Of a DNA stretch of 64,000 nt, positions 1-64,000 are shown one piece after another; the stretch's first letter is position 1; every line of letters starts with the position of its first letter. The stretch is from NCBI RefSeq assembly GCF_014251795.1, contig NZ_CP059201.1:558001-622000 (forward strand), given 5' to 3'. The position numbers were made by a program, and so were the translations under genes. This DNA is from Blattabacterium cuenoti. GTDB taxonomy: Bacteria; Bacteroidota; Bacteroidia; Flavobacteriales; Blattabacteriaceae. The notes beneath the pieces are model-generated. The model had not been told where the DNA came from. It saw only the letters and a list, made by a program, of their open reading frames with translations, and ran no database searches.

Positions 1-779
1 ATTTTACATTCTAATTATGAGATTAAAAAATTTCATAATTTTTTAGAAAAAAAAAATGCATTTTAAAAAAATTAAATTTAGATAAATTACATGAAGATGT
101 GCAAAAAGGAATATATTTTCATTCAAATATCCCTCAAGGATATGGAATCGGAAGCTCTGGTGCACTAGTTGCTGCTATTTATCATAAGTACGCAAAAAAT
201 AAATTAAAAGATCATCTACAAAAAAATATGATCACATTAAAAAAAACATTCAGTCATATGGAATCTTTTTTTCATGGAAAAAGTTCTGGTATAGATCCTT
301 TAATTTGTTATTTCAATAAACCTTTACTCATTCGATCAAAAACAGATATTTCTATAATAAAGATTTCAAAAAATAATACAGGAAAAGGAGCTATTTTTTT
401 ATTAAACTCCGGAATTCCTAGTAAAACTAATTTTATGATAAAATTATTTTTAAAAAAATTAAAACATGATAGTTTTAAAATTATTTTTTCAAAATTTATG
501 AGATATAATGAAAAATGTATTGAAGCATTTTTAAAAAAAAATTTTAATATTTTATTAAAAAATGTTAAACTATTATCTATTTTGGTTCTAAATCATTTTC
601 GTTCTATGATTTTAAAAGATTTTTTTGAAATATGGAAGAATGGAATATCCAATAATATTTATTATTTAAAATTATGTGGTTCTGGAGGAGGAGGTTTTAT
701 TTTAGGTTTTACACATAATTATGATTTATCAAAAAAAGAATTAAATAAATATACGATGAAAGTACTTTTTCGTTTTTAA
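1..779 (+). CDS. mvk: Mevalonate kinase (GHMP kinase), 5'-truncated by window edge, apparent frameshift
   Basis: Phosphorylates mevalonate in the mevalonate route to isopentenyl diphosphate. The GHMP glycine-rich loop is clear (PQGYGIGSSGALVAA, about positions 132-176), as is the C-terminal GHMP motif LKLCGSGGGGFILGF near 670-710. The reading frame from position 1 ([16 protein letters not shown]) runs into TAA at 64-66. The frame carrying the rest of the protein (LNLDKLHEDVQKG) is offset by one base. The switch must lie in the A10 run at 47-56, and one extra A restores a continuous protein. A GTG at 99 could start the downstream part, but homology clearly extends upstream, so it is probably not the true start. 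The gene begins outside the window. rluB follows one base after the stop. Family assignment is strong; whether the shift is real, a sequencing error or rescued by slippage is open. Confidence 0.8.
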
Positions 780-780
780 T

Positions 781-1491
781 ATGCATCATAAAATTAGATT
801 AAATCATTACTTATCCAATGCAGGTATTTCTTCTAGAAGAAAAGCAGATCAACTTATTCAGTCAGGGGCAATAGAAGTAAATGGAAAACCTGTTTGCAAA
901 CTGGGAACAGTTATTCATTTAAATGATGTTGTTAAATTTCATGGATCAAAAGTTAAGTTGAAAAATAAAATTTATATATTGCTCAATAAACCTAAAGGTT
1001 TTATTAGCTCTACACGAGATCAATTTAATAGAAAAACAGTAATGAATTTAATTCCTTCCTTTTCTAAATATAGAATCTTCCCTGTAGGAAGATTGGATTA
1101 TTCTACTACAGGTATTATGCTTCTCACAAATGATGGTTATATAGCAGAAAAACTGACTCATCCTAAATATCATGTGAAAAAAATATATCATGTATCATTA
1201 AATAAGAAAATTAAAAATGAAGATTTACATAAAATCAGAACAGAAAAAATTCATTTAAAAGAAGGAAAGGTAAAAGTCATGTTTGTTAATAAAAAAAATT
1301 CTGAAAATCAAGTAGAAATAGGATTATTTATCGGATGGAATAGAGTCATCAAACGAATGTTTAAGAAATTAAATTATCAAGTTATTCGATTAGATCGAGT
1401 TAATTTTGCTGGACTTTCAAAAAAAAATCTTCCAATAGGAAATTGGTGTTTCTTAAATAAAAGAGAAATAGAAAATATTACTAAATATTAA
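781..1491 (+). CDS. rluB: Pseudouridine synthase, RluB/RsuA family
   Basis: Isomerises a uridine in 23S (RluB-type) or 16S (RsuA-type) rRNA. The 236-residue protein has an N-terminal S4 RNA-binding domain (about residues 5-50, [21 protein letters not shown]) followed by the catalytic domain. The GRLDYSTTG motif carries the catalytic Asp at about residue 105, and LLTNDG follows. The length fits the short bacterial RluB form. It begins one base after the mevalonate kinase stop, so the two are probably co-transcribed, with aroQ 13 bases downstream. RluB versus RluE/RsuA cannot be settled from motifs alone. Confidence 0.88.
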
Positions 1492-1504
1492 TTTTAAATT
1501 TTAC

Positions 1505-1935
1505 ATGAAAAAAATAATCATTATTAATGGACCTAATTTAAATCTTTTAGGAATAAGAGAACCTGAATTATATGGAAATGAAAAATTCTCAGAATATCTT
1601 AAAAAATTAAAAAAAAAAAATTATTTTCTAACATAAAAATTCTATATTACCAAAATAATAGTGAAGGTAAAATCATAGATATCCTACAAGATGTCGGATT
1701 TAATTCTGATGGAATTATATTAAACGCAGGAGCTTATACTCATACTTCTGTAGGAATTGCTGATGCAATTAAATCTATAAATTCACCCGTTGTAGAAGTT
1801 CATATATCGAATATTTATTCTAGAGAATCTTTTAGAAAAAAATCATTTATTTCTCCTGTTTGTAAAGGAACTATTTTTGGATTCGGATTAAAATCTTATG
1901 AATTAGGAATAATAAGTTTTTGTTTACTTGACTGA
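1505..1935 (+). CDS. aroQ: 3-dehydroquinate dehydratase, type II, apparent frameshift at A12 run
   Basis: Dehydrates 3-dehydroquinate in the shikimate pathway. The ATG at 1505 opens with the type II signature [19 protein letters not shown], but this frame stops at 1634-1636. The next frame, from about 1621 to TGA at 1933-1935, gives the rest of the enzyme: [10 protein letters not shown], the active-site segment [13 protein letters not shown]-like (here [16 protein letters not shown]), and [12 protein letters not shown]. The frame change falls in the A12 run at 1609-1620, and one extra A gives a normal protein of about 143 residues. The 3' end overlaps the end of the convergent engB gene by 40 bases. 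All recognisable motifs are intact apart from the frame break, which argues against long-standing decay. Confidence 0.85.
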
Positions 1936-2531
1936 GACTGATAAAAATTATTTAATTTTTTGATATGTTGAATCAAATTTTTGATTCCATATTTATTTTT
2001 TACGGAGACCTTGAACCATATGGGAATGTGAAACATATTTTCTTTTATCTTTTTAAGACATAAAGAAATATTTTTATTAATCAATCTATGATTTTTTAAT
2101 TTATCAATTTTAGTGAAAACAATATCAAAATGTATCTTCATTTCATTTAATTTTTGTATAAAATCTAAATCTATTTTTTGTATAATTAATCTACAATCTA
2201 TTAAAAGAAATAAAAAAATCGTATTTTTTTTATAAAAAATATAATCTTTTATTAAAGATTGTGTTTCTTCTTTACTCTTTTTTATAGAAAAAAACCCATA
2301 ACCTGGTAAATCGGTCAGATACCATTTATTGTTGATTAAAAAATAATTTATGCATTGTGTTCTTCCAGGATAAGAAGAAACCTTTGCTATTTTTTTTTTA
2401 ACTATACTATTTATCAAACTAGATTTTCCAACATTAGAACGTCCTATAAAAGCATATTCAGGACTATGATGAACAAATAAATGATTAACATTTTTTAAAC
2501 TTACTTTAAATTTTACAGAAGTAATTTTCAT
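1896..2531 (-). CDS. engB: Ribosome biogenesis GTP-binding protein YsxC/EngB
   Basis: A small TRAFAC GTPase needed for assembly of the large ribosomal subunit. In the 211-residue protein the G1 loop is GRSNVGKSSLIN (about residues 30-41), G3 is DLPGYGF (74-80) and G4 is TKIDK (140-144), all intact. Length is normal for the family. The start ATG lies inside the end of the upstream hydrolase gene (26-base overlap), so the two are likely read from one transcript with rnc, fabF and acpP. The 3' end overlaps convergent aroQ. Confidence 0.93.
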   Translation of the reverse strand: MKITSVKFKVSLKNVNHLFVHHSPEYAFIGRSNVGKSSLINSIVKKKIAKVSSYPGRTQCINYFLINNKWYLTDLPGYGFFSIKKSKEETQSLIKDYIFYKKNTIFLFLLIDCRLIIQKIDLDFIQKLNEMKIHFDIVFTKIDKLKNHRLINKNISLCLKKIKENMFHIPIWFKVSVKNKYGIKNLIQHIKKLNNFYQSQSSKQKLIIPNS

Positions 2532-3285
2532 GATTAAAATTAAATTTAGAAAGCCACTTCTCTAATATTTTTATAAACATTTTTGGATGCTCCATCATAG
2601 GAGCATGACCACATTTATCTATCCAATATAATTCCGAATAAGGTAATAATCTATGGAATTCTTTTGCGACTTCTGGAGGAGTTACATGGTCTTGTCTTCC
2701 CCAAATTAAGCAAATAGGTTTTTGAATAACAGATAGATCTTTAGACATGTTATATTTCATAGCACTTTTTGCAATATATAGAGTTTTAATTCCTTTTTTT
2801 TTATCATTTACAATATGAAAAACTTCATCCACTAATTCTTTAGTAGCTATATTAGGATCATAAAATACTTCTTGTGATTTTTTTCTAATATATTCATAAT
2901 TTTCTCTTCTAGGAAATGCATCCCCAAAAGCTTTTTCGAATAATCCAGAACTACCTGTTAAAACTATAGAGTGGACTAAATCCATTCTCTCTTTCGCTAT
3001 AATTAAAGCAATATGTCCTCCAAGAGAATTTCCTATTAAAGTAGCTTTTTTGACACCTATTTCAATTATAAATTGTATAATATATTTAGAAATATTAGAA
3101 ATATTAGTTAAAAATAATGGCATATTATAAAGAGGTAATGAAGGAATAATAACTTGATAACCTTTTTTTGGAAAAAAGTCTAAGAGAGCTTTGAAATTGC
3201 TCAGACTCCCCATTAATCCATGAAGTAAAATTAAAGGATGACCTTCTCCTTTTTTTATATAAGGAAATTTTCTTTTTTTAAACAT
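2506..3285 (-). CDS. Alpha/beta-fold hydrolase
   Basis: A predicted serine hydrolase of unknown substrate. I chose the ATG at 3285 (259 residues) because it gives a 4-base gap to rnc and a normal N-terminus; an in-frame ATG at 3333 would extend into rnc. The oxyanion segment LHGLMGS lies near residue 21, the nucleophile elbow GNSLGGH has Ser at about 87, the acid is the Asp in IWGRQDHVTPP (about 199) and the His is in KCGHAPMMEHP (about 227), so the triad is complete. It sits between rnc and engB. Homologues of this type are common in Bacteroidetes; no pathway can be assigned from the sequence. Confidence 0.85.
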   Translation of the reverse strand: MFKKRKFPYIKKGEGHPLILLHGLMGSLSNFKALLDFFPKKGYQVIIPSLPLYNMPLFLTNISNISKYIIQFIIEIGVKKATLIGNSLGGHIALIIAKERMDLVHSIVLTGSSGLFEKAFGDAFPRRENYEYIRKKSQEVFYDPNIATKELVDEVFHIVNDKKKGIKTLYIAKSAMKYNMSKDLSVIQKPICLIWGRQDHVTPPEVAKEFHRLLPYSELYWIDKCGHAPMMEHPKMFIKILEKWLSKFNFNHENYFCKI

Positions 3286-3289
3286 AAAA

Positions 3290-4048
3290 TCATACGATTT
3301 TTTTATTTTTTTTTTGCATTGTCCTCTGAACAATTAAGTAAGCTTCTTTAGCCGCCATTTCTTCTGATTTTTTTTTAGAAAAACCTCTTCCTTTAGTTTT
3401 AATTCCACATTCTGATATTGTGAATTCAGATAAGTAAATAATTTTATTTTGATTTTTATTTTCTCTAAAAGTTTTAAAATTTATAAAAAATTTCTTTTTT
3501 TGGGACCATTCTATAATCCATACTTTATAACTGAAAATTTCATTTTGCAATTTTTCAATGTTCACATGAGTATGTAAAATTTTTTTATGTACGAAATCTT
3601 CACAGCCTTGATATCCTATTTCAAAATCAATAAATCCTATTAACGCTTCGAGTGTGTTCCCCAATATATTATCAGATATTATAGGTTTATCTAAAAAAAT
3701 ATCTGCAATCGTTAATTTTTTAGAAATTTCATTTAAATTTCTTCTACATACGATTTTTGATCGTATGATAGTTAATTCTCCTTCTTTTTTATCAGGAAAT
3801 TTTTTACACAAAAAATGTGATATTATAGAATTCAATATAGCGTCTCCCAGAAATTCTAGTCTCTGAAAATTAATAAAATAATTTTGATTTAAATTTCCTT
3901 TTTTTTTATAAAAACTATATATAAATACTTCTTTTAAAAATCTTGTATTTTTTGGACAAAAACCTAATATTTTAATCAACCTACTAACTAAGATAGAATA
4001 ATCGTTTTTTTCGAATTTTTCAAAAATAGTACCGTTTTCAGATAACAT
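3290..4048 (-). CDS. rnc: Ribonuclease III
   Basis: Cleaves double-stranded RNA, for example in rRNA precursor processing. The 252-residue protein carries the RNase III signature RLEFLGDAIL (about residues 63-72) and a second acidic motif NTLEALIG (about 131-138). These contain the metal-binding Glu/Asp residues. A double-stranded RNA-binding domain follows at about 180-245 (ECGIKTKGRGFSKKKSEEMAAKEA). The start overlaps the end of fabF by 11 bases. The order acpP-fabF-rnc is also common in other bacteria. Confidence 0.94.
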   Translation of the reverse strand: MLSENGTIFEKFEKNDYSILVSRLIKILGFCPKNTRFLKEVFIYSFYKKKGNLNQNYFINFQRLEFLGDAILNSIISHFLCKKFPDKKEGELTIIRSKIVCRRNLNEISKKLTIADIFLDKPIISDNILGNTLEALIGFIDFEIGYQGCEDFVHKKILHTHVNIEKLQNEIFSYKVWIIEWSQKKKFFINFKTFRENKNQNKIIYLSEFTISECGIKTKGRGFSKKKSEEMAAKEAYLIVQRTMQKKNKKIV

Positions 4049-5297
4049 TTATTTTTTTAAATAAAAGACAAACATTATGTCCTCCAAAACCAAAAGTATT
4101 GCATATACTAATTTGAACTTCTTTTTTGATCGCTTGATTTGGAGTTAAATTTATTTTTGGATCTATATTTTTGTCTATATGAAATAAATTTATAGTTGGA
4201 GGAATAATTCCTTTTGTTAAAGGAAGAATAGAAGCAATGGCTTCTATTGCTCCTGCTGCACCTAATAAATGTCCAGTCATAGATTTTGTAGAATTAATAT
4301 CTACGTTAGAAATATTTTTATGAAATACTTTTTGAATTGCTTTGATTTCTGCAATATCTCCTAATTTAGTGGATGTTCCATGGGAATTAATGTGATCAAC
4401 TTTTTGACATTCAATACCAGCATCTTGTATTGCTGATCTCATCGCTAAAACGATTCCTTTTCCTTCTGGATGAGGCGCCGTAATATGATAAGCATCACCA
4501 GACATTCCTACTCCTCCTATTTCCGCATATATATTAGCTCCCCTTTCTTTAGCATGTTTATATTCTTCAAGAATAAGACATCCTGCTCCTTCTCCCAAAA
4601 CAAATCCATCTCTGTTTTCGTCAAAAGGACGTGATGCTGTTTTATAATCTTCATTTCTAGTGGACAAAGCATGTAAAGCATTAAAACCTCCTACTCCACT
4701 TTGCGTGATAGCAGCTTCAGATCCGCCAGTAATCATAATATCAGCTTTACCTAAACATATTAAATGATAAGCATCTACAATTGCATTAGAAGATGAAGCG
4801 CAAGAAGATACTGTAGCATAATTCGGACCATGAAGACCATAATTTATAGAAATAACACCAGCAGTTATATCTATTAACATTTTAGGAATAAAAAATGGAC
4901 TAAATCTAGGATATTTTTTTCCATATATATAATCAGAAATAGATTCTTCTAAATTTAAAAGCCCTCCTATTCCAGATGCCCAAATAACTCCTATTCTTTC
5001 TCTTTTTTCTTTCGAAAAATTAATTCCACTATTTCTTATCGCTTCTTCAGAAGCAACAAGTCCGTATTGTGCACAAGGATCCAATTTTCGGATTTCTTTT
5101 TTATTAAAAAAAATACTTGGATCATAATTTTTTAATTCACAAGCAAATTTAGTTTTATATTTTTTAGTATCAAAATAAGTAATAGGGGCACAACCGTTTT
5201 TACCGTTAATAAGAGAATTCCAATATTCTTCTATGGTATTACCTATAGGAGTAATAGAACCAATACCAGTAATTACTACTTTCCTTAATTTCTCCAT
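4038..5297 (-). CDS. fabF: Beta-ketoacyl-ACP synthase II
   Basis: Condenses malonyl-ACP with acyl-ACP during fatty-acid elongation. At 419 residues it has the usual length. The active-site Cys is in VSSCASSSN (about residue 166), with His in NSHGTSTKLGD (about 306) and His in KSMTGHLLGAAGA (about 343), completing the Cys-His-His triad. It lies 26 bases downstream of acpP and overlaps rnc. With fabG and fabZ elsewhere in the window it makes up most of the elongation cycle. Confidence 0.95.
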   Translation of the reverse strand: MEKLRKVVITGIGSITPIGNTIEEYWNSLINGKNGCAPITYFDTKKYKTKFACELKNYDPSIFFNKKEIRKLDPCAQYGLVASEEAIRNSGINFSKEKRERIGVIWASGIGGLLNLEESISDYIYGKKYPRFSPFFIPKMLIDITAGVISINYGLHGPNYATVSSCASSSNAIVDAYHLICLGKADIMITGGSEAAITQSGVGGFNALHALSTRNEDYKTASRPFDENRDGFVLGEGAGCLILEEYKHAKERGANIYAEIGGVGMSGDAYHITAPHPEGKGIVLAMRSAIQDAGIECQKVDHINSHGTSTKLGDIAEIKAIQKVFHKNISNVDINSTKSMTGHLLGAAGAIEAIASILPLTKGIIPPTINLFHIDKNIDPKINLTPNQAIKKEVQISICNTFGFGGHNVCLLFKKINVI

Positions 5298-5323
5298 ATT
5301 TATTCAAAGAAAAAGCCTTATAA

Positions 5324-5569
5324 TCATTTTTTTTCTATCAAAAGATTTTCTATAGCTTGGATGGCTTCCCCTACTGTTGTTATTTTCTCAGCTTTTTCAT
5401 CAGAAATACTAATATCAAACTCTTTCTCAAACTCCATAATGAGCTCCACTATATCTAAGGAATCAGCCCCTAAATCATTAGAAAAACTAGCAGTAGAAGT
5501 AATCTCACTCTTTTCTACTCCTAATTTTTCTACAATTATAGCATTGACTTTAGATGCGATATCAGACAT
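5324..5569 (-). CDS. acpP: Acyl carrier protein
   Basis: Carries acyl chains on a 4'-phosphopantetheine arm. The ATG at 5569 gives an 81-residue protein beginning [18 protein letters not shown], which matches the family. A longer in-frame ATG at 5620 would add 17 hydrophobic residues not seen in ACPs. The attachment site is [10 protein letters not shown] with Ser at about residue 37. The protein is acidic and helical as expected. It is the first gene of the acpP-fabF-rnc-hydrolase-engB run and has a promoter-like box just upstream. Confidence 0.94.
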
Positions 5570-5593
5570 AAATTCAGAATTTTTTTTATGATA

Positions 5594-5601
5594 CAAAATT
5601 A
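5594..5601 (-). promoter_or_regulatory. Candidate Bacteroidetes -7 box for acpP
   Basis: Read on the minus strand the bases are TAATTTTG, matching the Bacteroidetes -7 consensus TAnnTTTG, 24 bases upstream of the acpP ATG. No clear -33 TTTG was found. It faces the matching box for pckA 22 bases away in the divergent intergenic region. Confidence 0.4.
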
Positions 5602-5623
5602 GTAAACTTTTATAAATCATATA

Positions 5624-5631
5624 TAAATTTG
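5624..5631 (+). promoter_or_regulatory. Candidate Bacteroidetes -7 box for pckA
   Basis: TAAATTTG matches the TAnnTTTG consensus and lies 26 bases upstream of the pckA ATG at 5658. No convincing -33 element was found, so this rests on one box and its position. Confidence 0.4.
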
Positions 5632-5657
5632 CTTTACGTATAAATGGTATATGATAT

Positions 5658-7241
5658 ATGATCTCTTTTTCTCTAGAAAGTTATGGAATTTTCAATTCTT
5701 TATATAATTGGCAATTGACTCCTGATGAATTACAAAAAATTATTATTCAAAAAAAAATGGGATTGGAAACAAAATCAGGTGTTTTAGCTATAAATACAGG
5801 TTTTTTTACTGGAAGATCTCCTAAAGATCGATTTATTGTGAAAGATAATATTACAGAAAAAAAAGTTTGGTGGGATGAAAAATTTAATCAATCCTTTAAT
5901 TCAGAAAAATTTGACTTTTTATATAAAAAAATGGCAAAATATTTATCTGGAAAAACATTATATATCCGAGATGGATATCTTTGTTCTGATAAACGTTATC
6001 AATTGAATGTTCGCTGTATCAGTGAATATCCATGGTCTGATCTATTTATTCACAATCTTTTCTTAAGATTTTCGAATTTAAATAAATTTTTTCCCGATTG
6101 GTTATTATTATGTGCTCCAGGATTTCAGGCTAATCCAACCAAAGATGGAACAAGAAACAAAAATTTTTCTATATTAAATTTTTCTAAAAAAGTGATTTTG
6201 ATTGGAGGATCAGGATATACAGGAGAAATTAAAAAATCTATATTTTCTGTTCTCAATTTTATCCTTCCTATATATAAAAATGTTTTTCCTATGCATTGTG
6301 CCGCGAATGTAGGAAAATATAAAAAAGATACAGCTTTATTTTTCGGGTTATCTGGAACAGGAAAAACTACAATTTCTAATGATACAAATAGAAACTTAGT
6401 TGGAGATGATGAACATGGATGGACTTATGATAACATTATTTTTAACTTTGAAGGAGGATGTTATGCAAAAATATTGGGTATTTCTAGAGAAAATGAACCA
6501 ATGATTTATCATGCTATAAAAAAAGGAGCTATGTTGGAAAATGTAATTTTCAAAAAATCAACTGGGGAAGTTGATTTTTTGGATGATACTATTACTCAAA
6601 ATATGAGAATTAGTTATCCTATTCATTTTATAAATAACATTGAAAAAAAACTATTGTCTTCCAATATAAAAAATATTTTTTTCCTAACATATGACGCTTT
6701 TGGAGTGTTTCCTCCTATAGCAAAACTTAATAAAGCACAGTCTTCTTATTATTTTTTATTAGGATATACATCTAAAGTAGCCGGAACTGAATTAAATATT
6801 CAAAAACCACAAGCAACTTTTTCTTCTTGTTTTGGAGCTCCATTTATGCCTCTACATCCTGTTCAATATACAAAAATGTTGATGAAAAAATTAGATAATC
6901 CTAAAATCAATGTTTGGATGATTAATACTGGATTAATATCGGGAGGATATTCATCTGGATATCGTATTAAATTAGATGATACACGTAAAATTGTCAAAAA
7001 TGTTTTGGATGGTTTTTTGTCAAAAGTTCCTTATGAAAAATATCCCATTTTTAATTTTAAAATACCAAAATATTGTCCTGGAGTATCTTCTAACATATTA
7101 AATCCAAAAAATTCATGGAAAAATGAAAAAATGTTTAAAAATCAAGTCAAAATACTTGCCGAAAAATTTATTAAACATTTCGGTATATATCAACAATATA
7201 TAGACAAAAATATTTCATCAGGAGAACCTATTTTAGAATAA
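5658..7241 (+). CDS. pckA: Phosphoenolpyruvate carboxykinase (ATP)
   Basis: Interconverts oxaloacetate and phosphoenolpyruvate with ATP, linking the TCA cycle to gluconeogenesis. The 527-residue protein has the kinase P-loop GLSGTGKTT (about residues 230-238), the substrate segment [16 protein letters not shown] (about 46-61) and the metal/nucleotide segment [10 protein letters not shown]. These are all hallmarks of the ATP-dependent family. It is divergent from acpP, and its 3' end lies 8 bases from the convergent ribE. Length and motifs are normal. Confidence 0.95.
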
Positions 7242-7249
7242 TCAGCATA

Positions 7250-7849
7250 TTATTTATTATACATTTTTTGTATAGTTTTATTAATATACTTTCCTAAAAT
7301 ATCAAATTCTACATTTACAATATCACCAATCTTCATTACATGAAGGTTGGTTTTTTCATAAGTATAAGAAAGAATAGACACGTTAAATGTGTGTTGATCA
7401 CATGTTATTATAGTAAGACTTATTCCATTAATTGCAATAGATCCTTTTTTTACAACTACATCATCCAATTTTTTTTTAGATTTAAAAGAAAATATCCAAC
7501 TTCCACTTTTATTTTCAATTTTTATAATCGTAGCTATCGTATCTACATGTCCTTGTACTATATGTCCATTTAATCTTTCATGCAAGGTTATTCCTCTTTC
7601 TAAATTGATTTCATCTTTAATTTTTAAAAAATTTAAATTAGTACATAATAAAGTTTCTTCAGAAGCTATGACTGTATAAGTTTTTTGATTAATATTCATC
7701 ACACTTAAACATACTCCATTATGGCAAATACTTTGATTTATTTTAATTTCTTTATCTAAAAATGGATTATTTAAAGTGATATATAGATTATTTCTATTAC
7801 GATTTAATCGATGTACTTTTGCAGTGCATTCTATAATTCCAGTAAACAT
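7250..7849 (-). CDS. ribE: Riboflavin synthase, alpha chain
   Basis: Dismutates two 6,7-dimethyl-8-ribityllumazine molecules to riboflavin. The N-terminus MFTGIIE is diagnostic. The 199-residue protein is two tandem lumazine-binding domains of about 95 residues; the first contains NGVCLSV and the second GSIAINGISLTI. Length is normal. It is divergent from pdxA. With ribF downstream it supports flavin cofactor synthesis. Confidence 0.93.
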   Translation of the reverse strand: MFTGIIECTAKVHRLNRNRNNLYITLNNPFLDKEIKINQSICHNGVCLSVMNINQKTYTVIASEETLLCTNLNFLKIKDEINLERGITLHERLNGHIVQGHVDTIATIIKIENKSGSWIFSFKSKKKLDDVVVKKGSIAINGISLTIITCDQHTFNVSILSYTYEKTNLHVMKIGDIVNVEFDILGKYINKTIQKMYNK

Positions 7850-7853
7850 AATG

Positions 7854-7873
7854 ATTTGTAATTTTATACAAAT
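7854..7873. repeat. Inverted repeat between ribE and pdxA
   Basis: ATTTGTA at 7854-7860 is mirrored by TACAAAT at 7867-7873, a perfect 7-bp dyad with a 6-base spacer in the 41-base divergent ribE-pdxA region. It could be an operator or overlapping promoter elements for both genes. Such a dyad can also arise by chance in A+T-rich DNA. Confidence 0.3.
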
Positions 7874-7890
7874 TAATCTATTATATTATT

Positions 7891-8934
7891 ATGAATTATA
7901 AAAAAAAAAAAATTAAAGTTGGATTTACCACAGGTGATATTAATGGAATAGGAATAGAGATTTTTTTGAAAGTATGTTATAAGAAACAACTTTTAGATTT
8001 TTTTACCCCAGTATTGTTTGGATCAACAAAATTATGTTTTTATTATAAGAAAATTTTGAACATGGAAATTCATAATATACAAGAAGTAAAAAAATTCAAA
8101 GACGTCTCGGATTATAAAATCAATGTATTCAACATATGCAAAGATGACATTATTAAATTTGAATCTATCAAAATCAATCAACCCGAATCAGTCAAATATC
8201 CAATTTTATCTTTAAAAAAAGCTGTAAAAGCCTTAAAAGAAGGAAAAATAGATGTACTTGTAACAGCTCCAGTTAACAAAAAGTTTATGAACCTAAAAAA
8301 TTTTTCATTTTTAGGTCATACTGAGTATTTGCAAAATATTTTAGAAGGAGAATCCTTAATGTTTATGATTCACGACATTTTAAAAATAGCTTTAGTAACC
8401 AATCATTTACCTTTAAAAAAGATTAGTTCAGAATTAAATACAAAAAAAATAATAAAATCAATTAAGATTTTACATCAATCTCTGATTATTGATTTTTGTA
8501 TAGAAAAACCTAAAATTGCAGTTCTAGGATGTAATCCACATTCAAGTGATAATGGATTAATAGGGAATGAAGAAAAAACAAAAATCAAACCGGCTATTGA
8601 TAGCCTATTTCAAAAAAAAGGATGGTTAATTTTTGGACCTTATCCTTCAGATAGTTTTTTTGGTAATCAAAGCTATCGAAATTTTGACGCGACTTTAGCT
8701 ATGTATCATGACCAAGGATTGATTCCCTTTAAAACTTTAACTTTTAATCAGGGAGTAAATTTCACAGCAGGATTATCTCACATACGAACATCTCCTGATC
8801 ATGGAGTTGCCTATGATATAGCTAAAAAAGGAATTGCGAATGAAAATTCATTCGAAGAAGCTATTTTTCGTGCTATAAAAATATTCAAAAATAGAAAAGA
8901 ATACATGAAGTTAAGTTCATCTAACTTATCATAA
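7891..8934 (+). CDS. pdxA: 4-hydroxythreonine-4-phosphate dehydrogenase
   Basis: Oxidises 4-phospho-hydroxy-threonine in pyridoxal phosphate synthesis. The 347-residue protein opens with VGFTTGDINGIGIEI and carries the PdxA metal-binding segments GHTEYL and FDATLAMYHDQGLIPFK near the C-terminus. Codons 4-8 contain an A13 run (7900-7912) that keeps the frame (Lys-Lys-Lys-Lys-Ile). Its end overlaps convergent atpC by 6 bases. pdxH elsewhere in the window supplies another step of B6 metabolism. Confidence 0.94.
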   Translation: MNYKKKKIKVGFTTGDINGIGIEIFLKVCYKKQLLDFFTPVLFGSTKLCFYYKKILNMEIHNIQEVKKFKDVSDYKINVFNICKDDIIKFESIKINQPESVKYPILSLKKAVKALKEGKIDVLVTAPVNKKFMNLKNFSFLGHTEYLQNILEGESLMFMIHDILKIALVTNHLPLKKISSELNTKKIIKSIKILHQSLIIDFCIEKPKIAVLGCNPHSSDNGLIGNEEKTKIKPAIDSLFQKKGWLIFGPYPSDSFFGNQSYRNFDATLAMYHDQGLIPFKTLTFNQGVNFTAGLSHIRTSPDHGVAYDIAKKGIANENSFEEAIFRAIKIFKNRKEYMKLSSSNLS

Positions 8935-9159
8935 AATTATAATAACCATGTTTTTTTTTACTTGTAAAAATCCTCCTTTTATTTTAATCTTCTTTTTTTC
9001 TGATTCTAATTCCAATTTTAAAAAACCATTTTTTAATATAGAAATCAATGGAGCATGATTTTTCAATATCTGAAAATATCCACAATAACCAGGAGCTATA
9101 ATAGAAATTATATTCCCTTGAAACAAAATTTTCTGATAACTGATAATTATAATTTTCAT
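8929..9159 (-). CDS. atpC: ATP synthase epsilon subunit (short form)
   Basis: Part of the F1 central stalk. At 76 residues it covers only the N-terminal beta-sandwich (IAPGYCGYFQILKNHAPLISIL, about residues 20-41, resembling the family's GElGILPgHaPLl segment). The C-terminal helical hairpin that inhibits ATP hydrolysis in many bacteria is absent. Short epsilon subunits beside atpD are usual in Bacteroidetes, so this is probably a lineage trait rather than new decay. It follows atpD by 8 bases; the remaining atp genes are not in the window. Confidence 0.85.
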   Translation of the reverse strand: MKIIIISYQKILFQGNIISIIAPGYCGYFQILKNHAPLISILKNGFLKLELESEKKKIKIKGGFLQVKKNMVIIIL

Positions 9160-9167
9160 AAATTTAT

Positions 9168-11669
<2,502 letters not shown>

Positions 11670-11689
<20 letters not shown>

Positions 11690-14329
11690 AATTACTGAAT
11701 ATATTTTCAAAAATTTTAAAAGTAAAATTTTTTTTATATCAAAAGATTCTATTATTATAGAATATATAAAAAATAAATACAGTTCAAAATTTAGTTCAGA
11801 AACAAAATTTTTTACAATCAAAGAATTGATTGAAGAAATTTCTGGACTAAAAATTATAGATCATCATTCAATATTACTTTACTTTTTTTCTATTTTAAAA
11901 AAAGATGATTTTACAGAAAAAAAATTTCATGATTTTTTTAATTGGGGCCCTAGAATATTAAATGATTTTCAAAATTTAGATTTAAATCTAGTTGATATTG
12001 AACATTTTTTTTCTTACATGATTTCTACAGAAAAAATAAATAAATGGGATCTTGATCTTTTAAAACAAAAAAATTTTTTTTTTGGGAAAAAATTCATAAA
12101 TACTATTATATTTTACGATCTCAACTTTTAAAAAAAGAAATTGCTTATTACGGAATGCTTTTTAAAACGGCAATCTATCGTTTAGATTCCTTTTTACATA
12201 AAAAGATAAATTTTAAAATTATATTACTTATTATTGATCATGTAGTATTTAATGAATGTGAAAAAATTTTTATTCAAAAAATTATTCAAAAAGGATTAGT
12301 ATATGATTTATATGAAAAAAATATTCCAATTTCATCTTTAAAATCTTTAAATGAGAATCAAATTTTTAATTCAAAAACATTTTTACAAAAAAATTGTTTC
12401 AAAATTGTTTCTGTTTCAAAAGAAATAGAGCAAATAAGAATTGTAAAAAATATTATAGACAAATTAATCAAAAAAAATAAAAATCCTGAAAAAATATTAC
12501 TAATACCAGGAGAAAAAAATTTGACTTTTCCATTAGCAGATGCCATAAAAAAATTAGGTGTTAACATATCTTTAAATATAAATTATTCATTAAATAATAT
12601 TCCTATTTATTACACTTTTTATTCTATATTTCAACTATTAATCAAAAAAAATCAACTTAAAAAATTTTTAAAAAGAGATGTGATAAAAGTGTTGTCCAAT
12701 GGATATATTCAAAAATTTTTCTTAAAAAAAAATTCAATATTAAAAAAATTGAATCAGGAAAATGATTCAGATTTTGTTTGCGAAAATGTAATAAAAAAAT
12801 ATTTATACAGAAATGATCTATGGATGATTTTTCAAATTCAAACTCATGATATAAAAATAATTATTGTAAGTATCATTAGTTTTATTAAAAAATTTAAAAA
12901 ATTTCTTTTTTCAAATAAAAAAAAACACTTTTTAGAATTAAAATTTATTTATAAACTAGAAATTTATATAAAAAAATTAAGGATAATAGTTAGGAAAAAC
13001 AAAAACCTATTTATAGGAATCAATGATATATATAACATATATGAAGAGTTTACTCATACAGAAAATATACGATATATATATAATAAATATAAAAGAGGAT
13101 TGTACATAACAGGTTTTATAGACGTTTTTTTTAAAAATTTTGATTATGTGATCATTACTTCCTTTAATGAAGGAGTCATCCCTCCAAATCATAAGAATTC
13201 TTTTATTCCCTTTAGTATATGTAAAAAATTACAAATCAATAATAATTTTAATGAAAATTTTTATTTTCATCATTTCACGAGAATTATGAAATTCTCAAAA
13301 AAAATATATGCAATATATAAAAATCAACAGGATGAAATTAATTCTGGAGAGAAAAGTCGTTTTATTCATAGAATGGAAATAAATTCAAAAATTTCAGAAG
13401 AAAGAATAAAAAAACCATTCTTTCCTATCAACTTAAAAAGACAACCTATTATTATTAATAAAACAAAATCTATCATTCAATGTTTAGATAAATTAATCAA
13501 TAAAGGATTATCCCCTTCTTCTATTCATTTATATAATGACAATCCTCTTTTATTTTATTATAAGAAGATACTTAAATTGAATGATACAGAAAAAACATCT
13601 CACAAAAAAAAAATAGGGAAAATCATTCATCAGATATTAAAAATTTTATATGATCCTGTAAAAGAAAATTCGATGACTCTCGATTGTATTTATAATATGA
13701 AAAAAAATTATAAATCTATTATAAAAAAAATCATGATAGGAAAAGATGAAATTTTTGAAATTGAAGGAAATAATATGTTTTTTTATCACATTATCAAAAA
13801 TTACATAAAAAATTTTATTTCATGGGATGAAAAATTTATTAAAAATGGACATAAAATCGTTATCAAAGAAATAGAACGAAAAGCATCTGCGATATTAAAA
13901 ATCGGATCAAAAAAAGTAAACTTACATGGGATTATTGATCGTATAGACGAATACGACGGGATTACTCGTATTCTTGATTATAAAATAGGATTTTCAAAAA
14001 TTAAAAAGATTAATATTTCTTCAAAAAATATAAAAAATATTTTTTATGATACAAATTACACGAATACCATGCAATTGTTAATTTATGTTTATTTATGGTT
14101 CAAATCTTCTAGATTCAAAGAATCTCAAAAAAAAACTCCTGTCATTGGAATTGTTTCTCCTGAAATGAATGGAAATATATTGCAAATTCCTGTAAATATT
14201 TTTCGTTTTCAAAATGAAAATACAAATATAACATATGCAGATTATCAAATAAAGATTCTCCCATTTTTGATTCAAAGAATTTATGACATTTTAAATCCTA
14301 ATATTCCAATTATAGAAAAAATTTATTGA
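11670..14329 (+). CDS. PD-(D/E)XK nuclease family protein (AddB/RecB-like), apparent frameshift at T10 run
   Basis: Probably the AddB/RexB-like nuclease partner of a recombination helicase. A GTG at 11670 opens a 153-codon frame ending at 12131, and a second frame continues to 14329. Reading the second frame backwards from about 12083 gives WEKIHKYYYILRSQLLKK and then AYYGMLFKTAIYRLDS, which matches the family segment normally preceding this point. The gene is therefore one of about 886 codons interrupted at the A7/T10 tract 12067-12083; one extra base restores it. The C-terminal nuclease core is visible: HGIIDRIDEYDG and RILDYKIG (Asp and the D-Y-K catalytic motif), about 130 residues before the end. 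No AddA-like helicase is in the window. The 3' end overlaps leuB by 7 bases. Confidence 0.72.
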
Positions 14330-15381
14330 TTTAGAATATATTTTTCTATGTAATTACCTACCTCTTCAGTGGTATAAGATGATTCTATATTCACAATATC
14401 TTGTGTACATACTTTGTTTTCAATAGAATTTTTAACAGCCGCTTCTAAAATATTTTTTTCTTTATGCATTCCAAAATATTCTAACATCATAGATGCTGAA
14501 AGTATACATCCTAAAGGATTTGCTATATTTTTCCCCTTTGCTTGAGGATAAGAACCATGTATCGGTTCAAACATTGCTTGATATTTTCCTATAGAGGCAG
14601 AAGGCAATAACCCTAAAGAACTCGTTAAAACACAGGATTCGTCTGAAAGGATATCTCCAAACATATTATCCGTTAAAATTATATCAAATTTTTCAGGATT
14701 CATAATAATTTGGACAGCTGCATTATCTATATATAAAAAATCTAGATTGACATTTGGATAATCTAACGATATTTTTTGAATGATTTCTCTCCATAATCGA
14801 GATGTTTCTAATACGTTAGCTTTATCCACCAATGTTACTTTTTTTTTACGATTCATAGCAGCTTGAAAAGCCATTTCTCCAATCCTCTCAATTTCTTTTT
14901 TAGAATAAATACAATAATCATAAGCTATTTCTCCATTTTCTGAACGACCTTTTTTACCAAAATAAATTCCACTTGTTAATTCACGGTATATAATAAAATC
15001 AACTTTTTTTAGTAATTTTTTTTTTATAGGAGATTTATTTAGTTTTGGAAAAACTATTATAGGACGAATATTACAATATAAATCCATTTTTTTTCTTAGT
15101 TTTAATAATCCATCTTCAGGCCTCATCCCTCTCGGGTTATGATCATGTTTTGGATCTCCTACACAAGAAAACAAAATAGCGTCAGATTTTAAACAATTAT
15201 TTATAGTTTCTTCTGGCATAGGATTTCCTAATTGATCTATAGCTTTAGATCCAGCTAAAACATTTTGATAACGAAAATCGTGATCATATTTTATAGCTAC
15301 GGAATTTAAAACTTTTATGGTTTGTTGAATAATTTCTGGACCAATTCCATCTCCTTCTATTACAGAAATATTTTTAATCAT
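14323..15381 (-). CDS. leuB: 3-isopropylmalate dehydrogenase
   Basis: Oxidatively decarboxylates 3-isopropylmalate in leucine synthesis. The 352-residue protein begins with IAVIEGDGIGPEI-like ISVIEGDGIGPEIIQ. It carries the substrate Tyr region IIYRELTSGIYFGKKG, DKANVLETSRLWRE, and the metal/NAD signature DIILTDNMFGDILSDE. The length is normal. It is the last gene of the leuA-leuC-leuD-leuB run, one base after leuD. Confidence 0.96.
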   Translation of the reverse strand: MIKNISVIEGDGIGPEIIQQTIKVLNSVAIKYDHDFRYQNVLAGSKAIDQLGNPMPEETINNCLKSDAILFSCVGDPKHDHNPRGMRPEDGLLKLRKKMDLYCNIRPIIVFPKLNKSPIKKKLLKKVDFIIYRELTSGIYFGKKGRSENGEIAYDYCIYSKKEIERIGEMAFQAAMNRKKKVTLVDKANVLETSRLWREIIQKISLDYPNVNLDFLYIDNAAVQIIMNPEKFDIILTDNMFGDILSDESCVLTSSLGLLPSASIGKYQAMFEPIHGSYPQAKGKNIANPLGCILSASMMLEYFGMHKEKNILEAAVKNSIENKVCTQDIVNIESSYTTEEVGNYIEKYILNQ

Positions 15382-15382
15382 G

Positions 15383-15976
15383 TTAAAAAAATTTTCTATT
15401 TTTTTCGAAAGTTTCTACATCATTTTTAATAGAGATCAAAAAATCTATATCGTCATATCCATTTATAAAACAATTTTTTTTGTATGGATGTATATAGAAT
15501 TTATGAAATTCTCCTGTTTCTATTATTGTAATCTTTTGATTGATTAAATCAATTTTTATCTTAGTTTTTGGATTTTTTTCAACTGTATAAAATAACTTTT
15601 TTAAAAAATATTCAGAAACTTCTACAGGTAATAATCCATTATTTAATGCATTTTCTTTAAAAATATCAGCAAAAAAACTAGAAATGATAACCCTAAATCC
15701 ATAATCAAAAATAGCCCATACAGCATGTTCACGGCTAGATCCACATCCAAAATTTCTTCCTGAAAGAAGAATTTTTCCATGAAAATTAGAATTATTTAAT
15801 ATGAAATCCTTATTTAAAGATCCATTTTTTTTATAGCGCCAATCCATAAAAATATTTTTTACGCATTTTTCACGTTTAATTTCTTTTAAAAAACGAGCAG
15901 GAATAATTTGATCCGTATCTACATCTTCTATAAATAATGGAACAGCTTGACTAATAAACATCGTTAATTTTTCCAT
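15383..15976 (-). CDS. leuD: 3-isopropylmalate dehydratase small subunit
   Basis: Swivel-domain subunit that pairs with LeuC to isomerise 2- to 3-isopropylmalate. The 197-residue protein has the family start [20 protein letters not shown] and the signature [18 protein letters not shown] kept the ATG at 15976, which overlaps leuC by 26 bases, because the next ATG (15961) would shorten a conserved N-terminus. Confidence 0.95.
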
Positions 15977-17351
15977 GAATATATTTATTAATATCTACAA
16001 TTTCACCTTCGATAGCTATAATAGCTGCAGTTAAAGGACTTGCAAGTAAAGTACGAGATCCTGGTCCTTGTCTTCCTTCAAAATTTCTATTAGATGTAGA
16101 AATACAATATTCTCCTGAAGGAATCTTATCTTCATTCATTCCTAAACAAGCAGAACATCCAGACTGACGAAAATCAAATCCAGATTCTTGAAAAATTTTA
16201 TCCAATCCTTCTTTTTTCACTTGTTTGATAACCTGATTTGATCCAGGAACAATCATTGCTTGTACATGATTCGCTTTTTTTTTACCTTTTATCACAGAAG
16301 CTACTAATCTTAGATCTTCTATTCTAGAATTTGTGCAACTTCCTATGAAAATATAATTAATCCTTTTTCCTAACAAAGATTCATTTAATGCAAATCCCAT
16401 ATACTCTAAAGATTTAGAATCTACATTTGATTTCGGTATTTTTTCAGATATTTTGATTGACATTCCAGGATTCGTTCCATAAGTGATCATAGGTTCAATA
16501 TCTTCCGCATTTAATATATGTTCTTTATCAAAAATTGTATTTTTATCTGTTATTAAAGATTCCCAATATTCTATAACTTTTTTTTCTTTTTTTCTAAATT
16601 TTTGGAAATACTGACATTTTTTTACATAATCAAATGTAATTTTGTCTGGAGCTATTAATCCACCTTTTGCTCCCATTTCAATGCTCATATTACAAATAGT
16701 CATTCTCCCTTCCATGCTCATTTTTTTAATAACAGAACCCGTATATTCTATAAAATATCCAATTCCAGCATCTACTCCTAATTTTGATATGATATATAAA
16801 ATCACATCTTTTGGAGTAACTCCTTTCCTTAACTCTCCATTTAATTGGATTCTCATTTGTTTCGGTTTTGACAACAATAAACATTGACTAGCCATTACCA
16901 TAGTAACTTGACTAGTTCCAATTCCAAAAGCAATACAACCAAAAGCTCCATGAGTGGAAGTGTGACTATCACCACAAACTATTGTCATACCTGGTAAGGT
17001 ATAACCTAATTCAGGTCCAATAACATGAACTATTCCATTATTTTCATCTCCTAGTCCATATAATGTAATTCCAAATTGATTACAATTATCTGTTAATAAG
17101 CTTACTTGTTTTCTAGATAAAGGATCAGAAATAGGTAAATGTTGATTAATTGTAGGAATATTATGATCTGCAGTTGCTATAATTTGATTTGGTCTAAAAA
17201 CAGGAAGATTTCTTTTTTTTAACTCTAAAAAAGCTTGAGGACTTGTTACTTCATGTATATAATGTCTATCTATATAAAGAACATATATTTCATTTTCCAA
17301 TTTTTTAACAATATGCACTTCCCAAATTTTATCAAATAATGATTTTTGCAT
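15951..17351 (-). CDS. leuC: 3-isopropylmalate dehydratase large subunit
   Basis: The [4Fe-4S] subunit of isopropylmalate isomerase. The ATG at 17351 (466 residues, [15 protein letters not shown]) matches the family start and gives a 4-base gap to leuA; an ATG at 17366 would overlap leuA. Visible motifs are [28 protein letters not shown] and [10 protein letters not shown], which hold the three cluster-ligand Cys. The enzyme depends on Fe-S assembly, and the suf operon lies at 56-61.5 kb. Confidence 0.96.
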
Positions 17352-17355
17352 TTTT

Positions 17356-18576
17356 TTATACAACATTTATTCTTATACTATTCGTTGTATTAGTAGTATG
17401 CAACATTTGATTATTTTTTTCATTTAAATTAGCTTGTTTTAATATTATTTTTAATTCTGTATCGGTAATTTCTTTTTTCTTGTCTGCATACTCTAAAAAA
17501 ACAGAATAAACCAAATCTAAAGAATTTTTGTTTAGCAAATAGCCTAATTTTTTATAACGATAAGCTAAAGCTGCTCTTCCACTTCTAGCTGTAAGAATGA
17601 TTGAAGATTCATTTATACCAACATCTTCTGGATTAATACTTTCATAAGTCTCTCTTTTTTTTATAATCCCATCCTGATGGATTCCAGAAGAATGAGAAAA
17701 AGCGTTAGTTCCTACTATAGCCTTATTCGCTTGTATTTTCATTCCTGTACTTTCAGATACCAAATTACTTATAGAAGAAATTAATTTTGTATTAATGTTA
17801 GTAAATAAATTTAAATGGGAATTTTGTTTAATAATCATTACAATTTCTTCGAGTGAAGTATTTCCTGCTCTTTCTCCAATTCCATTAATAGTACACTCTA
17901 CTTGTTCCGCTCCATTCATTATTCCAGCTAATGAATTAGCTGTAGCCAATCCTAAATCGTTGTGACAATGAGTAGATAATATCGTTTTATGAATTCCTTT
18001 TACATTTTCTTTTAAAAAACGTATTTTATTTCCATATTCTTCTGGCAAGCAATAACCTGTAGTGTCCGGAATATTAATGACTGTAGCTCCATATTTGATC
18101 ACATTTTCACAAACTTTTGCTAAAAATTCATTTTCTGTACGTCCTGCATCTTCAGCATAAAACTCTACATCTTCTACAAATTTTTTTGCATATTTTACCG
18201 CATGGATAGCTTGTTCTATAATTTTTTCTGGAGTACTATTAAATTTATAACGGATATGACAATTTGAAGTTCCTATTCCAGTGTGAATTCTAGGTTTTTT
18301 GGCATATTTTAATGACAATGCTGCCATTTCTATATCTTTTTCTACAGCTCTAGATAAGGCACAAACTATAGTTTTTGAAACCGATCTACAAATCTCTTGA
18401 ACCGATTTATAATCTTCTGGACTTGAAGTGGGAAATCCAGCTTCTATCACATCAACTCCTAAAACTTCTAATTTTTTAGCTATTATGACTTTTTCTTTAG
18501 CATTCAATTTACATCCTGGTACTTGTTCACCATCTCGCAAAGATGTATCAAAAATTTGTATTCTATTTTTTCCCAT
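17356..18576 (-). CDS. leuA: 2-isopropylmalate synthase
   Basis: Condenses acetyl-CoA with 2-ketoisovalerate, the committed step of leucine synthesis. The 406-residue protein has the DSREM-type HMGL-like core: [15 protein letters not shown] at the N-terminus, the [15 protein letters not shown] metal-ligand motif and the [13 protein letters not shown] motif. The core and subdomains are complete. It ends about 120 residues short of E. coli-type LeuA, so the C-terminal leucine-binding regulatory domain is missing. Short LeuA proteins occur in Bacteroidetes, so weak or absent feedback inhibition is inference. It is first in the leu operon. Confidence 0.95.
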
Positions 18577-18595
18577 AAGATTGGATTAGTTTTAT

Positions 18596-18603
18596 CAAAA
18601 CTA
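18596..18603 (-). promoter_or_regulatory. Candidate -7 box for the leu operon
   Basis: Read on the minus strand the bases are TAGTTTTG, matching TAnnTTTG, 19 bases upstream of the leuA ATG. No well-placed -33 element was seen. Confidence 0.35.
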
Positions 18604-18634
18604 TTTTTTCCAAAAAGAAAATAGAAATTAATTA

Positions 18635-18649
18635 TTGTAAGACTTACAA
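18635..18649. repeat. Inverted repeat in the leuA upstream region
   Basis: TTGTAAG (18635-18641) and CTTACAA (18643-18649) form a perfect 7-bp dyad around one base. It lies in the 139-base divergent region between leuA and the hypothetical gene at 18716. Its shape and position suit an operator, but no regulator can be named. Confidence 0.35.
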
Positions 18650-18715
18650 GATCTAATTAATAAAATTATTTTATATTATTCTATTAATCAAATAAAATAT
18701 CGTCATAAAATTACA

Positions 18716-20266
18716 ATGTCTAATTACAAAAATAAATCGGATCATCTTTTTTTATTAATTCAAACTTTATCGAAATCCGAAAAAAGAAATTTTAGACTTT
18801 ATGCCAATCGCATCAAAAGAAACAAAAAAGCTAAGTTCATGAAACTATTTGAAATCATGAACAAAATAAATTCTTATAATGAGCAAAAAATATTGAATAA
18901 TACACTTATAAAAAAAGAACAATTATCTAATATGAAAGCTCATTTATATAATCAAATTTTGATTAGTCTAAAAAAATTGCAACATACTTATGATATACAA
19001 ATACGTGAGTATTTAGATTTTGCTAAAATTTTATACAATAAAGGTTTATATATACAAAGCTTAAAATTTTTAGGAAAAGCAAAAATTGTTGCTAGATGTT
19101 ATGAATCTAATACCATTTTATTAGAAATAGTAGAATTTGAAAAAATGATAGAATCTCAACATATAACTAGAAGTCTTTATTCTAGATCTGGAGAATTATC
19201 CGCTGATTCACAAGAATTAATTGAAAAAATTCAATGTAATAATGCATTATCTAGTCTTTCTCTAGAATTATATGGTTTATATCTAAAAGTAGGATATGTT
19301 AGAAATGAAAAAGATAAAATATTTATAGAAACATATTTTCGTACAAATCTTCCAAAATTTGATATTGATAAACTTAATTTTTACGAAAAATTATTCCTAT
19401 ATCAAGCTCAAGTATGGTATCATTATATCAGACAAGATTTCATAATGTGCTATAGATCATCTTATAAATGGGTAGAGTTATTTCAAAATCATACAAAAGC
19501 AAAAAAAATAGCACCTGTCAGTTATTTAAAAGGATATCATTATTTATTAGATACCTTATTTTATTTAAATCATTATTCAAAATTTGTTGATGTTCTTCAA
19601 AAGTTTGAACAAGAAGTGAAAAATGGAGAAATTTTGATAAATGGAAATACTAAAATATTAATTTTTATGTACACATATACTAACCGTATTAATAAACATT
19701 ATATGGAAGGAAGCTTTTCGGAAGGAATTAAAAAAGTAATTCCACCACTATTTATAGAATTAAAAAAAATTTTTAATTACTTGGATTCTCATTATATCAT
19801 GGTTCTTTACTACAAAATTGCTTGTTTATATTTTGGAAGTGGAGATAATCAAAATACCATTCGGTATTTGTCAAAAATTATGGAAAATAAAAAAAAAAAT
19901 TTACGACAAGATTTACAATGTTTTGCTAGACTTTTACACTTAATTGCTTGTTATGAAAGTGGTTTAGACGAAAATATGGATCAAAAAATTCAATCTGCAT
20001 ACAAATTTTTTATCCAAATGGATGATTGGTATATTGTACAAAAGAAAATCATTCATTTTTTTAAAAACTTAGGGAATGTATATCCACACCAAATTAGAAA
20101 TCAATTTAAAAAATTAAGAGATAAATTAGTGAAATATAATGACCACCCTTATGAAAAAAGAACTTTTTTATATTTAGATATCATTTCTTGGTTAAATTCT
20201 AAGATAGAGAATAAATCTGTAGAATTGATTATAAAAGAAAAATTTTTAAAAAATCATCAAAAATAA
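18716..20266 (+). CDS. Conserved hypothetical protein, helical-repeat-like
   Basis: A 516-residue soluble protein I do not recognise as a named family. The N-terminal segment (LFLLIQTLSKSEKRNFRLYANRI) is followed by predominantly helical sequence. Repeated Tyr/Leu-rich helix pairs such as EKLFLYQAQVWYHYIRQDF and ARLLHLIACYESGLDENM suggest a TPR-like solenoid. There is no signal peptide, membrane helix or catalytic motif. Proteins of this length and style are common as Bacteroidetes hypotheticals. Retention at full length in such a reduced genome suggests a needed, probably scaffolding, role (inference). Confidence 0.7.
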   Translation: MSNYKNKSDHLFLLIQTLSKSEKRNFRLYANRIKRNKKAKFMKLFEIMNKINSYNEQKILNNTLIKKEQLSNMKAHLYNQILISLKKLQHTYDIQIREYLDFAKILYNKGLYIQSLKFLGKAKIVARCYESNTILLEIVEFEKMIESQHITRSLYSRSGELSADSQELIEKIQCNNALSSLSLELYGLYLKVGYVRNEKDKIFIETYFRTNLPKFDIDKLNFYEKLFLYQAQVWYHYIRQDFIMCYRSSYKWVELFQNHTKAKKIAPVSYLKGYHYLLDTLFYLNHYSKFVDVLQKFEQEVKNGEILINGNTKILIFMYTYTNRINKHYMEGSFSEGIKKVIPPLFIELKKIFNYLDSHYIMVLYYKIACLYFGSGDNQNTIRYLSKIMENKKKNLRQDLQCFARLLHLIACYESGLDENMDQKIQSAYKFFIQMDDWYIVQKKIIHFFKNLGNVYPHQIRNQFKKLRDKLVKYNDHPYEKRTFLYLDIISWLNSKIENKSVELIIKEKFLKNHQK

Positions 20267-20272
20267 TTGAAA

Positions 20273-20635
20273 TTAATTTAATAAAAATATAATATTAAAA
20301 AAAACAATCATAAAATATGAAAAAATAAAATGAATTAAATATTTCAAAAAAAAAGAAATATTTGAAACATCATAAGTAATTAAATAAAAAAAAATAAAGA
20401 TGCTAAAAAATAATCTCATTATTACACATAATATATAAACATGTGTAGTATACTTGCATTTATTTTTTTTATTTCTTAATAAGAATAGAAAAAATAAACT
20501 ATTTATAGGCAATAAAAAAATATATATTTTTAATGTAAAAGAAAAACTGTCTTTTACAAAAAAAGTGCAAAACATGATATGAATTAAACTAAAAAAAAAA
20601 GTGAATAAATTATATGTTGCAATTTTTTTTATCAT
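20273..20635 (-). CDS. Small integral membrane protein, unknown function
   Basis: A 120-residue very hydrophobic protein with about four membrane segments (residues near 8-28, 33-53, 65-85 and 92-118) and a short Lys/Asn-rich loop (RNKKNKCKYTTH) between segments 2 and 3. No signature motif is visible. Its 3' end is 6 bases from the convergent hypothetical gene. It could be a diverged lineage-specific membrane protein or a gene drifting toward loss. Confidence 0.5.
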   Translation of the reverse strand: MIKKIATYNLFTFFFSLIHIMFCTFFVKDSFSFTLKIYIFLLPINSLFFLFLLRNKKNKCKYTTHVYILCVIMRLFFSIFIFFYLITYDVSNISFFLKYLIHFIFSYFMIVFFNIIFLLN

Positions 20636-20691
20636 ATTTATTTGTCATAATTGAATAATTTAAAATTATTTTTATCATTTATTCTTGTTCT

Positions 20692-21966
20692 ATGAATGAT
20701 ATCATGAATGAACTCTATTGGAGAGGTTTAATTAAAAATAAAGTACCAGGTATAGAAAATTTATTAAAAAAACCTACTACAATGTATATAGGTTTTGATC
20801 CTACATCTGATTCTTTACACCTAGGAAATCTTTTACCTATTATCATGTTAATTCATTTTCAAAAAAAGGGACATAAATCTTTAGCATTAATTGGTGAAGC
20901 AACTGGATTTATAGGAGATCCTTCCGGTAAAAAGGATAAAAGAATCTTTTTAAGTAAAGAAATTTTGCAAAAAAATACGGAATCTATAAAAAATCAAATA
21001 TTAAAGCTTTTGAAGTTTTATTCAGAAAAAATAGAATTATTAAACAATTATGATTGGATTCAAAACATTTATTTTATAGATTTTATTCGTGAAATAGGAA
21101 AACATTTTCCTATAAATTATATGATATCTAAAGATTCTGTAAAAAAAAGAATTCATAATCAAAAAAACGGAATATCCTTCACTGAATTCTCTTATTCTCT
21201 TATACAAGGATATGATTTTTTATATTTAAATCAAGTAAAAAATTGTCAATTACAAATAGGAGGATCTGATCAATGGGGAAATATCACTACAGGGATCGAA
21301 CTAATTCGAAAAAAAACAGGAAAAAAAGCATATGGAATTACTTTTCCTTTAATTATAAAACCTAATGGAATTAAATTTGGTAAAAGTGATAAAGGGAAAA
21401 ATATATGGTTAAATGAAAAAAAAACTTCCCCATACAAATTTTATCAATTCTGGATGAATATTTCTGATGTAGAAATTGAAAAATACATGAGGATATACAC
21501 TTTTTTTTCAAAAGAAGAAATTGAAGATTTAATTCTTCAACATAGAAAACATCCAAATAAAAGATTGTTACAAAGAAAACTAGCTAATGAAATAACTGAA
21601 TGGGTTCATGGAAAAAAAATTTCCAAAAAAATAATGGAAATCACAAATGTGTTATTTGAAAAAAGAAATGAATCTTATCAATCATTGGATGATAAGATTT
21701 TGATTTCTATATATAATCATATTCCACATATGGTTATATCTTGTGAAGAATTTGAAAAAGGAATTTTTTTATTAGATATTTTAAAAAAAAGTAGTTTTTT
21801 TTCTTCAAAAAGTGAAGTTAATCGTGCTTTAAAAGTGAATTCAATTCACTTAAATAAAATTTTGATAAAAGAAAATATTTTGATTACAAAAAAAAACATA
21901 ATAGGAAAAAAATATATTTTATTCCAATTTGGAAAAAAAGAATTTTTCATTATAAAAATTGAATAA
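20692..21966 (+). CDS. tyrS: Tyrosyl-tRNA synthetase
   Basis: Charges tRNA-Tyr. The 424-residue class I enzyme shows the HIGH-like motif in DSLHLGNLLPI, the Tyr/tRNA segment QGYDFLYLNQ, GGSDQWGNITTG, and the KMSKS-equivalent KFGKSDKGKNIWL. A C-terminal S4 domain (SSKSEVNRALKVNSIHLNK) is present. An alternative ATG is at 20704. The 3' end is 2 bases from convergent era. Confidence 0.95.
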   Translation: MNDIMNELYWRGLIKNKVPGIENLLKKPTTMYIGFDPTSDSLHLGNLLPIIMLIHFQKKGHKSLALIGEATGFIGDPSGKKDKRIFLSKEILQKNTESIKNQILKLLKFYSEKIELLNNYDWIQNIYFIDFIREIGKHFPINYMISKDSVKKRIHNQKNGISFTEFSYSLIQGYDFLYLNQVKNCQLQIGGSDQWGNITTGIELIRKKTGKKAYGITFPLIIKPNGIKFGKSDKGKNIWLNEKKTSPYKFYQFWMNISDVEIEKYMRIYTFFSKEEIEDLILQHRKHPNKRLLQRKLANEITEWVHGKKISKKIMEITNVLFEKRNESYQSLDDKILISIYNHIPHMVISCEEFEKGIFLLDILKKSSFFSSKSEVNRALKVNSIHLNKILIKENILITKKNIIGKKYILFQFGKKEFFIIKIE

Positions 21967-21968
21967 AT

Positions 21969-22859
21969 TTAATATCCAAAATATTTTAATTTTTTATAAT
22001 CATGTCGCCAGTTTTTACAAACTTTTACATAAAATATTAATTTTATTTTTTTTTTGAAAAAAAGTTCTATACTATTTGTAGAAATAAGTTTCAATTTTTG
22101 AATAACACTTCCCCTCTCTCCTATTAATATCCCTTTTTGAGAATCTCGTTCTACATATAGATATGATAATATATGTATGAAAGCATTTTGTTTTTTAAAA
22201 AATTTTGTCTGTATTTCTACCGAATAAGGTATTTCTTTTTTATATAAAAAAAATATTTTTTCCCTAATTATTTCATTTACAAAAAAATATTCAGGTTTAT
22301 TACTTAAATAGTCTTTAGGATAATAAGCTGGATGTTCAGATAATAAAGATATAATTTTATTCATTAATAGATCTTGATTCATTTTTTTTAATGCAGATAT
22401 TGGTAATATTTCTAAATGAGGAAATGATCTATGCCAATAATTCATTGTATCATACAATGTATCTACTCTAGATTGTGTTTTTATTTGATCTATTTTATTA
22501 ATTAATATAATAATAGGTACATCTTTATTTTTTATTTTTTTAATATAATTGAATATTGAGACATCTTCAAATTTCCCTACTTCTGTAAGAAGTAATATAA
22601 TATCTGCATCTTCTAACGATTTTTTGACATCTCGCATCATAATTTTTTGCATGGTATAAACAGGACTAATAATTCCTGGAGTATCAGAAAATATAATCTG
22701 AAGATTCGATTTATTTATAAATCCTAATATTCTATGACGAGTAGTTTGTGGTTTATGTGTTACGATAGAAAGTTTTTTTCCTACAAGAGAATTGATTAAA
22801 GTAGATTTTCCTACGTTAGGAGATCCTATAATGTTAACAAAACCAGATTTATGAATCAC
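21969..22859 (-). CDS. era: GTPase Era
   Basis: Binds 16S rRNA and assists small-subunit maturation. The 296-residue protein has G1 GSPNVGKSTLINSL, G3 DTPGI and G4 NKIDQ, with a C-terminal KH domain (about residues 205-285, KGILIGERGSVIQKL). The start codon is GTG at 22859, giving (M)IHKSGFVNIIGSPNVG as in the family. It lies 12 bases after clpB on the same strand. Confidence 0.94.
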   Translation of the reverse strand: MIHKSGFVNIIGSPNVGKSTLINSLVGKKLSIVTHKPQTTRHRILGFINKSNLQIIFSDTPGIISPVYTMQKIMMRDVKKSLEDADIILLLTEVGKFEDVSIFNYIKKIKNKDVPIIILINKIDQIKTQSRVDTLYDTMNYWHRSFPHLEILPISALKKMNQDLLMNKIISLLSEHPAYYPKDYLSNKPEYFFVNEIIREKIFFLYKKEIPYSVEIQTKFFKKQNAFIHILSYLYVERDSQKGILIGERGSVIQKLKLISTNSIELFFKKKIKLIFYVKVCKNWRHDYKKLKYFGY

Positions 22860-22871
22860 TTATTCAAATTT

Positions 22872-25496
22872 TTAAATCTTAATATTTTCAATTTTTTTTG
22901 ATTGTCTAAACACAATTCCTTGTTCTTTAAAAAAATCTATTAAAATTCTATGATTTTTTTGGATTTCCCCTTTTATAATTTCTTTAGAAAGATTATTTAA
23001 AATATCATGTTGAATAACTCTTTTCAAAGGTCTAGCTCCAAAATGAGGATCATATCCTTTTTCAGATAAATATTCTATAGCTTCATTAGTTGATTCTATA
23101 CAAATATTTTTTTTATTGTATAGCATTTTTCCTAATTTTTTCATTTGTAATTTAACAATATCTTTTATTTCTTTTCTAGAAAGAGGTTTAAATAGAATAA
23201 TTTCATCTATACGATTAATGAATTCAGGTCTGACAATGGTTTTTAATAAATCTATTAAAGCTTTTTTTGTAGCTTCTATTCTATTAGAAGAAATTTCTTG
23301 ATATAAACTTTCTTGAATAATGTCTGATCCTATATTGGAAGTCATAATGATTATAGTATTTGTAAAATTAACTGTTCTTCCTTTGTTATCAGTTAATCTT
23401 CCATCATCCAAAACTTGCAAAAGTATATTAAAAACATCTGAATGAGCTTTTTCTATTTCATCCAACAAAATTACACTGTAAGGACGTCTACGTATAGCTT
23501 CTGTTAATTGTCCACTTTCATCGTAACCTATATATCCTGGAGGAGCTCCTATAAATCGACTTACAGAATGACGCTCTTGATATTCGCTCATATCTATACG
23601 AAGCATATTATTTTCATCATCAAATAAATATTCTGCTAAAGTTTTAGCGAGTTCTGTTTTCCCTACTCCTGTACTCCCCATAAAGAGAAAAGATCCTATG
23701 GGTTTTTTTTCATCCTGCAATCCTGCTCTAGAACGTCGAATAGCATTTGCGATAGATTGAATAGCATTATATTGTCCTACAATTCTTTTGTGTAATTCTT
23801 TTTCTAAAAATAATAATTTTTCTCTTTCACTTTGCAACATTTTAGTAACCGGAATTCCAGTCCATTTAGATACCACTTGAGCTATATCCTCTCTGTAAAC
23901 TTCTTCTTGTATCATCTTTTTACCTTGATCTTCTTGTTTTTTCAATTCATTTTCTAATATTTTTACTTTATTTTCTTCTTCTTTTATTTTCCCATATCTT
24001 AATTCTGCTACTTTTCCATAATCACCTGATCTTTCAGCTTGTTCTGCTTCAAATTTAAAATTTTCTATTTTATCTTTCGCTTTTTGTATTCCTTCAACCA
24101 GATCTTTTTCGTTTTGCCATTGAGCTTGTAATTGCATTTTTTCTTCATTCAATTTAGACAATTCCTTTTTTAAAGGAACTAACTGTTTTTCATCATTTTC
24201 TCTTTTTAAAGCTTCGATTTGTATTTCCATATGCATAATTTTTCTATGTAAAACATCTAATTTTTCAGGTTTGGAATTAATTTCCATTCTTAATTTAGAA
24301 GCAGCTTCATCCACAAGATCGATTGCTTTATCTGGTAAAAAACGTTCGTTAATATAACGTTTAGATAATTCTACAGCAGAAATGATAGATTCATCTTTTA
24401 TTCTGACTTTGTGATGGCTTTCATATTTTTCTTTAATTCCACGTAATATAGATATTGCATCAGAAATAGAAGGTTCATCTACATACACCTGTTGAAATCT
24501 TCTTTCTAAAGCTTTATCTATTCTAAAATATTTCTGATATTCATTTAAAGTTGTAGCTCCTATAGCTCTCAGTTCACCTCTAGCCAATGCTGGTTTTAAA
24601 ATATTTGCGGCATCCATGGCACCTTCACCCCCACCTGCCCCAACTAGGGTATGAATTTCATCAATAAATAAAATGACTTCTCCATTTGAAGAGGTTACTT
24701 CTTTTATTACAGCTTTTAAACGTTCTTCAAATTCTCCTTTATATTTAGCTCCCGCAATTATAGAAGCCATATCTAAAGAAAATACTTGTTTATTTTTTAA
24801 ATTATCTGGAATATCTCCACTAATAATACGATGTGCTAATCCCTCAGCTATAGCTGTTTTTCCGACTCCTGCTTCTCCTATTAAAATTGGATTATTTTTT
24901 GTTCTTCTAGATAATATTTGTAAAACTCTACGTATTTCTTCATCCCGTCCAATGACGGGATCTAATTTTCCTTTATCAGCCCATTCATTTAGATTTTTAG
25001 CGTATTTATCTAAAGCATTGAAGATATTCTCTTCTGTAGAAGATATAATTTTTCCATTTTTTTTTCTCATACTTTCAATAACTTCTTTTATATTTTTTTC
25101 TTTTATTCCTTGATCTATTAATAATTGCGAAGTATGATCCATACTCATAAAAATTCCATAAAAAATATGCTCTACAGAAATAAATTCATCTTTCAATAGA
25201 TTTGCATAATTTTCTGCTATATTTAACATTTTTGTTACATGTAAACTAAAATGTTGAGTTAAAGAACCACTAATAATTTTTGGATAAGATGAAATAATTC
25301 GATCTAATCCAATGATTATTAATTGTGAATTAACTTGTAATTTTTTTAAAATAAAGGGAATTATATTTTCTTCAATTTCAAATATTGATTTTAAAATGTG
25401 TGCATTTTCGATAGATTGTTGATTTTTTTTAAAGGCAATATACTGCGCCTTTTGTATCACTTCTTGTGATTTAATAGTAAACTTATTATAATTCAT
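22872..25496 (-). CDS. clpB: ATP-dependent disaggregase ClpB
   Basis: A Hsp100 chaperone that rescues aggregated proteins with DnaK. The 874-residue protein contains the Clp N-domain, NBD1 with Walker [16 protein letters not shown], a long coiled-coil middle domain (about residues 410-530, rich in Glu/Lys) and NBD2 with Walker [16 protein letters not shown]. The middle domain separates ClpB from ClpA/ClpC. The gene is complete. Confidence 0.95.
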
Positions 25497-25590
25497 GTGA
25501 AAATGATATTTATATTTTTATAATATAAAAAAATTTATGATCAGTATAGTTTGAAAAACTAATTATTTCAAAATATTTATTTTCGCATTT

Positions 25591-26688
25591 ATGATAAGAA
25601 AAGAAGAAATACAATCTTTATCGGAAAGAATTCAAAAAATTTATAATATTCTAAAAATAGATGAAATAAAGGAATATATAAATAAAGGACAAAAAAAAAC
25701 ATTAAATCCAAATTTTTGGAAAAATTATAAAAAATCGAGAGATTATATAAAATATATGCATGATATGAAAGCATATATCAAAGATTTTACGGAATTAAAA
25801 AATGCTTTCGAAGAATTAGAAATAATATTTTCTTTTTCTAAAGAAGAAAATGTAGAAAAAGAATTTGAAATTCAATTGTATAAAACAAAAAAATTACTTT
25901 CAAATATAGAGTTGAAAAATATTCTCTCGGAAGAAGAAGATTCTTTAAATGCTATATTACAAATATCTTCTGGCGCTGGAGGTACTGAAAGTTGTGATTG
26001 GACTTCCATGTTAATGAGAATGTATTCCATGTGGGCAGAAAAAAAAAATTTTTCAGTAAAGAAAATCCATCATGTATATGGAGATATTACTGGTATCAAA
26101 TCTGTTACTTTAGAAATTAATGGTCTTTATGCATTTGGTTATTTAAAAGGAGAAAATGGAGTGCATAGATTGATTCGTCTATCTCCTTTTGACAGTAATT
26201 CAAAACGTCATACTTCTTTTTCTTCTGTATATGTTTATCCCATGATCAATGATCAGATTGACATAGATATCAAAATATCAGATCTACAATGGGAAACTTT
26301 TCGTTCTAGTGGATCTGGAGGACAAAACGTAAACAAAGTTGAAACAGGAGTAAGATTACGTCATCATCCTACAGGAATTACTATAGAGAATACCGAATCT
26401 CGTTCTCAAATACAAAATAGACAAAAAGCTTTGCAACTATTGAAATCTAGATTATTTGAAATTGAAATGATTAAAAAAAATGAAAAAAAAGAAAAAATAG
26501 AATCTACAAAAAAAAAAATAGAATGGGGTTCTCAAATTAGGAATTATATTATGCATCCTTACAAATTAGTAAAAGATTTAAGAACCGGTTATGAAACTAC
26601 AAAAATTCAATCTGTTATGAATGGTGAAATAGATATTTTTTTAAAAAAATTTTTAATCTATAACAGAGAAAATAAAAACAAAAATTAA
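25591..26688 (+). CDS. prfB: Peptide chain release factor 2
   Basis: Terminates translation at UGA and UAA. The 365-residue protein has the RF2 anticodon-like SPF motif (RLSPFDSNSKRHTSF) and the GGQ loop (SSGSGGQNVNKVETGVRL). It is encoded in one uninterrupted frame: no in-frame TGA with a CTTTGA-type slippery site is seen near codons 20-30, unlike many bacteria where RF2 controls itself by programmed frameshifting. Start ATG at 25591. Confidence 0.95.
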   Translation: MIRKEEIQSLSERIQKIYNILKIDEIKEYINKGQKKTLNPNFWKNYKKSRDYIKYMHDMKAYIKDFTELKNAFEELEIIFSFSKEENVEKEFEIQLYKTKKLLSNIELKNILSEEEDSLNAILQISSGAGGTESCDWTSMLMRMYSMWAEKKNFSVKKIHHVYGDITGIKSVTLEINGLYAFGYLKGENGVHRLIRLSPFDSNSKRHTSFSSVYVYPMINDQIDIDIKISDLQWETFRSSGSGGQNVNKVETGVRLRHHPTGITIENTESRSQIQNRQKALQLLKSRLFEIEMIKKNEKKEKIESTKKKIEWGSQIRNYIMHPYKLVKDLRTGYETTKIQSVMNGEIDIFLKKFLIYNRENKNKN

Positions 26689-26702
26689 TTTTTTATTTTT
26701 AA

Positions 26703-28094
26703 ATGAAAATCCGTTATTCCGATCTGATTGATCAAACTTTTGATTTTCCAACTGAGGAATTTTCTATAAAAAATAATTTTTTAGAATTTCACGGAATTCC
26801 ATTAATGAATCTTATAAAAAAATATGGAACTCCATTAAAATTTACATACTTGCCAAAAATATCTCAAAATATCCGAAAGGCAAGAAAATGGTTTGAAAAA
26901 GCTATTCAATCCAATCAATATAACAACAAATATACTTATTGTTATTGCACAAAAAGTTCTCATTTTTCTTTTGTATTAGAAGAAGCTTTAAAAAATAACA
27001 TTAGTATTGAAACCTCATATGCTTATGATATAGAAATTGTAAAAAATCTTTATAAAAAAGGAAAAACTACCAAAAGTATTGAAGTTATATGCAATGGATT
27101 TAAACCGAAAAATTATATTGAGAATATATCAGAACTTATTAATAACGGATTCTATAATACAATACCAATATTGGACAATTCGGACGAATTGGAAAAATTA
27201 AGTTTGATCATTAATTATCCTTTTAAATTAGGAATACGTATAGCTTCTGAAGAAGAACCTAAATTTGAATTTTACACTTCAAGGTTGGGAATCGGATATA
27301 AAGATATTATTGTTTTTTATTTAAATAAAATAAAAAATAATCCTAAAGTGGAATTAAAAATGTTGCACTTTTTCATAAATACAGGAATAAAAGATACTGC
27401 TTATTATTGGAATGAACTTTTCAAATGTTTACATATTTATGCAAAATTGAAAAAAATAGCTCCAGAATTAGAAATCCTAAACATAGGAGGAGGATTCCCC
27501 ATTAAAACCTCCATGTCTTTTCAATATGATTATGAATATATGACCAACGAAATTGTTTATCAAATAAAAAAATTTTGTCAGGAAGAAAATATTTCAGAAC
27601 CTCATATATACACAGAATTTGGTGCTTATACAGTGGGAGAAAGTGGAGGTATTTTATATCAAATACTTAATCAAAAACGTCAGAATGATAGAGAAAAATG
27701 GAATATGATAGATAGTTCTTTTATGACTACACTTCCTGATACTTGGGCAATCAGTCGTAGATTTATTATGATGGCAATTAATCGTTGGAATGATTGTTAT
27801 GAAAGAGTTTTTTTAGGAGGATTAACATGTGATAGCGATGATTATTATAATTCAGAACAACATATGAACGCAATATATCTTCCTTGTTTTCATAAAGAAA
27901 TTCCACTTTATATTGGTTTTTTCAATACAGGAGCTTATCAAGATACAATTAGTGGATATGGAGGGGTTCATCATTGTTTAATTCCTCAACCTATTCACAT
28001 ATTAATAGATCATGATGAAAAAAAAAATTTTGTCTATAAAATATTTAGACAATCACAAAATCCAAAAGAAATTTTAAAAATATTAGGTTATTGA
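26703..28094 (+). CDS. speA: Arginine decarboxylase, fold III (Bacteroidetes type)
   Basis: Decarboxylates arginine to agmatine. The 463-residue protein is a short PLP-dependent alanine-racemase-fold decarboxylase. The PLP-binding Lys is probably in YCTKSSHF (about residue 84), the glycine-rich phosphate site is LNIGGGFP, and GGLTCDSDDYY resembles the catalytic Cys-Asp segment of the family. It is followed by speB with a 4-base overlap, giving the arginine-to-putrescine route. This pair is a Bacteroidetes arrangement. The first gene of the tightly coupled run is prfB, 14 bases upstream. Confidence 0.9.
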   Translation: MKIRYSDLIDQTFDFPTEEFSIKNNFLEFHGIPLMNLIKKYGTPLKFTYLPKISQNIRKARKWFEKAIQSNQYNNKYTYCYCTKSSHFSFVLEEALKNNISIETSYAYDIEIVKNLYKKGKTTKSIEVICNGFKPKNYIENISELINNGFYNTIPILDNSDELEKLSLIINYPFKLGIRIASEEEPKFEFYTSRLGIGYKDIIVFYLNKIKNNPKVELKMLHFFINTGIKDTAYYWNELFKCLHIYAKLKKIAPELEILNIGGGFPIKTSMSFQYDYEYMTNEIVYQIKKFCQEENISEPHIYTEFGAYTVGESGGILYQILNQKRQNDREKWNMIDSSFMTTLPDTWAISRRFIMMAINRWNDCYERVFLGGLTCDSDDYYNSEQHMNAIYLPCFHKEIPLYIGFFNTGAYQDTISGYGGVHHCLIPQPIHILIDHDEKKNFVYKIFRQSQNPKEILKILGY

Positions 28095-28972
28095 AATTAA
28101 ATCACGGAAAAAAAACTTTTGCGGGAATCCCAAAAAAATATGCAACGCTTGATAAAGCTAAAACTGTTCTCATTACAGTTCCATATGATTATACTCAAAC
28201 ATGGAAAAAAGGTTCTAAAAAAGGACCTAAAGCTTTTTTGGCTGCAGCAGAACATATAGAATTATATGATATAGAAACTAATTCAGAAGTCTATAAAAAA
28301 GGAATTTTTATTGCCCCCCCTATTATCAATTCTTCATTTTCTACAAAAAAAATGATTAAAAAAGTATATCATGTTACAAAAAAGTATCTTAATAAAAAAA
28401 AATTCCTCACATTTATAGGAGGAGATCATTCTATATCAATAGGGAGCATTAGAGCTTTTGGAGAAAAATATACAAACTTAAGTATTCTTCATATGGACGC
28501 CCATACAGATTTACGTCCTGTATACAAAGGAAGTCCTTATAATCACGCTTGTTCCATGCATGAAGCATCACAAAAATACCCACTCATACAAATAGGAATT
28601 CGTAGTATGGATGTTATAGAAAAAAAATATATTCAAAAAGGAAATATATTTTATATGCATCAGATTTACAAAAATGATTTATGGATGCAAGATGCTATTT
28701 ATAAATTATCTAAAAATGTATTTATAAGCATCGATATAGATGTTTTCGATCCTAGTATAGCCCCTTCTACAGGAACTCCAGAACCAGGTGGATTATCTTG
28801 GTATACAACTTTAGAATTTTTAAAAAAAGTTTTTAAAAAAAAAAATGTAATAGGATTTGACATAGTAGAACTTTTACCGAATAAAAAAGAATCTTCTACA
28901 GATTTCCTTACTGTCAAACTTTACTATAAATTATTGTCATATAAATACATCAATATAAATTCATATGAATAA
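28091..28972 (+). CDS. speB: Agmatinase / ureohydrolase
   Basis: Hydrolyses agmatine to putrescine and urea. The 293-residue protein has the three binuclear Mn motifs of ureohydrolases: GGDHSIS, HMDAHTDLRP and SIDIDVFDPSIAPSTGTPEPGG. The start is TTG at 28091, overlapping the speA stop; this gives the usual family N-terminus. The position next to speA favours agmatinase over arginase. Urea produced here would suit a symbiont with urease (none in this window). Confidence 0.9.
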   Translation: MKLNHGKKTFAGIPKKYATLDKAKTVLITVPYDYTQTWKKGSKKGPKAFLAAAEHIELYDIETNSEVYKKGIFIAPPIINSSFSTKKMIKKVYHVTKKYLNKKKFLTFIGGDHSISIGSIRAFGEKYTNLSILHMDAHTDLRPVYKGSPYNHACSMHEASQKYPLIQIGIRSMDVIEKKYIQKGNIFYMHQIYKNDLWMQDAIYKLSKNVFISIDIDVFDPSIAPSTGTPEPGGLSWYTTLEFLKKVFKKKNVIGFDIVELLPNKKESSTDFLTVKLYYKLLSYKYININSYE

Positions 28973-29666
28973 AAAAATTATTATAGCTATAGATGGATAT
29001 TCTTCATCAGGAAAAAGTACTTTAGCTAAAGCTATTTCTAAAAAACTAAAATATAAATATATAGATACTGGTGCTATGTATAGATGTATAGCCTTGTTTG
29101 CAATCAGAAAAAAAATTTTTGATAGTCATTTTTATAATACAAAAAATTTTATCCCTGTTTTGAAAGAAATCAATTTAAAATTAAAATGGAATAAAAAATA
29201 TAATCAAACGGATATCTTTTTAAATGGAGAAAATATTCAAGACAAGATTAGATCGGAAAAAGTATCAAATAAAGTAAGTTTAATAGCTCAAATTCCAGAA
29301 ATTAGAGAGAAATTAACCATTATGCAAAGAAATATTGGAAAAAATAAAGGAATAGTTATAGATGGAAGAGATATAGGAAATCATGTGTTTCCAAGATCAG
29401 AGTTAAAAATATTTATGAAAGGATCTATAGAAATTCGTTCTTACAGAAGATATCAAGAGCTAAAAAAAAGAGGAAACGAGATTTCTTATGAGAAAGTCAA
29501 AAAAAATATAATTTATAGAGATATGATGGATATTTCACGGGATATATCTCCACTTAAAAAATCTACAGATTCTATAGAAATAGATAATACATTTTTAAAT
29601 ATAGAAGAACAACTAAATCTCATTTTTAAATTAATCAACAAAAAAATAACTACATCATTATCATGA
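28965..29666 (+). CDS. cmk: Cytidylate kinase
   Basis: Phosphorylates CMP and dCMP. The 233-residue protein has the P-loop IAIDGYSSSGKSTLAKA at residues 5-21, the substrate segment YIDTGAMYR, and the DGRDIG motif. It overlaps speB by 8 bases and fabG by 4 (ATGA), so translation is probably coupled. Confidence 0.95.
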   Translation: MNKKIIIAIDGYSSSGKSTLAKAISKKLKYKYIDTGAMYRCIALFAIRKKIFDSHFYNTKNFIPVLKEINLKLKWNKKYNQTDIFLNGENIQDKIRSEKVSNKVSLIAQIPEIREKLTIMQRNIGKNKGIVIDGRDIGNHVFPRSELKIFMKGSIEIRSYRRYQELKKRGNEISYEKVKKNIIYRDMMDISRDISPLKKSTDSIEIDNTFLNIEEQLNLIFKLINKKITTSLS

Positions 29667-30397
29667 AACTATTAAATGGAAAAATAGCTATAGTTACAGG
29701 AGGTTCAGGTGATATAGGTCAATCTATAGTTAAAACTTTTGTACAACATGGAGCCAATGTGATTTTTACATTTTTTTCATCAAAAAAAAAAGCACAAGAA
29801 TTAGAATTGAAATATAAAAATTTTGTAGAAGCATATGAAATAGATCTTTCAGATTTTCAATCATCAAAAAATTTAGTACAAAAAGTTATAAAAAAATATG
29901 GAACTTTGGATATATTAGTAAATAATGCAGGTATTATAAAAGATAATTTTTTACTAAAAATCTCGAAAAATGATTGGGATAATGTGATTAAAACTAATTT
30001 ATATTCTATATTTAATTTGACAAAACATGCTATTCATCCTATGATGAAAAAAAAAAAAGGAAGTATTATTAATATGAGTTCTGTTGTAGGATTAACGGGA
30101 AATATTGGACAATCTAATTATGCTGCATCTAAAGCAGGAATTATTGGTTTCACAAAATCAATATCGAGAGAATTAGGAAAAAGAAATATACGTTGCAATG
30201 TTATAGCTCCTGGATATATCATAACAAAAATGAACTCTCACTTGAAATCTCAAGTTCAAGAAAATTGGATAAAAAACATTCCATTAAAAAGAGCAGGAAC
30301 TCCTGAAGATATAGCAAACTCAACTTTATTTCTTGCTTCAGATTTATCAAATTATATTACTGGTTGTGTATTAAATGTAAATGGAGGATTAATTTAA
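29663..30397 (+). CDS. fabG: 3-oxoacyl-ACP reductase
   Basis: NADPH-dependent reductase of the fatty-acid cycle. The 244-residue short-chain dehydrogenase has the TGGSGDIGQ nucleotide loop (residues 12-20), NNAG, and catalytic Ser plus YAASKAG. An A12 run at 30047-30058 stays in frame (Met-Lys-Lys-Lys-Lys-Gly). It overlaps cmk by 4 bases. FabG fits the length and context better than other SDRs. Confidence 0.9.
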   Translation: MKLLNGKIAIVTGGSGDIGQSIVKTFVQHGANVIFTFFSSKKKAQELELKYKNFVEAYEIDLSDFQSSKNLVQKVIKKYGTLDILVNNAGIIKDNFLLKISKNDWDNVIKTNLYSIFNLTKHAIHPMMKKKKGSIINMSSVVGLTGNIGQSNYAASKAGIIGFTKSISRELGKRNIRCNVIAPGYIITKMNSHLKSQVQENWIKNIPLKRAGTPEDIANSTLFLASDLSNYITGCVLNVNGGLI

Positions 30398-30414
30398 ATT
30401 ATCTTAAATTATCA

Positions 30415-32097
30415 ATGTATTCAAGTAAAAAAGTTGTACAAAGTTTTGGTGAAATTTTAAAAGCAAAATCTATATTTCATATTATCATATCTCCAGGATC
30501 TAGAAATGCTCCAATCATTATAAATTTTACTCAACAAAAGATGTTTCATACTTACAGTATTGTAGATGAACGATGTGCAGGGTTCTTTGCTTTAGGAATA
30601 GCTCAACAAATTAGAAAACCTGTAGTTATTAGTTGCACTTCTGGATCTGCAGTTGTAAATTTTTATCCTGCAGTGACTGAGGCTTTTTATCAAAATATTC
30701 CACTTATTTTACTAACTGCAGATAGACCAAAAAAAATTATAGATGTATTTGAAGGACAATCAATTTATCAAGAGAATATTTTTCAAAAACATGTAGAAAC
30801 TTCTATCCAATTGATAGAAGATGAATCCGAATCTGGTATATGGTATAATGACAAACTTATAAATGAATCAATAAACAAGTGTATTTTAAAAAATAAACCG
30901 ATACACATTAATATACCATTTTCAGAACCACTTTATAATACTACAAATCATTTACAAGTCAGACCTAAAATTATAAAAACTATACCTGTTAAAAAATATA
31001 TTAAAACTTATAAAAAAGAACAATATATATGGAAAAAATGTGAAAAAAAAATGATTCTGTTCGGATTACATTATCCAGAAAAAAATATGGAAAAAATTTT
31101 AAGGAAATTAAGTTTAGATTCCTCTATTGTAATTTTTACAGAAACAACATCTCATATATATGGAAAACTTTTTTTTTCAAGTATAGACCAACTTATTTTT
31201 AATATGAATTATAAAAATTGGAAAATTTTTAAACCTCATATTTTATTAACCGTTGGAATAAATATTATATCTAAAAAAATCAAATTTCTTTTGAGAAAAG
31301 ATCCACCAACATATCATTGGCATATAGGGGAACATTATGAAAGTTATCCGGATACTTATTATAAATTAACCACTTATTGGCCTATCAATCCAGAATCATT
31401 TTTTCAAATTTTTCTTCATGATAATTCTAATAATATTTTAGTTTCAGATTATAGAAATAAATGGGAAAAATTAAGAGAAGAAAAAATAAAAAAACATAAA
31501 TCTTTTTTAAAAAAAGAAAAAAGTTTTTCAGATTTAAAAGTTTTATTTTTTGTTTTTCAAACTATTCCTAATAATACTATATTACAATTAGGAAATAGCA
31601 TGATAATAAGATATTATCAACTTTTTTATGAAAAAAAATATTCTATTAAATCTTATTGTAATCGTGGAACTTCAGGAATAGATGGATGTGTTTCAACAGC
31701 TGTAGGTTGCGCTACAGTAAGGAAAAAAATTGTGACATTGATTATTGGAGATATCAGTTTTTTTTATGATAGTAATGCTTTATGGAATGATTATATTCCA
31801 AAAAATTTTCGTATAATACTTATTAATAACGGAGGAGGAAATATTTTTAGATTTATTTCAGAAAAAAAGTTACCAGAAAAAACATTCAATTTTTTCGAAA
31901 CAAAACATATTTTTTCTGCAAAAAATATATGTAAAATGCATAATTGGAAATACAAAAAAGTATCCAATCAATATGTTTTAAAAAATAGTTTATCATTTTT
32001 TTGGAAAAAATCGAATCAACCTTATTTATTAGAAATAAACACTAAAAAATATAATAATGCTGAAATTCTAAAAAAATATTTAGATTATCTATCCTGA
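30415..32097 (+). CDS. menD: MenD, SEPHCHC synthase
   Basis: Thiamine-diphosphate enzyme joining isochorismate and 2-oxoglutarate in menaquinone synthesis. I chose the ATG at 30415 (560 residues, MYSSKKVVQSFGEILKAKS); an in-frame ATG at 30364 lies inside fabG. The SPGSRNAPI motif, DERCAGFFALGIA and the ThDP-binding GDISFFYDSNALWN plus NNGGGNIFRFI are visible. Presence implies a menaquinone respiratory chain; other men genes are not in the window. Confidence 0.93.
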   Translation: MYSSKKVVQSFGEILKAKSIFHIIISPGSRNAPIIINFTQQKMFHTYSIVDERCAGFFALGIAQQIRKPVVISCTSGSAVVNFYPAVTEAFYQNIPLILLTADRPKKIIDVFEGQSIYQENIFQKHVETSIQLIEDESESGIWYNDKLINESINKCILKNKPIHINIPFSEPLYNTTNHLQVRPKIIKTIPVKKYIKTYKKEQYIWKKCEKKMILFGLHYPEKNMEKILRKLSLDSSIVIFTETTSHIYGKLFFSSIDQLIFNMNYKNWKIFKPHILLTVGINIISKKIKFLLRKDPPTYHWHIGEHYESYPDTYYKLTTYWPINPESFFQIFLHDNSNNILVSDYRNKWEKLREEKIKKHKSFLKKEKSFSDLKVLFFVFQTIPNNTILQLGNSMIIRYYQLFYEKKYSIKSYCNRGTSGIDGCVSTAVGCATVRKKIVTLIIGDISFFYDSNALWNDYIPKNFRIILINNGGGNIFRFISEKKLPEKTFNFFETKHIFSAKNICKMHNWKYKKVSNQYVLKNSLSFFWKKSNQPYLLEINTKKYNNAEILKKYLDYLS

Positions 32098-32108
32098 TTT
32101 TTATTAGA

Positions 32109-32624
32109 TCATAAAACCTGAAAAGATAAAATAATATCCCATAAAGCTTTAATTCTTGCGAAAATTTCTCTAAATTGTGTTTTGCTATCAAAAGTCAGAC
32201 TCTTGGCATTGAATCCAATTACATCTAATCCTAAACAATTACCAATAAAAATAGCTCTTTCATTATGAAATTTTTGAGATATAATCGTAAATTTTTTTTG
32301 ATTGAAAATTTTGTTAACCCTAATAATAGAATATAAAGTATTAATTCCATAAAAATCTTCATATATAAAATTAGGAGGAACCCCTTTTTTTATTAATTCT
32401 TTTTTCATCATTTTTGGTTCATTATAATTTTTTTCTCTATTATCTCCACTTACAATGATATAACGTATTTTATTATGAAAAAAAAGAGAACAAGCTGCAT
32501 CTATTCGATACTTAAAATAAGCGTTAATTCCCCCTCCATACAAATATTTAGAAGTTCCCAAAACTACACCAAATGTATTATATGGAATATAATTGATAGA
32601 ATCGTCATCATAGCTCTTTTTCAC
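32109..32624 (-). CDS. SanA/YdcF-like DUF218 protein, canonical start missing before its membrane anchor
   Basis: Resembles SanA, an inner-membrane DUF218 protein linked to envelope integrity. Motifs GVVLGTSKYLYGGG, IIVSGDNR and SQKFHNERAIFIG match the family. The first canonical start is GTG at 32624 (171 residues). The same frame stays open upstream to about 32699 and encodes KRILSFFILFIIFCYSGISLW, a clear signal anchor expected in SanA. No ATG, GTG or TTG precedes that anchor; the natural position holds ATA (32691-32693) followed by Lys-Arg. The gene may start at ATA, use GTG and lose its anchor, or be failing. Confidence 0.75.
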   Translation of the reverse strand: MKKSYDDDSINYIPYNTFGVVLGTSKYLYGGGINAYFKYRIDAACSLFFHNKIRYIIVSGDNREKNYNEPKMMKKELIKKGVPPNFIYEDFYGINTLYSIIRVNKIFNQKKFTIISQKFHNERAIFIGNCLGLDVIGFNAKSLTFDSKTQFREIFARIKALWDIILSFQVL

Positions 32625-32714
32625 TGACCATAAACTGATTCCAGAATAACAAAATATAATGAATAAAATAAAAAAAGAGAGTATACGTTTTATTGTTAAT
32701 TAACACAAAAAAAT

Positions 32715-35700
32715 CTAAACGGAATCATTCTCTATTACCCATTCTCCTTTTTTCAAAAAAAATTCAATTTGTTTAAATTTAATATTTTTAGTTTCTCCCG
32801 TAATTAAATGACGAATATTAATTCTATTATTTCTCCCTAGTTTTTTTTTATCTTTTACTTTCATCAAATGATTTTTTTTTAAATTTTTTTTTGGAAAGAA
32901 CAAAATATCTCCTCTCAGGATAGTAGACTTAAGTAAAAAAGAAATAATTTTTTTGTTTATATCATAAACTCTTTCTTGAAATAAATTAAAAGCATTTTGT
33001 TTATAAACAATCAGAGGATCTTTTTGCTCAAAAACAGCATTTTGTACAGAATAACGTAAACTATCCATTTCACGTAAATGTTCTTTCCATTTTTCATCCA
33101 TGAAACATAATATAGTCTTTTTTTCAAACATGGATAATAAAGATTTCCCTTTTGTATCATAAAATTCTCTTAAGTCTGATACAGAAATTATATTCTGATA
33201 TCCATCTGTTAAAACAACCCGTATTTGATAATACTCATAATTTTTATCTACAATATTAGATATGATGGATTTGATATCATGATGAATCATTTTCTCTTTT
33301 TTTTTCTCGTAAAAATCAATAATTATATCATGAAGCTTGTTTACGCAATCACGTTCTTTATAAGATAGAAATTCGTTTTCTTGTATCGGAAATTTAATTC
33401 CAAAAATTTGGAAAAATTCATATTCCAAACTTTTGAAATCATTCAGAGATTTATTTATAGTTATCATGAAATCTAACAAAATATAGACCATATTAGAAAT
33501 ATCTAAACTTAATTCAGTTCCACATAATGCATTTCTTCGTTTTTTATAAATAAATTCTCTTTGTTTATTAATCACATCATCATAGTCTAACAAACGTTTT
33601 CGTATACTGAAATTGTTATCCTCTATTTTTTTTTGTGCTTTTTCAATAGATTTAGTCAATAAAGGATGTTGTATTATGTCTCCTTCTTTATGTCCAAATC
33701 TATCCATAAGTTTAGAAAGTCTTTCAGAATCAATAAATAAACGAATCAAATTATCTTCTAGAGATACATAAAATTGAGAACTACCAGGATCTCCTTGACG
33801 ACCTGATCTTCCTCTTAACTGATTATCCACCCTTCTAGAATCATGCCGTTCAGTTCCTAAAACAGCTAATCCTCCGTTTTGAATAACTTCTTCTGATAGT
33901 TTAATATCCGTTCCTCTACCAGCCATATTCGTTGCTATAGTAACAGAACTAGGATATCCTGCTTTTGCTATAATTTCAGCTTCTTTTTCATGTAATTTAG
34001 CATTCAATACATTATGTGATATTTTTATAAATTTTAAAGCTCTACTTAGAAATTCTGAAACTTCAACAGAAGTTGTTCCAACAAGAACAGGACGTTTTTC
34101 ATTTTTAGATAAAAAAATAATCTTTTCTATAATCGCATTATATTTTTCTCGTTTAGTTTTAAAAACAAGATCTTGTAAGTCTTTTCTTTGTACCTTCTTA
34201 TGTGTAGGAATTACTACTACATCTAATTTATAAATATGCCAAAATTCTCCCGCCTCAGTTTCTGCAGTTCCTGTCATTCCAGATATTTTTCTATACATTC
34301 TAAAATAATTTTGTAAGGTTATTGTAGCAAAAGTTTGACTGGAAGATTCTATTTGAACATTTTCTTTAGCTTCTATAGCTTGATGTAAACCATCAGAATA
34401 ACGTCTTCCTTCCATTATACGACCAGTTTGTTCATCTACTATTTTGACTTTACCTTCCATAACCACATAATCTACATCTCTTTCAAATAAAGTAAAAGCT
34501 TTAAGTAGTTGATTAATAGTATGAATTCTTTGGGTTTTTATAGAAAAATTTTTCAAAATTTTTTCTTTTTCTTTTATTTCTTTTTCTTTTGAAAAATTTT
34601 TTTTCTCGATTTCAGTTAATTCCAGATTAACATCTGGTAAAACAAAAAAACCTATATCTTCTACATTTTTTGATAAAAATTCAATTCCTCTATCTGTTAA
34701 TTCTACAGTATTATTTTTTTCATCAATAACAAAATAAAGATCTTTATCTACTTTATATATTTCTCTACCATAATCTTGAAAATATTGACTTTCAATTTTT
34801 TGTAAAATCAAACGAATATTTTTTTCACTTAAAAACTTAATTAAAGATTTTTTTTTTGGCAATCCACGATACGATTGAAATAATTTGAATCCACCTAATT
34901 TTTTATCTCCATTTCGTATTAAATTCTTTGCTTCTTGCAAAAAATTATTAACTATTACGTTTTGTTTGCTAACTAAAGTTTTGACTTTATTTTGAAATAA
35001 TTCAAATTCCTCTTTATTATCTTTTTTAGAATCAACAGGCCCTGATATAATTAAAGGAGTACGTGCTTCATCTATTAATACAGAGTCTATTTCATCTATA
35101 ATAGCATAATTCAATTCTCTTTGAACTAATTCTTCTTTGGAAGAAGCCATATTATCACGTAAATAATCAAAACCAAATTCATTGTTTGTCCCATAAGTAA
35201 TATCTGCTTGATAAGCTTTTTTTCGCATATACACATCAGAAGACAAATAGTTATCAATACAATCAACTTTCAATCCATGAAATTCCATTAAAGGAGCCAT
35301 CCAACTTGTATCTCTTTTAGATAAATAATTGTTTACTGTAACAATGTGTACTCCTCTTCCAGGTAATGCATTTAAATAAGCTGATAAAGTTGCTACAAAA
35401 GTTTTACCTTCTCCTGTAGCCATTTCCGCTATTTTTCCTTGATGTAAAACAACTCCTCCCATTAACTGAACATCATAATGAATCATATCCCAAATTATAC
35501 TTTTTCCATATGCATTCCATTCATTTTTCCAAATTGCTTGATTTCCCTTTAAATGGACATAAGACTTGATTTTTGATAATTCTTCATCAAAAGGAGTAGA
35601 AGTAACAATGAGTTTTTTGTTTTCTGTTAAACGTTTAGCTGTTTCTTTAATTATAGAAAAAGCTTGAGGTAAAATATTTATTAATACTTTTTGTTCCATT

Positions 35701-35999
35701 TGATAACATTCTTCTTGAATGTTTTCTATACTTGAGTATATTTTTTCTAAGACACTAATAGAACAAAATTTTTCCTGTATTTTTTTGAAAAGTTTCTTTT
35801 CTTTATCATGAAATTTATTTGTCGATTTTTTGACAATATTTTTTAAATGTTTAGTTTGATTTCTTAATTCTTCATCAGATAATAAAAATATTTTTTTTTC
35901 TTCTTTTTTAATTTGAAATAAAAATTTTTGAATCTCTTTAAGGTCCTTATCATTTTTATTTACTAATAATTTATTTAAAATTTTTCTGATAAAACTCAT
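32715..35999 (-). CDS. secA: Preprotein translocase ATPase SecA
   Basis: Motor of the Sec export pathway. The 1094-residue protein shows the Walker A segment MATGEGKTFVATL, the DEAD-box-like IIDEIDSVLIDEARTPL, TNMAGRGTDIKL and the arginine-rich QLRGRSGRQGDPGSSQFY. A long insertion of charged residues around residues 440-480 is usual for Bacteroidetes SecA. The C-terminal zinc-binding Cys motif seen in many SecA proteins is absent; the tail is Lys-rich. Confidence 0.96.
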   Translation of the reverse strand: MSFIRKILNKLLVNKNDKDLKEIQKFLFQIKKEEKKIFLLSDEELRNQTKHLKNIVKKSTNKFHDKEKKLFKKIQEKFCSISVLEKIYSSIENIQEECYQMEQKVLINILPQAFSIIKETAKRLTENKKLIVTSTPFDEELSKIKSYVHLKGNQAIWKNEWNAYGKSIIWDMIHYDVQLMGGVVLHQGKIAEMATGEGKTFVATLSAYLNALPGRGVHIVTVNNYLSKRDTSWMAPLMEFHGLKVDCIDNYLSSDVYMRKKAYQADITYGTNNEFGFDYLRDNMASSKEELVQRELNYAIIDEIDSVLIDEARTPLIISGPVDSKKDNKEEFELFQNKVKTLVSKQNVIVNNFLQEAKNLIRNGDKKLGGFKLFQSYRGLPKKKSLIKFLSEKNIRLILQKIESQYFQDYGREIYKVDKDLYFVIDEKNNTVELTDRGIEFLSKNVEDIGFFVLPDVNLELTEIEKKNFSKEKEIKEKEKILKNFSIKTQRIHTINQLLKAFTLFERDVDYVVMEGKVKIVDEQTGRIMEGRRYSDGLHQAIEAKENVQIESSSQTFATITLQNYFRMYRKISGMTGTAETEAGEFWHIYKLDVVVIPTHKKVQRKDLQDLVFKTKREKYNAIIEKIIFLSKNEKRPVLVGTTSVEVSEFLSRALKFIKISHNVLNAKLHEKEAEIIAKAGYPSSVTIATNMAGRGTDIKLSEEVIQNGGLAVLGTERHDSRRVDNQLRGRSGRQGDPGSSQFYVSLEDNLIRLFIDSERLSKLMDRFGHKEGDIIQHPLLTKSIEKAQKKIEDNNFSIRKRLLDYDDVINKQREFIYKKRRNALCGTELSLDISNMVYILLDFMITINKSLNDFKSLEYEFFQIFGIKFPIQENEFLSYKERDCVNKLHDIIIDFYEKKKEKMIHHDIKSIISNIVDKNYEYYQIRVVLTDGYQNIISVSDLREFYDTKGKSLLSMFEKKTILCFMDEKWKEHLREMDSLRYSVQNAVFEQKDPLIVYKQNAFNLFQERVYDINKKIISFLLKSTILRGDILFFPKKNLKKNHLMKVKDKKKLGRNNRINIRHLITGETKNIKFKQIEFFLKKGEWVIENDSV

Positions 36000-36005
36000 G
36001 AAAAA

Positions 36006-36034
36006 AGTATATATTATTAAAGTATATATTATTA
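36006..36034. repeat. Tandem direct repeat upstream of secA
   Basis: The 14-mer AGTATATATTATTA occurs at 36006-36019 and again at 36021-36034, period 15. It lies immediately upstream of the secA start codon (minus strand). It may be a simple-sequence slip product or a regulatory site. Confidence 0.4.
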
Positions 36035-36068
36035 TGGAATGGAATCATAAGTAAGAAAAATAAACAAT

Positions 36069-36302
36069 TTAAAGTTCATATTCATCTCTATTCCAATAAA
36101 AATCTTCATCGTCTCGTGGATAATCTGCCCATATATCTTCTATAGATTCAAAAACTTCTCCATCTCCATTTTCCAATTGTTGAAGATTCTCAACAACTTC
36201 TAAAGGAGCTCCAGTACGAATAGCAAAATCAATCAATTCTTCCTTTGTTGCGGGCCATGGTGCATCTTCTAAATGAGAAGCTAATTCTAAAGTCCAATAC
36301 AT
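36069..36302 (-). CDS. DUF2795 family protein
   Basis: A 77-residue acidic, soluble protein (YWTLELASHLEDAPWPATK, then a Glu/Asp-rich tail ending DFYWNRDEYEL). It fits the small DUF2795 proteins widespread in Bacteroidetes. Its unusually well-kept, GC-richer sequence in this genome suggests strong purifying selection. Function is unknown. It is divergent from fmt. Confidence 0.8.
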   Translation of the reverse strand: MYWTLELASHLEDAPWPATKEELIDFAIRTGAPLEVVENLQQLENGDGEVFESIEDIWADYPRDDEDFYWNRDEYEL

Positions 36303-36350
36303 AATATATTATTGATATTTAAAAAAAAATGATAAATGATATTTTATTTT

Positions 36351-36372
36351 TATATTTGATTTTGAAAATCAA
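36351..36372 (+). promoter_or_regulatory. Candidate -7 box with overlapping dyad upstream of fmt
   Basis: TATATTTG at 36351-36358 matches TAnnTTTG. A perfect 8-bp inverted repeat around one base, TTGATTTT / AAAATCAA (36356-36372), begins inside the box. The arrangement looks like a promoter with an operator. It is 75 bases upstream of the fmt ATG. Confidence 0.35.
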
Positions 36373-36433
36373 TGAACTTTTTCATATAAAGTCACAAGAT
36401 AAAATTAGTGGATTTAAATTACAAATAAATTAT

Positions 36434-37402
36434 ATGAAAAAGTTTCCAAAGATTGTATTCATAGGTTCAAATCATTTTTCTCTTTATACTTTAAAAGAAT
36501 TGCATATCAAACAATATAATATCATTGGAATAATTACAAGTCCTGATAATTCATTTTTAAAAAAAAAGGGAAAAAAAGCTTTTACTCCTGTTAAAATATA
36601 TGCATTAGAAAATAATATTCCCTTTTTGCAACCTAAAAATCTTTTAGATTATTCGTTTTTAGAAACCATAAGATTATGGAATGCAGATATACAAATTGTT
36701 GTATCATTCCGAATGCTTCCTAAAGAAGTATGGAATTTTCCTAAAATGGGATCTGTAAATTTACATGCGTCTCTTCTTCCTCAATACAGAGGCGCTGCTC
36801 CTATTCATTGGGCAATTATTAATGGAGAAAATAAAACAGGATTGACTACTTTTTTTATAAAAGATAAAATAGATTCTGGAGAAATTATTTTACAAGAAAA
36901 AATAAAAATAAGAAAAGAAGAAACTTCAGGAGAATTAGAAAAAAGATTAAAAATAATGAGTACTCCTATACTCATTAAAACTTTAGAAAATATTATTAAT
37001 CATAAAATAAAACCTATTTCTCAAAATAGGATTCATTCTTCTTTATTAAAATATGCTCCAAAAATATCTACTCAAGATTGTAGAATACAATGGGAAAATC
37101 CTTCTATAGAATCTATTTATAATAAAATCAGAGGATTAAGCCCTTATCCGACAGCATGGACTTTTTTATTTTTTAATAAGAATAAATTTGTTAGATTTAA
37201 AATTTTTATCGTGAAAAAAATAAAAAAAACACATATGTTTTCTCCCGGTTTGATATTCATTGTCTCATCTTGTGAAATGAATATTTCTGTTAAAGAAGGT
37301 TTTATATCTATTATTGAAGGACAAATAGAGGGGAAAAAAAAAATGCATATTAAAAATTTAATTAACGGATTGAAAATAAGAGAAAATCTTTTTGTTCGAT
37401 AA
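36434..37402 (+). CDS. fmt: Methionyl-tRNA formyltransferase
   Basis: Formylates initiator Met-tRNA. The ATG at 36434 gives 322 residues beginning MKKFPKIVFIGSNHFS, the expected Rossmann start; an in-frame ATG at 36329 would add 35 residues without family support. The signature NLHASLLPQYRGAAPIHWAI contains the catalytic Asn-His, with a C-terminal OB-like domain after about residue 205. Peptide deformylase is not in the window. Confidence 0.94.
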   Translation: MKKFPKIVFIGSNHFSLYTLKELHIKQYNIIGIITSPDNSFLKKKGKKAFTPVKIYALENNIPFLQPKNLLDYSFLETIRLWNADIQIVVSFRMLPKEVWNFPKMGSVNLHASLLPQYRGAAPIHWAIINGENKTGLTTFFIKDKIDSGEIILQEKIKIRKEETSGELEKRLKIMSTPILIKTLENIINHKIKPISQNRIHSSLLKYAPKISTQDCRIQWENPSIESIYNKIRGLSPYPTAWTFLFFNKNKFVRFKIFIVKKIKKTHMFSPGLIFIVSSCEMNISVKEGFISIIEGQIEGKKKMHIKNLINGLKIRENLFVR

Positions 37403-37424
37403 AAAAATTTACTTATTTATATTA

Positions 37425-37432
37425 TATATTTG
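37425..37432 (+). promoter_or_regulatory. Candidate -7 box for the HU gene
   Basis: TATATTTG matches the Bacteroidetes -7 consensus and lies 58 bases upstream of the HU ATG. A leader of about 50 bases with a strong dyad would follow. Confidence 0.4.
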
Positions 37433-37440
37433 CTATCGTG

Positions 37441-37467
37441 AATTATAAAATGATTTATTTTATAATT
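37441..37467. repeat. 11-bp inverted repeat in the HU gene leader
   Basis: AATTATAAAAT (37441-37451) is perfectly mirrored by ATTTTATAATT (37457-37467) with spacer GATTT. It lies between the candidate promoter and the HU start, where it could form an RNA hairpin or a protein-binding operator. Confidence 0.45.
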
Positions 37468-37490
37468 AACTAAAATTAAATTAATTATTC

Positions 37491-37757
37491 ATGAACAAAA
37501 CAGAATTGGTTAATTCAATAGCTGAAAAAACTGGAATAACAAAAATAAAAGTTAAAAACATTACAGATGCATTTATTGAAACCGTGATTGAGTCTTTAAA
37601 AAAAGGAGATAAAGTAACTCTAGTAGGATTTGGAACCTTTTCTGTAGTCGAAAGACATCCTAGAAATGGAGTAAATCCTAGAACAGGAAAAAAAATACAT
37701 ATTCCAGGAAAAAAAGTAGCTAAATTTAAAATAGGAGCAGAATTAACAAAATTGTGA
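37491..37757 (+). CDS. hup: HU-family DNA-binding protein
   Basis: Nucleoid protein that bends DNA as a dimer. The 88-residue protein begins MNKTELVNSIAEKTGI and carries the HU signature VGFGTFSVVERHPRNGVNPRTGKK, the DNA-binding arm region. It is full length. It has its own promoter-like box, leader dyad and terminator, so it is probably a single-gene transcript. Confidence 0.95.
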   Translation: MNKTELVNSIAEKTGITKIKVKNITDAFIETVIESLKKGDKVTLVGFGTFSVVERHPRNGVNPRTGKKIHIPGKKVAKFKIGAELTKL

Positions 37758-37760
37758 TTT

Positions 37761-37806
37761 AAAAAAAAGATAAAGTTTATCGCCTGCAAACTTTATCTTT
37801 TTTTTT
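37761..37806 (+). terminator. Intrinsic terminator after the HU gene
   Basis: AAAGATAAAGTTT (37766-37778), loop ATCGCCTGC, AAACTTTATCTTT (37788-37800), then a run of T to 37806. The stem is a perfect 13 bp, and flanking A and T runs extend it. It starts 4 bases after the HU stop. The T tract reaches the end of convergent pdxH, so the hairpin may serve both directions. Confidence 0.85.
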
Positions 37807-38461
37807 ATGGAGATAATCTATACAAAATCCATTTTTTATCTTTTTCCAAGATATAAGTTAGTCTATCATGAAGTCTATTAGGTTGACCTTGCCAAAATTC
37901 CATCCTATATGGTTTTACAATATAGCCTCCCCAATCAAAAGGCCGTTCTATAGTTCTTTTTTGAAAAAATTTTTTCCATTTTTCGTACTTTTTTAATAAA
38001 TATTCTTTTGACGAAATAATCAGACTTTGTCTAGAAACCCAACTACCAATTTGATTTCCTCTAGGTCTATTCCGAAAATATTCATCTGACTTTTTTTTCT
38101 TAATTTTTGATGTTATTCCTTTAATAATAATTTGTCTTTCCATTTTTTTCCAATAGAAAGAAATACATACTTTTGGAATATTTTGAATTGCTCTTCCTTT
38201 AAAACTATAATAATTTGTATAAAAAATAAATCCATCCTCTGAATATTCTTTTAATAAAACAATTCTAGTTTCTGGTCCTCCATCTTTTCCTATAGTAGAA
38301 ATAGACATAGCGTTAATCTCTTCGTTATCTTTTTCGCTATGAAAAGATTTTTCTTGTTGAAACCAATTGTCAAATAAAAGAAAAGGTTTTTTTGGAACTT
38401 GAGATTCCAACAAAGGATTTTTTGTATAATTTTTTCTTAAATTACTCAAGTCAACAGTCAT
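37805..38461 (-). CDS. pdxH: Pyridoxamine 5'-phosphate oxidase
   Basis: FMN-dependent oxidase producing pyridoxal phosphate. The ATG at 38461 (218 residues, MTVDLSNLRKNYTKNPL) matches the family; the ATG at 38506 adds a hydrophobic stretch not expected. FMN contacts are visible in GPETRIVLLKEYSEDGFIFYTN and near YFRNRPRGNQIGSWVSRQS, and the C-terminal RLHDRLTY motif is present. It uses FMN from RibF; pdxA supplies an earlier step. Confidence 0.94.
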   Translation of the reverse strand: MTVDLSNLRKNYTKNPLLESQVPKKPFLLFDNWFQQEKSFHSEKDNEEINAMSISTIGKDGGPETRIVLLKEYSEDGFIFYTNYYSFKGRAIQNIPKVCISFYWKKMERQIIIKGITSKIKKKKSDEYFRNRPRGNQIGSWVSRQSLIISSKEYLLKKYEKWKKFFQKRTIERPFDWGGYIVKPYRMEFWQGQPNRLHDRLTYILEKDKKWILYRLSP

Positions 38462-38513
38462 AACATGTAATATTATAATTAATATAAAATATACTAACTT
38501 TATCAATATATAT

Positions 38514-38587
38514 GGCGTGATAGCTTAGTTGGTTAGAGCGTTGGATTCATAACCCAGAGGTCGGGGGTTCAAATCCCCCTCACGCTA
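38514..38587 (+). tRNA. tRNA-Met(CAU), probably elongator
   Basis: A 74-base cloverleaf. The acceptor is GGCGTGA/TCACGCT (G1-U72 wobble), the anticodon loop TTCATAA has CAT at 38548-38550, and the T-stem is GGGGG/CCCCC. It lacks initiator features such as a 1-72 mismatch and a GGG/CCC anticodon stem. The discriminator is A; CCA is not encoded. The second CAU tRNA at 55642 looks more like tRNA-Ile2, so this one is taken as elongator Met. It lies 17 bases upstream of dnaN. Confidence 0.9.
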
Positions 38588-38604
38588 CCTAAAAATTATA
38601 GAAT

Positions 38605-39729
38605 ATGTATTTTTCTATTTTTAGTTCTTTTTTATTAAGAAAATTACATGCTTTATATAAAATTATAGATATTCATGGTTTATCGAATTTGATTATTTTT
38701 GAAATCGATAAAAAAAATCAATTACAAATTACATGGGGATTAGATTCAAAAAATCTAATTCAGACATACATGAAAATCAATGTAAAGAAATACACTAAAG
38801 AAAAAATAACCATATCTATCAAATTCATAATAGATGTTTTAACTACGTTTTCAAATGAAAATCTTTTTATAAAAAAGGAAAAAAATACACTTAATATTTA
38901 TTCCCAGTATGGGATTTATGAAATCCCTATTTGTTTTGATTCAAATCAAAATTATAAAAGTTTTATTCAAATATGTAAAGGTCATTTTATAAAAATTGAT
39001 TTATCTTCAGATATACTATTAAAAATATTAAACAAAACTTTATTTATGTCTGTAAGAGAAAAATTGAAACCTGTGTTAAATGGAGTTTTGTTTCAATTTC
39101 TTTCTCATGAAGCGAATTTTATATCAACAGATACTTATAGACTAGTAAAATATACAATCAAAAATTTTCAAATCAATAAAAATGTACAATTTATTATATC
39201 TAGAAAATATCTCAACATAATTAAAGAAATTCTTAAAGAGGAAAAAGAAAAAAGTCATATTGTTATTGAATATTATGATCAAAAAAATATAATTTTTCGT
39301 CTTAAAAATCATATTTTATTATGTCAATTAATCAATGAAAAATATCCAAATTATCATTATATTATTCCTCATAAAAAATGTAAAATTTCTATCATAATCA
39401 ATAAATTATTATTATTAAATACTATTAAAAGAATTTTTCTTTTTTCTGAAAAAAAAAATAATTTTATTGATTTCCATTTTAACAATAATAAACTAAAAAT
39501 CTGTAATCAAAAAACGATTAATATTCCTACTTCAGAAATTCAATGTAAAATTGTGATCAACAATATTAAAAGAATGAAAATAGGTTTTGATTCTCAATTT
39601 TTAATTGAAATCTTATCTTCTTTGGAAGATTTTATTTATTTCGAATTCTATGATAAAATGGGTATTTTAAAATCCTTAAAAAAAGAAGAATCAATTTTTA
39701 TATTGATTATGTCTACAATAAAAATATGA
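38605..39729 (+). CDS. dnaN: DNA polymerase III beta subunit (sliding clamp)
   Basis: Ring-shaped processivity clamp. The 374-residue protein shows three clamp-fold domains, diverged but collinear. Recognisable are MSVREKLKPVLNGVLFQF (start of domain 2), FISTDTYRLVKYTI and NEKYPNYHYIIPH (end of domain 2). The C-terminus is ESIFILIMSTIKI, in place of the usual MPMRL-type ending. dnaA is not adjacent. It overlaps pheT by 4 bases (ATGA). Confidence 0.9.
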   Translation: MYFSIFSSFLLRKLHALYKIIDIHGLSNLIIFEIDKKNQLQITWGLDSKNLIQTYMKINVKKYTKEKITISIKFIIDVLTTFSNENLFIKKEKNTLNIYSQYGIYEIPICFDSNQNYKSFIQICKGHFIKIDLSSDILLKILNKTLFMSVREKLKPVLNGVLFQFLSHEANFISTDTYRLVKYTIKNFQINKNVQFIISRKYLNIIKEILKEEKEKSHIVIEYYDQKNIIFRLKNHILLCQLINEKYPNYHYIIPHKKCKISIIINKLLLLNTIKRIFLFSEKKNNFIDFHFNNNKLKICNQKTINIPTSEIQCKIVINNIKRMKIGFDSQFLIEILSSLEDFIYFEFYDKMGILKSLKKEESIFILIMSTIKI

Positions 39730-41792
39730 AAGTATCATTAAACTGGATTAAAAAATATGTGTTTCCTATTAATATGAATCAAAATCAAATATCAAACATA
39801 TTAACTGATATTGGATTAACAGTAAAAGCTATTAATAACGTAAATAATGATTTTATTTTAGATATAGAAATCACACCTAATCGTACAGATGCCATGAGTC
39901 ATTATGGAATAGCACGTGATTTATATGCTGTTTTAAGATTTCGTGGATATAAAGTTCATTTGCTCAAACCAAAAATAAATGAAGATTATTGTTATCAGTC
40001 ACATATAAAAATTTTTGTTCAAGAATATGATAAATGTATAAGATATTCTGGAATATTTATTTCAGGAATAAAAATAGAAAAATCTCCATATTGGCTAATT
40101 TCTCAATTAGAATCTATAGGAATCCGATCTATAAATAATATTATAGATATAATGCATTTTGTCATGTATGAATTGGGTCAACCAGTTCATATTTTTAACA
40201 TGAATCAAATAAAGGATGTTAAAATTGTAATAAAAAATGCAGAAAATAATACACATTTTCAATATTCAGATAATATTAAAATCAAACTTGATAAAGAAGA
40301 TTTAGTTATTTATGATAATGCACATCCATTATCTATAGGGGGGATAATTAATCATGTTGAATCTAACATAAATGTTAAAACTACAAATATTTTTGTAGGA
40401 AGTGCTTGTTGGCATTCTACAATTATACGAAATATAAAAAAAAAATATTCAAAAAAAATAAAAACACAATATCCTTATTTTTTTGAAAAAGATATAGATC
40501 CTAATCAAACTGTATACGCTTTACAAAGAATAGCTTTTCTCATAAAAGAAATCATAAGAAATAAAATAGTATGTTCGAATGTAATAGATTTTTATCCTAA
40601 TCCTATATATTTTTCAAAAATAAAACTTCGTTACAATAAAATTATAAATATTTTAGGGAAAAAAATATCAATAAAAAACATAAAAAAAATTTTGTCATTA
40701 TTAGAAATGAAAATTGATTATGAAAATCAAAAATATTTATTTATTGAAGTTCCTTCTTATAGAACAGATGTTAAAAGAGAAATAGATGTTATAGAAGAAA
40801 TATTACGAATTTATGGTATACATAAAATACCGATATATAATAATCAAGTAAAAATTTCTACACATATCAAGTTTTTTGAAAAAACAGAATATGAGATACA
40901 AAAAATACTTTTTGAACAATTGATTAATTATGGTTTTCAAGAAATTATTTCATCTACCATGATAAATGAAAAAAAATACTCTTATTTTTTCAATTCTTTC
41001 TTGAAAAGGAAAGAGATTCAGGTTATGAATCCAGTTAATCAAAGTTATAAGTTTATGAGATCTAGTTTATTATTTAGCATGATAGATTGTATTGAATATA
41101 ATTATAAAAATAATCGAATAAAATCTTATATAAAGTTTTTTGAATTAGGAAAAATATACTATAAAAAGAATGATAAATTTTTAGAAAAACCCTATCTTGG
41201 AATAGCTATAGCAATATCAAAAAAAGAAAAAACTGAATATAATTATTATTCTTTCTTTTATTTAAAAGGAATTATTGAACAAATTTTGCAAAAAAGTGGA
41301 ATATACAATTATACTCAAATACTTTCTGAACATCCATTGTTAGAAAATGGAATTTCTATATTATATAATCACAAAAATTTAATTGAAATAGGAAAGTTTA
41401 AAAGAACTATTTTAAAAAAAAATGAAATTTTTTATGCAGAAATTGATTGGAAGTATTTAATATCTATTATTAAAGAAAAAAAAATAATTTATATTCCATT
41501 ATCTAAATATCCTACTTCAAAAAGAGATTTATCTTTATTCGTAGATCAAACGATTTCTTTCGAAAAAATAAATCAATTAATTAAAAAAAGAGAAAATCAT
41601 ATCATTAAAAAAGTTGAAATATATGATTTATATAAAGGGATAAATTTCCCTACATCAAAAAAATCTTACACAATAAGTTTCTTTTTTGAAAGCAAAAAAG
41701 AAACATTAACTGAAGAAATAATTAATGATTCAATGAAAGAGATTGAATTTTTTTTAAAAAAAGAATTAAAAGCTGAAATAAGAAAAAAATAA
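39726..41792 (+). CDS. pheT: Phenylalanyl-tRNA synthetase beta subunit lacking the OB-fold domain
   Basis: Forms the alpha2-beta2 PheRS. At 688 residues it is about 110-120 shorter than usual. The N-terminus (MKVSLNWIKKYV ... ILTDIGLTVKAI) passes at about residue 40 directly into DFILDIEITPNRTDAMSHYG, skipping the EMAP/tRNA_bind OB fold normally between them. B3/B4 (PSPYWL-like KSPYWLISQLESIG), B5, the catalytic-like module and the C-terminal FDX-ACB domain (YPTSKRDLSLFVDQ) remain. No frameshift is seen at the junction, so it appears to be a clean in-frame loss. Confidence 0.93.
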   Translation: MKVSLNWIKKYVFPINMNQNQISNILTDIGLTVKAINNVNNDFILDIEITPNRTDAMSHYGIARDLYAVLRFRGYKVHLLKPKINEDYCYQSHIKIFVQEYDKCIRYSGIFISGIKIEKSPYWLISQLESIGIRSINNIIDIMHFVMYELGQPVHIFNMNQIKDVKIVIKNAENNTHFQYSDNIKIKLDKEDLVIYDNAHPLSIGGIINHVESNINVKTTNIFVGSACWHSTIIRNIKKKYSKKIKTQYPYFFEKDIDPNQTVYALQRIAFLIKEIIRNKIVCSNVIDFYPNPIYFSKIKLRYNKIINILGKKISIKNIKKILSLLEMKIDYENQKYLFIEVPSYRTDVKREIDVIEEILRIYGIHKIPIYNNQVKISTHIKFFEKTEYEIQKILFEQLINYGFQEIISSTMINEKKYSYFFNSFLKRKEIQVMNPVNQSYKFMRSSLLFSMIDCIEYNYKNNRIKSYIKFFELGKIYYKKNDKFLEKPYLGIAIAISKKEKTEYNYYSFFYLKGIIEQILQKSGIYNYTQILSEHPLLENGISILYNHKNLIEIGKFKRTILKKNEIFYAEIDWKYLISIIKEKKIIYIPLSKYPTSKRDLSLFVDQTISFEKINQLIKKRENHIIKKVEIYDLYKGINFPTSKKSYTISFFFESKKETLTEEIINDSMKEIEFFLKKELKAEIRKK

Positions 41793-41794
41793 AA

Positions 41795-43237
41795 TTATGT
41801 AAAACAAGATAATTTCAATAAAATTTTTTTTAATCCAGTTTCTTGTTCTATAATTCTTGATATTTCTTTTATATGAATTCTTTTTTGTTTCATTGTATCT
41901 CTATTTCTCATGGTAACTGTATCTGTCTTTATCGTATCATAATCTACCGTAAAACAAAATGGTGTTCCTATAGCATCTTGTCTTCGATATAATTTCCCAA
42001 TAGACTCTTTTTGATCATAAACTAATCGATGATGAATTTTTATCTCATTAAATATCTTTTTTGCGATTTCCGGTAATCCATCTTTTTGTACTAATGGAAA
42101 TATAGCTCCTTTAATTGGAGATAAATAATAGGGAAGTTTTAACACGATACGTATTTTTCCATTTTTTAATTTTTCCTTTTTTAAAGATGAAGATAATAGA
42201 GCTAAAAAAAGACGATCTAACCCTAATGATGTTTCTATAACATAGGGTATATAATTTTTTTTATATTCAAAAATTCTGAATTTTTTTTTCGAAAAAAACT
42301 CATGATTTTTTAAATCAAAATCTCTTCTAGAATGAATTCCTTCTATTTCTTGAAATCCAAAAGGAAAATAAAATTCTATATCTGATCCTGCACTTTCATA
42401 ATGAGATAAACTATCATGGTCAGATAGTTTATAATATTTTTTATATTCTAAGTTTAATTCTAAATGCCATTTGAATCGTATTTTTCTCCAATATTCATAC
42501 CATTTGATTTCTTCTTCAGGAAGAATAAAAAATTGCATTTCCATTTGTTCAAATTCTCGCATTCTAAATATAAATTTTCTTGCAAAAATTTCATTTCTAA
42601 ATGATTTTCCTATTTGTGCAATCCCAAATGGGATTTTCATCCTATTCGACTTTCTAATATTCTGAAAATTAGAAAATATTCCTTGAGCTGTTTCAGGTCT
42701 AAGATATAAATCTTTTTCACTTTCATTTTTAATTTTAAACATCATATTAAAATGACGAATATCTGTCCAATTTTTTGTTTTTTCAATGGGATCACAAATA
42801 CATAATTCATCAATTAACGCTTTGACATCAATTAAATCATTTTTTTTCAAAGATTGAGATAAACGAGATAATATTTTTTCTTTTTTTTCTGAATTATTTA
42901 GAAATTTTTTTTCTACATATTCTTGAATTAAAATTTCAGGACGATATCTTTTTTTAGAATCTCTATTGTCAATTAATAATTCGTTAAATTTATCAATGTG
43001 ACCGGATGCATTCCAAATATCAGGATGCATAAGAATAGAAGAATCGACTCCTACTATATTTTCATGAAGTAGAGTCATAGATTTCCACCAAAATTCTTTA
43101 ATATTATTTTTTAATTCCACTCCATGTGGTCCATAATCATAAGTAGCATTTAATCCTCCGTAAATTTCACTAGAAGGAAAAATGAAACCATAAACTTTTG
43201 CATGAGAAATTAAAAATTCAAAAAAATGATTACTCAT
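41795..43237 (-). CDS. glyS: Glycyl-tRNA synthetase (alpha2 type)
   Basis: Charges tRNA-Gly. The 480-residue single-chain class II enzyme has motif 1 in GVELKNNIKEFWW, motif 2 in IGKSFRNEIFARKFIFRMREFEQMEM and motif 3 in IETSLGLDRLFLALL, plus a C-terminal anticodon-binding domain. It is slightly shorter than free-living homologues (about 510). It is 2 bases from convergent pheT and 12 bases downstream of trxB. Confidence 0.94.
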   Translation of the reverse strand: MSNHFFEFLISHAKVYGFIFPSSEIYGGLNATYDYGPHGVELKNNIKEFWWKSMTLLHENIVGVDSSILMHPDIWNASGHIDKFNELLIDNRDSKKRYRPEILIQEYVEKKFLNNSEKKEKILSRLSQSLKKNDLIDVKALIDELCICDPIEKTKNWTDIRHFNMMFKIKNESEKDLYLRPETAQGIFSNFQNIRKSNRMKIPFGIAQIGKSFRNEIFARKFIFRMREFEQMEMQFFILPEEEIKWYEYWRKIRFKWHLELNLEYKKYYKLSDHDSLSHYESAGSDIEFYFPFGFQEIEGIHSRRDFDLKNHEFFSKKKFRIFEYKKNYIPYVIETSLGLDRLFLALLSSSLKKEKLKNGKIRIVLKLPYYLSPIKGAIFPLVQKDGLPEIAKKIFNEIKIHHRLVYDQKESIGKLYRRQDAIGTPFCFTVDYDTIKTDTVTMRNRDTMKQKRIHIKEISRIIEQETGLKKILLKLSCFT

Positions 43238-43249
43238 TTTTCATATTGA

Positions 43250-44203
43250 TTATAAAGATAGATAATACTTTTCCAAATCAAGTGCTGCCATACATCCAGT
43301 TCCAGCAGAAGTAATAGCCTGACGATAATCAGGATCTTGAACATCTCCTGATGCAAACACTCCAGGTTTACTAGTTATGGTTTTTCCTTTTTTTACCATA
43401 ATATATCCTCGATCATTTAAATCGAGTTCATTTAAAAAAATTTCCGTATTAGGAATATGACCTATTGCAATAAATAAACCACTAATGAAAATAGTTTTAT
43501 TAGTTTTATTTTTATGATTGAAAATCTTAATACCTTCTAAAAAATTATTTCCAATAATTTCCGTTACATTAGAATCAAATAAAATATGAATATTATTTTT
43601 TTTTGAAATATTATCTTGTAAAATTTTAGAAGCTCTAAAATAATCTTTTCTAATTATCAAATATACTTTTTGACAAATTTTTGATAAATAGTTAGCTTCT
43701 TCTAAAGCAGAATCTCCACCTCCTATCACTGCTACATCTTTTTCCTTATGAAAAAAACCATCACAAGTAGCACAAAAAGAAACTCCTAAACCCATGAATT
43801 TTCTTTCTTTATTAATTCCTAAAAATTTAGGACGAGAACCCGTAGCAATAATCACCCCTCTACTCTCTATACATTTTTTGTTATCTAAAAAAATACGATG
43901 AATTCCTCCTTTTTGATTGGATAGAATCACACGAGTCACTGATTGATGAATTATTTTAGTATTAAAACGTTCTGCTTGTTTTTTACAATTTTTCATAAAA
44001 TCATTTCCATTAATTCCTTCTGGAAATCCAAGATAATTGTCTACATCAGTAGTAGTAGTTAATTGTCCTCCCGGTAGAGAACCAGTAAAAATAATAGGAT
44101 TCATGTCTGCTCTTGATGCATATATAGCAGCAGAATATCCAGCAGGTCCAGATCCAATAATAATACAATCCTGTATTTGTTTTTTTTTTAATTTTAAAAA
44201 CAT
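43250..44203 (-). CDS. trxB: Thioredoxin reductase
   Basis: NADPH-dependent flavoprotein reducing thioredoxin. The 317-residue protein has the FAD loop IIGSGPAGYSAAIYASRA, the redox-active CATC at about residues 144-147, the NADPH site IGGGDSALEEA and the C-terminal FAD motif GVFASGDVQDPDYRQ. Length and motifs are normal. It heads the minus-strand trxB-glyS pair. Confidence 0.95.
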   Translation of the reverse strand: MFLKLKKKQIQDCIIIGSGPAGYSAAIYASRADMNPIIFTGSLPGGQLTTTTDVDNYLGFPEGINGNDFMKNCKKQAERFNTKIIHQSVTRVILSNQKGGIHRIFLDNKKCIESRGVIIATGSRPKFLGINKERKFMGLGVSFCATCDGFFHKEKDVAVIGGGDSALEEANYLSKICQKVYLIIRKDYFRASKILQDNISKKNNIHILFDSNVTEIIGNNFLEGIKIFNHKNKTNKTIFISGLFIAIGHIPNTEIFLNELDLNDRGYIMVKKGKTITSKPGVFASGDVQDPDYRQAITSAGTGCMAALDLEKYYLSL

Positions 44204-44267
44204 ATTAAAAACATAATTTATTTTATTTTACATTAATGTTCTTAAATTAAACATACTTAACAAAGTT

Positions 44268-44702
44268 ATGCCCCATTTCAATTTTTTTATCAAAAATCAT
44301 TTGCATTTAAAAAAAATAAAAAATAAAATCCATATATTTTGCGTAATCAGAAAAAAATTTTATATCCTGACTCAAGAAGAAATGATACGTCAATATATAA
44401 TTTTTTTATTAAAGAAAATAAAAAATTATAAAAACTCCAATATATGGGTAGAATACCCTTTTCAAATAAACAAGTTAAACAAACGATTAGATATTTTAGT
44501 TCATTTAAATAAAAGACCTCATATCATTGTTGAATGTAAAATACCAAAAATATCTATAACACAAAAAACTTTCGATCAAATTTCCATGTACAATCAAAGC
44601 ATAAATGCTCCATTTTTAATGATTAGTAATGGAATCAAAAATTTCATTTTTCAAGTAAATAAGTATAAAAAAAATTTTCTATTTTTAAAAAATATTCCAT
44701 AA
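44268..44702 (+). CDS. HSDR_N-like PD-(D/E)XK domain protein
   Basis: A 144-residue stand-alone domain resembling the N-terminal domain of type I restriction R subunits. A QEEMIRQYIIFLL segment is followed by NKRLDILVHL and HIIVECKIP, which give the nuclease-like D-x(n)-E-x-K pattern (about residues 76 and 88-90). No helicase or methylase is nearby, so this is not a restriction system. Stand-alone copies are common in Bacteroidetes and of unknown role. It is divergent from trxB. Confidence 0.75.
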   Translation: MPHFNFFIKNHLHLKKIKNKIHIFCVIRKKFYILTQEEMIRQYIIFLLKKIKNYKNSNIWVEYPFQINKLNKRLDILVHLNKRPHIIVECKIPKISITQKTFDQISMYNQSINAPFLMISNGIKNFIFQVNKYKKNFLFLKNIP

Positions 44703-44707
44703 AATAA

Positions 44708-45712
44708 TTATAAAGAATGCATATAATTAATAATATCTAACAATTTTACAGAAAAACCAACTTCATTGTCATACCAAGAAATTATTTTTAAAAAATTTGA
44801 ATTCAACATAATACTAGAATTTGCATCAAAAATAGAAATTCTTTCATCTCCTATAAAATCAGATGAAACAACAGCATCTTCTGTGTATCCTAATATGTTT
44901 TTTAATGTAGTTTTAGAAGCCTGACTCATGCAATATTTGATTTTATCAAAATTAGTACTCTTCTTTAAAGAGACCGTAAAATCCAATACAGATACATTTG
45001 ATATTGGTACTCTAAAAGCCATTCCTGTTAATTTACCATTTAAACTGGGAATGATGTGACCTACTGCATTAGCTGCACCTGTCGATGTCGGTATAATATT
45101 AACCAATGCAGATCTTCCACCTCTCCAATCTCTAGAAGAAATAGAATCAACAACTTTCTGAGTTGCAGTAGTAGCATGTATAGTTGTCATTAATCCTTCA
45201 GATATTCCAAAATTATCATTTAAAACTTTAACAATTGGAGAAAGACAATTTGTAGTACAAGATGCATTAGAAACAATATCTTGATCTTTTTTTATATTTT
45301 TATGATTAACTCCCATAACAAACATAGGAATATCATCTTTAGGAGGTGCTGATAAAATCACTTTTTTAGCACCTGATTTTAAATGAGCACTAGCTAAATT
45401 TTTTGTTAGAAAAAGTCCAGTAGACTCAACAACACATTCTACATTTAATTTACCCCAATTCAGTTTTTCAGGATTTTTTTCATTGGTAACTTGAATCCGT
45501 TTTTCATTTAAAATTAAATAATTTTGATCTTCAATACGAATATTTCCTTTAAAAGAACCATGAACAGAATCATGTTTTAACATATAAGCTAAATATTCTA
45601 TAGATGCTAAATCATTAATAGATACTACTTTAAAATTACCTCTATTTAAAGCAGATAATAAAACTAACTTTCCTATTCTGCCAATCCCATTAATTCCTAT
45701 TTTTATAGACAT
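44708..45712 (-). CDS. gapA: Glyceraldehyde-3-phosphate dehydrogenase
   Basis: Glycolytic/gluconeogenic oxidoreductase. The ATG at 45712 gives 334 residues starting MSIKIGINGIGRIGK; a TTG at 45718 is possible. The catalytic Cys is in SNASCTTNCLSPI (about residue 152), with GRSALVNIIPTSTGAA and WYDNEVGFS also present. Intact catalytic residues and normal length. Confidence 0.95.
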   Translation of the reverse strand: MSIKIGINGIGRIGKLVLLSALNRGNFKVVSINDLASIEYLAYMLKHDSVHGSFKGNIRIEDQNYLILNEKRIQVTNEKNPEKLNWGKLNVECVVESTGLFLTKNLASAHLKSGAKKVILSAPPKDDIPMFVMGVNHKNIKKDQDIVSNASCTTNCLSPIVKVLNDNFGISEGLMTTIHATTATQKVVDSISSRDWRGGRSALVNIIPTSTGAANAVGHIIPSLNGKLTGMAFRVPISNVSVLDFTVSLKKSTNFDKIKYCMSQASKTTLKNILGYTEDAVVSSDFIGDERISIFDANSSIMLNSNFLKIISWYDNEVGFSVKLLDIINYMHSL

Positions 45713-45737
45713 ATTCAAAAATTTTTATTTTTTTATA

Positions 45738-47531
45738 TTAATTTTTAACTTTTAAAAAAGTAATAAAAGCAGATGATGGTATTTCAACTTTTCCTATTTG
45801 ACGCATTTTTTTCTTTCCTTTTTTTTGTTTTTCCAAAAGTTTTTTTTTCCTAGAAATATCACCTCCATAACATTTATCTGTAACATTTTTTCTTAAAGCT
45901 TTAATTGTTTCTCTTGCTATAATTTTTCCAGATATAGAAACTTGAATAGGAATACTGAACTGATGTTTTGGAATTAACATAGATAATTCTTGACATATTT
46001 TTTTTGCCAAAAAAAAAGCTTTAGTTTTATGAACTAATAGAGATAAAGGTTCTATTTTTTCGTAATTAATTAACACAGTAATTTTTTTCAAATCTGAATT
46101 TCTATAACCAATAAATTTATAATCAAAAGAAGCGTATCCATTAGAAATAGTCTTTAATTTATCATAAAAATCAAATATAATTTCTGATAAAGGCATTTCA
46201 AATATCATCTCGATTCTTTCTTCTGTTTGATAATTCTGATTCTCAATCATAACTCCTCGTTTTTCTATACATAATGTTATAACATTTCCTATATAGATGA
46301 CTTTTGTAAAAATAGAAACTAAAACGTATGGTTCTTCTATTCTTTTTAACTTTTCCGTTTCCGGAAAGTCTGAAGGATTATTGATCAAAATATTTTGATC
46401 ATTTTTCATATAAACTCTATAAGAAACATTAGGAATAGTAAGGATGACAGAAATCCCATACTCACGATCCAGACGATCTTTTACTACTTCCATATGAAGA
46501 AAACCCAGGAATCCACAACGAAATCCAAATCCTAATGCTGTAGAAGATTCAGGACTGAAAGAAAGCGCTGCATCATTTAACTGTAATTTTTCCATAGAAG
46601 ACCGTAATTCTTCATATTGATCAGTACTTACTGGATAAATACTCGCAAAAACCATGGGTTTAAATTCTTTAAATTTTTGTATTGCTTTTTCTGCTGGATT
46701 TTTTGCGTCTGTTATGGTATCTCCTACCTTGACTTCATTTGTATTTTTGATTCCAGAAATTACATAACCTACATCTCCTGTGTTGATTTGATTTTTTGAA
46801 ATATGTTTGATTTTCAAAGTTCCTATTTCATATGCCGAATATATTCTTCCTGTTGACATAAACTGCAATTTTTGTCCTTTTCGTATACAACCATTTTTAA
46901 TTCTAAACAAAACTTCAATTCCTCTAAATGGATTATATGAAGAATCAAAAATAATAGCTTGTAAAGGTGCTTTTGGATCTCCTTTTGGAGCAGGAATACG
47001 TGTTATTATTTGATTTAAAACATCATTAATTCCTAATCCGTTTTTTGCACTAACAGGAATAATATCTTCCATTTTACATTTTACTAATTCTATTATTTCT
47101 TTTATAACATTTTCCGGAATGACTTCCCACAAATCAATTTTGTTTAAAATTGGAATAATAACCAAATTATTCTTTAATGCTAAAGAAAGATTAGATATCG
47201 TTTGTGCTTGAACACTTTTTGTACAATCAACTACAAGTAAAGCACCTTCACAAGCAGCAATAGAACGTGATACTTCATATGAAAAATCAACGTGTCCTGG
47301 GGTGTCTATTAAATTCAAAATATATGTTCGACTATTATATTTATATTCCATTTGTACAGCATGACTCTTAATAGTAATTCCACGTTCTCTTTCTAAATCC
47401 ATATCATCCAATAGTTGGGTCCGCTCTCCTTCTGAAATTGTTTTTGTAAATTCTAATAAACGATCAGCTAATGTACTTTTTCCGTGATCTATATGTGCAA
47501 TAATACAAAAATTACGAATATAATGAATCAT
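45738..47531 (-). CDS. lepA: Elongation factor 4 (LepA)
   Basis: Ribosome-associated translational GTPase. The ATG at 47531 gives 597 residues beginning MIHYIRNFCIIAHIDHGKST, the standard start. The longer ORF to 47588 would run into the tRNA-Arg gene. G1 AHIDHGKST, G3 DTPGHVDF and G4 NKIDL are present, and the C-terminal LepA-specific domain ends in PSSAFITFLKV. Confidence 0.94.
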   Translation of the reverse strand: MIHYIRNFCIIAHIDHGKSTLADRLLEFTKTISEGERTQLLDDMDLERERGITIKSHAVQMEYKYNSRTYILNLIDTPGHVDFSYEVSRSIAACEGALLVVDCTKSVQAQTISNLSLALKNNLVIIPILNKIDLWEVIPENVIKEIIELVKCKMEDIIPVSAKNGLGINDVLNQIITRIPAPKGDPKAPLQAIIFDSSYNPFRGIEVLFRIKNGCIRKGQKLQFMSTGRIYSAYEIGTLKIKHISKNQINTGDVGYVISGIKNTNEVKVGDTITDAKNPAEKAIQKFKEFKPMVFASIYPVSTDQYEELRSSMEKLQLNDAALSFSPESSTALGFGFRCGFLGFLHMEVVKDRLDREYGISVILTIPNVSYRVYMKNDQNILINNPSDFPETEKLKRIEEPYVLVSIFTKVIYIGNVITLCIEKRGVMIENQNYQTEERIEMIFEMPLSEIIFDFYDKLKTISNGYASFDYKFIGYRNSDLKKITVLINYEKIEPLSLLVHKTKAFFLAKKICQELSMLIPKHQFSIPIQVSISGKIIARETIKALRKNVTDKCYGGDISRKKKLLEKQKKGKKKMRQIGKVEIPSSAFITFLKVKN

Positions 47532-47558
47532 AATTAATTGGTTTGAAAAATAATCAAA

Positions 47559-47631
47559 TAACCTTGAAGGGAATCGAACCCATACCATAGGAATCGGAAT
47601 CCTATATTCTTTCCTATTAAACTACAAGGCT
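47559..47631 (-). tRNA. tRNA-Arg(CCG)
   Basis: A 73-base cloverleaf on the minus strand. Acceptor AGCCTTG/CAAGGTT, anticodon stem TAGGA/TCCTA, loop TTCCGAT with anticodon CCG. The T-stem ATGGG/CCCTT contains a U-U opposition at the second pair (50-64). The discriminator is A and CCA is not encoded. It lies just upstream of lepA. Confidence 0.9.
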
Positions 47632-47680
47632 ATTTTTACATAAAATTTTGACTGCTTGATTTATTACTAAAATATTATAT

Positions 47681-48262
47681 TTATGGATAATGATTAAACA
47701 AATTCATTGTTTTTTCTAATCCATTTTTTACAAATGAAAATATTATTTTGATGCCTATATTTATTTTTAAAAATAGATCCTCTATTTCTTCATTTTTCCA
47801 ATTTTCTAATACATAAGTATCTATTTTCTTATTAAAAAAGTTTTGTTTAATACCAAAACGAAGACGTGCATAATGAGATGTCCCTATTTCTTTTTCTATA
47901 TTTTTTAAGCCATTATGGCCTCCACTTCCTCCTTTACCTCTAATACGAAAATTACCAAAATTCAAATAAATATCATCAGATATTATAAGAATATTTTTTA
48001 ACATAATTTTTTCTTTTATCATCCAATATTTAACTGCTATTCCACTACGATTCATATAAGTAGAAGGTTTTAAAAAAAAAAGTAATTTATTCTCATACAT
48101 AAATTTAGAAATAAAACCTAGTTTTTTTTTTGAAAAAGAAAAAAAATATTTTTTAGATATTTGATCTAAAATTAGGAATCCTAAATTATGTCTAGTTTTT
48201 TTATATAAAAAACCTGGATTTCCTAGTCCAATTATCAAAAATTTCTCTTCACTTATACTCAT
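47681..48262 (-). CDS. pth: Peptidyl-tRNA hydrolase
   Basis: Releases peptides from peptidyl-tRNA. The 193-residue protein has IIGLGNPGFLYKKTRHNLGF (catalytic His in TRHN) and the substrate segment GKGGSGGHNGLKNIEKEIG. It starts immediately after the sucD stop. Length is normal. Confidence 0.95.
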   Translation of the reverse strand: MSISEEKFLIIGLGNPGFLYKKTRHNLGFLILDQISKKYFFSFSKKKLGFISKFMYENKLLFFLKPSTYMNRSGIAVKYWMIKEKIMLKNILIISDDIYLNFGNFRIRGKGGSGGHNGLKNIEKEIGTSHYARLRFGIKQNFFNKKIDTYVLENWKNEEIEDLFLKINIGIKIIFSFVKNGLEKTMNLFNHYP

Positions 48263-49138
48263 CTAATGAAAAACTTCATATACAGCTTTCCCTATATTTG
48301 CTGGAGATTGGACAACATATATCCCGTTTTTTTCCATTATTTTCATTTTTTCTTGTGCTGTTTCTATTTTTTTTTCTATAATAGCTCCAGCATGACCCAT
48401 TGTTTTTCCTTCTGGCGCTGTTTGTCCTGCTATAAAACCAATCACAGGCTTTTTATTATCTAGTTTTTTCATCCATTCAGAAGCTTCAATTTCTAATTGT
48501 CCTCCTATTTCTCCGATCATAACAATACACTCTGTATCAGGATCATGAAAAAATAACCTAATAACTTCCTTCATATCAATTCCAATAATAGAGTCGCCCC
48601 CTATACCAATAGCAGTGGAAATTCCATAACCAAATTTTACAATTTGATCTGCTGCTTCATAAGTTAGAGTACCTGATCTGGAAATAATACCTACATTTCC
48701 TTTTTTTTTAAATACTGAATTTGGCATAATTCCCACTTTAGACTTTTCTGGAGAAATAATACCAGGACAATTAGGTCCTACTAAACAAGATTTTTTACCC
48801 TTTAAAAAATGCTTAACTCGAATCATATCTGAAACAGGAATTCCTTCTGTTATACAGACAATAACTTGTATATTCATGTAAATAGATTCTAAAATAGCAT
48901 CAGAAGCAAAAGTGGCAGGAACAAAGATCACACTTACATTTCCTCCTGTATGATTAACTGCTTCTTCTACAGTATTAAAAATAGGAATACCTAAATGGAT
49001 ATAACCACCTTTTCCTGGTGTGATTCCTCCTACTATAGGAGTTCCATAATCTATCATTTGTTCAGTATGAAATAGTCCTTCTTTTCCAGTTAATCCTTGC
49101 ACAAGAACTTTAATGTTTTGATCTATCAAAATACTCAT
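48263..49138 (-). CDS. sucD: Succinyl-CoA ligase alpha subunit
   Basis: TCA-cycle substrate-level phosphorylation, with SucC. The 291-residue protein has the CoA-binding Rossmann domain (VQGLTGKEGLFH) and the phosphohistidine motif GKTMGHAGAIIE. The beta subunit gene sucC is not in the window. efp lies 5 bases upstream. Confidence 0.95.
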   Translation of the reverse strand: MSILIDQNIKVLVQGLTGKEGLFHTEQMIDYGTPIVGGITPGKGGYIHLGIPIFNTVEEAVNHTGGNVSVIFVPATFASDAILESIYMNIQVIVCITEGIPVSDMIRVKHFLKGKKSCLVGPNCPGIISPEKSKVGIMPNSVFKKKGNVGIISRSGTLTYEAADQIVKFGYGISTAIGIGGDSIIGIDMKEVIRLFFHDPDTECIVMIGEIGGQLEIEASEWMKKLDNKKPVIGFIAGQTAPEGKTMGHAGAIIEKKIETAQEKMKIMEKNGIYVVQSPANIGKAVYEVFH

Positions 49139-49143
49139 GATTT

Positions 49144-49726
49144 TTAAAAATTTGAATTATATTTTCTGATTCTTTCTATATAAGATCTATTTTCCGTATT
49201 TATTTTCACAAATTCTCCTATCTTAATAAAAGAAGGAACTAACAATTTAGTTCCAGTTTCTAAAACCGCAATTTTATTAGTATTATTAATTGTATCTCCT
49301 TTTTTAACAGATTCTGTTTTTTCCACTTTTAAAATCAATGTAGTAGGAATTTTTAAAAATAGAAAATTTTTTTCTTTTCTATTTTTAACATGAAAAAAAA
49401 TGTTGATCTTCATCCCTTCTTTTAATAATTCTATATTTTTGTTTTTTATTAATTTTTCTTCTATTTGTATCTGATCATAAGTAATTTCACTCATAAAAAA
49501 AAATCTTTCTTTCTTTATATAAATACCGATATGAATTCGATTCTATTTTAACTTCTTTTAATTTTTGTTTTTTTGAAAAATTATTTTCTAAAACATGTCC
49601 TGTTATTAAATTTTTTAATTTAGTCCTCAAAAAAGCATAACCTTTTCCTGGTTTAACATGAATAAAATCAATAATTTTGTATATTTCTTTATTCCATTCT
49701 ATATGCAAACCTTTTCTAATATTCAT
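49144..49726 (-). CDS. efp: Translation elongation factor P, apparent frameshift at a 9-base T run
   Basis: Relieves ribosome stalling at polyproline. The ATG at 49726 opens MNIRKGLHIEWNKEIYKI with the modifiable Lys in VKPGKGYAF (about residue 28). This frame ends after YLYKERKIFFYE (stop at 49487). A second frame continues from about 49495 with FMSEITYDQIQI and the OB domains, ending with TENRSYIERIRKY at 49144. In intact EF-P these two parts are contiguous (YLYxxGxxxxFMxxxxxxQ). The switch is in the A9 run (plus strand) at 49495-49503; losing one base or gaining two restores the frame. Both halves are otherwise fully conserved. Confidence 0.85.
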
Positions 49727-49747
49727 TTATTTATAATTTATTATATA

Positions 49748-50248
49748 TTATAACGAGTTCTTAACTATTTTTGCAATGACATCTGCTTCTACTACAAGTT
49801 TATTACCAACATAACCTTTTCCTTGCATATGAACAATTCCCCTTTTCATAGATTTTAACAAATAAACTTGAAAAATAACCACATCTCCAGGAACTATTTT
49901 ATATTTAAATTTCACTTTATCTATTTTTAAAAAATAAGTAGAATATAATTCAGGATTACTTAATTTATTTAATACTAATAAACCTCCAACTTGTGCTATA
50001 GCTTCTATTTGCAATACTCCGGGCATAATCGGTTCTCTAGGAAAATGTCCTATAAAAAAAGATTCATTGATTGTTACATTTTTAATTCCTACGATACTAT
50101 TTTGTGTCAAATCTATTATTTTATCAACTAAGAGAAATGGAGGTTTATGAGGTAAAATCTTCATAATGTTTTTTATGTCCAAAATAGGTTTCTTTTTTAA
50201 ATCAAATTTAGGAATGTCATTTTTTTTAAATTTTTTAATTTTATTCAT
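49748..50248 (-). CDS. fabZ: 3-hydroxyacyl-ACP dehydratase FabZ, likely detached from an LpxC-FabZ fusion
   Basis: Dehydrates 3-hydroxyacyl-ACP. The 166-residue hotdog-fold protein has ILPHKPPFLLVDKI, the catalytic His in GHFPREPIMPGVLQIEAIAQ and the downstream Glu. Its first 25 residues (IPKFDLKKKPILDIKN) resemble the linker joining LpxC to FabZ in the bifunctional protein usual in Bacteroidetes. LpxC itself is missing; a short possible remnant lies upstream. The FabZ activity complements fabF, fabG and acpP. Confidence 0.9.
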   Translation of the reverse strand: MNKIKKFKKNDIPKFDLKKKPILDIKNIMKILPHKPPFLLVDKIIDLTQNSIVGIKNVTINESFFIGHFPREPIMPGVLQIEAIAQVGGLLVLNKLSNPELYSTYFLKIDKVKFKYKIVPGDVVIFQVYLLKSMKRGIVHMQGKGYVGNKLVVEADVIAKIVKNSL

Positions 50249-50361
50249 TAAAATTTGGATTATAAAAAATGAATTTACCTTTTAATTTAGTTCTCGTTAA
50301 ATTAATAGTCTCAAACCTATGATCAAATATTCATTTATTTCGCTCGTTATTCCGCTTTTTT

Positions 50362-50377
50362 ATTCAAAATTTTGAAT
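50362..50377. repeat. 16-bp perfect palindrome
   Basis: ATTCAAAATTTTGAAT reads the same on both strands. First of four dyads in the fabZ-rpmH intergenic region. Confidence 0.6.
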
Positions 50378-50414
50378 CATACTACAAAAAATATTTAAAA
50401 CTTATCATAAAGTT

Positions 50415-50433
50415 ATGGATAAATCTTATCCAT
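50415..50433. repeat. 8-bp inverted repeat with DnaA-box-like arms
   Basis: ATGGATAA (50415-50422) and TTATCCAT (50426-50433), spacer ATC. On the minus strand, TTATCCATA differs from the DnaA-box consensus TTATCCACA at one position. A further TTATCATAA lies just upstream at 50402-50410. Confidence 0.5.
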
Positions 50434-50451
50434 TTTGAAAATTACAATTCC

Positions 50452-50475
50452 TTTTTTTTAGGATCCTAAAAAAAA
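50452..50475. repeat. 24-bp perfect palindrome
   Basis: Eight T, AGGATCCT, eight A: a perfect palindrome centred on a GGATCC core, where the flanking runs pair with each other. It may form a hairpin with a GATC loop. Confidence 0.6.
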
Positions 50476-50607
50476 TTTTTTGACAATAGTCAAGTAGTTA
50501 ATTTATTTATAAATCATTTTGAATACAAATTTATTGTGAAATAAAATACAAGAAAAATAGAAAATTTTATGTAATTTTTGTTCGAAATGTATAATTTTTA
50601 TTATATC

Positions 50608-50787
50608 ATGAGTTTATCAAAACGTATGATTTTATTTTTCACAGGTTTTATTGTAGGTATTATAATATTATTTCTTTTTTCCTACAACTTTCAAAGAAAA
50701 TTACTGAATCTTAAAAATAAAAAAATAATAAAAGAAAAAAAATATTTTTCTCATTTTAAAAAAATAAACGATTTGATTATCATATGA
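50608..50787 (+). CDS. Small membrane protein upstream of rpmH
   Basis: A 59-residue protein from the ATG at 50608 ([20 protein letters not shown]). It has one strong membrane helix at about residues 7-25 followed by a Lys-rich cytoplasmic-type tail. In-frame ATG/TTG codons at 50587 and 50578 are possible. The N-terminus resembles small flavobacterial membrane proteins annotated DUF4258, but the similarity is from memory and weak. Its stop overlaps the rpmH start (ATGA), so the two are probably translated together. Confidence 0.55.
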
Positions 50788-50933
50788 AAAGAACATATCA
50801 ACCTTCAAATAGAAAAAAAGTAAATGTTCATGGATTTATGAAACGAATGAGTACAAAAACTGGACGCATAATTATATCTAGAAGAAGAAAAAAAGGACGA
50901 AAAAAACTTGCAGTATCTAATTTCAAAAAATAA
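50784..50933 (+). CDS. rpmH: 50S ribosomal protein L34
   Basis: A 49-residue basic ribosomal protein beginning [19 protein letters not shown] and continuing with a KTGR...[14 protein letters not shown] pattern typical of L34. It is translated from the ATGA overlap with the preceding small gene and ends 6 bases before the convergent peptidase gene. In many bacteria rpmH lies near the replication origin. Confidence 0.96.
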
Positions 50934-50939
50934 AATGAT

Positions 50940-52112
50940 TTATAAAATTTTAAAACATTCTGTATTTCCAATTTCCGGAAAACTTTCTCCTTTTTTGCCA
51001 TAAAATTTTTTACCTAAAACAAAAAATTCTTCATATGCAAAAAGATAGGATAAATCTCCTACATCTACTATTTTAGAAAAAATAAAAAGATCATTTTTAA
51101 TGAAATCAAACTTTTCAAAATTCATTAGTCCTATGTCTACTAAAAATTTATTTTGATTTCTTTGTATTTGTATTTTTCTATATATTTTGTCTAATAATAT
51201 ATTTTTATTTTCTGGAATGGAAAAATAAGATTCGTAATTTTTTTCAAGATTTTCTCCTTTATTATAAGAAATGAAATAAATTCCCGCAAAAATAGATAAT
51301 ACACTATATTTTCTAATAATTTTTTTTTGAAAATCTTTAGGATAATTTCCTGACTCGATTAGAATACAAGGATAACCTAATTTTTGTAACCTATCTCCAG
51401 TTGCAGTAGGATATAATTCATCAGAAAATCTTCCTATTGATCCAATATTAGGTAAAATTTTATAAAGTTCTTTTACAATAAAATTTATAATTCCCATAGA
51501 TTGTTTCCTGCTTATAGAAGCAATATTTTTTTTCATAGATATCGAAGGAGATAAAAAAGATAGAATAGCAGGATTAAAAATTTTATTTTCAACATTGAAA
51601 ATGCTTCTTTGATCATGTAAATTAAATAAAATATTAGGCTTACTTTTTTCTATCTCTTGAAATAAAGTCTGTATTTCTGGAGATTGTAAACGAATAGCAT
51701 CCCGATTTAAATCTATGTTGATAGCATTTCTTCTTTGAAATATTTCTGATCCATCAGGATTTAACATAGGAATAAATGAAATGGTTAAATTTTTCTTTAA
51801 AAATTTAACTAAATCACAATTTTTTTCCATTAAAAAAAAATGAAAAATATCAAACATCGATTTTGTCCCTGTAGTTTCATTTCCATGCATTTGAGACCAT
51901 ACCAATATTTTTATTTTTCCGATCCCCCATGTGATTTTAAAAATTTTTCTTTTTTCTATAGATAATCCTATAGGAACAATAGTGCATATATCTTTATATT
52001 TATTTATAATCTTCAATAAATCAGAATATTTAAAAACTTTTGAATGACCAATGCTCCCATCTTTAAATGATTCATAATTACGAAACAAATATAAAATATC
52101 GAAAAAAAACAT
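50940..52112 (-). CDS. M14-family zinc carboxypeptidase
   Basis: A 390-residue predicted metallocarboxypeptidase. The zinc site is WSQMHGNETTG (His-x-x-Glu, about residue 94) with the distal His in NLHDQRSIF. MLNPDGSEIFQRRN and INIDLNRDAI match the M14 substrate pocket, and the catalytic Glu is probably in ILIESGNYPKDFQ. No signal peptide is seen, so it may act in the cytoplasm. The substrate is unknown. Confidence 0.83.
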   Translation of the reverse strand: MFFFDILYLFRNYESFKDGSIGHSKVFKYSDLLKIINKYKDICTIVPIGLSIEKRKIFKITWGIGKIKILVWSQMHGNETTGTKSMFDIFHFFLMEKNCDLVKFLKKNLTISFIPMLNPDGSEIFQRRNAINIDLNRDAIRLQSPEIQTLFQEIEKSKPNILFNLHDQRSIFNVENKIFNPAILSFLSPSISMKKNIASISRKQSMGIINFIVKELYKILPNIGSIGRFSDELYPTATGDRLQKLGYPCILIESGNYPKDFQKKIIRKYSVLSIFAGIYFISYNKGENLEKNYESYFSIPENKNILLDKIYRKIQIQRNQNKFLVDIGLMNFEKFDFIKNDLFIFSKIVDVGDLSYLFAYEEFFVLGKKFYGKKGESFPEIGNTECFKIL

Positions 52113-52177
52113 AATAATTTTAATTTTATCTTACAATAAAAGAAATTTATTATTTTAATAAAATTGTTTTTATCTTT

Positions 52178-52195
52178 TGTAACAGATGTAACAGA
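52178..52195. repeat. Tandem 9-bp direct repeat
   Basis: TGTAACAGA occurs twice in tandem (52178-52186 and 52187-52195) in the 159-base divergent region between the M14 peptidase and the CPBP gene. It contains more G and C than its surroundings. Confidence 0.5.
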
Positions 52196-52271
52196 TTTTC
52201 ATTGAAAAATTATGAACATGAAATTAAGAAAACAATTATAAAATATCAAATTAAAGACGAATTTTTAACAT

Positions 52272-53078
52272 ATGAAGAATTATTTCAAAATAAATTATAT
52301 CGAATCGATTTTATTAATAGTGGGATTTACTGCTTTAAATTTTTTCAATATCATTATTAAAAAATCGTTGATTCTTATTAAATTACCAGAAAGTATGATA
52401 TTCTCAATATCATACACTATCCCTTTTATTTTTTTATTTATTTTTATTTCTCATCAAGCACAAAAAAAAAATCTTACCATAGATTTATCCATGAAATTAT
52501 CTTCATGGTATATTTATTTTATTATTTTTTTCATGATGTTTTGTATGATCATTATCAATGAATATATTTCTTCACTAGTTCCAATAGAAGGGCCAATATT
52601 AGGAAATATGTATAAAGAAATTGAAGAATTTCTAAAAGAAGAAATAAAAAATCCAATTCCTTTTTTTTCTACTACAGTATTACTAGCTCCTATATGTGAA
52701 GAAGTTCTTTTTAGAGGCATTATTTTAAATGGAATGTTAAAAAATAAAATACATCCCATTAAAGCGATTCTATTTTCTTCATTTTTATTTGGATTAACTC
52801 ATATGAATCCTTGGCAATTTATAGGAGGTCTAATCATTGGAAGTTTCATAGGATTTGTTTATTTCATAACTTGTTCGATTATAGATTGCATATTATTACA
52901 TATATTTAATAATGCTTTTGCTGTATTTAGCATGTTCTTCTTTATGAAAAATGAAATACCTATCCTATCAAAAGAAGTTGAGATGAATATTGAATCCATA
53001 TTCATATTAACAATAGCTTTGACTATAATAATTAGTGGTGGTATTTTCCTTTTAAAAAAAAAAAGAAAAGAAATATAA
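52272..53078 (+). CDS. CPBP-family intramembrane metalloprotease
   Basis: A 268-residue polytopic membrane protein (about seven helices) of the CAAX protease/bacteriocin-processing (Abi) family. The motifs are present in order: EEVLFRGIILNG (Glu-Glu and Arg, about residues 142-153), LFGLTHMNPWQF (His, about 176) and LHIFNNAFAVF (His-x-x-x-Asn). The catalytic residues are therefore kept. The substrate is unknown. A 20-base gap separates it from rnz. Confidence 0.85.
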   Translation: MKNYFKINYIESILLIVGFTALNFFNIIIKKSLILIKLPESMIFSISYTIPFIFLFIFISHQAQKKNLTIDLSMKLSSWYIYFIIFFMMFCMIIINEYISSLVPIEGPILGNMYKEIEEFLKEEIKNPIPFFSTTVLLAPICEEVLFRGIILNGMLKNKIHPIKAILFSSFLFGLTHMNPWQFIGGLIIGSFIGFVYFITCSIIDCILLHIFNNAFAVFSMFFFMKNEIPILSKEVEMNIESIFILTIALTIIISGGIFLLKKKRKEI

Positions 53079-53100
53079 TTCAATTTTTTTAAAACTTTGT

Positions 53101-54021
53101 ATGATGAGAAAACCTTCATTAACCATTTTGGGATGTCATTCTTCTATACCTACAAATAGGTTCCATCCTACCGCTCAAATATTAGAAATGAAAGGTTTTT
53201 ATTTTCTTATTGATTGTGGAGAAGGAACACAAGTTCAATTAAGAAAAGCAAAAATAAAATTTAACAAAATAATACATATATTCATATCTCATTTGCATGG
53301 GGATCATTTTTTTGGATTAATTGGATTGTTATCTACATTCCATTTATTAGGTAGAGAGAAATCAGTAAGTATTTACGCGCCAAAAGGATTAAAAGAAATC
53401 ATAGATGTTCATTTTAAATGGTCTTACACAAGATTAAAATATTGTATAGATCATATAGAATTATCATCAAAAAAGTTAGAAAAAATTATGGAAAATGAAA
53501 AAATAGAAATCTTTTCCATTCCATTGAAACATAGAATTTATGCAAATGGATTTCTGTTTAAAGAGAAACCTAGTAAAAGAAAATTAAATATGGAAGAAAT
53601 TAAAAAAATACCCGATATTAAAATAGTAGATTATCCTAATTTGAAATTAGGAAAAGATTTTCAAACTCATGATGGAAAAATTATTCCTAATTATCAATTA
53701 ACATTTGATCCTCCTAAAATACTATCTTATGCTTTTTGTTCAGATACTTCTTTTTATTTACCAATAGTTGATCATATCAAATATGTAGATTTACTATACC
53801 ATGAATCTACATTTCTAAAAATAGAAGAAAATAGAGCTATTAATACAGGTCATTCAACAGCAAACCAAGCCGCATATATAGCTAAAAAAGCAAAAGTAAA
53901 AAAGTTATTATTAGGACATTATTCTAATAGATTTCCGAATATTAAAGAATTTGAAAATGAAGCAAAAGAAATATTTTTGAATGTAGAAGCTTCAGTCCCT
54001 CTAAGAACGTATTATTTATAA
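53101..54021 (+). CDS. rnz: Ribonuclease Z
   Basis: Trims the 3' ends of tRNA precursors. The 306-residue metallo-beta-lactamase-fold protein has the zinc motif SHLHGDHFFGLIGLL (about residues 61-75) and the distal STANQAAYIAKKA and LGHYSNRF motifs. None of the window's tRNA genes encodes CCA, which makes this activity necessary. ATG codons at 53101 and 53104 are both possible. The end overlaps the convergent permease by 10 bases. Confidence 0.94.
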   Translation: MMRKPSLTILGCHSSIPTNRFHPTAQILEMKGFYFLIDCGEGTQVQLRKAKIKFNKIIHIFISHLHGDHFFGLIGLLSTFHLLGREKSVSIYAPKGLKEIIDVHFKWSYTRLKYCIDHIELSSKKLEKIMENEKIEIFSIPLKHRIYANGFLFKEKPSKRKLNMEEIKKIPDIKIVDYPNLKLGKDFQTHDGKIIPNYQLTFDPPKILSYAFCSDTSFYLPIVDHIKYVDLLYHESTFLKIEENRAINTGHSTANQAAYIAKKAKVKKLLLGHYSNRFPNIKEFENEAKEIFLNVEASVPLRTYYL

Positions 54022-55205
54022 TAAATCATATTATTAATTCTTTTTAAAGAATAAAAAGATATAATTGATCCTGTTATTAGAATAACACATACGATTATAT
54101 ACAGATCCATTCCTGTAATTTTTACAGGAAAAGGGATTTTTTTTGTAATTTGAAATATTTTATATTTTTCTTGTATCAAAGAAATAACATAAGAAAAAAA
54201 TAAGCCACTCAAACAACCAAATAAAGTCATCATCAATCCCATATAGAAAAATATCATCTTAATTCTATATAAAGAAAAACCCAGACTCCATAATATAAAA
54301 AGTTCTTTAATTTTATCTAATTGTAAAATGAAAATAGCACTAAATAAGTTAAATCCAGTGATTAGTATCATTAGTATAAATAAAAAATATAAAAATACTT
54401 TTTCTGTATTTAAAACCTGATAAAAAAATTTTTCTCTTTCTGTTCGTGTTATTATACTAAATTTTGGTCCTAACTTATTGACTAAAATGTTTTTTAAATT
54501 TTGAATGTTCGCTTCATCATGAATCTTAATTTCTAATGTATGGAAAATTTTGTTTTTCATTATCTTTTGAAGTTCGTGCAAATCACAAAATAAATACTGT
54601 TTATCCATTTGATAACTAAAATGAAAAATTCCTTTTACAAAAACTTTTTTTCTCATAAAAAACGAATCTGAATTATTTTTTTTACAATCTAAAATAAGTA
54701 TTTGTAAAGGAATATTTTTGATATGAGATAGTAATACTGGAAAGTATGAAATTATAGAAAACCATCCGACATATATATTTAAAGAATCAAATTTTTTATC
54801 TTTTAAATTTATTCTTTTAAATTTTTTCATAACTTTCTCATATTCTGTGTCTACTCCTTTTAAAAAAATAAAATATTCGTGATTATTATAATGAAAAAAA
54901 ACTTTTTTTTCCATAGTTTTAGAATAAGCCACAATTCCTTGTATATATTTTATTTTTTTTATTAAAATATTATCATCAATAATAAAATCTTTCTGATTTC
55001 CATAAGAAATAGTAATATCTGGATAATGAATTCGATAAAATTTTTTATTTAAATCTTCTAATCCAGAAAAAACAAATAAAATTGTAGATAAAGAAAATGT
55101 GGAAACTCCAATAGATAAAATTGACAAAAATACAATAATATTAACAACGTTAATTCTTTTTTTAGAAAAAAAATAACGTACAGATATATAAAATGAAGTT
55201 ATCAA
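54012..55205 (-). CDS. LolC/LolE-type ABC transporter permease
   Basis: A 397-residue FtsX/MacB-fold permease of the lipoprotein-release family. The N-terminal segment FYISVRYFFSKKRINVVNII is typical of LolC/E. It has one N-terminal helix, a large periplasmic domain (about residues 55-255) and three C-terminal helices. The start appears to be TTG at 55205. The LolD ATPase is not in the window. Lgt at 62 kb also belongs to lipoprotein biogenesis. LolC versus LolE cannot be settled. Confidence 0.82.
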   Translation of the reverse strand: MITSFYISVRYFFSKKRINVVNIIVFLSILSIGVSTFSLSTILFVFSGLEDLNKKFYRIHYPDITISYGNQKDFIIDDNILIKKIKYIQGIVAYSKTMEKKVFFHYNNHEYFIFLKGVDTEYEKVMKKFKRINLKDKKFDSLNIYVGWFSIISYFPVLLSHIKNIPLQILILDCKKNNSDSFFMRKKVFVKGIFHFSYQMDKQYLFCDLHELQKIMKNKIFHTLEIKIHDEANIQNLKNILVNKLGPKFSIITRTEREKFFYQVLNTEKVFLYFLFILMILITGFNLFSAIFILQLDKIKELFILWSLGFSLYRIKMIFFYMGLMMTLFGCLSGLFFSYVISLIQEKYKIFQITKKIPFPVKITGMDLYIIVCVILITGSIISFYSLKRINNMIYYK

Positions 55206-55208
55206 AAA

Positions 55209-55544
55209 TTAAACTATTAAATTTTGTTCAGCTGAATAAAAATCCAATTTAGGAATTTTTTTGACACGATATCTAAGTCTCTTAGAAAGCAACTTTCTAT
55301 AAAATTTAGATTTAGAACGAATAGATTTCAATATATTTTTGTTTAAAAAAGGATAAATATTGATATACACTTTTATTAAATTCATATCATGAGTCACGCA
55401 TACTTTAATCAAAGTAACTAAAAATTTATTCTTACTTTTATTGTGATGAATCTCCTCATTAAATATTTTTGCTATTTCTATAAAAAATATCGAAGATAAT
55501 TTTTCATTTTTAATTAAGTTTATTTCTTTCATAATTGTATTCAT
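55209..55544 (-). CDS. rbfA: Ribosome-binding factor A
   Basis: Binds the 30S subunit during maturation. I chose the ATG at 55544 (111 residues); an upstream in-frame ATG at 55649 would run across the tRNA gene. The core pattern is present though diverged: LITLIKVCVTHDMNLIKVYINIYP-like sequence (seen as VTLIKVCVTHDMNLIKVYI) and KLLSKRLRYRVKKIPKLDF near the end. It is 3 bases upstream of the permease gene. An alternative ATG is at 55532. Confidence 0.78.
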   Translation of the reverse strand: MNTIMKEINLIKNEKLSSIFFIEIAKIFNEEIHHNKSKNKFLVTLIKVCVTHDMNLIKVYINIYPFLNKNILKSIRSKSKFYRKLLSKRLRYRVKKIPKLDFYSAEQNLIV

Positions 55545-55641
55545 TAATTTATTTAAAATAAAAAATGAAAAAAACCTGAACAAAAATTTGTAATAGGTAA
55601 AATAATATTGTAAACTTGCACAGTCCACATTTATTTTTATA

Positions 55642-55715
55642 GGTCCCATAGCTCAGTTGGTTAGAGCACCTGACTCATAATCAGGTAGTCGCTGGTTCAA
55701 GTCCAGCTGGGACCA
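55642..55715 (+). tRNA. CAU tRNA, probably tRNA-Ile2 (lysidine-modified)
   Basis: A 74-base cloverleaf with acceptor GGTCCCA/TGGGACC, anticodon stem CCTGA/TCAGG, loop CTCATAA (CAT at 55676-55678) and T-stem GCTGG/CCAGC. The GTCGCTGGTTCAAGTCCAGC region and fully paired stems resemble bacterial tRNA-Ile2 (CAU), which TilS converts to read AUA. Automated tools may call it tRNA-Met. The discriminator is A; no CCA is encoded. It is convergent with tRNA-Arg(CCT), 14 bases apart. Confidence 0.85.
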
Positions 55716-55729
55716 TTTTATTTTTTTTG

Positions 55730-55804
55730 TAACCGGGGAGGGATTCGAACCCACAACTCACAGTTTAGGAAACTGTTGTTCTATCCTATTTGAACTACCC
55801 AGTC
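55730..55804 (-). tRNA. tRNA-Arg(CCT)
   Basis: A 75-base cloverleaf on the minus strand. Acceptor GACTGGG/CCCGGTT with two G-U pairs, D-stem GTTC/GAAC, anticodon stem ACAGT/ACTGT, loop TTCCTAA with anticodon CCT. The T-stem GTGGG/CCCTC has a U-U opposition at 50-64, as in the other Arg tRNA of the window. The first 10 bases overlap the end of rpmA. Confidence 0.88.
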
Positions 55805-56064
55805 TTAATCTTCGTATCCACAACGGAAACAATTGATTTATTTTTCTTTACTTTTTTAAAACAAACATAACCGTTTTTAATTGCATATAAAGTATGATCT
55901 TTTCCTATTCTTACATTTTTTCCAGGATGATGTTTCGTACCTCGTTGACGAATTATGATATTACCAGAATTTACATACTGATTTCCATATATTTTAATGC
56001 CTAACCTTCTTCCTATTGAATCTCTCCCATTTCTAGAACTTCCAGAACCTTTCTTATGAGCCAT
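55795..56064 (-). CDS. rpmA: 50S ribosomal protein L27, stop codon inside a tRNA gene
   Basis: The 89-residue protein begins [24 protein letters not shown] and carries [21 protein letters not shown], the L27 hallmark. The last codons (Thr-Gly-stop, ACT GGG TAG) lie within the first 10 bases of tRNA-Arg(CCT). RNase P processing of a shared transcript would remove the stop codon. It follows rplU by one base. Confidence 0.95.
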
Positions 56065-56065
56065 A

Positions 56066-56401
56066 TTAATCTAAGTTTTTAATATTCTTTTCTATAAAAG
56101 AAATTATTTTTATTTTCGAAAACAAAGGTCTAAATCCATTTTTAACTTTATATCCTTTTCTTCTTTTTTTCTTAAAAATAAGAATTTTTTTTCCTTTTAT
56201 ATGTTGCATAATTTCAATTTCAACATTAATTTTTTCTAAAAAAGGACTTCCTAAAAAAAGAACTCCTTCTTTATAAAACAAAAAAACTTGATCCAACAAT
56301 ATTTTTTTTCCTATATTTTCTGAAATATGAGGAACATAAATATATTTATTTTGAACAAGTTTAAATTGTTTATTTTTTATATTAACAATAGCATATGTCA
56401 T
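56066..56401 (-). CDS. rplU: 50S ribosomal protein L21
   Basis: A 111-residue ribosomal protein: [22 protein letters not shown] at the N-terminus and [18 protein letters not shown] near the C-terminus, the L21 signature. It lies between sufS and rpmA with gaps of 1-2 bases. The rplU-rpmA order is universal. Confidence 0.94.
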
Positions 56402-56403
56402 AA

Positions 56404-57639
56404 TTATTTTAATAATATCTTTTTTGCTTTTAAAATTCCTTCTAGTAAATAATCTATTTCTTGAAAAGTATTATATACAGAAAAACTAACACGAATCATT
56501 CCTGAAACTTTGAAAAAATTCATAAGAGGTTGTGCACATAAATGTCCAGTTCTAACTGCAATTCCCAAACGATCTAAAATACAACCAACATCAAAGCAAT
56601 GTAATTCATCTAAATTAAAAGAAATAATACTGGATTTTTTAGAAAAGTCCATAATATCTCCATACAATTGAATTCCGTCTATTGAATTTAAATGTTTTAC
56701 AGCATACATTAAAAGTTTCTTTTTATAAGATTGAATATTTGATATCCCCATTTTTTTGACAAAATCTATGGCGGATCCCCATACAATAATCCCTTCTATA
56801 TTTGGGGTTCCTGCTTCAAATTTTAACGGTAAATCTGAATAAGTTGTTCGATCAAAACTTACATTTTTAATCATTTCTCCTCCAAATTGATAAGGATCTA
56901 ACTTTTCTAATATTTTCTTTTTTCCATATAAAATTCCAATTCCAGTAGGACCATACATTTTATGTGCAGAAAAAACATAAAAATCAACATTTAAATCTTG
57001 CACATTTAGATCGAGATTAGAAGGAACTTGAGCCCCATCAATTAAAACTAAAGCATCATATTTATGAGCTATTTGTATAATAGACTTAACCGGATTAATA
57101 ATTCCTAAAACATTAGATATATGACTAATAGATACGATTTTTGTCCTTTCTGAAAAAAAAGATTCAAAATTTTTTAATTGAAAAAAACCATTTTCATAAA
57201 TGGATATGATTTTTAAAACAGCACCTTTTTTTTTACAAAGAATCTGCCATGGAACAATATTTGAATGATGTTCAACACAAGAAATGATAATTTCATCTCC
57301 TTTTTTTATAATAGCTTCTATACTAGAAGCTACCAAGTTAATTGATTCTGTAGTTCCTTTTGTAAATATAATTTCAGAAGAATATTTTGCATGAATAAAT
57401 TTTTGAATTTTTTTTCTAACGTTTTCTACACACAAAGTAGCTTGATGACTGAGATAATGTAATCCTCTATGAATATTAGAATTCATAGTCGAATAATAAT
57501 TTTGTGAAGCTTGAATGACTTGCAAGGGTTTTTGAGTCGTAGCTGCATTATCCATATATACTAAATAATTAGAATATATTTTTTTTTTCAAAATAGGAAA
57601 TTGACTTCTTATTTTTTGTATTTCTTTTTCTGAAAACAT
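56404..57639 (-). CDS. sufS: Cysteine desulfurase SufS
   Basis: Removes sulfur from cysteine for Fe-S assembly, with PLP. The 411-residue group II desulfurase has YMDNAATTQKP, the PLP Lys in VFSAHKMYGPTGIG and the active-site Cys in RTGHLCAQPLM. It is the last gene of sufA-sufB-sufC-sufD-sufS. No SufE/SufU partner is adjacent. Confidence 0.94.
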   Translation of the reverse strand: MFSEKEIQKIRSQFPILKKKIYSNYLVYMDNAATTQKPLQVIQASQNYYSTMNSNIHRGLHYLSHQATLCVENVRKKIQKFIHAKYSSEIIFTKGTTESINLVASSIEAIIKKGDEIIISCVEHHSNIVPWQILCKKKGAVLKIISIYENGFFQLKNFESFFSERTKIVSISHISNVLGIINPVKSIIQIAHKYDALVLIDGAQVPSNLDLNVQDLNVDFYVFSAHKMYGPTGIGILYGKKKILEKLDPYQFGGEMIKNVSFDRTTYSDLPLKFEAGTPNIEGIIVWGSAIDFVKKMGISNIQSYKKKLLMYAVKHLNSIDGIQLYGDIMDFSKKSSIISFNLDELHCFDVGCILDRLGIAVRTGHLCAQPLMNFFKVSGMIRVSFSVYNTFQEIDYLLEGILKAKKILLK

Positions 57640-57646
57640 ATATATA

Positions 57647-58957
57647 TCACAAATGTTTATATAATTTTTTATTTATTTTTCTACGTATAAATTTTTTTAA
57701 TTCAAAAATATGGATAGGAATCAATATTTCTTCTAAAAAAGATAATAACAATAACATTTTCGCTTCTTTTTCAGTAATCCCTCTTGATTGTAGATAAAAT
57801 AACTCAGAATCTTGAATATTACCTACGGTACAACCATGTGAACATTTTACATATTCAGAATAAATTTCTAACTGAGGTTTAGTATATATACATGCTTCGT
57901 TAGAAAGAATTATATTGTTATTTTTTTGAAAAGCATTTATTTCTTTTATCAACTCGTTCACAATGATTCTTCCATTAAAAATTCCTTTAGATTTTTCACA
58001 TAAAATATTTTTATATAATTGAAAACTATAAGAATTCGAACATAAATGATTTATCATAGTATGATGATCTACTAATTGTTTTCCTGATAATAGAGAAATT
58101 CCATATAAATAAGAATAAGCTTTCTTTCCATCAGAATAAAATTTTAAATTATTTCTTATAAAATTTCCTTGAATAGAAAAAGTGTAAACAGTGCATTTAC
58201 TATTATTTTTTTGTTTGAATAATGTATTATCTATTATAGAAGTTTCTTCTAAATCATTTTGTACTTTATAGTACTCAATGATACTATGACTCATAGCATA
58301 AACTTCACTAACAGAATTCATAAAAACAAAATGGTGTTTTAAAGATTTATAATGTTCTATAATTTTAACACGGGAATGTTCTCCTACTATAATCAAATTC
58401 CTATTATTTAACATAATTTTAGATTCTATTCCTGTAGAAATATGTAATATTTCTATGGGTTTTTCTAAAATTACATGATCAGGAATATAAATATATGCAC
58501 CATCTTTTGACAAGATTGTATTTAAAGTATAAAATGCATCATATTGATATGATAATTTTCCATAATAATTTTTAATTTCATTTTCTTCTAATGATATTAT
58601 GTTTGATATAATAACATTGCTTGCATCAATATAAGATAAATCAGAATGATATTTCCCATCTATGAAAATTAAAACATAAGATTCTTTTTTTTTTAAAAAA
58701 ACTAATTTTCTGATTTTTTCAAATTCTATCCTTTTTTCTTTTAAATTTTCGCAAAAAATATTATAATCTTTATCAATAATTGATTCTATATTCGTATGTT
58801 TCCATTCTTCATTTATAGAAGTAGGAAAACCTCTTTTATATAAAAAAGAGGAATGTTGCTTTTGTAAAAAAGATATATAAGAATCTTCTGTTTTTTCTTT
58901 TGCAGATGCAGAAGAAAATTTATTAATTAATAAAGTTATTTTTTCTCTTAACTGCAT
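57647..58957 (-). CDS. sufD: Fe-S assembly scaffold protein SufD
   Basis: A beta-helix partner of SufB in the SufBC2D complex. The 436-residue protein has a diverged N-terminal half with GFPTSINEEWKHTNI, and a conserved C-terminal half including CSHGCTVGNIQDSELFYLQSRGI with the SufB/SufD-family His and Cys positions. It is 7 bases upstream of sufS and 27 bases downstream of sufC. Confidence 0.92.
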   Translation of the reverse strand: MQLREKITLLINKFSSASAKEKTEDSYISFLQKQHSSFLYKRGFPTSINEEWKHTNIESIIDKDYNIFCENLKEKRIEFEKIRKLVFLKKKESYVLIFIDGKYHSDLSYIDASNVIISNIISLEENEIKNYYGKLSYQYDAFYTLNTILSKDGAYIYIPDHVILEKPIEILHISTGIESKIMLNNRNLIIVGEHSRVKIIEHYKSLKHHFVFMNSVSEVYAMSHSIIEYYKVQNDLEETSIIDNTLFKQKNNSKCTVYTFSIQGNFIRNNLKFYSDGKKAYSYLYGISLLSGKQLVDHHTMINHLCSNSYSFQLYKNILCEKSKGIFNGRIIVNELIKEINAFQKNNNIILSNEACIYTKPQLEIYSEYVKCSHGCTVGNIQDSELFYLQSRGITEKEAKMLLLLSFLEEILIPIHIFELKKFIRRKINKKLYKHL

Positions 58958-58984
58958 TTAATTATAAAGTTAAATAATTCTTTT

Positions 58985-59737
58985 TTATACTTGATTTTTC
59001 ACTATCCAATCATATCCTTCCTTTTCTAATTTTTCAGCTAATTTTTTATCTCCTGATTGAACTATTTTTCCATCATATAAAATATGTATAACATAGTCTG
59101 AAAAAATATGATCTAATAATCTTTTATAGTGAGTAATAATTAAAATAGAATTTTTATCATTTCTAAAAGTGTTAATTCCTTTGGCTACTACACGTAAAGC
59201 ATCTATATCTAAACCTGAATCAACTTCATCTAGAATAGATAGTAAGGGATCTAACATCATCATTTGAAATATTTCATTACGTTTTTTTTCTCCACCCGAA
59301 AATCCTTCATTCAAAAAACGATAAAAAAAATCTTTTTCAATATTTAATAAAGAAGATATTTTTTTTATTTTTAATAAAATATCTTTAGAAGACATTTTTT
59401 TTATATTTTTTGCTTCAAAAATTGAATTGATTGCTGTTTTAATAAAATTTACAATAGTAACTCCTGATATTTCTATTGGGTGTTGAAAAGAGAGAAAAAT
59501 TCCCAAATGGGCTCGTTCTTCTGGTGAAAAATCTTTTAAATTTTGATTAAAAAAATAAATATTTCCTTCAGTTATTTGATATTCTTTTTTACCTGCTATG
59601 ATAGACGCAAGAGTACTTTTTCCTGAACCATTAGGACCCATAATCACATGATTTTCACCTTCTTTTATTTCTAAATTAATTCCTCTGAGGACCTTTTTAT
59701 TTGCTATAGACGCATGTAAATTTTCTATACTTAACAT
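58985..59737 (-). CDS. sufC: Fe-S assembly ATPase SufC
   Basis: ABC-type ATPase of the SufBC2D scaffold. The 250-residue protein has Walker A MGPNGSGKSTLASIIAGK, the signature FSGGEKKRNEI and Walker B LSILDEVDSGLDID. The DEVDSGLD form is characteristic of SufC. Confidence 0.95.
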   Translation of the reverse strand: MLSIENLHASIANKKVLRGINLEIKEGENHVIMGPNGSGKSTLASIIAGKKEYQITEGNIYFFNQNLKDFSPEERAHLGIFLSFQHPIEISGVTIVNFIKTAINSIFEAKNIKKMSSKDILLKIKKISSLLNIEKDFFYRFLNEGFSGGEKKRNEIFQMMMLDPLLSILDEVDSGLDIDALRVVAKGINTFRNDKNSILIITHYKRLLDHIFSDYVIHILYDGKIVQSGDKKLAEKLEKEGYDWIVKNQV

Positions 59738-59748
59738 AATTTTTTTGA

Positions 59749-61191
59749 TTATCCTACAGATCCTTCTAAAGAAATTTCCAAAAGTTTTTTTGCTTCCACT
59801 GCAAATTCCATAGGAAGTTTTTTTAATATTTCATGACTAAAGCCATGTACAATTATAGAAATTGCTTTTTCTGTATTTATTCCTCTTTGATTACAATAAA
59901 AAATCTGATCTTCTCCTATTTTTGAAGTTGTTGCTTCATGTTCAACTTTTGAATTAGAATTATACACATGAATATATGGAAAAGTATGAGCTCCACATTG
60001 ATTTCCAATTAATAAAGAATCACATTGAGAAAAATTTCTAGAATGAATTGCTTGAGAAGCTATCTTAACTAATCCTCTATAATTATTTTGAGCTTTCCCA
60101 GCAGATATCCCTTTTGATATAATAACACTCTTAGTATGTTTTCCTATATGTATCATTTTAGTTCCCGTATCTGCTTGTTGAAAATTTTTTGTTAAAGCTA
60201 AAGAATAAAATTTTCCTATAGAGAAATCTCCTTTCAGAATGCAAGATGGATATTTCCAGGTAATTGAAGAACCTGTTTCAACTTGTATCCAAGATATTTT
60301 TGCTTCTTTTTCACATAAACCACGTTTTGTTACAAAATTAAAAACACCTCCTATACCCTTTTTATTTCCAGGAAACCAATTTTGAACCGTAGAATATTTA
60401 ATTTCAGCTTTTTCTAAAGCTATAATTTCGACTACAGCTGCATGTAATTGATTTTCTTTTCTTTGTGGAGCTGTGCATCCTTCTAAATAACTAACATAGG
60501 AATCTCGATCAGCGATAATTAAAGTCCTTTCAAATTGTCCTGTATTATTTTCATTAATACGAAAATATGTGGATAATTCCATGGGACAACGAACCCCTTT
60601 TGGAATATAACAAAAAGAACCATCTGAAAAAACAGCTGAATTTAGAGCTGCATAAAAATTATCTTTTTTTGATACAACTGAACCTAAATATTTTTTGACA
60701 ATATCTGGATATTTTTTTAAAGCATCGTTGATAGAACAAAATATAATCCCTTTATCTTTTAATTTTTTCTGAAATGTAGTAACTAAAGAAACAGAATCTA
60801 GCACTATATCTGTTGCTATACCTGAAAAAATTTTTCTTTCTTCTATAGGTATTCCTAATTTATTGAACGTTTCTATTAATTCTGGGTCTACTTCTTCCAA
60901 ATTATTTAAATCTATTTTTTTTTTTGGAGCAGAATAATAACTTATTTTTTGAAAATCTGGAACCTGATATTTGATATTTGCCCATTTTGGGGTTTCCATT
61001 TTTTTCCATATATAAAAAGATTCCAACCTCCAATCTAGCATCCATTTAGGTTCTTTTTTTTTTTCTGTTATCTTACGAATAACGTCTTCATTCAAACCAA
61101 TTGGAATTTTATCTGATTCTATTGGAGTATAAAATCCGTATTTATATTCAGAATTTGTAAAATTTTCCAGTATTTTATTATTTTTTTTCAT
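59749..61191 (-). CDS. sufB: Fe-S assembly scaffold protein SufB
   Basis: Core scaffold on which the cluster is built. The ATG at 61191 gives 480 residues; its T is shared with the sufA stop (TAATG), suggesting coupling. [41 protein letters not shown] and [20 protein letters not shown] are SufB signatures. Length is normal. Confidence 0.95.
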
Positions 61192-61520
61192 TATGATGAA
61201 AAACTTTTTCCGCATCCACAAGTGTGTTTCGCTTTAGGATTATTAAAATAAAATCCTTTTCCATTTAATCCATCTGAATATTCTAATGTTGTTCCTTCTA
61301 AATAAGGAATACTATTTTGATCTATAAGTATTTTCATTTCTTTCTGTTGAAAAAGACGATCTCCTTCTTGTTTTTTTTTATCGAAAGTTAATTCATAAGA
61401 CATTCCTGAACAACCTCCAGTTTTAACTCCAAATCTCACGAAAGAAACATTATGAGAAAGTCCTTCTTTTTTCATGAGAGAAATTAACTTATTTTTAGCT
61501 TTTTCAGATATAAAAATCAT
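61191..61520 (-). CDS. sufA: A-type Fe-S carrier protein
   Basis: HesB/IscA-family carrier that accepts and delivers clusters. The ATG at 61520 gives 109 residues ([16 protein letters not shown]); a GTG at 61529 is possible. The three cluster Cys are present in [10 protein letters not shown] and CGCGKSF. First gene of the suf run; it could equally be named iscA or erpA, and the symbol rests on context. Confidence 0.88.
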
Positions 61521-61569
61521 AATATTCACAATTTTTTAATTACACAATAAAGATAGTTTTTTTACATAA

Positions 61570-62100
61570 TTAATTGTTCAATTTAAAAAAACAAGCAATT
61601 TTTGTTATTCCTTCTTTTATTCCCCATTCATTAGACATTCCAGCATTAATCTCTAAAATGTATTTTATATTTATAGTTGAAGGAAAGTTTATTATTTCTA
61701 TATCTTTCATAGGACTCACGTATTTATCCAAATAAATAACAGTATCAAATTGATTGATATATACAAAATCTAAAGGAATTCGAACATCTTTCATATTTAT
61801 TTTTTTATATTCCTCTTTATTTTTTAATAAAAACAACATTCCTCTGTTTTTTTTTAAAATAGATCTATACTTCAATCCATTTCTTCTATCTGTATCTCGA
61901 TGTGCCAATTCCACATCTATTTTTTTTATGATATAATTATTATTTGTAAAATACAATTCTCCATCTTTAATAAATTTTATCTCTAATAAATTTCCAATAT
62001 CTAAAAAAAGATCAGAATCGTAAGGAATTCTCTCAGAAGAATTTATGAAAAAACACATAATTATTATTATCAAATAAAAAAAAACGTTAATTTTTTTCAT
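61570..62100 (-). CDS. DUF192 family exported protein
   Basis: A 176-residue protein with an N-terminal hydrophobic segment (KINVFFYLIIIIMCFFINSS) that is a signal peptide or anchor, then the DUF192 domain. The domain shows DVELAHRDTDRRNGLKYRS, GMLFLL, PLDFVYI and LEINAGMSNEWGI. The function of DUF192 proteins is unknown. Its start overlaps the lgt stop by 4 bases. Confidence 0.82.
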   Translation of the reverse strand: MKKINVFFYLIIIIMCFFINSSERIPYDSDLFLDIGNLLEIKFIKDGELYFTNNNYIIKKIDVELAHRDTDRRNGLKYRSILKKNRGMLFLLKNKEEYKKINMKDVRIPLDFVYINQFDTVIYLDKYVSPMKDIEIINFPSTINIKYILEINAGMSNEWGIKEGITKIACFFKLNN

Positions 62101-62987
62101 AAAAAGAAAAAATATTTTCTAATTTTTGACAAATTAAAAAGTAAAAATCCAAAAATAATAAAAGGTATACTCAACCATTGTCCTGTATTCAGAGATAAAA
62201 AATTAATAACTTCTTCTCCTTGTGGTTCTTTTATAAATTCTATTAAAAAACGTACAGACCATAGTAAAATAAAAAAAATTCCAGATAAGAATCCATCATA
62301 TTCATACTTTTTTCTTCGATTTTCATATAAATACCAAATCAATAAAAAAATTGATAAATAACCAATAGATTCATAAATTTGTGCAGGATGCCTAGGAACA
62401 ATTTCACCATATTCTGTATCCATTTTTGAAAATTTGACCCCCCAAAGGAGTTGATCACTACATGGTTTTCCTACTATTTCAGAATTAAAAAAATTTCCGA
62501 TTCTAATAAAAACTGCAGATATTGATACAGGAATGCATAATCGATCACATAACCAAATAAAAGATTTTTTGTTTAGTATTTTCTTACTGTAAAAGAAACT
62601 AGATAAAATAATTCCTACAGTTGCTCCATGACTAGATAATCCTCTGTAACCAACAAATTCATAACCTTTTATAAATCCTAACAAAATATTATGTTTATTA
62701 TGTCTAATCGGAAGAAAAGCTTCAATCCAATGATCTGAAAAATATGATAAATCATAAAAAAAAATTTGACCGACCCTTGCTCCTAAAAAAGAACCAAAAA
62801 AAGTATAGACAAATAAAGAATCTAAATATTTTTTATGTACATTATCATTGTTATAAATATATTTCATAATATACCATCCTAATGAAAAAGAAATTATAAA
62901 CATTAGACTATAAATATGAATAGAAAAACCTTTCCATAAATTAAATTTGGAAACTGGATCCCAGTTAATATATTCTAATGTTTTCAT
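62097..62987 (-). CDS. lgt: Prolipoprotein diacylglyceryl transferase
   Basis: Inner-membrane enzyme attaching diacylglycerol to lipoprotein Cys. The 296-residue polytopic protein has about seven helices, the catalytic region FVGYRGLSSHGATVGII and the Lgt signature RIGNFFNSEIVGKP. It retains lipoprotein biogenesis along with the LolC/E permease. Confidence 0.94.
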   Translation of the reverse strand: MKTLEYINWDPVSKFNLWKGFSIHIYSLMFIISFSLGWYIMKYIYNNDNVHKKYLDSLFVYTFFGSFLGARVGQIFFYDLSYFSDHWIEAFLPIRHNKHNILLGFIKGYEFVGYRGLSSHGATVGIILSSFFYSKKILNKKSFIWLCDRLCIPVSISAVFIRIGNFFNSEIVGKPCSDQLLWGVKFSKMDTEYGEIVPRHPAQIYESIGYLSIFLLIWYLYENRRKKYEYDGFLSGIFFILLWSVRFLIEFIKEPQGEEVINFLSLNTGQWLSIPFIIFGFLLFNLSKIRKYFFFL

Positions 62988-62993
62988 TATATG

Positions 62994-63215
62994 TTATGAT
63001 TTTTTAGAATAATAGTCTGATGGGCCCCAAGGGTTACATTTGAAAATTCTTATCATACTTATAAAAATTGCTTTGAAAAGATTCCATTTTTTTAATGATG
63101 AAATCATATAACTTGAACAAGTTGGTATATATCTACAGTTATTCCCTATCCATGGAGATATACCTATTTGGTATAATCTTATAATTTTTATCAAAAATAT
63201 TTTTATAGTTTTCAT
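62994..63215 (-). CDS. yidD: Membrane protein insertion efficiency factor YidD
   Basis: A 73-residue protein from the ATG at 63215; a TTG at 63233 would add six residues. The DUF37/YidD pattern is clear: IRLYQIGISPWIGNNCRYIP followed by TCSSYM and KCNPWGPSDYY. It has an amphipathic N-terminal helix and assists YidC-dependent insertion. It is located between lgt and the aconitase gene. Confidence 0.92.
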   Translation of the reverse strand: MKTIKIFLIKIIRLYQIGISPWIGNNCRYIPTCSSYMISSLKKWNLFKAIFISMIRIFKCNPWGPSDYYSKKS

Positions 63216-63245
63216 AACTATTGTTTGTATCAATTTTAGTTTAGT

Positions 63246-64000
63246 TTAATGGTTTTTAATAAAATTTAAGGAAGATCCGGCTTTGAACCATTGAATTTGT
63301 CTCTTATTATAAGAATGACAAACTATAATTTTTTCTTGAAATTTATTTTTGTGAATTAATTCTACTTCTATATTTTCATTGTTATAACATATATTTTTTA
63401 TATAAAAATGAAATGAATCTTCTTCCTGTATTTTATAATAATCATCAGAATTTAAAAAAGTTAAAGCTAAAATTCCTTGTTTTTTTAAATTCGTTTCATG
63501 TATTCGAGAAAAAGATTTAACAAGAACAACACGTACTCCTAAAAAACGAGGTTCCATTGCTGCATGTTCTCTTGAAGAACCTTCTCCATAATTATCTTCT
63601 CCTACAATCAGGGTTTGTATGTTTTTTGAATTATAAAATTTAGCCACATTATAGATTGTTTCATAATTCCCTGTTATAATATTTTTTATTTTATTTTTTT
63701 CATTATTAAAGGCATTCACAGCTCCCATTAACAAATTTTCGGAAATCTTTTTAAGATTTCCTCTATATTTTAACCATGATCCAGCCATAGAAATATGATC
63801 GGTCGTACATTTTCCTTTAGTTTTTATTAAAAGTCTAATGTTCATAAAATGATTCCCATCCCATGGAAAAAATTTTGGTAAAATCTGTAATCGTTTAGAA
63901 TTTTTTTTTATAATAACGGATATATTTTCTTTTTTTGAAAATTTTTCATATCCTAATTTTTTCATATCAAAATTACTCGTAGGAGTTTCCATTGATTTAG
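63246..64000 (-). CDS. Aconitate hydratase, C-terminal part (gene runs off the window)
   Basis: Interconverts citrate and isocitrate. The visible 250 codons cover the swivel domain: KTKGKCTTDHISMAGSWLKY, GEDNYGEGSSREHAAMEPRF and the RIHETNLKKQGILALTF segment of the mitochondrial-type aconitase. The frame remains open to the right edge, so the in-frame ATG at 63992 is not the true start. The [4Fe-4S] ligands lie in the missing part. With sucD it indicates a retained TCA cycle. Confidence 0.9.
   Translation of the reverse strand, partial: KSMETPTSNFDMKKLGYEKFSKKENISVIIKKNSKRLQILPKFFPWDGNHFMNIRLLIKTKGKCTTDHISMAGSWLKYRGNLKKISENLLMGAVNAFNNEKNKIKNIITGNYETIYNVAKFYNSKNIQTLIVGEDNYGEGSSREHAAMEPRFLGVRVVLVKSFSRIHETNLKKQGILALTFLNSDDYYKIQEEDSFHFYIKNICYNNENIEVELIHKNKFQEKIIVCHSYNKRQIQWFKAGSSLNFIKNH

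Follow-up and report, generated by a model that had tools for sequence, protein, structure and literature searches.

We analysed a 64,000-nucleotide stretch, referred to here as the window, from the reduced genome of the cockroach symbiont Blattabacterium cuenoti. A single open frame on its plus strand (positions 39726-41792) encodes PheT, the PheRS beta subunit, in a short form of 688 amino acids without the B2 domain, an assignment based on the open frame, Pfam, NCBIfam and a search of relatives. The protein scores 491.1 bits on the bacterial profile TIGR00472 (pheT_bact), above the cut-off of 402.65, and the better of its two matching stretches begins at residue 38, corresponding to profile position 155. 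The archaeal/eukaryotic type profile TIGR00471 matches it weakly (93.5 bits against a cut-off of 282.65). Alignment to E. coli PheT places the first part of the B1 domain at residues 1-39 (39726-39842, plus strand) and the second at about residues 40-82 (39843-39971, plus strand), with boundaries that we assume from the usual domain limits, the second part being taken as E. coli 152-190. Downstream on the same strand, Pfam recognised four domains above cut-off: the B3/B4 editing domain with its fold kept (PF03483, 40032-40553), B5 (PF03484, 40620-40817), the catalytic-like module B6/B7 (CLM, PF17759, 40890-41429) and the B8 anticodon-binding domain (FDX-ACB, PF03147, 41502-41783). PF18262 (PhetRS_B1) was matched weakly over residues 13-66, under its cut-off (E 0.025).

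The start of pheT overlaps by 4 bases with the gene for the sliding clamp (DNA polymerase III beta; 38605-39729, plus strand). Two further frames in the window may be mentioned for their own sake. One (44268-44702, plus strand) encodes a stand-alone 144-amino acid protein with the N-terminal domain of a type I restriction R protein (HSDR_N_2, PF13588) in this reduced genome, and the other (36069-36302, minus strand) encodes a 77-amino acid DUF2795 protein (PF11387), whose composition by eye is little bent by the AT-rich genome.

The B2 domain is represented by PF01588, to which Pfam gave no match in window PheT at E values up to 1. No window residue aligned to E. coli PheT positions 40-151, a site that holds 111-116 letters in E. 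coli and nine outgroups. These results bear out a preliminary description, made from the letters of the window, which had proposed that an OB-fold tRNA-binding domain of about 110 residues was lost at a clean in-frame junction; the frame is open, and B2 is absent as a unit in the E. coli alignment. That description had also raised the prospect of B2 being encoded elsewhere. Across the whole 626,488-base genome PF01588 was unmatched even with E values of up to 10 allowed; all 14 control genomes were positive in the same search. In the relatives PF01588 is also common in frames of about 670-730 amino acids, the size of MetRS, which we infer to be that enzyme; a genome without any PF01588 would thus be missing the putative MetRS copy of the domain too. 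In one relative (G050), a piece of PF01588 lies in an 89-amino acid frame about 1.8 kb from a match in a 607-amino acid frame.

An AlphaFold2 model of window PheT, computed from 42 aligned sequences (mean pLDDT 85.9, pTM 0.57), suggests how B1 closes. Strands 33-39 and 42-47 are predicted to join across the deletion point as a beta hairpin spanning residues 33-47 (39822-39866, plus strand), with a pLDDT of 92 for residues 31-40 and 91 for residues 41-50. B2 normally sits inside B1, so that taking it out leaves B1 intact. In a structural comparison, bacterial PheRS beta chains were the top matches, with Z up to 43.8 and an rmsd of about 19, a value at which the relative placement of domains in the model is unreliable. 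The human cytosolic PheRS chain reached Z 20.1, compared with 43 for bacterial chains. A 207-residue B1-B2-B1 fragment of M. pneumoniae PheT is described in an excerpt of PMC12494982.

The distribution of the short form was followed with PheT and PF01588 searches through 100 genomes including the window's own, comprising 49 from the genus, 12 others from the family and 39 at order level. All 49 genus genomes carry a short PheT in a stop-free open frame of 685-722 residues, with identity to the window's protein down to 48%, and PF01588 was found in none of the 49. In one of them (G039, L019) the alignment row was cut to 631 amino acids by start choice and B1 fell outside it; its search match begins at residue 8. 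Among the 12 further family genomes, PF01588 is retained only in G050 (1.3 Mb) and G053 (263 kb), and eight have a clean short PheT. In the two smallest relatives, G056 and G060, the B2 site holds 54 and 61 letters, with PF01588 unmatched. At order level, PheT was matched in 37 of 39 genomes with frames of 801-861 amino acids (one stop flagged in each of G080 and G099), the PheT search gave no match in G084 and G087, and PF01588 was present in all 39. A short form general to the Flavobacteriales, the other prospect raised in the preliminary description, is ruled out by these 37 of 37 long frames. A wider view came from named loci, the best 80 of 525 relatives, among which the window's genus is absent. 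B2 is at least partly present in 79 of these 80, and the sole PheT without it belongs to Candidatus Bostrichicola ureolyticus CP100318.1 (L115). Loci L154, L157 and L160, matched from query residues 65, 26 and 1, look short through contig ends or start choice and have B2 at least partly there.

If B2 had been lost only once, then the rows without it should group together. In an rpoB tree of 28 rows, G049, which has no B2, instead fell into one group (support 100/100) with two B2 carriers, G050 and G053, separately from the clade of the window's genus, so that the trait required two changes. Forcing the B2-less rows together cost 99 log-likelihood units and was rejected with a p-AU of 1.24e-7, and with it a single loss. 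A PheT tree of 31 rows with one long branch, from which the B2 columns had been removed, placed G049, G050 and G053 in another order and again gave two changes. G056 and G060, whose branches are very long, entered a quick rpoB tree and were excluded from the 28-row rpoB tree and the PheT tree. Given two changes in each tree, the wider family has seen at least two losses of B2.

Aligned residues of the editing pocket in B3/B4 have changed as well. With E. coli numbering, T253 and N254 correspond to M143 and H144 in window PheT (40152-40157), G318 and G319 to N209 and H210 (40350-40355), and E334 to G225 (40398-40400), all on the plus strand. In every one of the 49 genus proteins G318, G319 and E334 are each replaced or deleted, and 88 of 88 outgroup proteins retain all three. 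H265, which we take from the alignment to be Thermus His261, is H155 in the window protein and is retained in 43 of the 49, while retention at other pocket positions ranges from 10/49 (T253) through 30/49 (N254) to 46/49 (G315). Some substitutes are themselves conserved in the genus (G at 334 in 47/49, N at 318 in 42/49), and positions 319 and 356 are variable. The preliminary description had called the rest of the protein complete, which holds for the presence of the other domains but not for this pocket, short of key residues. An excerpt of PMC3275996 places the PheRS editing site at the B3/B4 interface and names Glu334, His261, Asn250, Thr249, Gly315 and Glu323 in Thermus numbering. For the E. 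coli G318W variant, an excerpt of PMC4066437 gives a drop in post-transfer editing of more than 70-fold, with persisting growth and a gain of sensitivity to m-Tyr. The fact that H265, G315 and N254 are mostly retained in the genus makes residual or altered editing possible, and the conserved G at 334 might signal a new role.

We considered whether pocket and domain decay in step. G049 has lost B2 and retains G318, E334 and H265, with changes at T253 and G319, and G053 retains B2 and has lost H265 and G318. These two relatives contradict a strict coupling of B2 loss with pocket loss. Nor is the pocket statistically singled out within PheT. Outside B2, 127 positions show no variation in the outgroups (8 in the pocket and 119 others). 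Of these, 3 of 8 pocket positions were lost compared with 27 of 119 others (Fisher p 0.39), and such positions were lost in B6/B7 and B8 as well. The case for a loss of editing hangs on which residues changed and how, not on their count.

We also compared editing sites in five other synthetases, giving their motifs the commonly assigned editing roles and residue numbers. In the window's genome, outside the window, the ThrRS match (G000:C1:187298-188491) is without the N-terminal TGS and editing region. Throughout the genus, ThrRS is matched only from E. coli residue 222-243 onwards (49/49, frames of 403-464 amino acids, a stop flagged in G004), compared with residue 3-13 in 9 of the 12 other family members and residue 1-4 in 38 of 39 order-level genomes, the remaining one (G098) being a fragment. 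In G056 and G060 the match begins at 232 and 244, and G059 is unmatched. The ThrRS editing set HHDCH is complete in 0 of 9 genus members, against 9 of 9 other relatives aligned. A search with the N-terminal part of ThrRS gave one weak match in G018 (E 0.005) and none at the other four loci tested. In LeuRS, also outside the window (G000:C1:515717-518497), the motif TTRPDT reads TSHPEM. This motif is intact in 0 of 49 genus proteins versus 24 of 24 aligned order-level proteins, the latter drawn from 36 order-level genomes with a match; LeuRS of G056 and G060 was left unaligned. T252 is retained in 5 of the 49 genus proteins and the D345 column in 8, and the LeuRS editing domain PF13603 is recognised in the window's genome with 114.7 bits against a cut-off of 25. 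As internal controls, four of four genus members checked retain the motifs of ValRS (TTRPET, TPAHD), IleRS (TT.PWT, GIVH..PTFG..D) and AlaRS (H...H, C.G.H). At the level of motifs and domains, proofreading parts have been lost in three of the six editing synthetases examined, those for Phe, Thr and Leu.

The short gene is under purifying selection. In 10 close genus pairs, drawn from genomes other than the window's own, dN/dS was 0.19-0.47 over the whole of pheT and 0.19-0.67 for B3/B4, so both the gene and its B3/B4 part are constrained in the genus. One domain value reached 1.01, for B8 in the closest pair, where changes are few. In the partner subunit PheS, Ala294 is retained in 43 of 43 aligned proteins and so gives no sign of a sharpened synthetic site; compensation at this position is rejected, as it is unchanged. 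A separate observation concerns E. coli position 255 of PheS, which is Val in the window's genome (FTEPSVEVD; L108, G000:C1:278114-279019), Ala in 39 of the 43 aligned proteins, Leu in G052 and Phe in G056 and G060.

From these data we judge it likely that window PheT is a working PheRS beta subunit without B2 and most likely without post-transfer editing, set within a selective loss of proofreading. B2, an EMAP-II-like OB-fold, has been removed from B1, which a short hairpin is predicted to close. With B1 whole, the subunit could go on assembling with PheS, recognising the anticodon through B8 and supporting aminoacylation, and the charging of tRNAPhe by the short PheRS presumably still works. 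B2 is thought to aid the editing of misacylated tRNA, and a B3/B4 site without G318, G319 and E334 would leave Tyr-tRNAPhe and m-Tyr-tRNAPhe uncleared; editing by PheRS has most likely gone. The accompanying losses in ThrRS and LeuRS, with ValRS, IleRS and AlaRS spared, would fit selective loss under reductive evolution inside the host. Since proofreading parts were lost in three synthetases, proteins may carry more errors than usual, and mistranslation may be raised in the genus. The preliminary description had summarised the locus as domain-level shrinkage of an essential enzyme, which is true but incomplete, as it misses the pocket decay, the ThrRS and LeuRS editing losses and the repeated loss of B2.

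Could the protein simply have shrunk, with a dispensable B2 deleted by neutral processes and both charging and editing still running at useful rates? We think this unlikely. G049 agrees with it, being without B2 and keeping most pocket residues, as do the retention of H265 and G315 in most of the genus and the lack of enrichment of losses in the pocket. A pocket still editing at useful rates is harder to reconcile with the change of G318, G319 and E334 in every genus protein, and with a genus that is also without the ThrRS editing region and the LeuRS motif while the motifs of three other enzymes are retained in all members checked. A different possibility is that B3/B4 was retuned, with G334 and N318 conferring another specificity and B2 shed as unneeded for the new substrate. 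The constancy of these two substitutes despite identities down to 48%, and a B3/B4 dN/dS below 1, are what such retuning would predict; the variation at positions 319 and 356 is not, and the editing losses in LeuRS and ThrRS point to a relaxed need. We regard retuning as quite improbable. The chance that the short form comes from faulty sequencing or assembly, or that the gene is a pseudogene, is negligible, and nothing observed speaks for either. The same short open frame in 49 of 49 genus genomes excludes an assembly slip, Candidatus Bostrichicola ureolyticus shares the form, and the frames are open and under purifying selection in the 10 pairs.

The favoured reading, a charging enzyme that has most likely given up editing, extends to a broader proposal in which we place about even confidence. 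According to this proposal, the genus, made up of obligate insect symbionts, dropped Phe, Thr and Leu proofreading and spared that of Val, Ile and Ala, in convergence with the Mycoplasma set, and its PheRS further shed B2. If this is true, the proteome of these cells would be 'statistical' and rich in errors. The same three proofreading functions seem to vanish in unrelated reduced genomes, and, should the convergence hold, the editing functions that a cell can spare would be predictable. The old question of which proofreading steps are dispensable in a minimal cell becomes testable, and G053 (B2 with a decayed pocket) and G049 (no B2 with a mostly intact pocket) are relatives in which the order of losses can be studied. 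In this family an essential enzyme has also been stripped of a domain naturally, and repeatedly.

Among the open-licence literature matches listed, none reports that Blattabacterium has lost B2 or editing, and neither loss is mentioned in the excerpted text of PMC9035817. Compared with the bacterial PheRS beta subunits of E. coli and Thermus (TIGR00472), window PheT has B1, B3/B4, B5, B6/B7 and B8 in the same order and differs in lacking B2/PF01588 and in the changes at G318, G319 and E334. The RNA-binding domain of PheRS, which we take to be B2, is reportedly dispensable and contributes to editing, as the title of Roy and Ibba's 2006 study has it; theirs was a laboratory enzyme, whereas the domain loss here is natural. 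Archaeal and eukaryotic cytosolic PheRS beta shares the B3/B4 editing fold, but the window protein is of the bacterial type with B8. The minimalist yeast mitochondrial ThrRS, as excerpted from PMC4267643, belongs to a mitochondrion, in contrast to the bacterial symbiont studied here. M. pneumoniae PheT retains B2, to judge from the excerpt of PMC12494982, while window PheT is without it, and the lineages are unrelated. A likeness in kind comes from an excerpt of PMC4014445, in which Mollicutes ProRS is without a cis-editing domain and Mycoplasma species carry editing-domain variants in LeuRS, PheRS and ThrRS, the same trio with lost or altered editing sites, likewise in a reduced genome.
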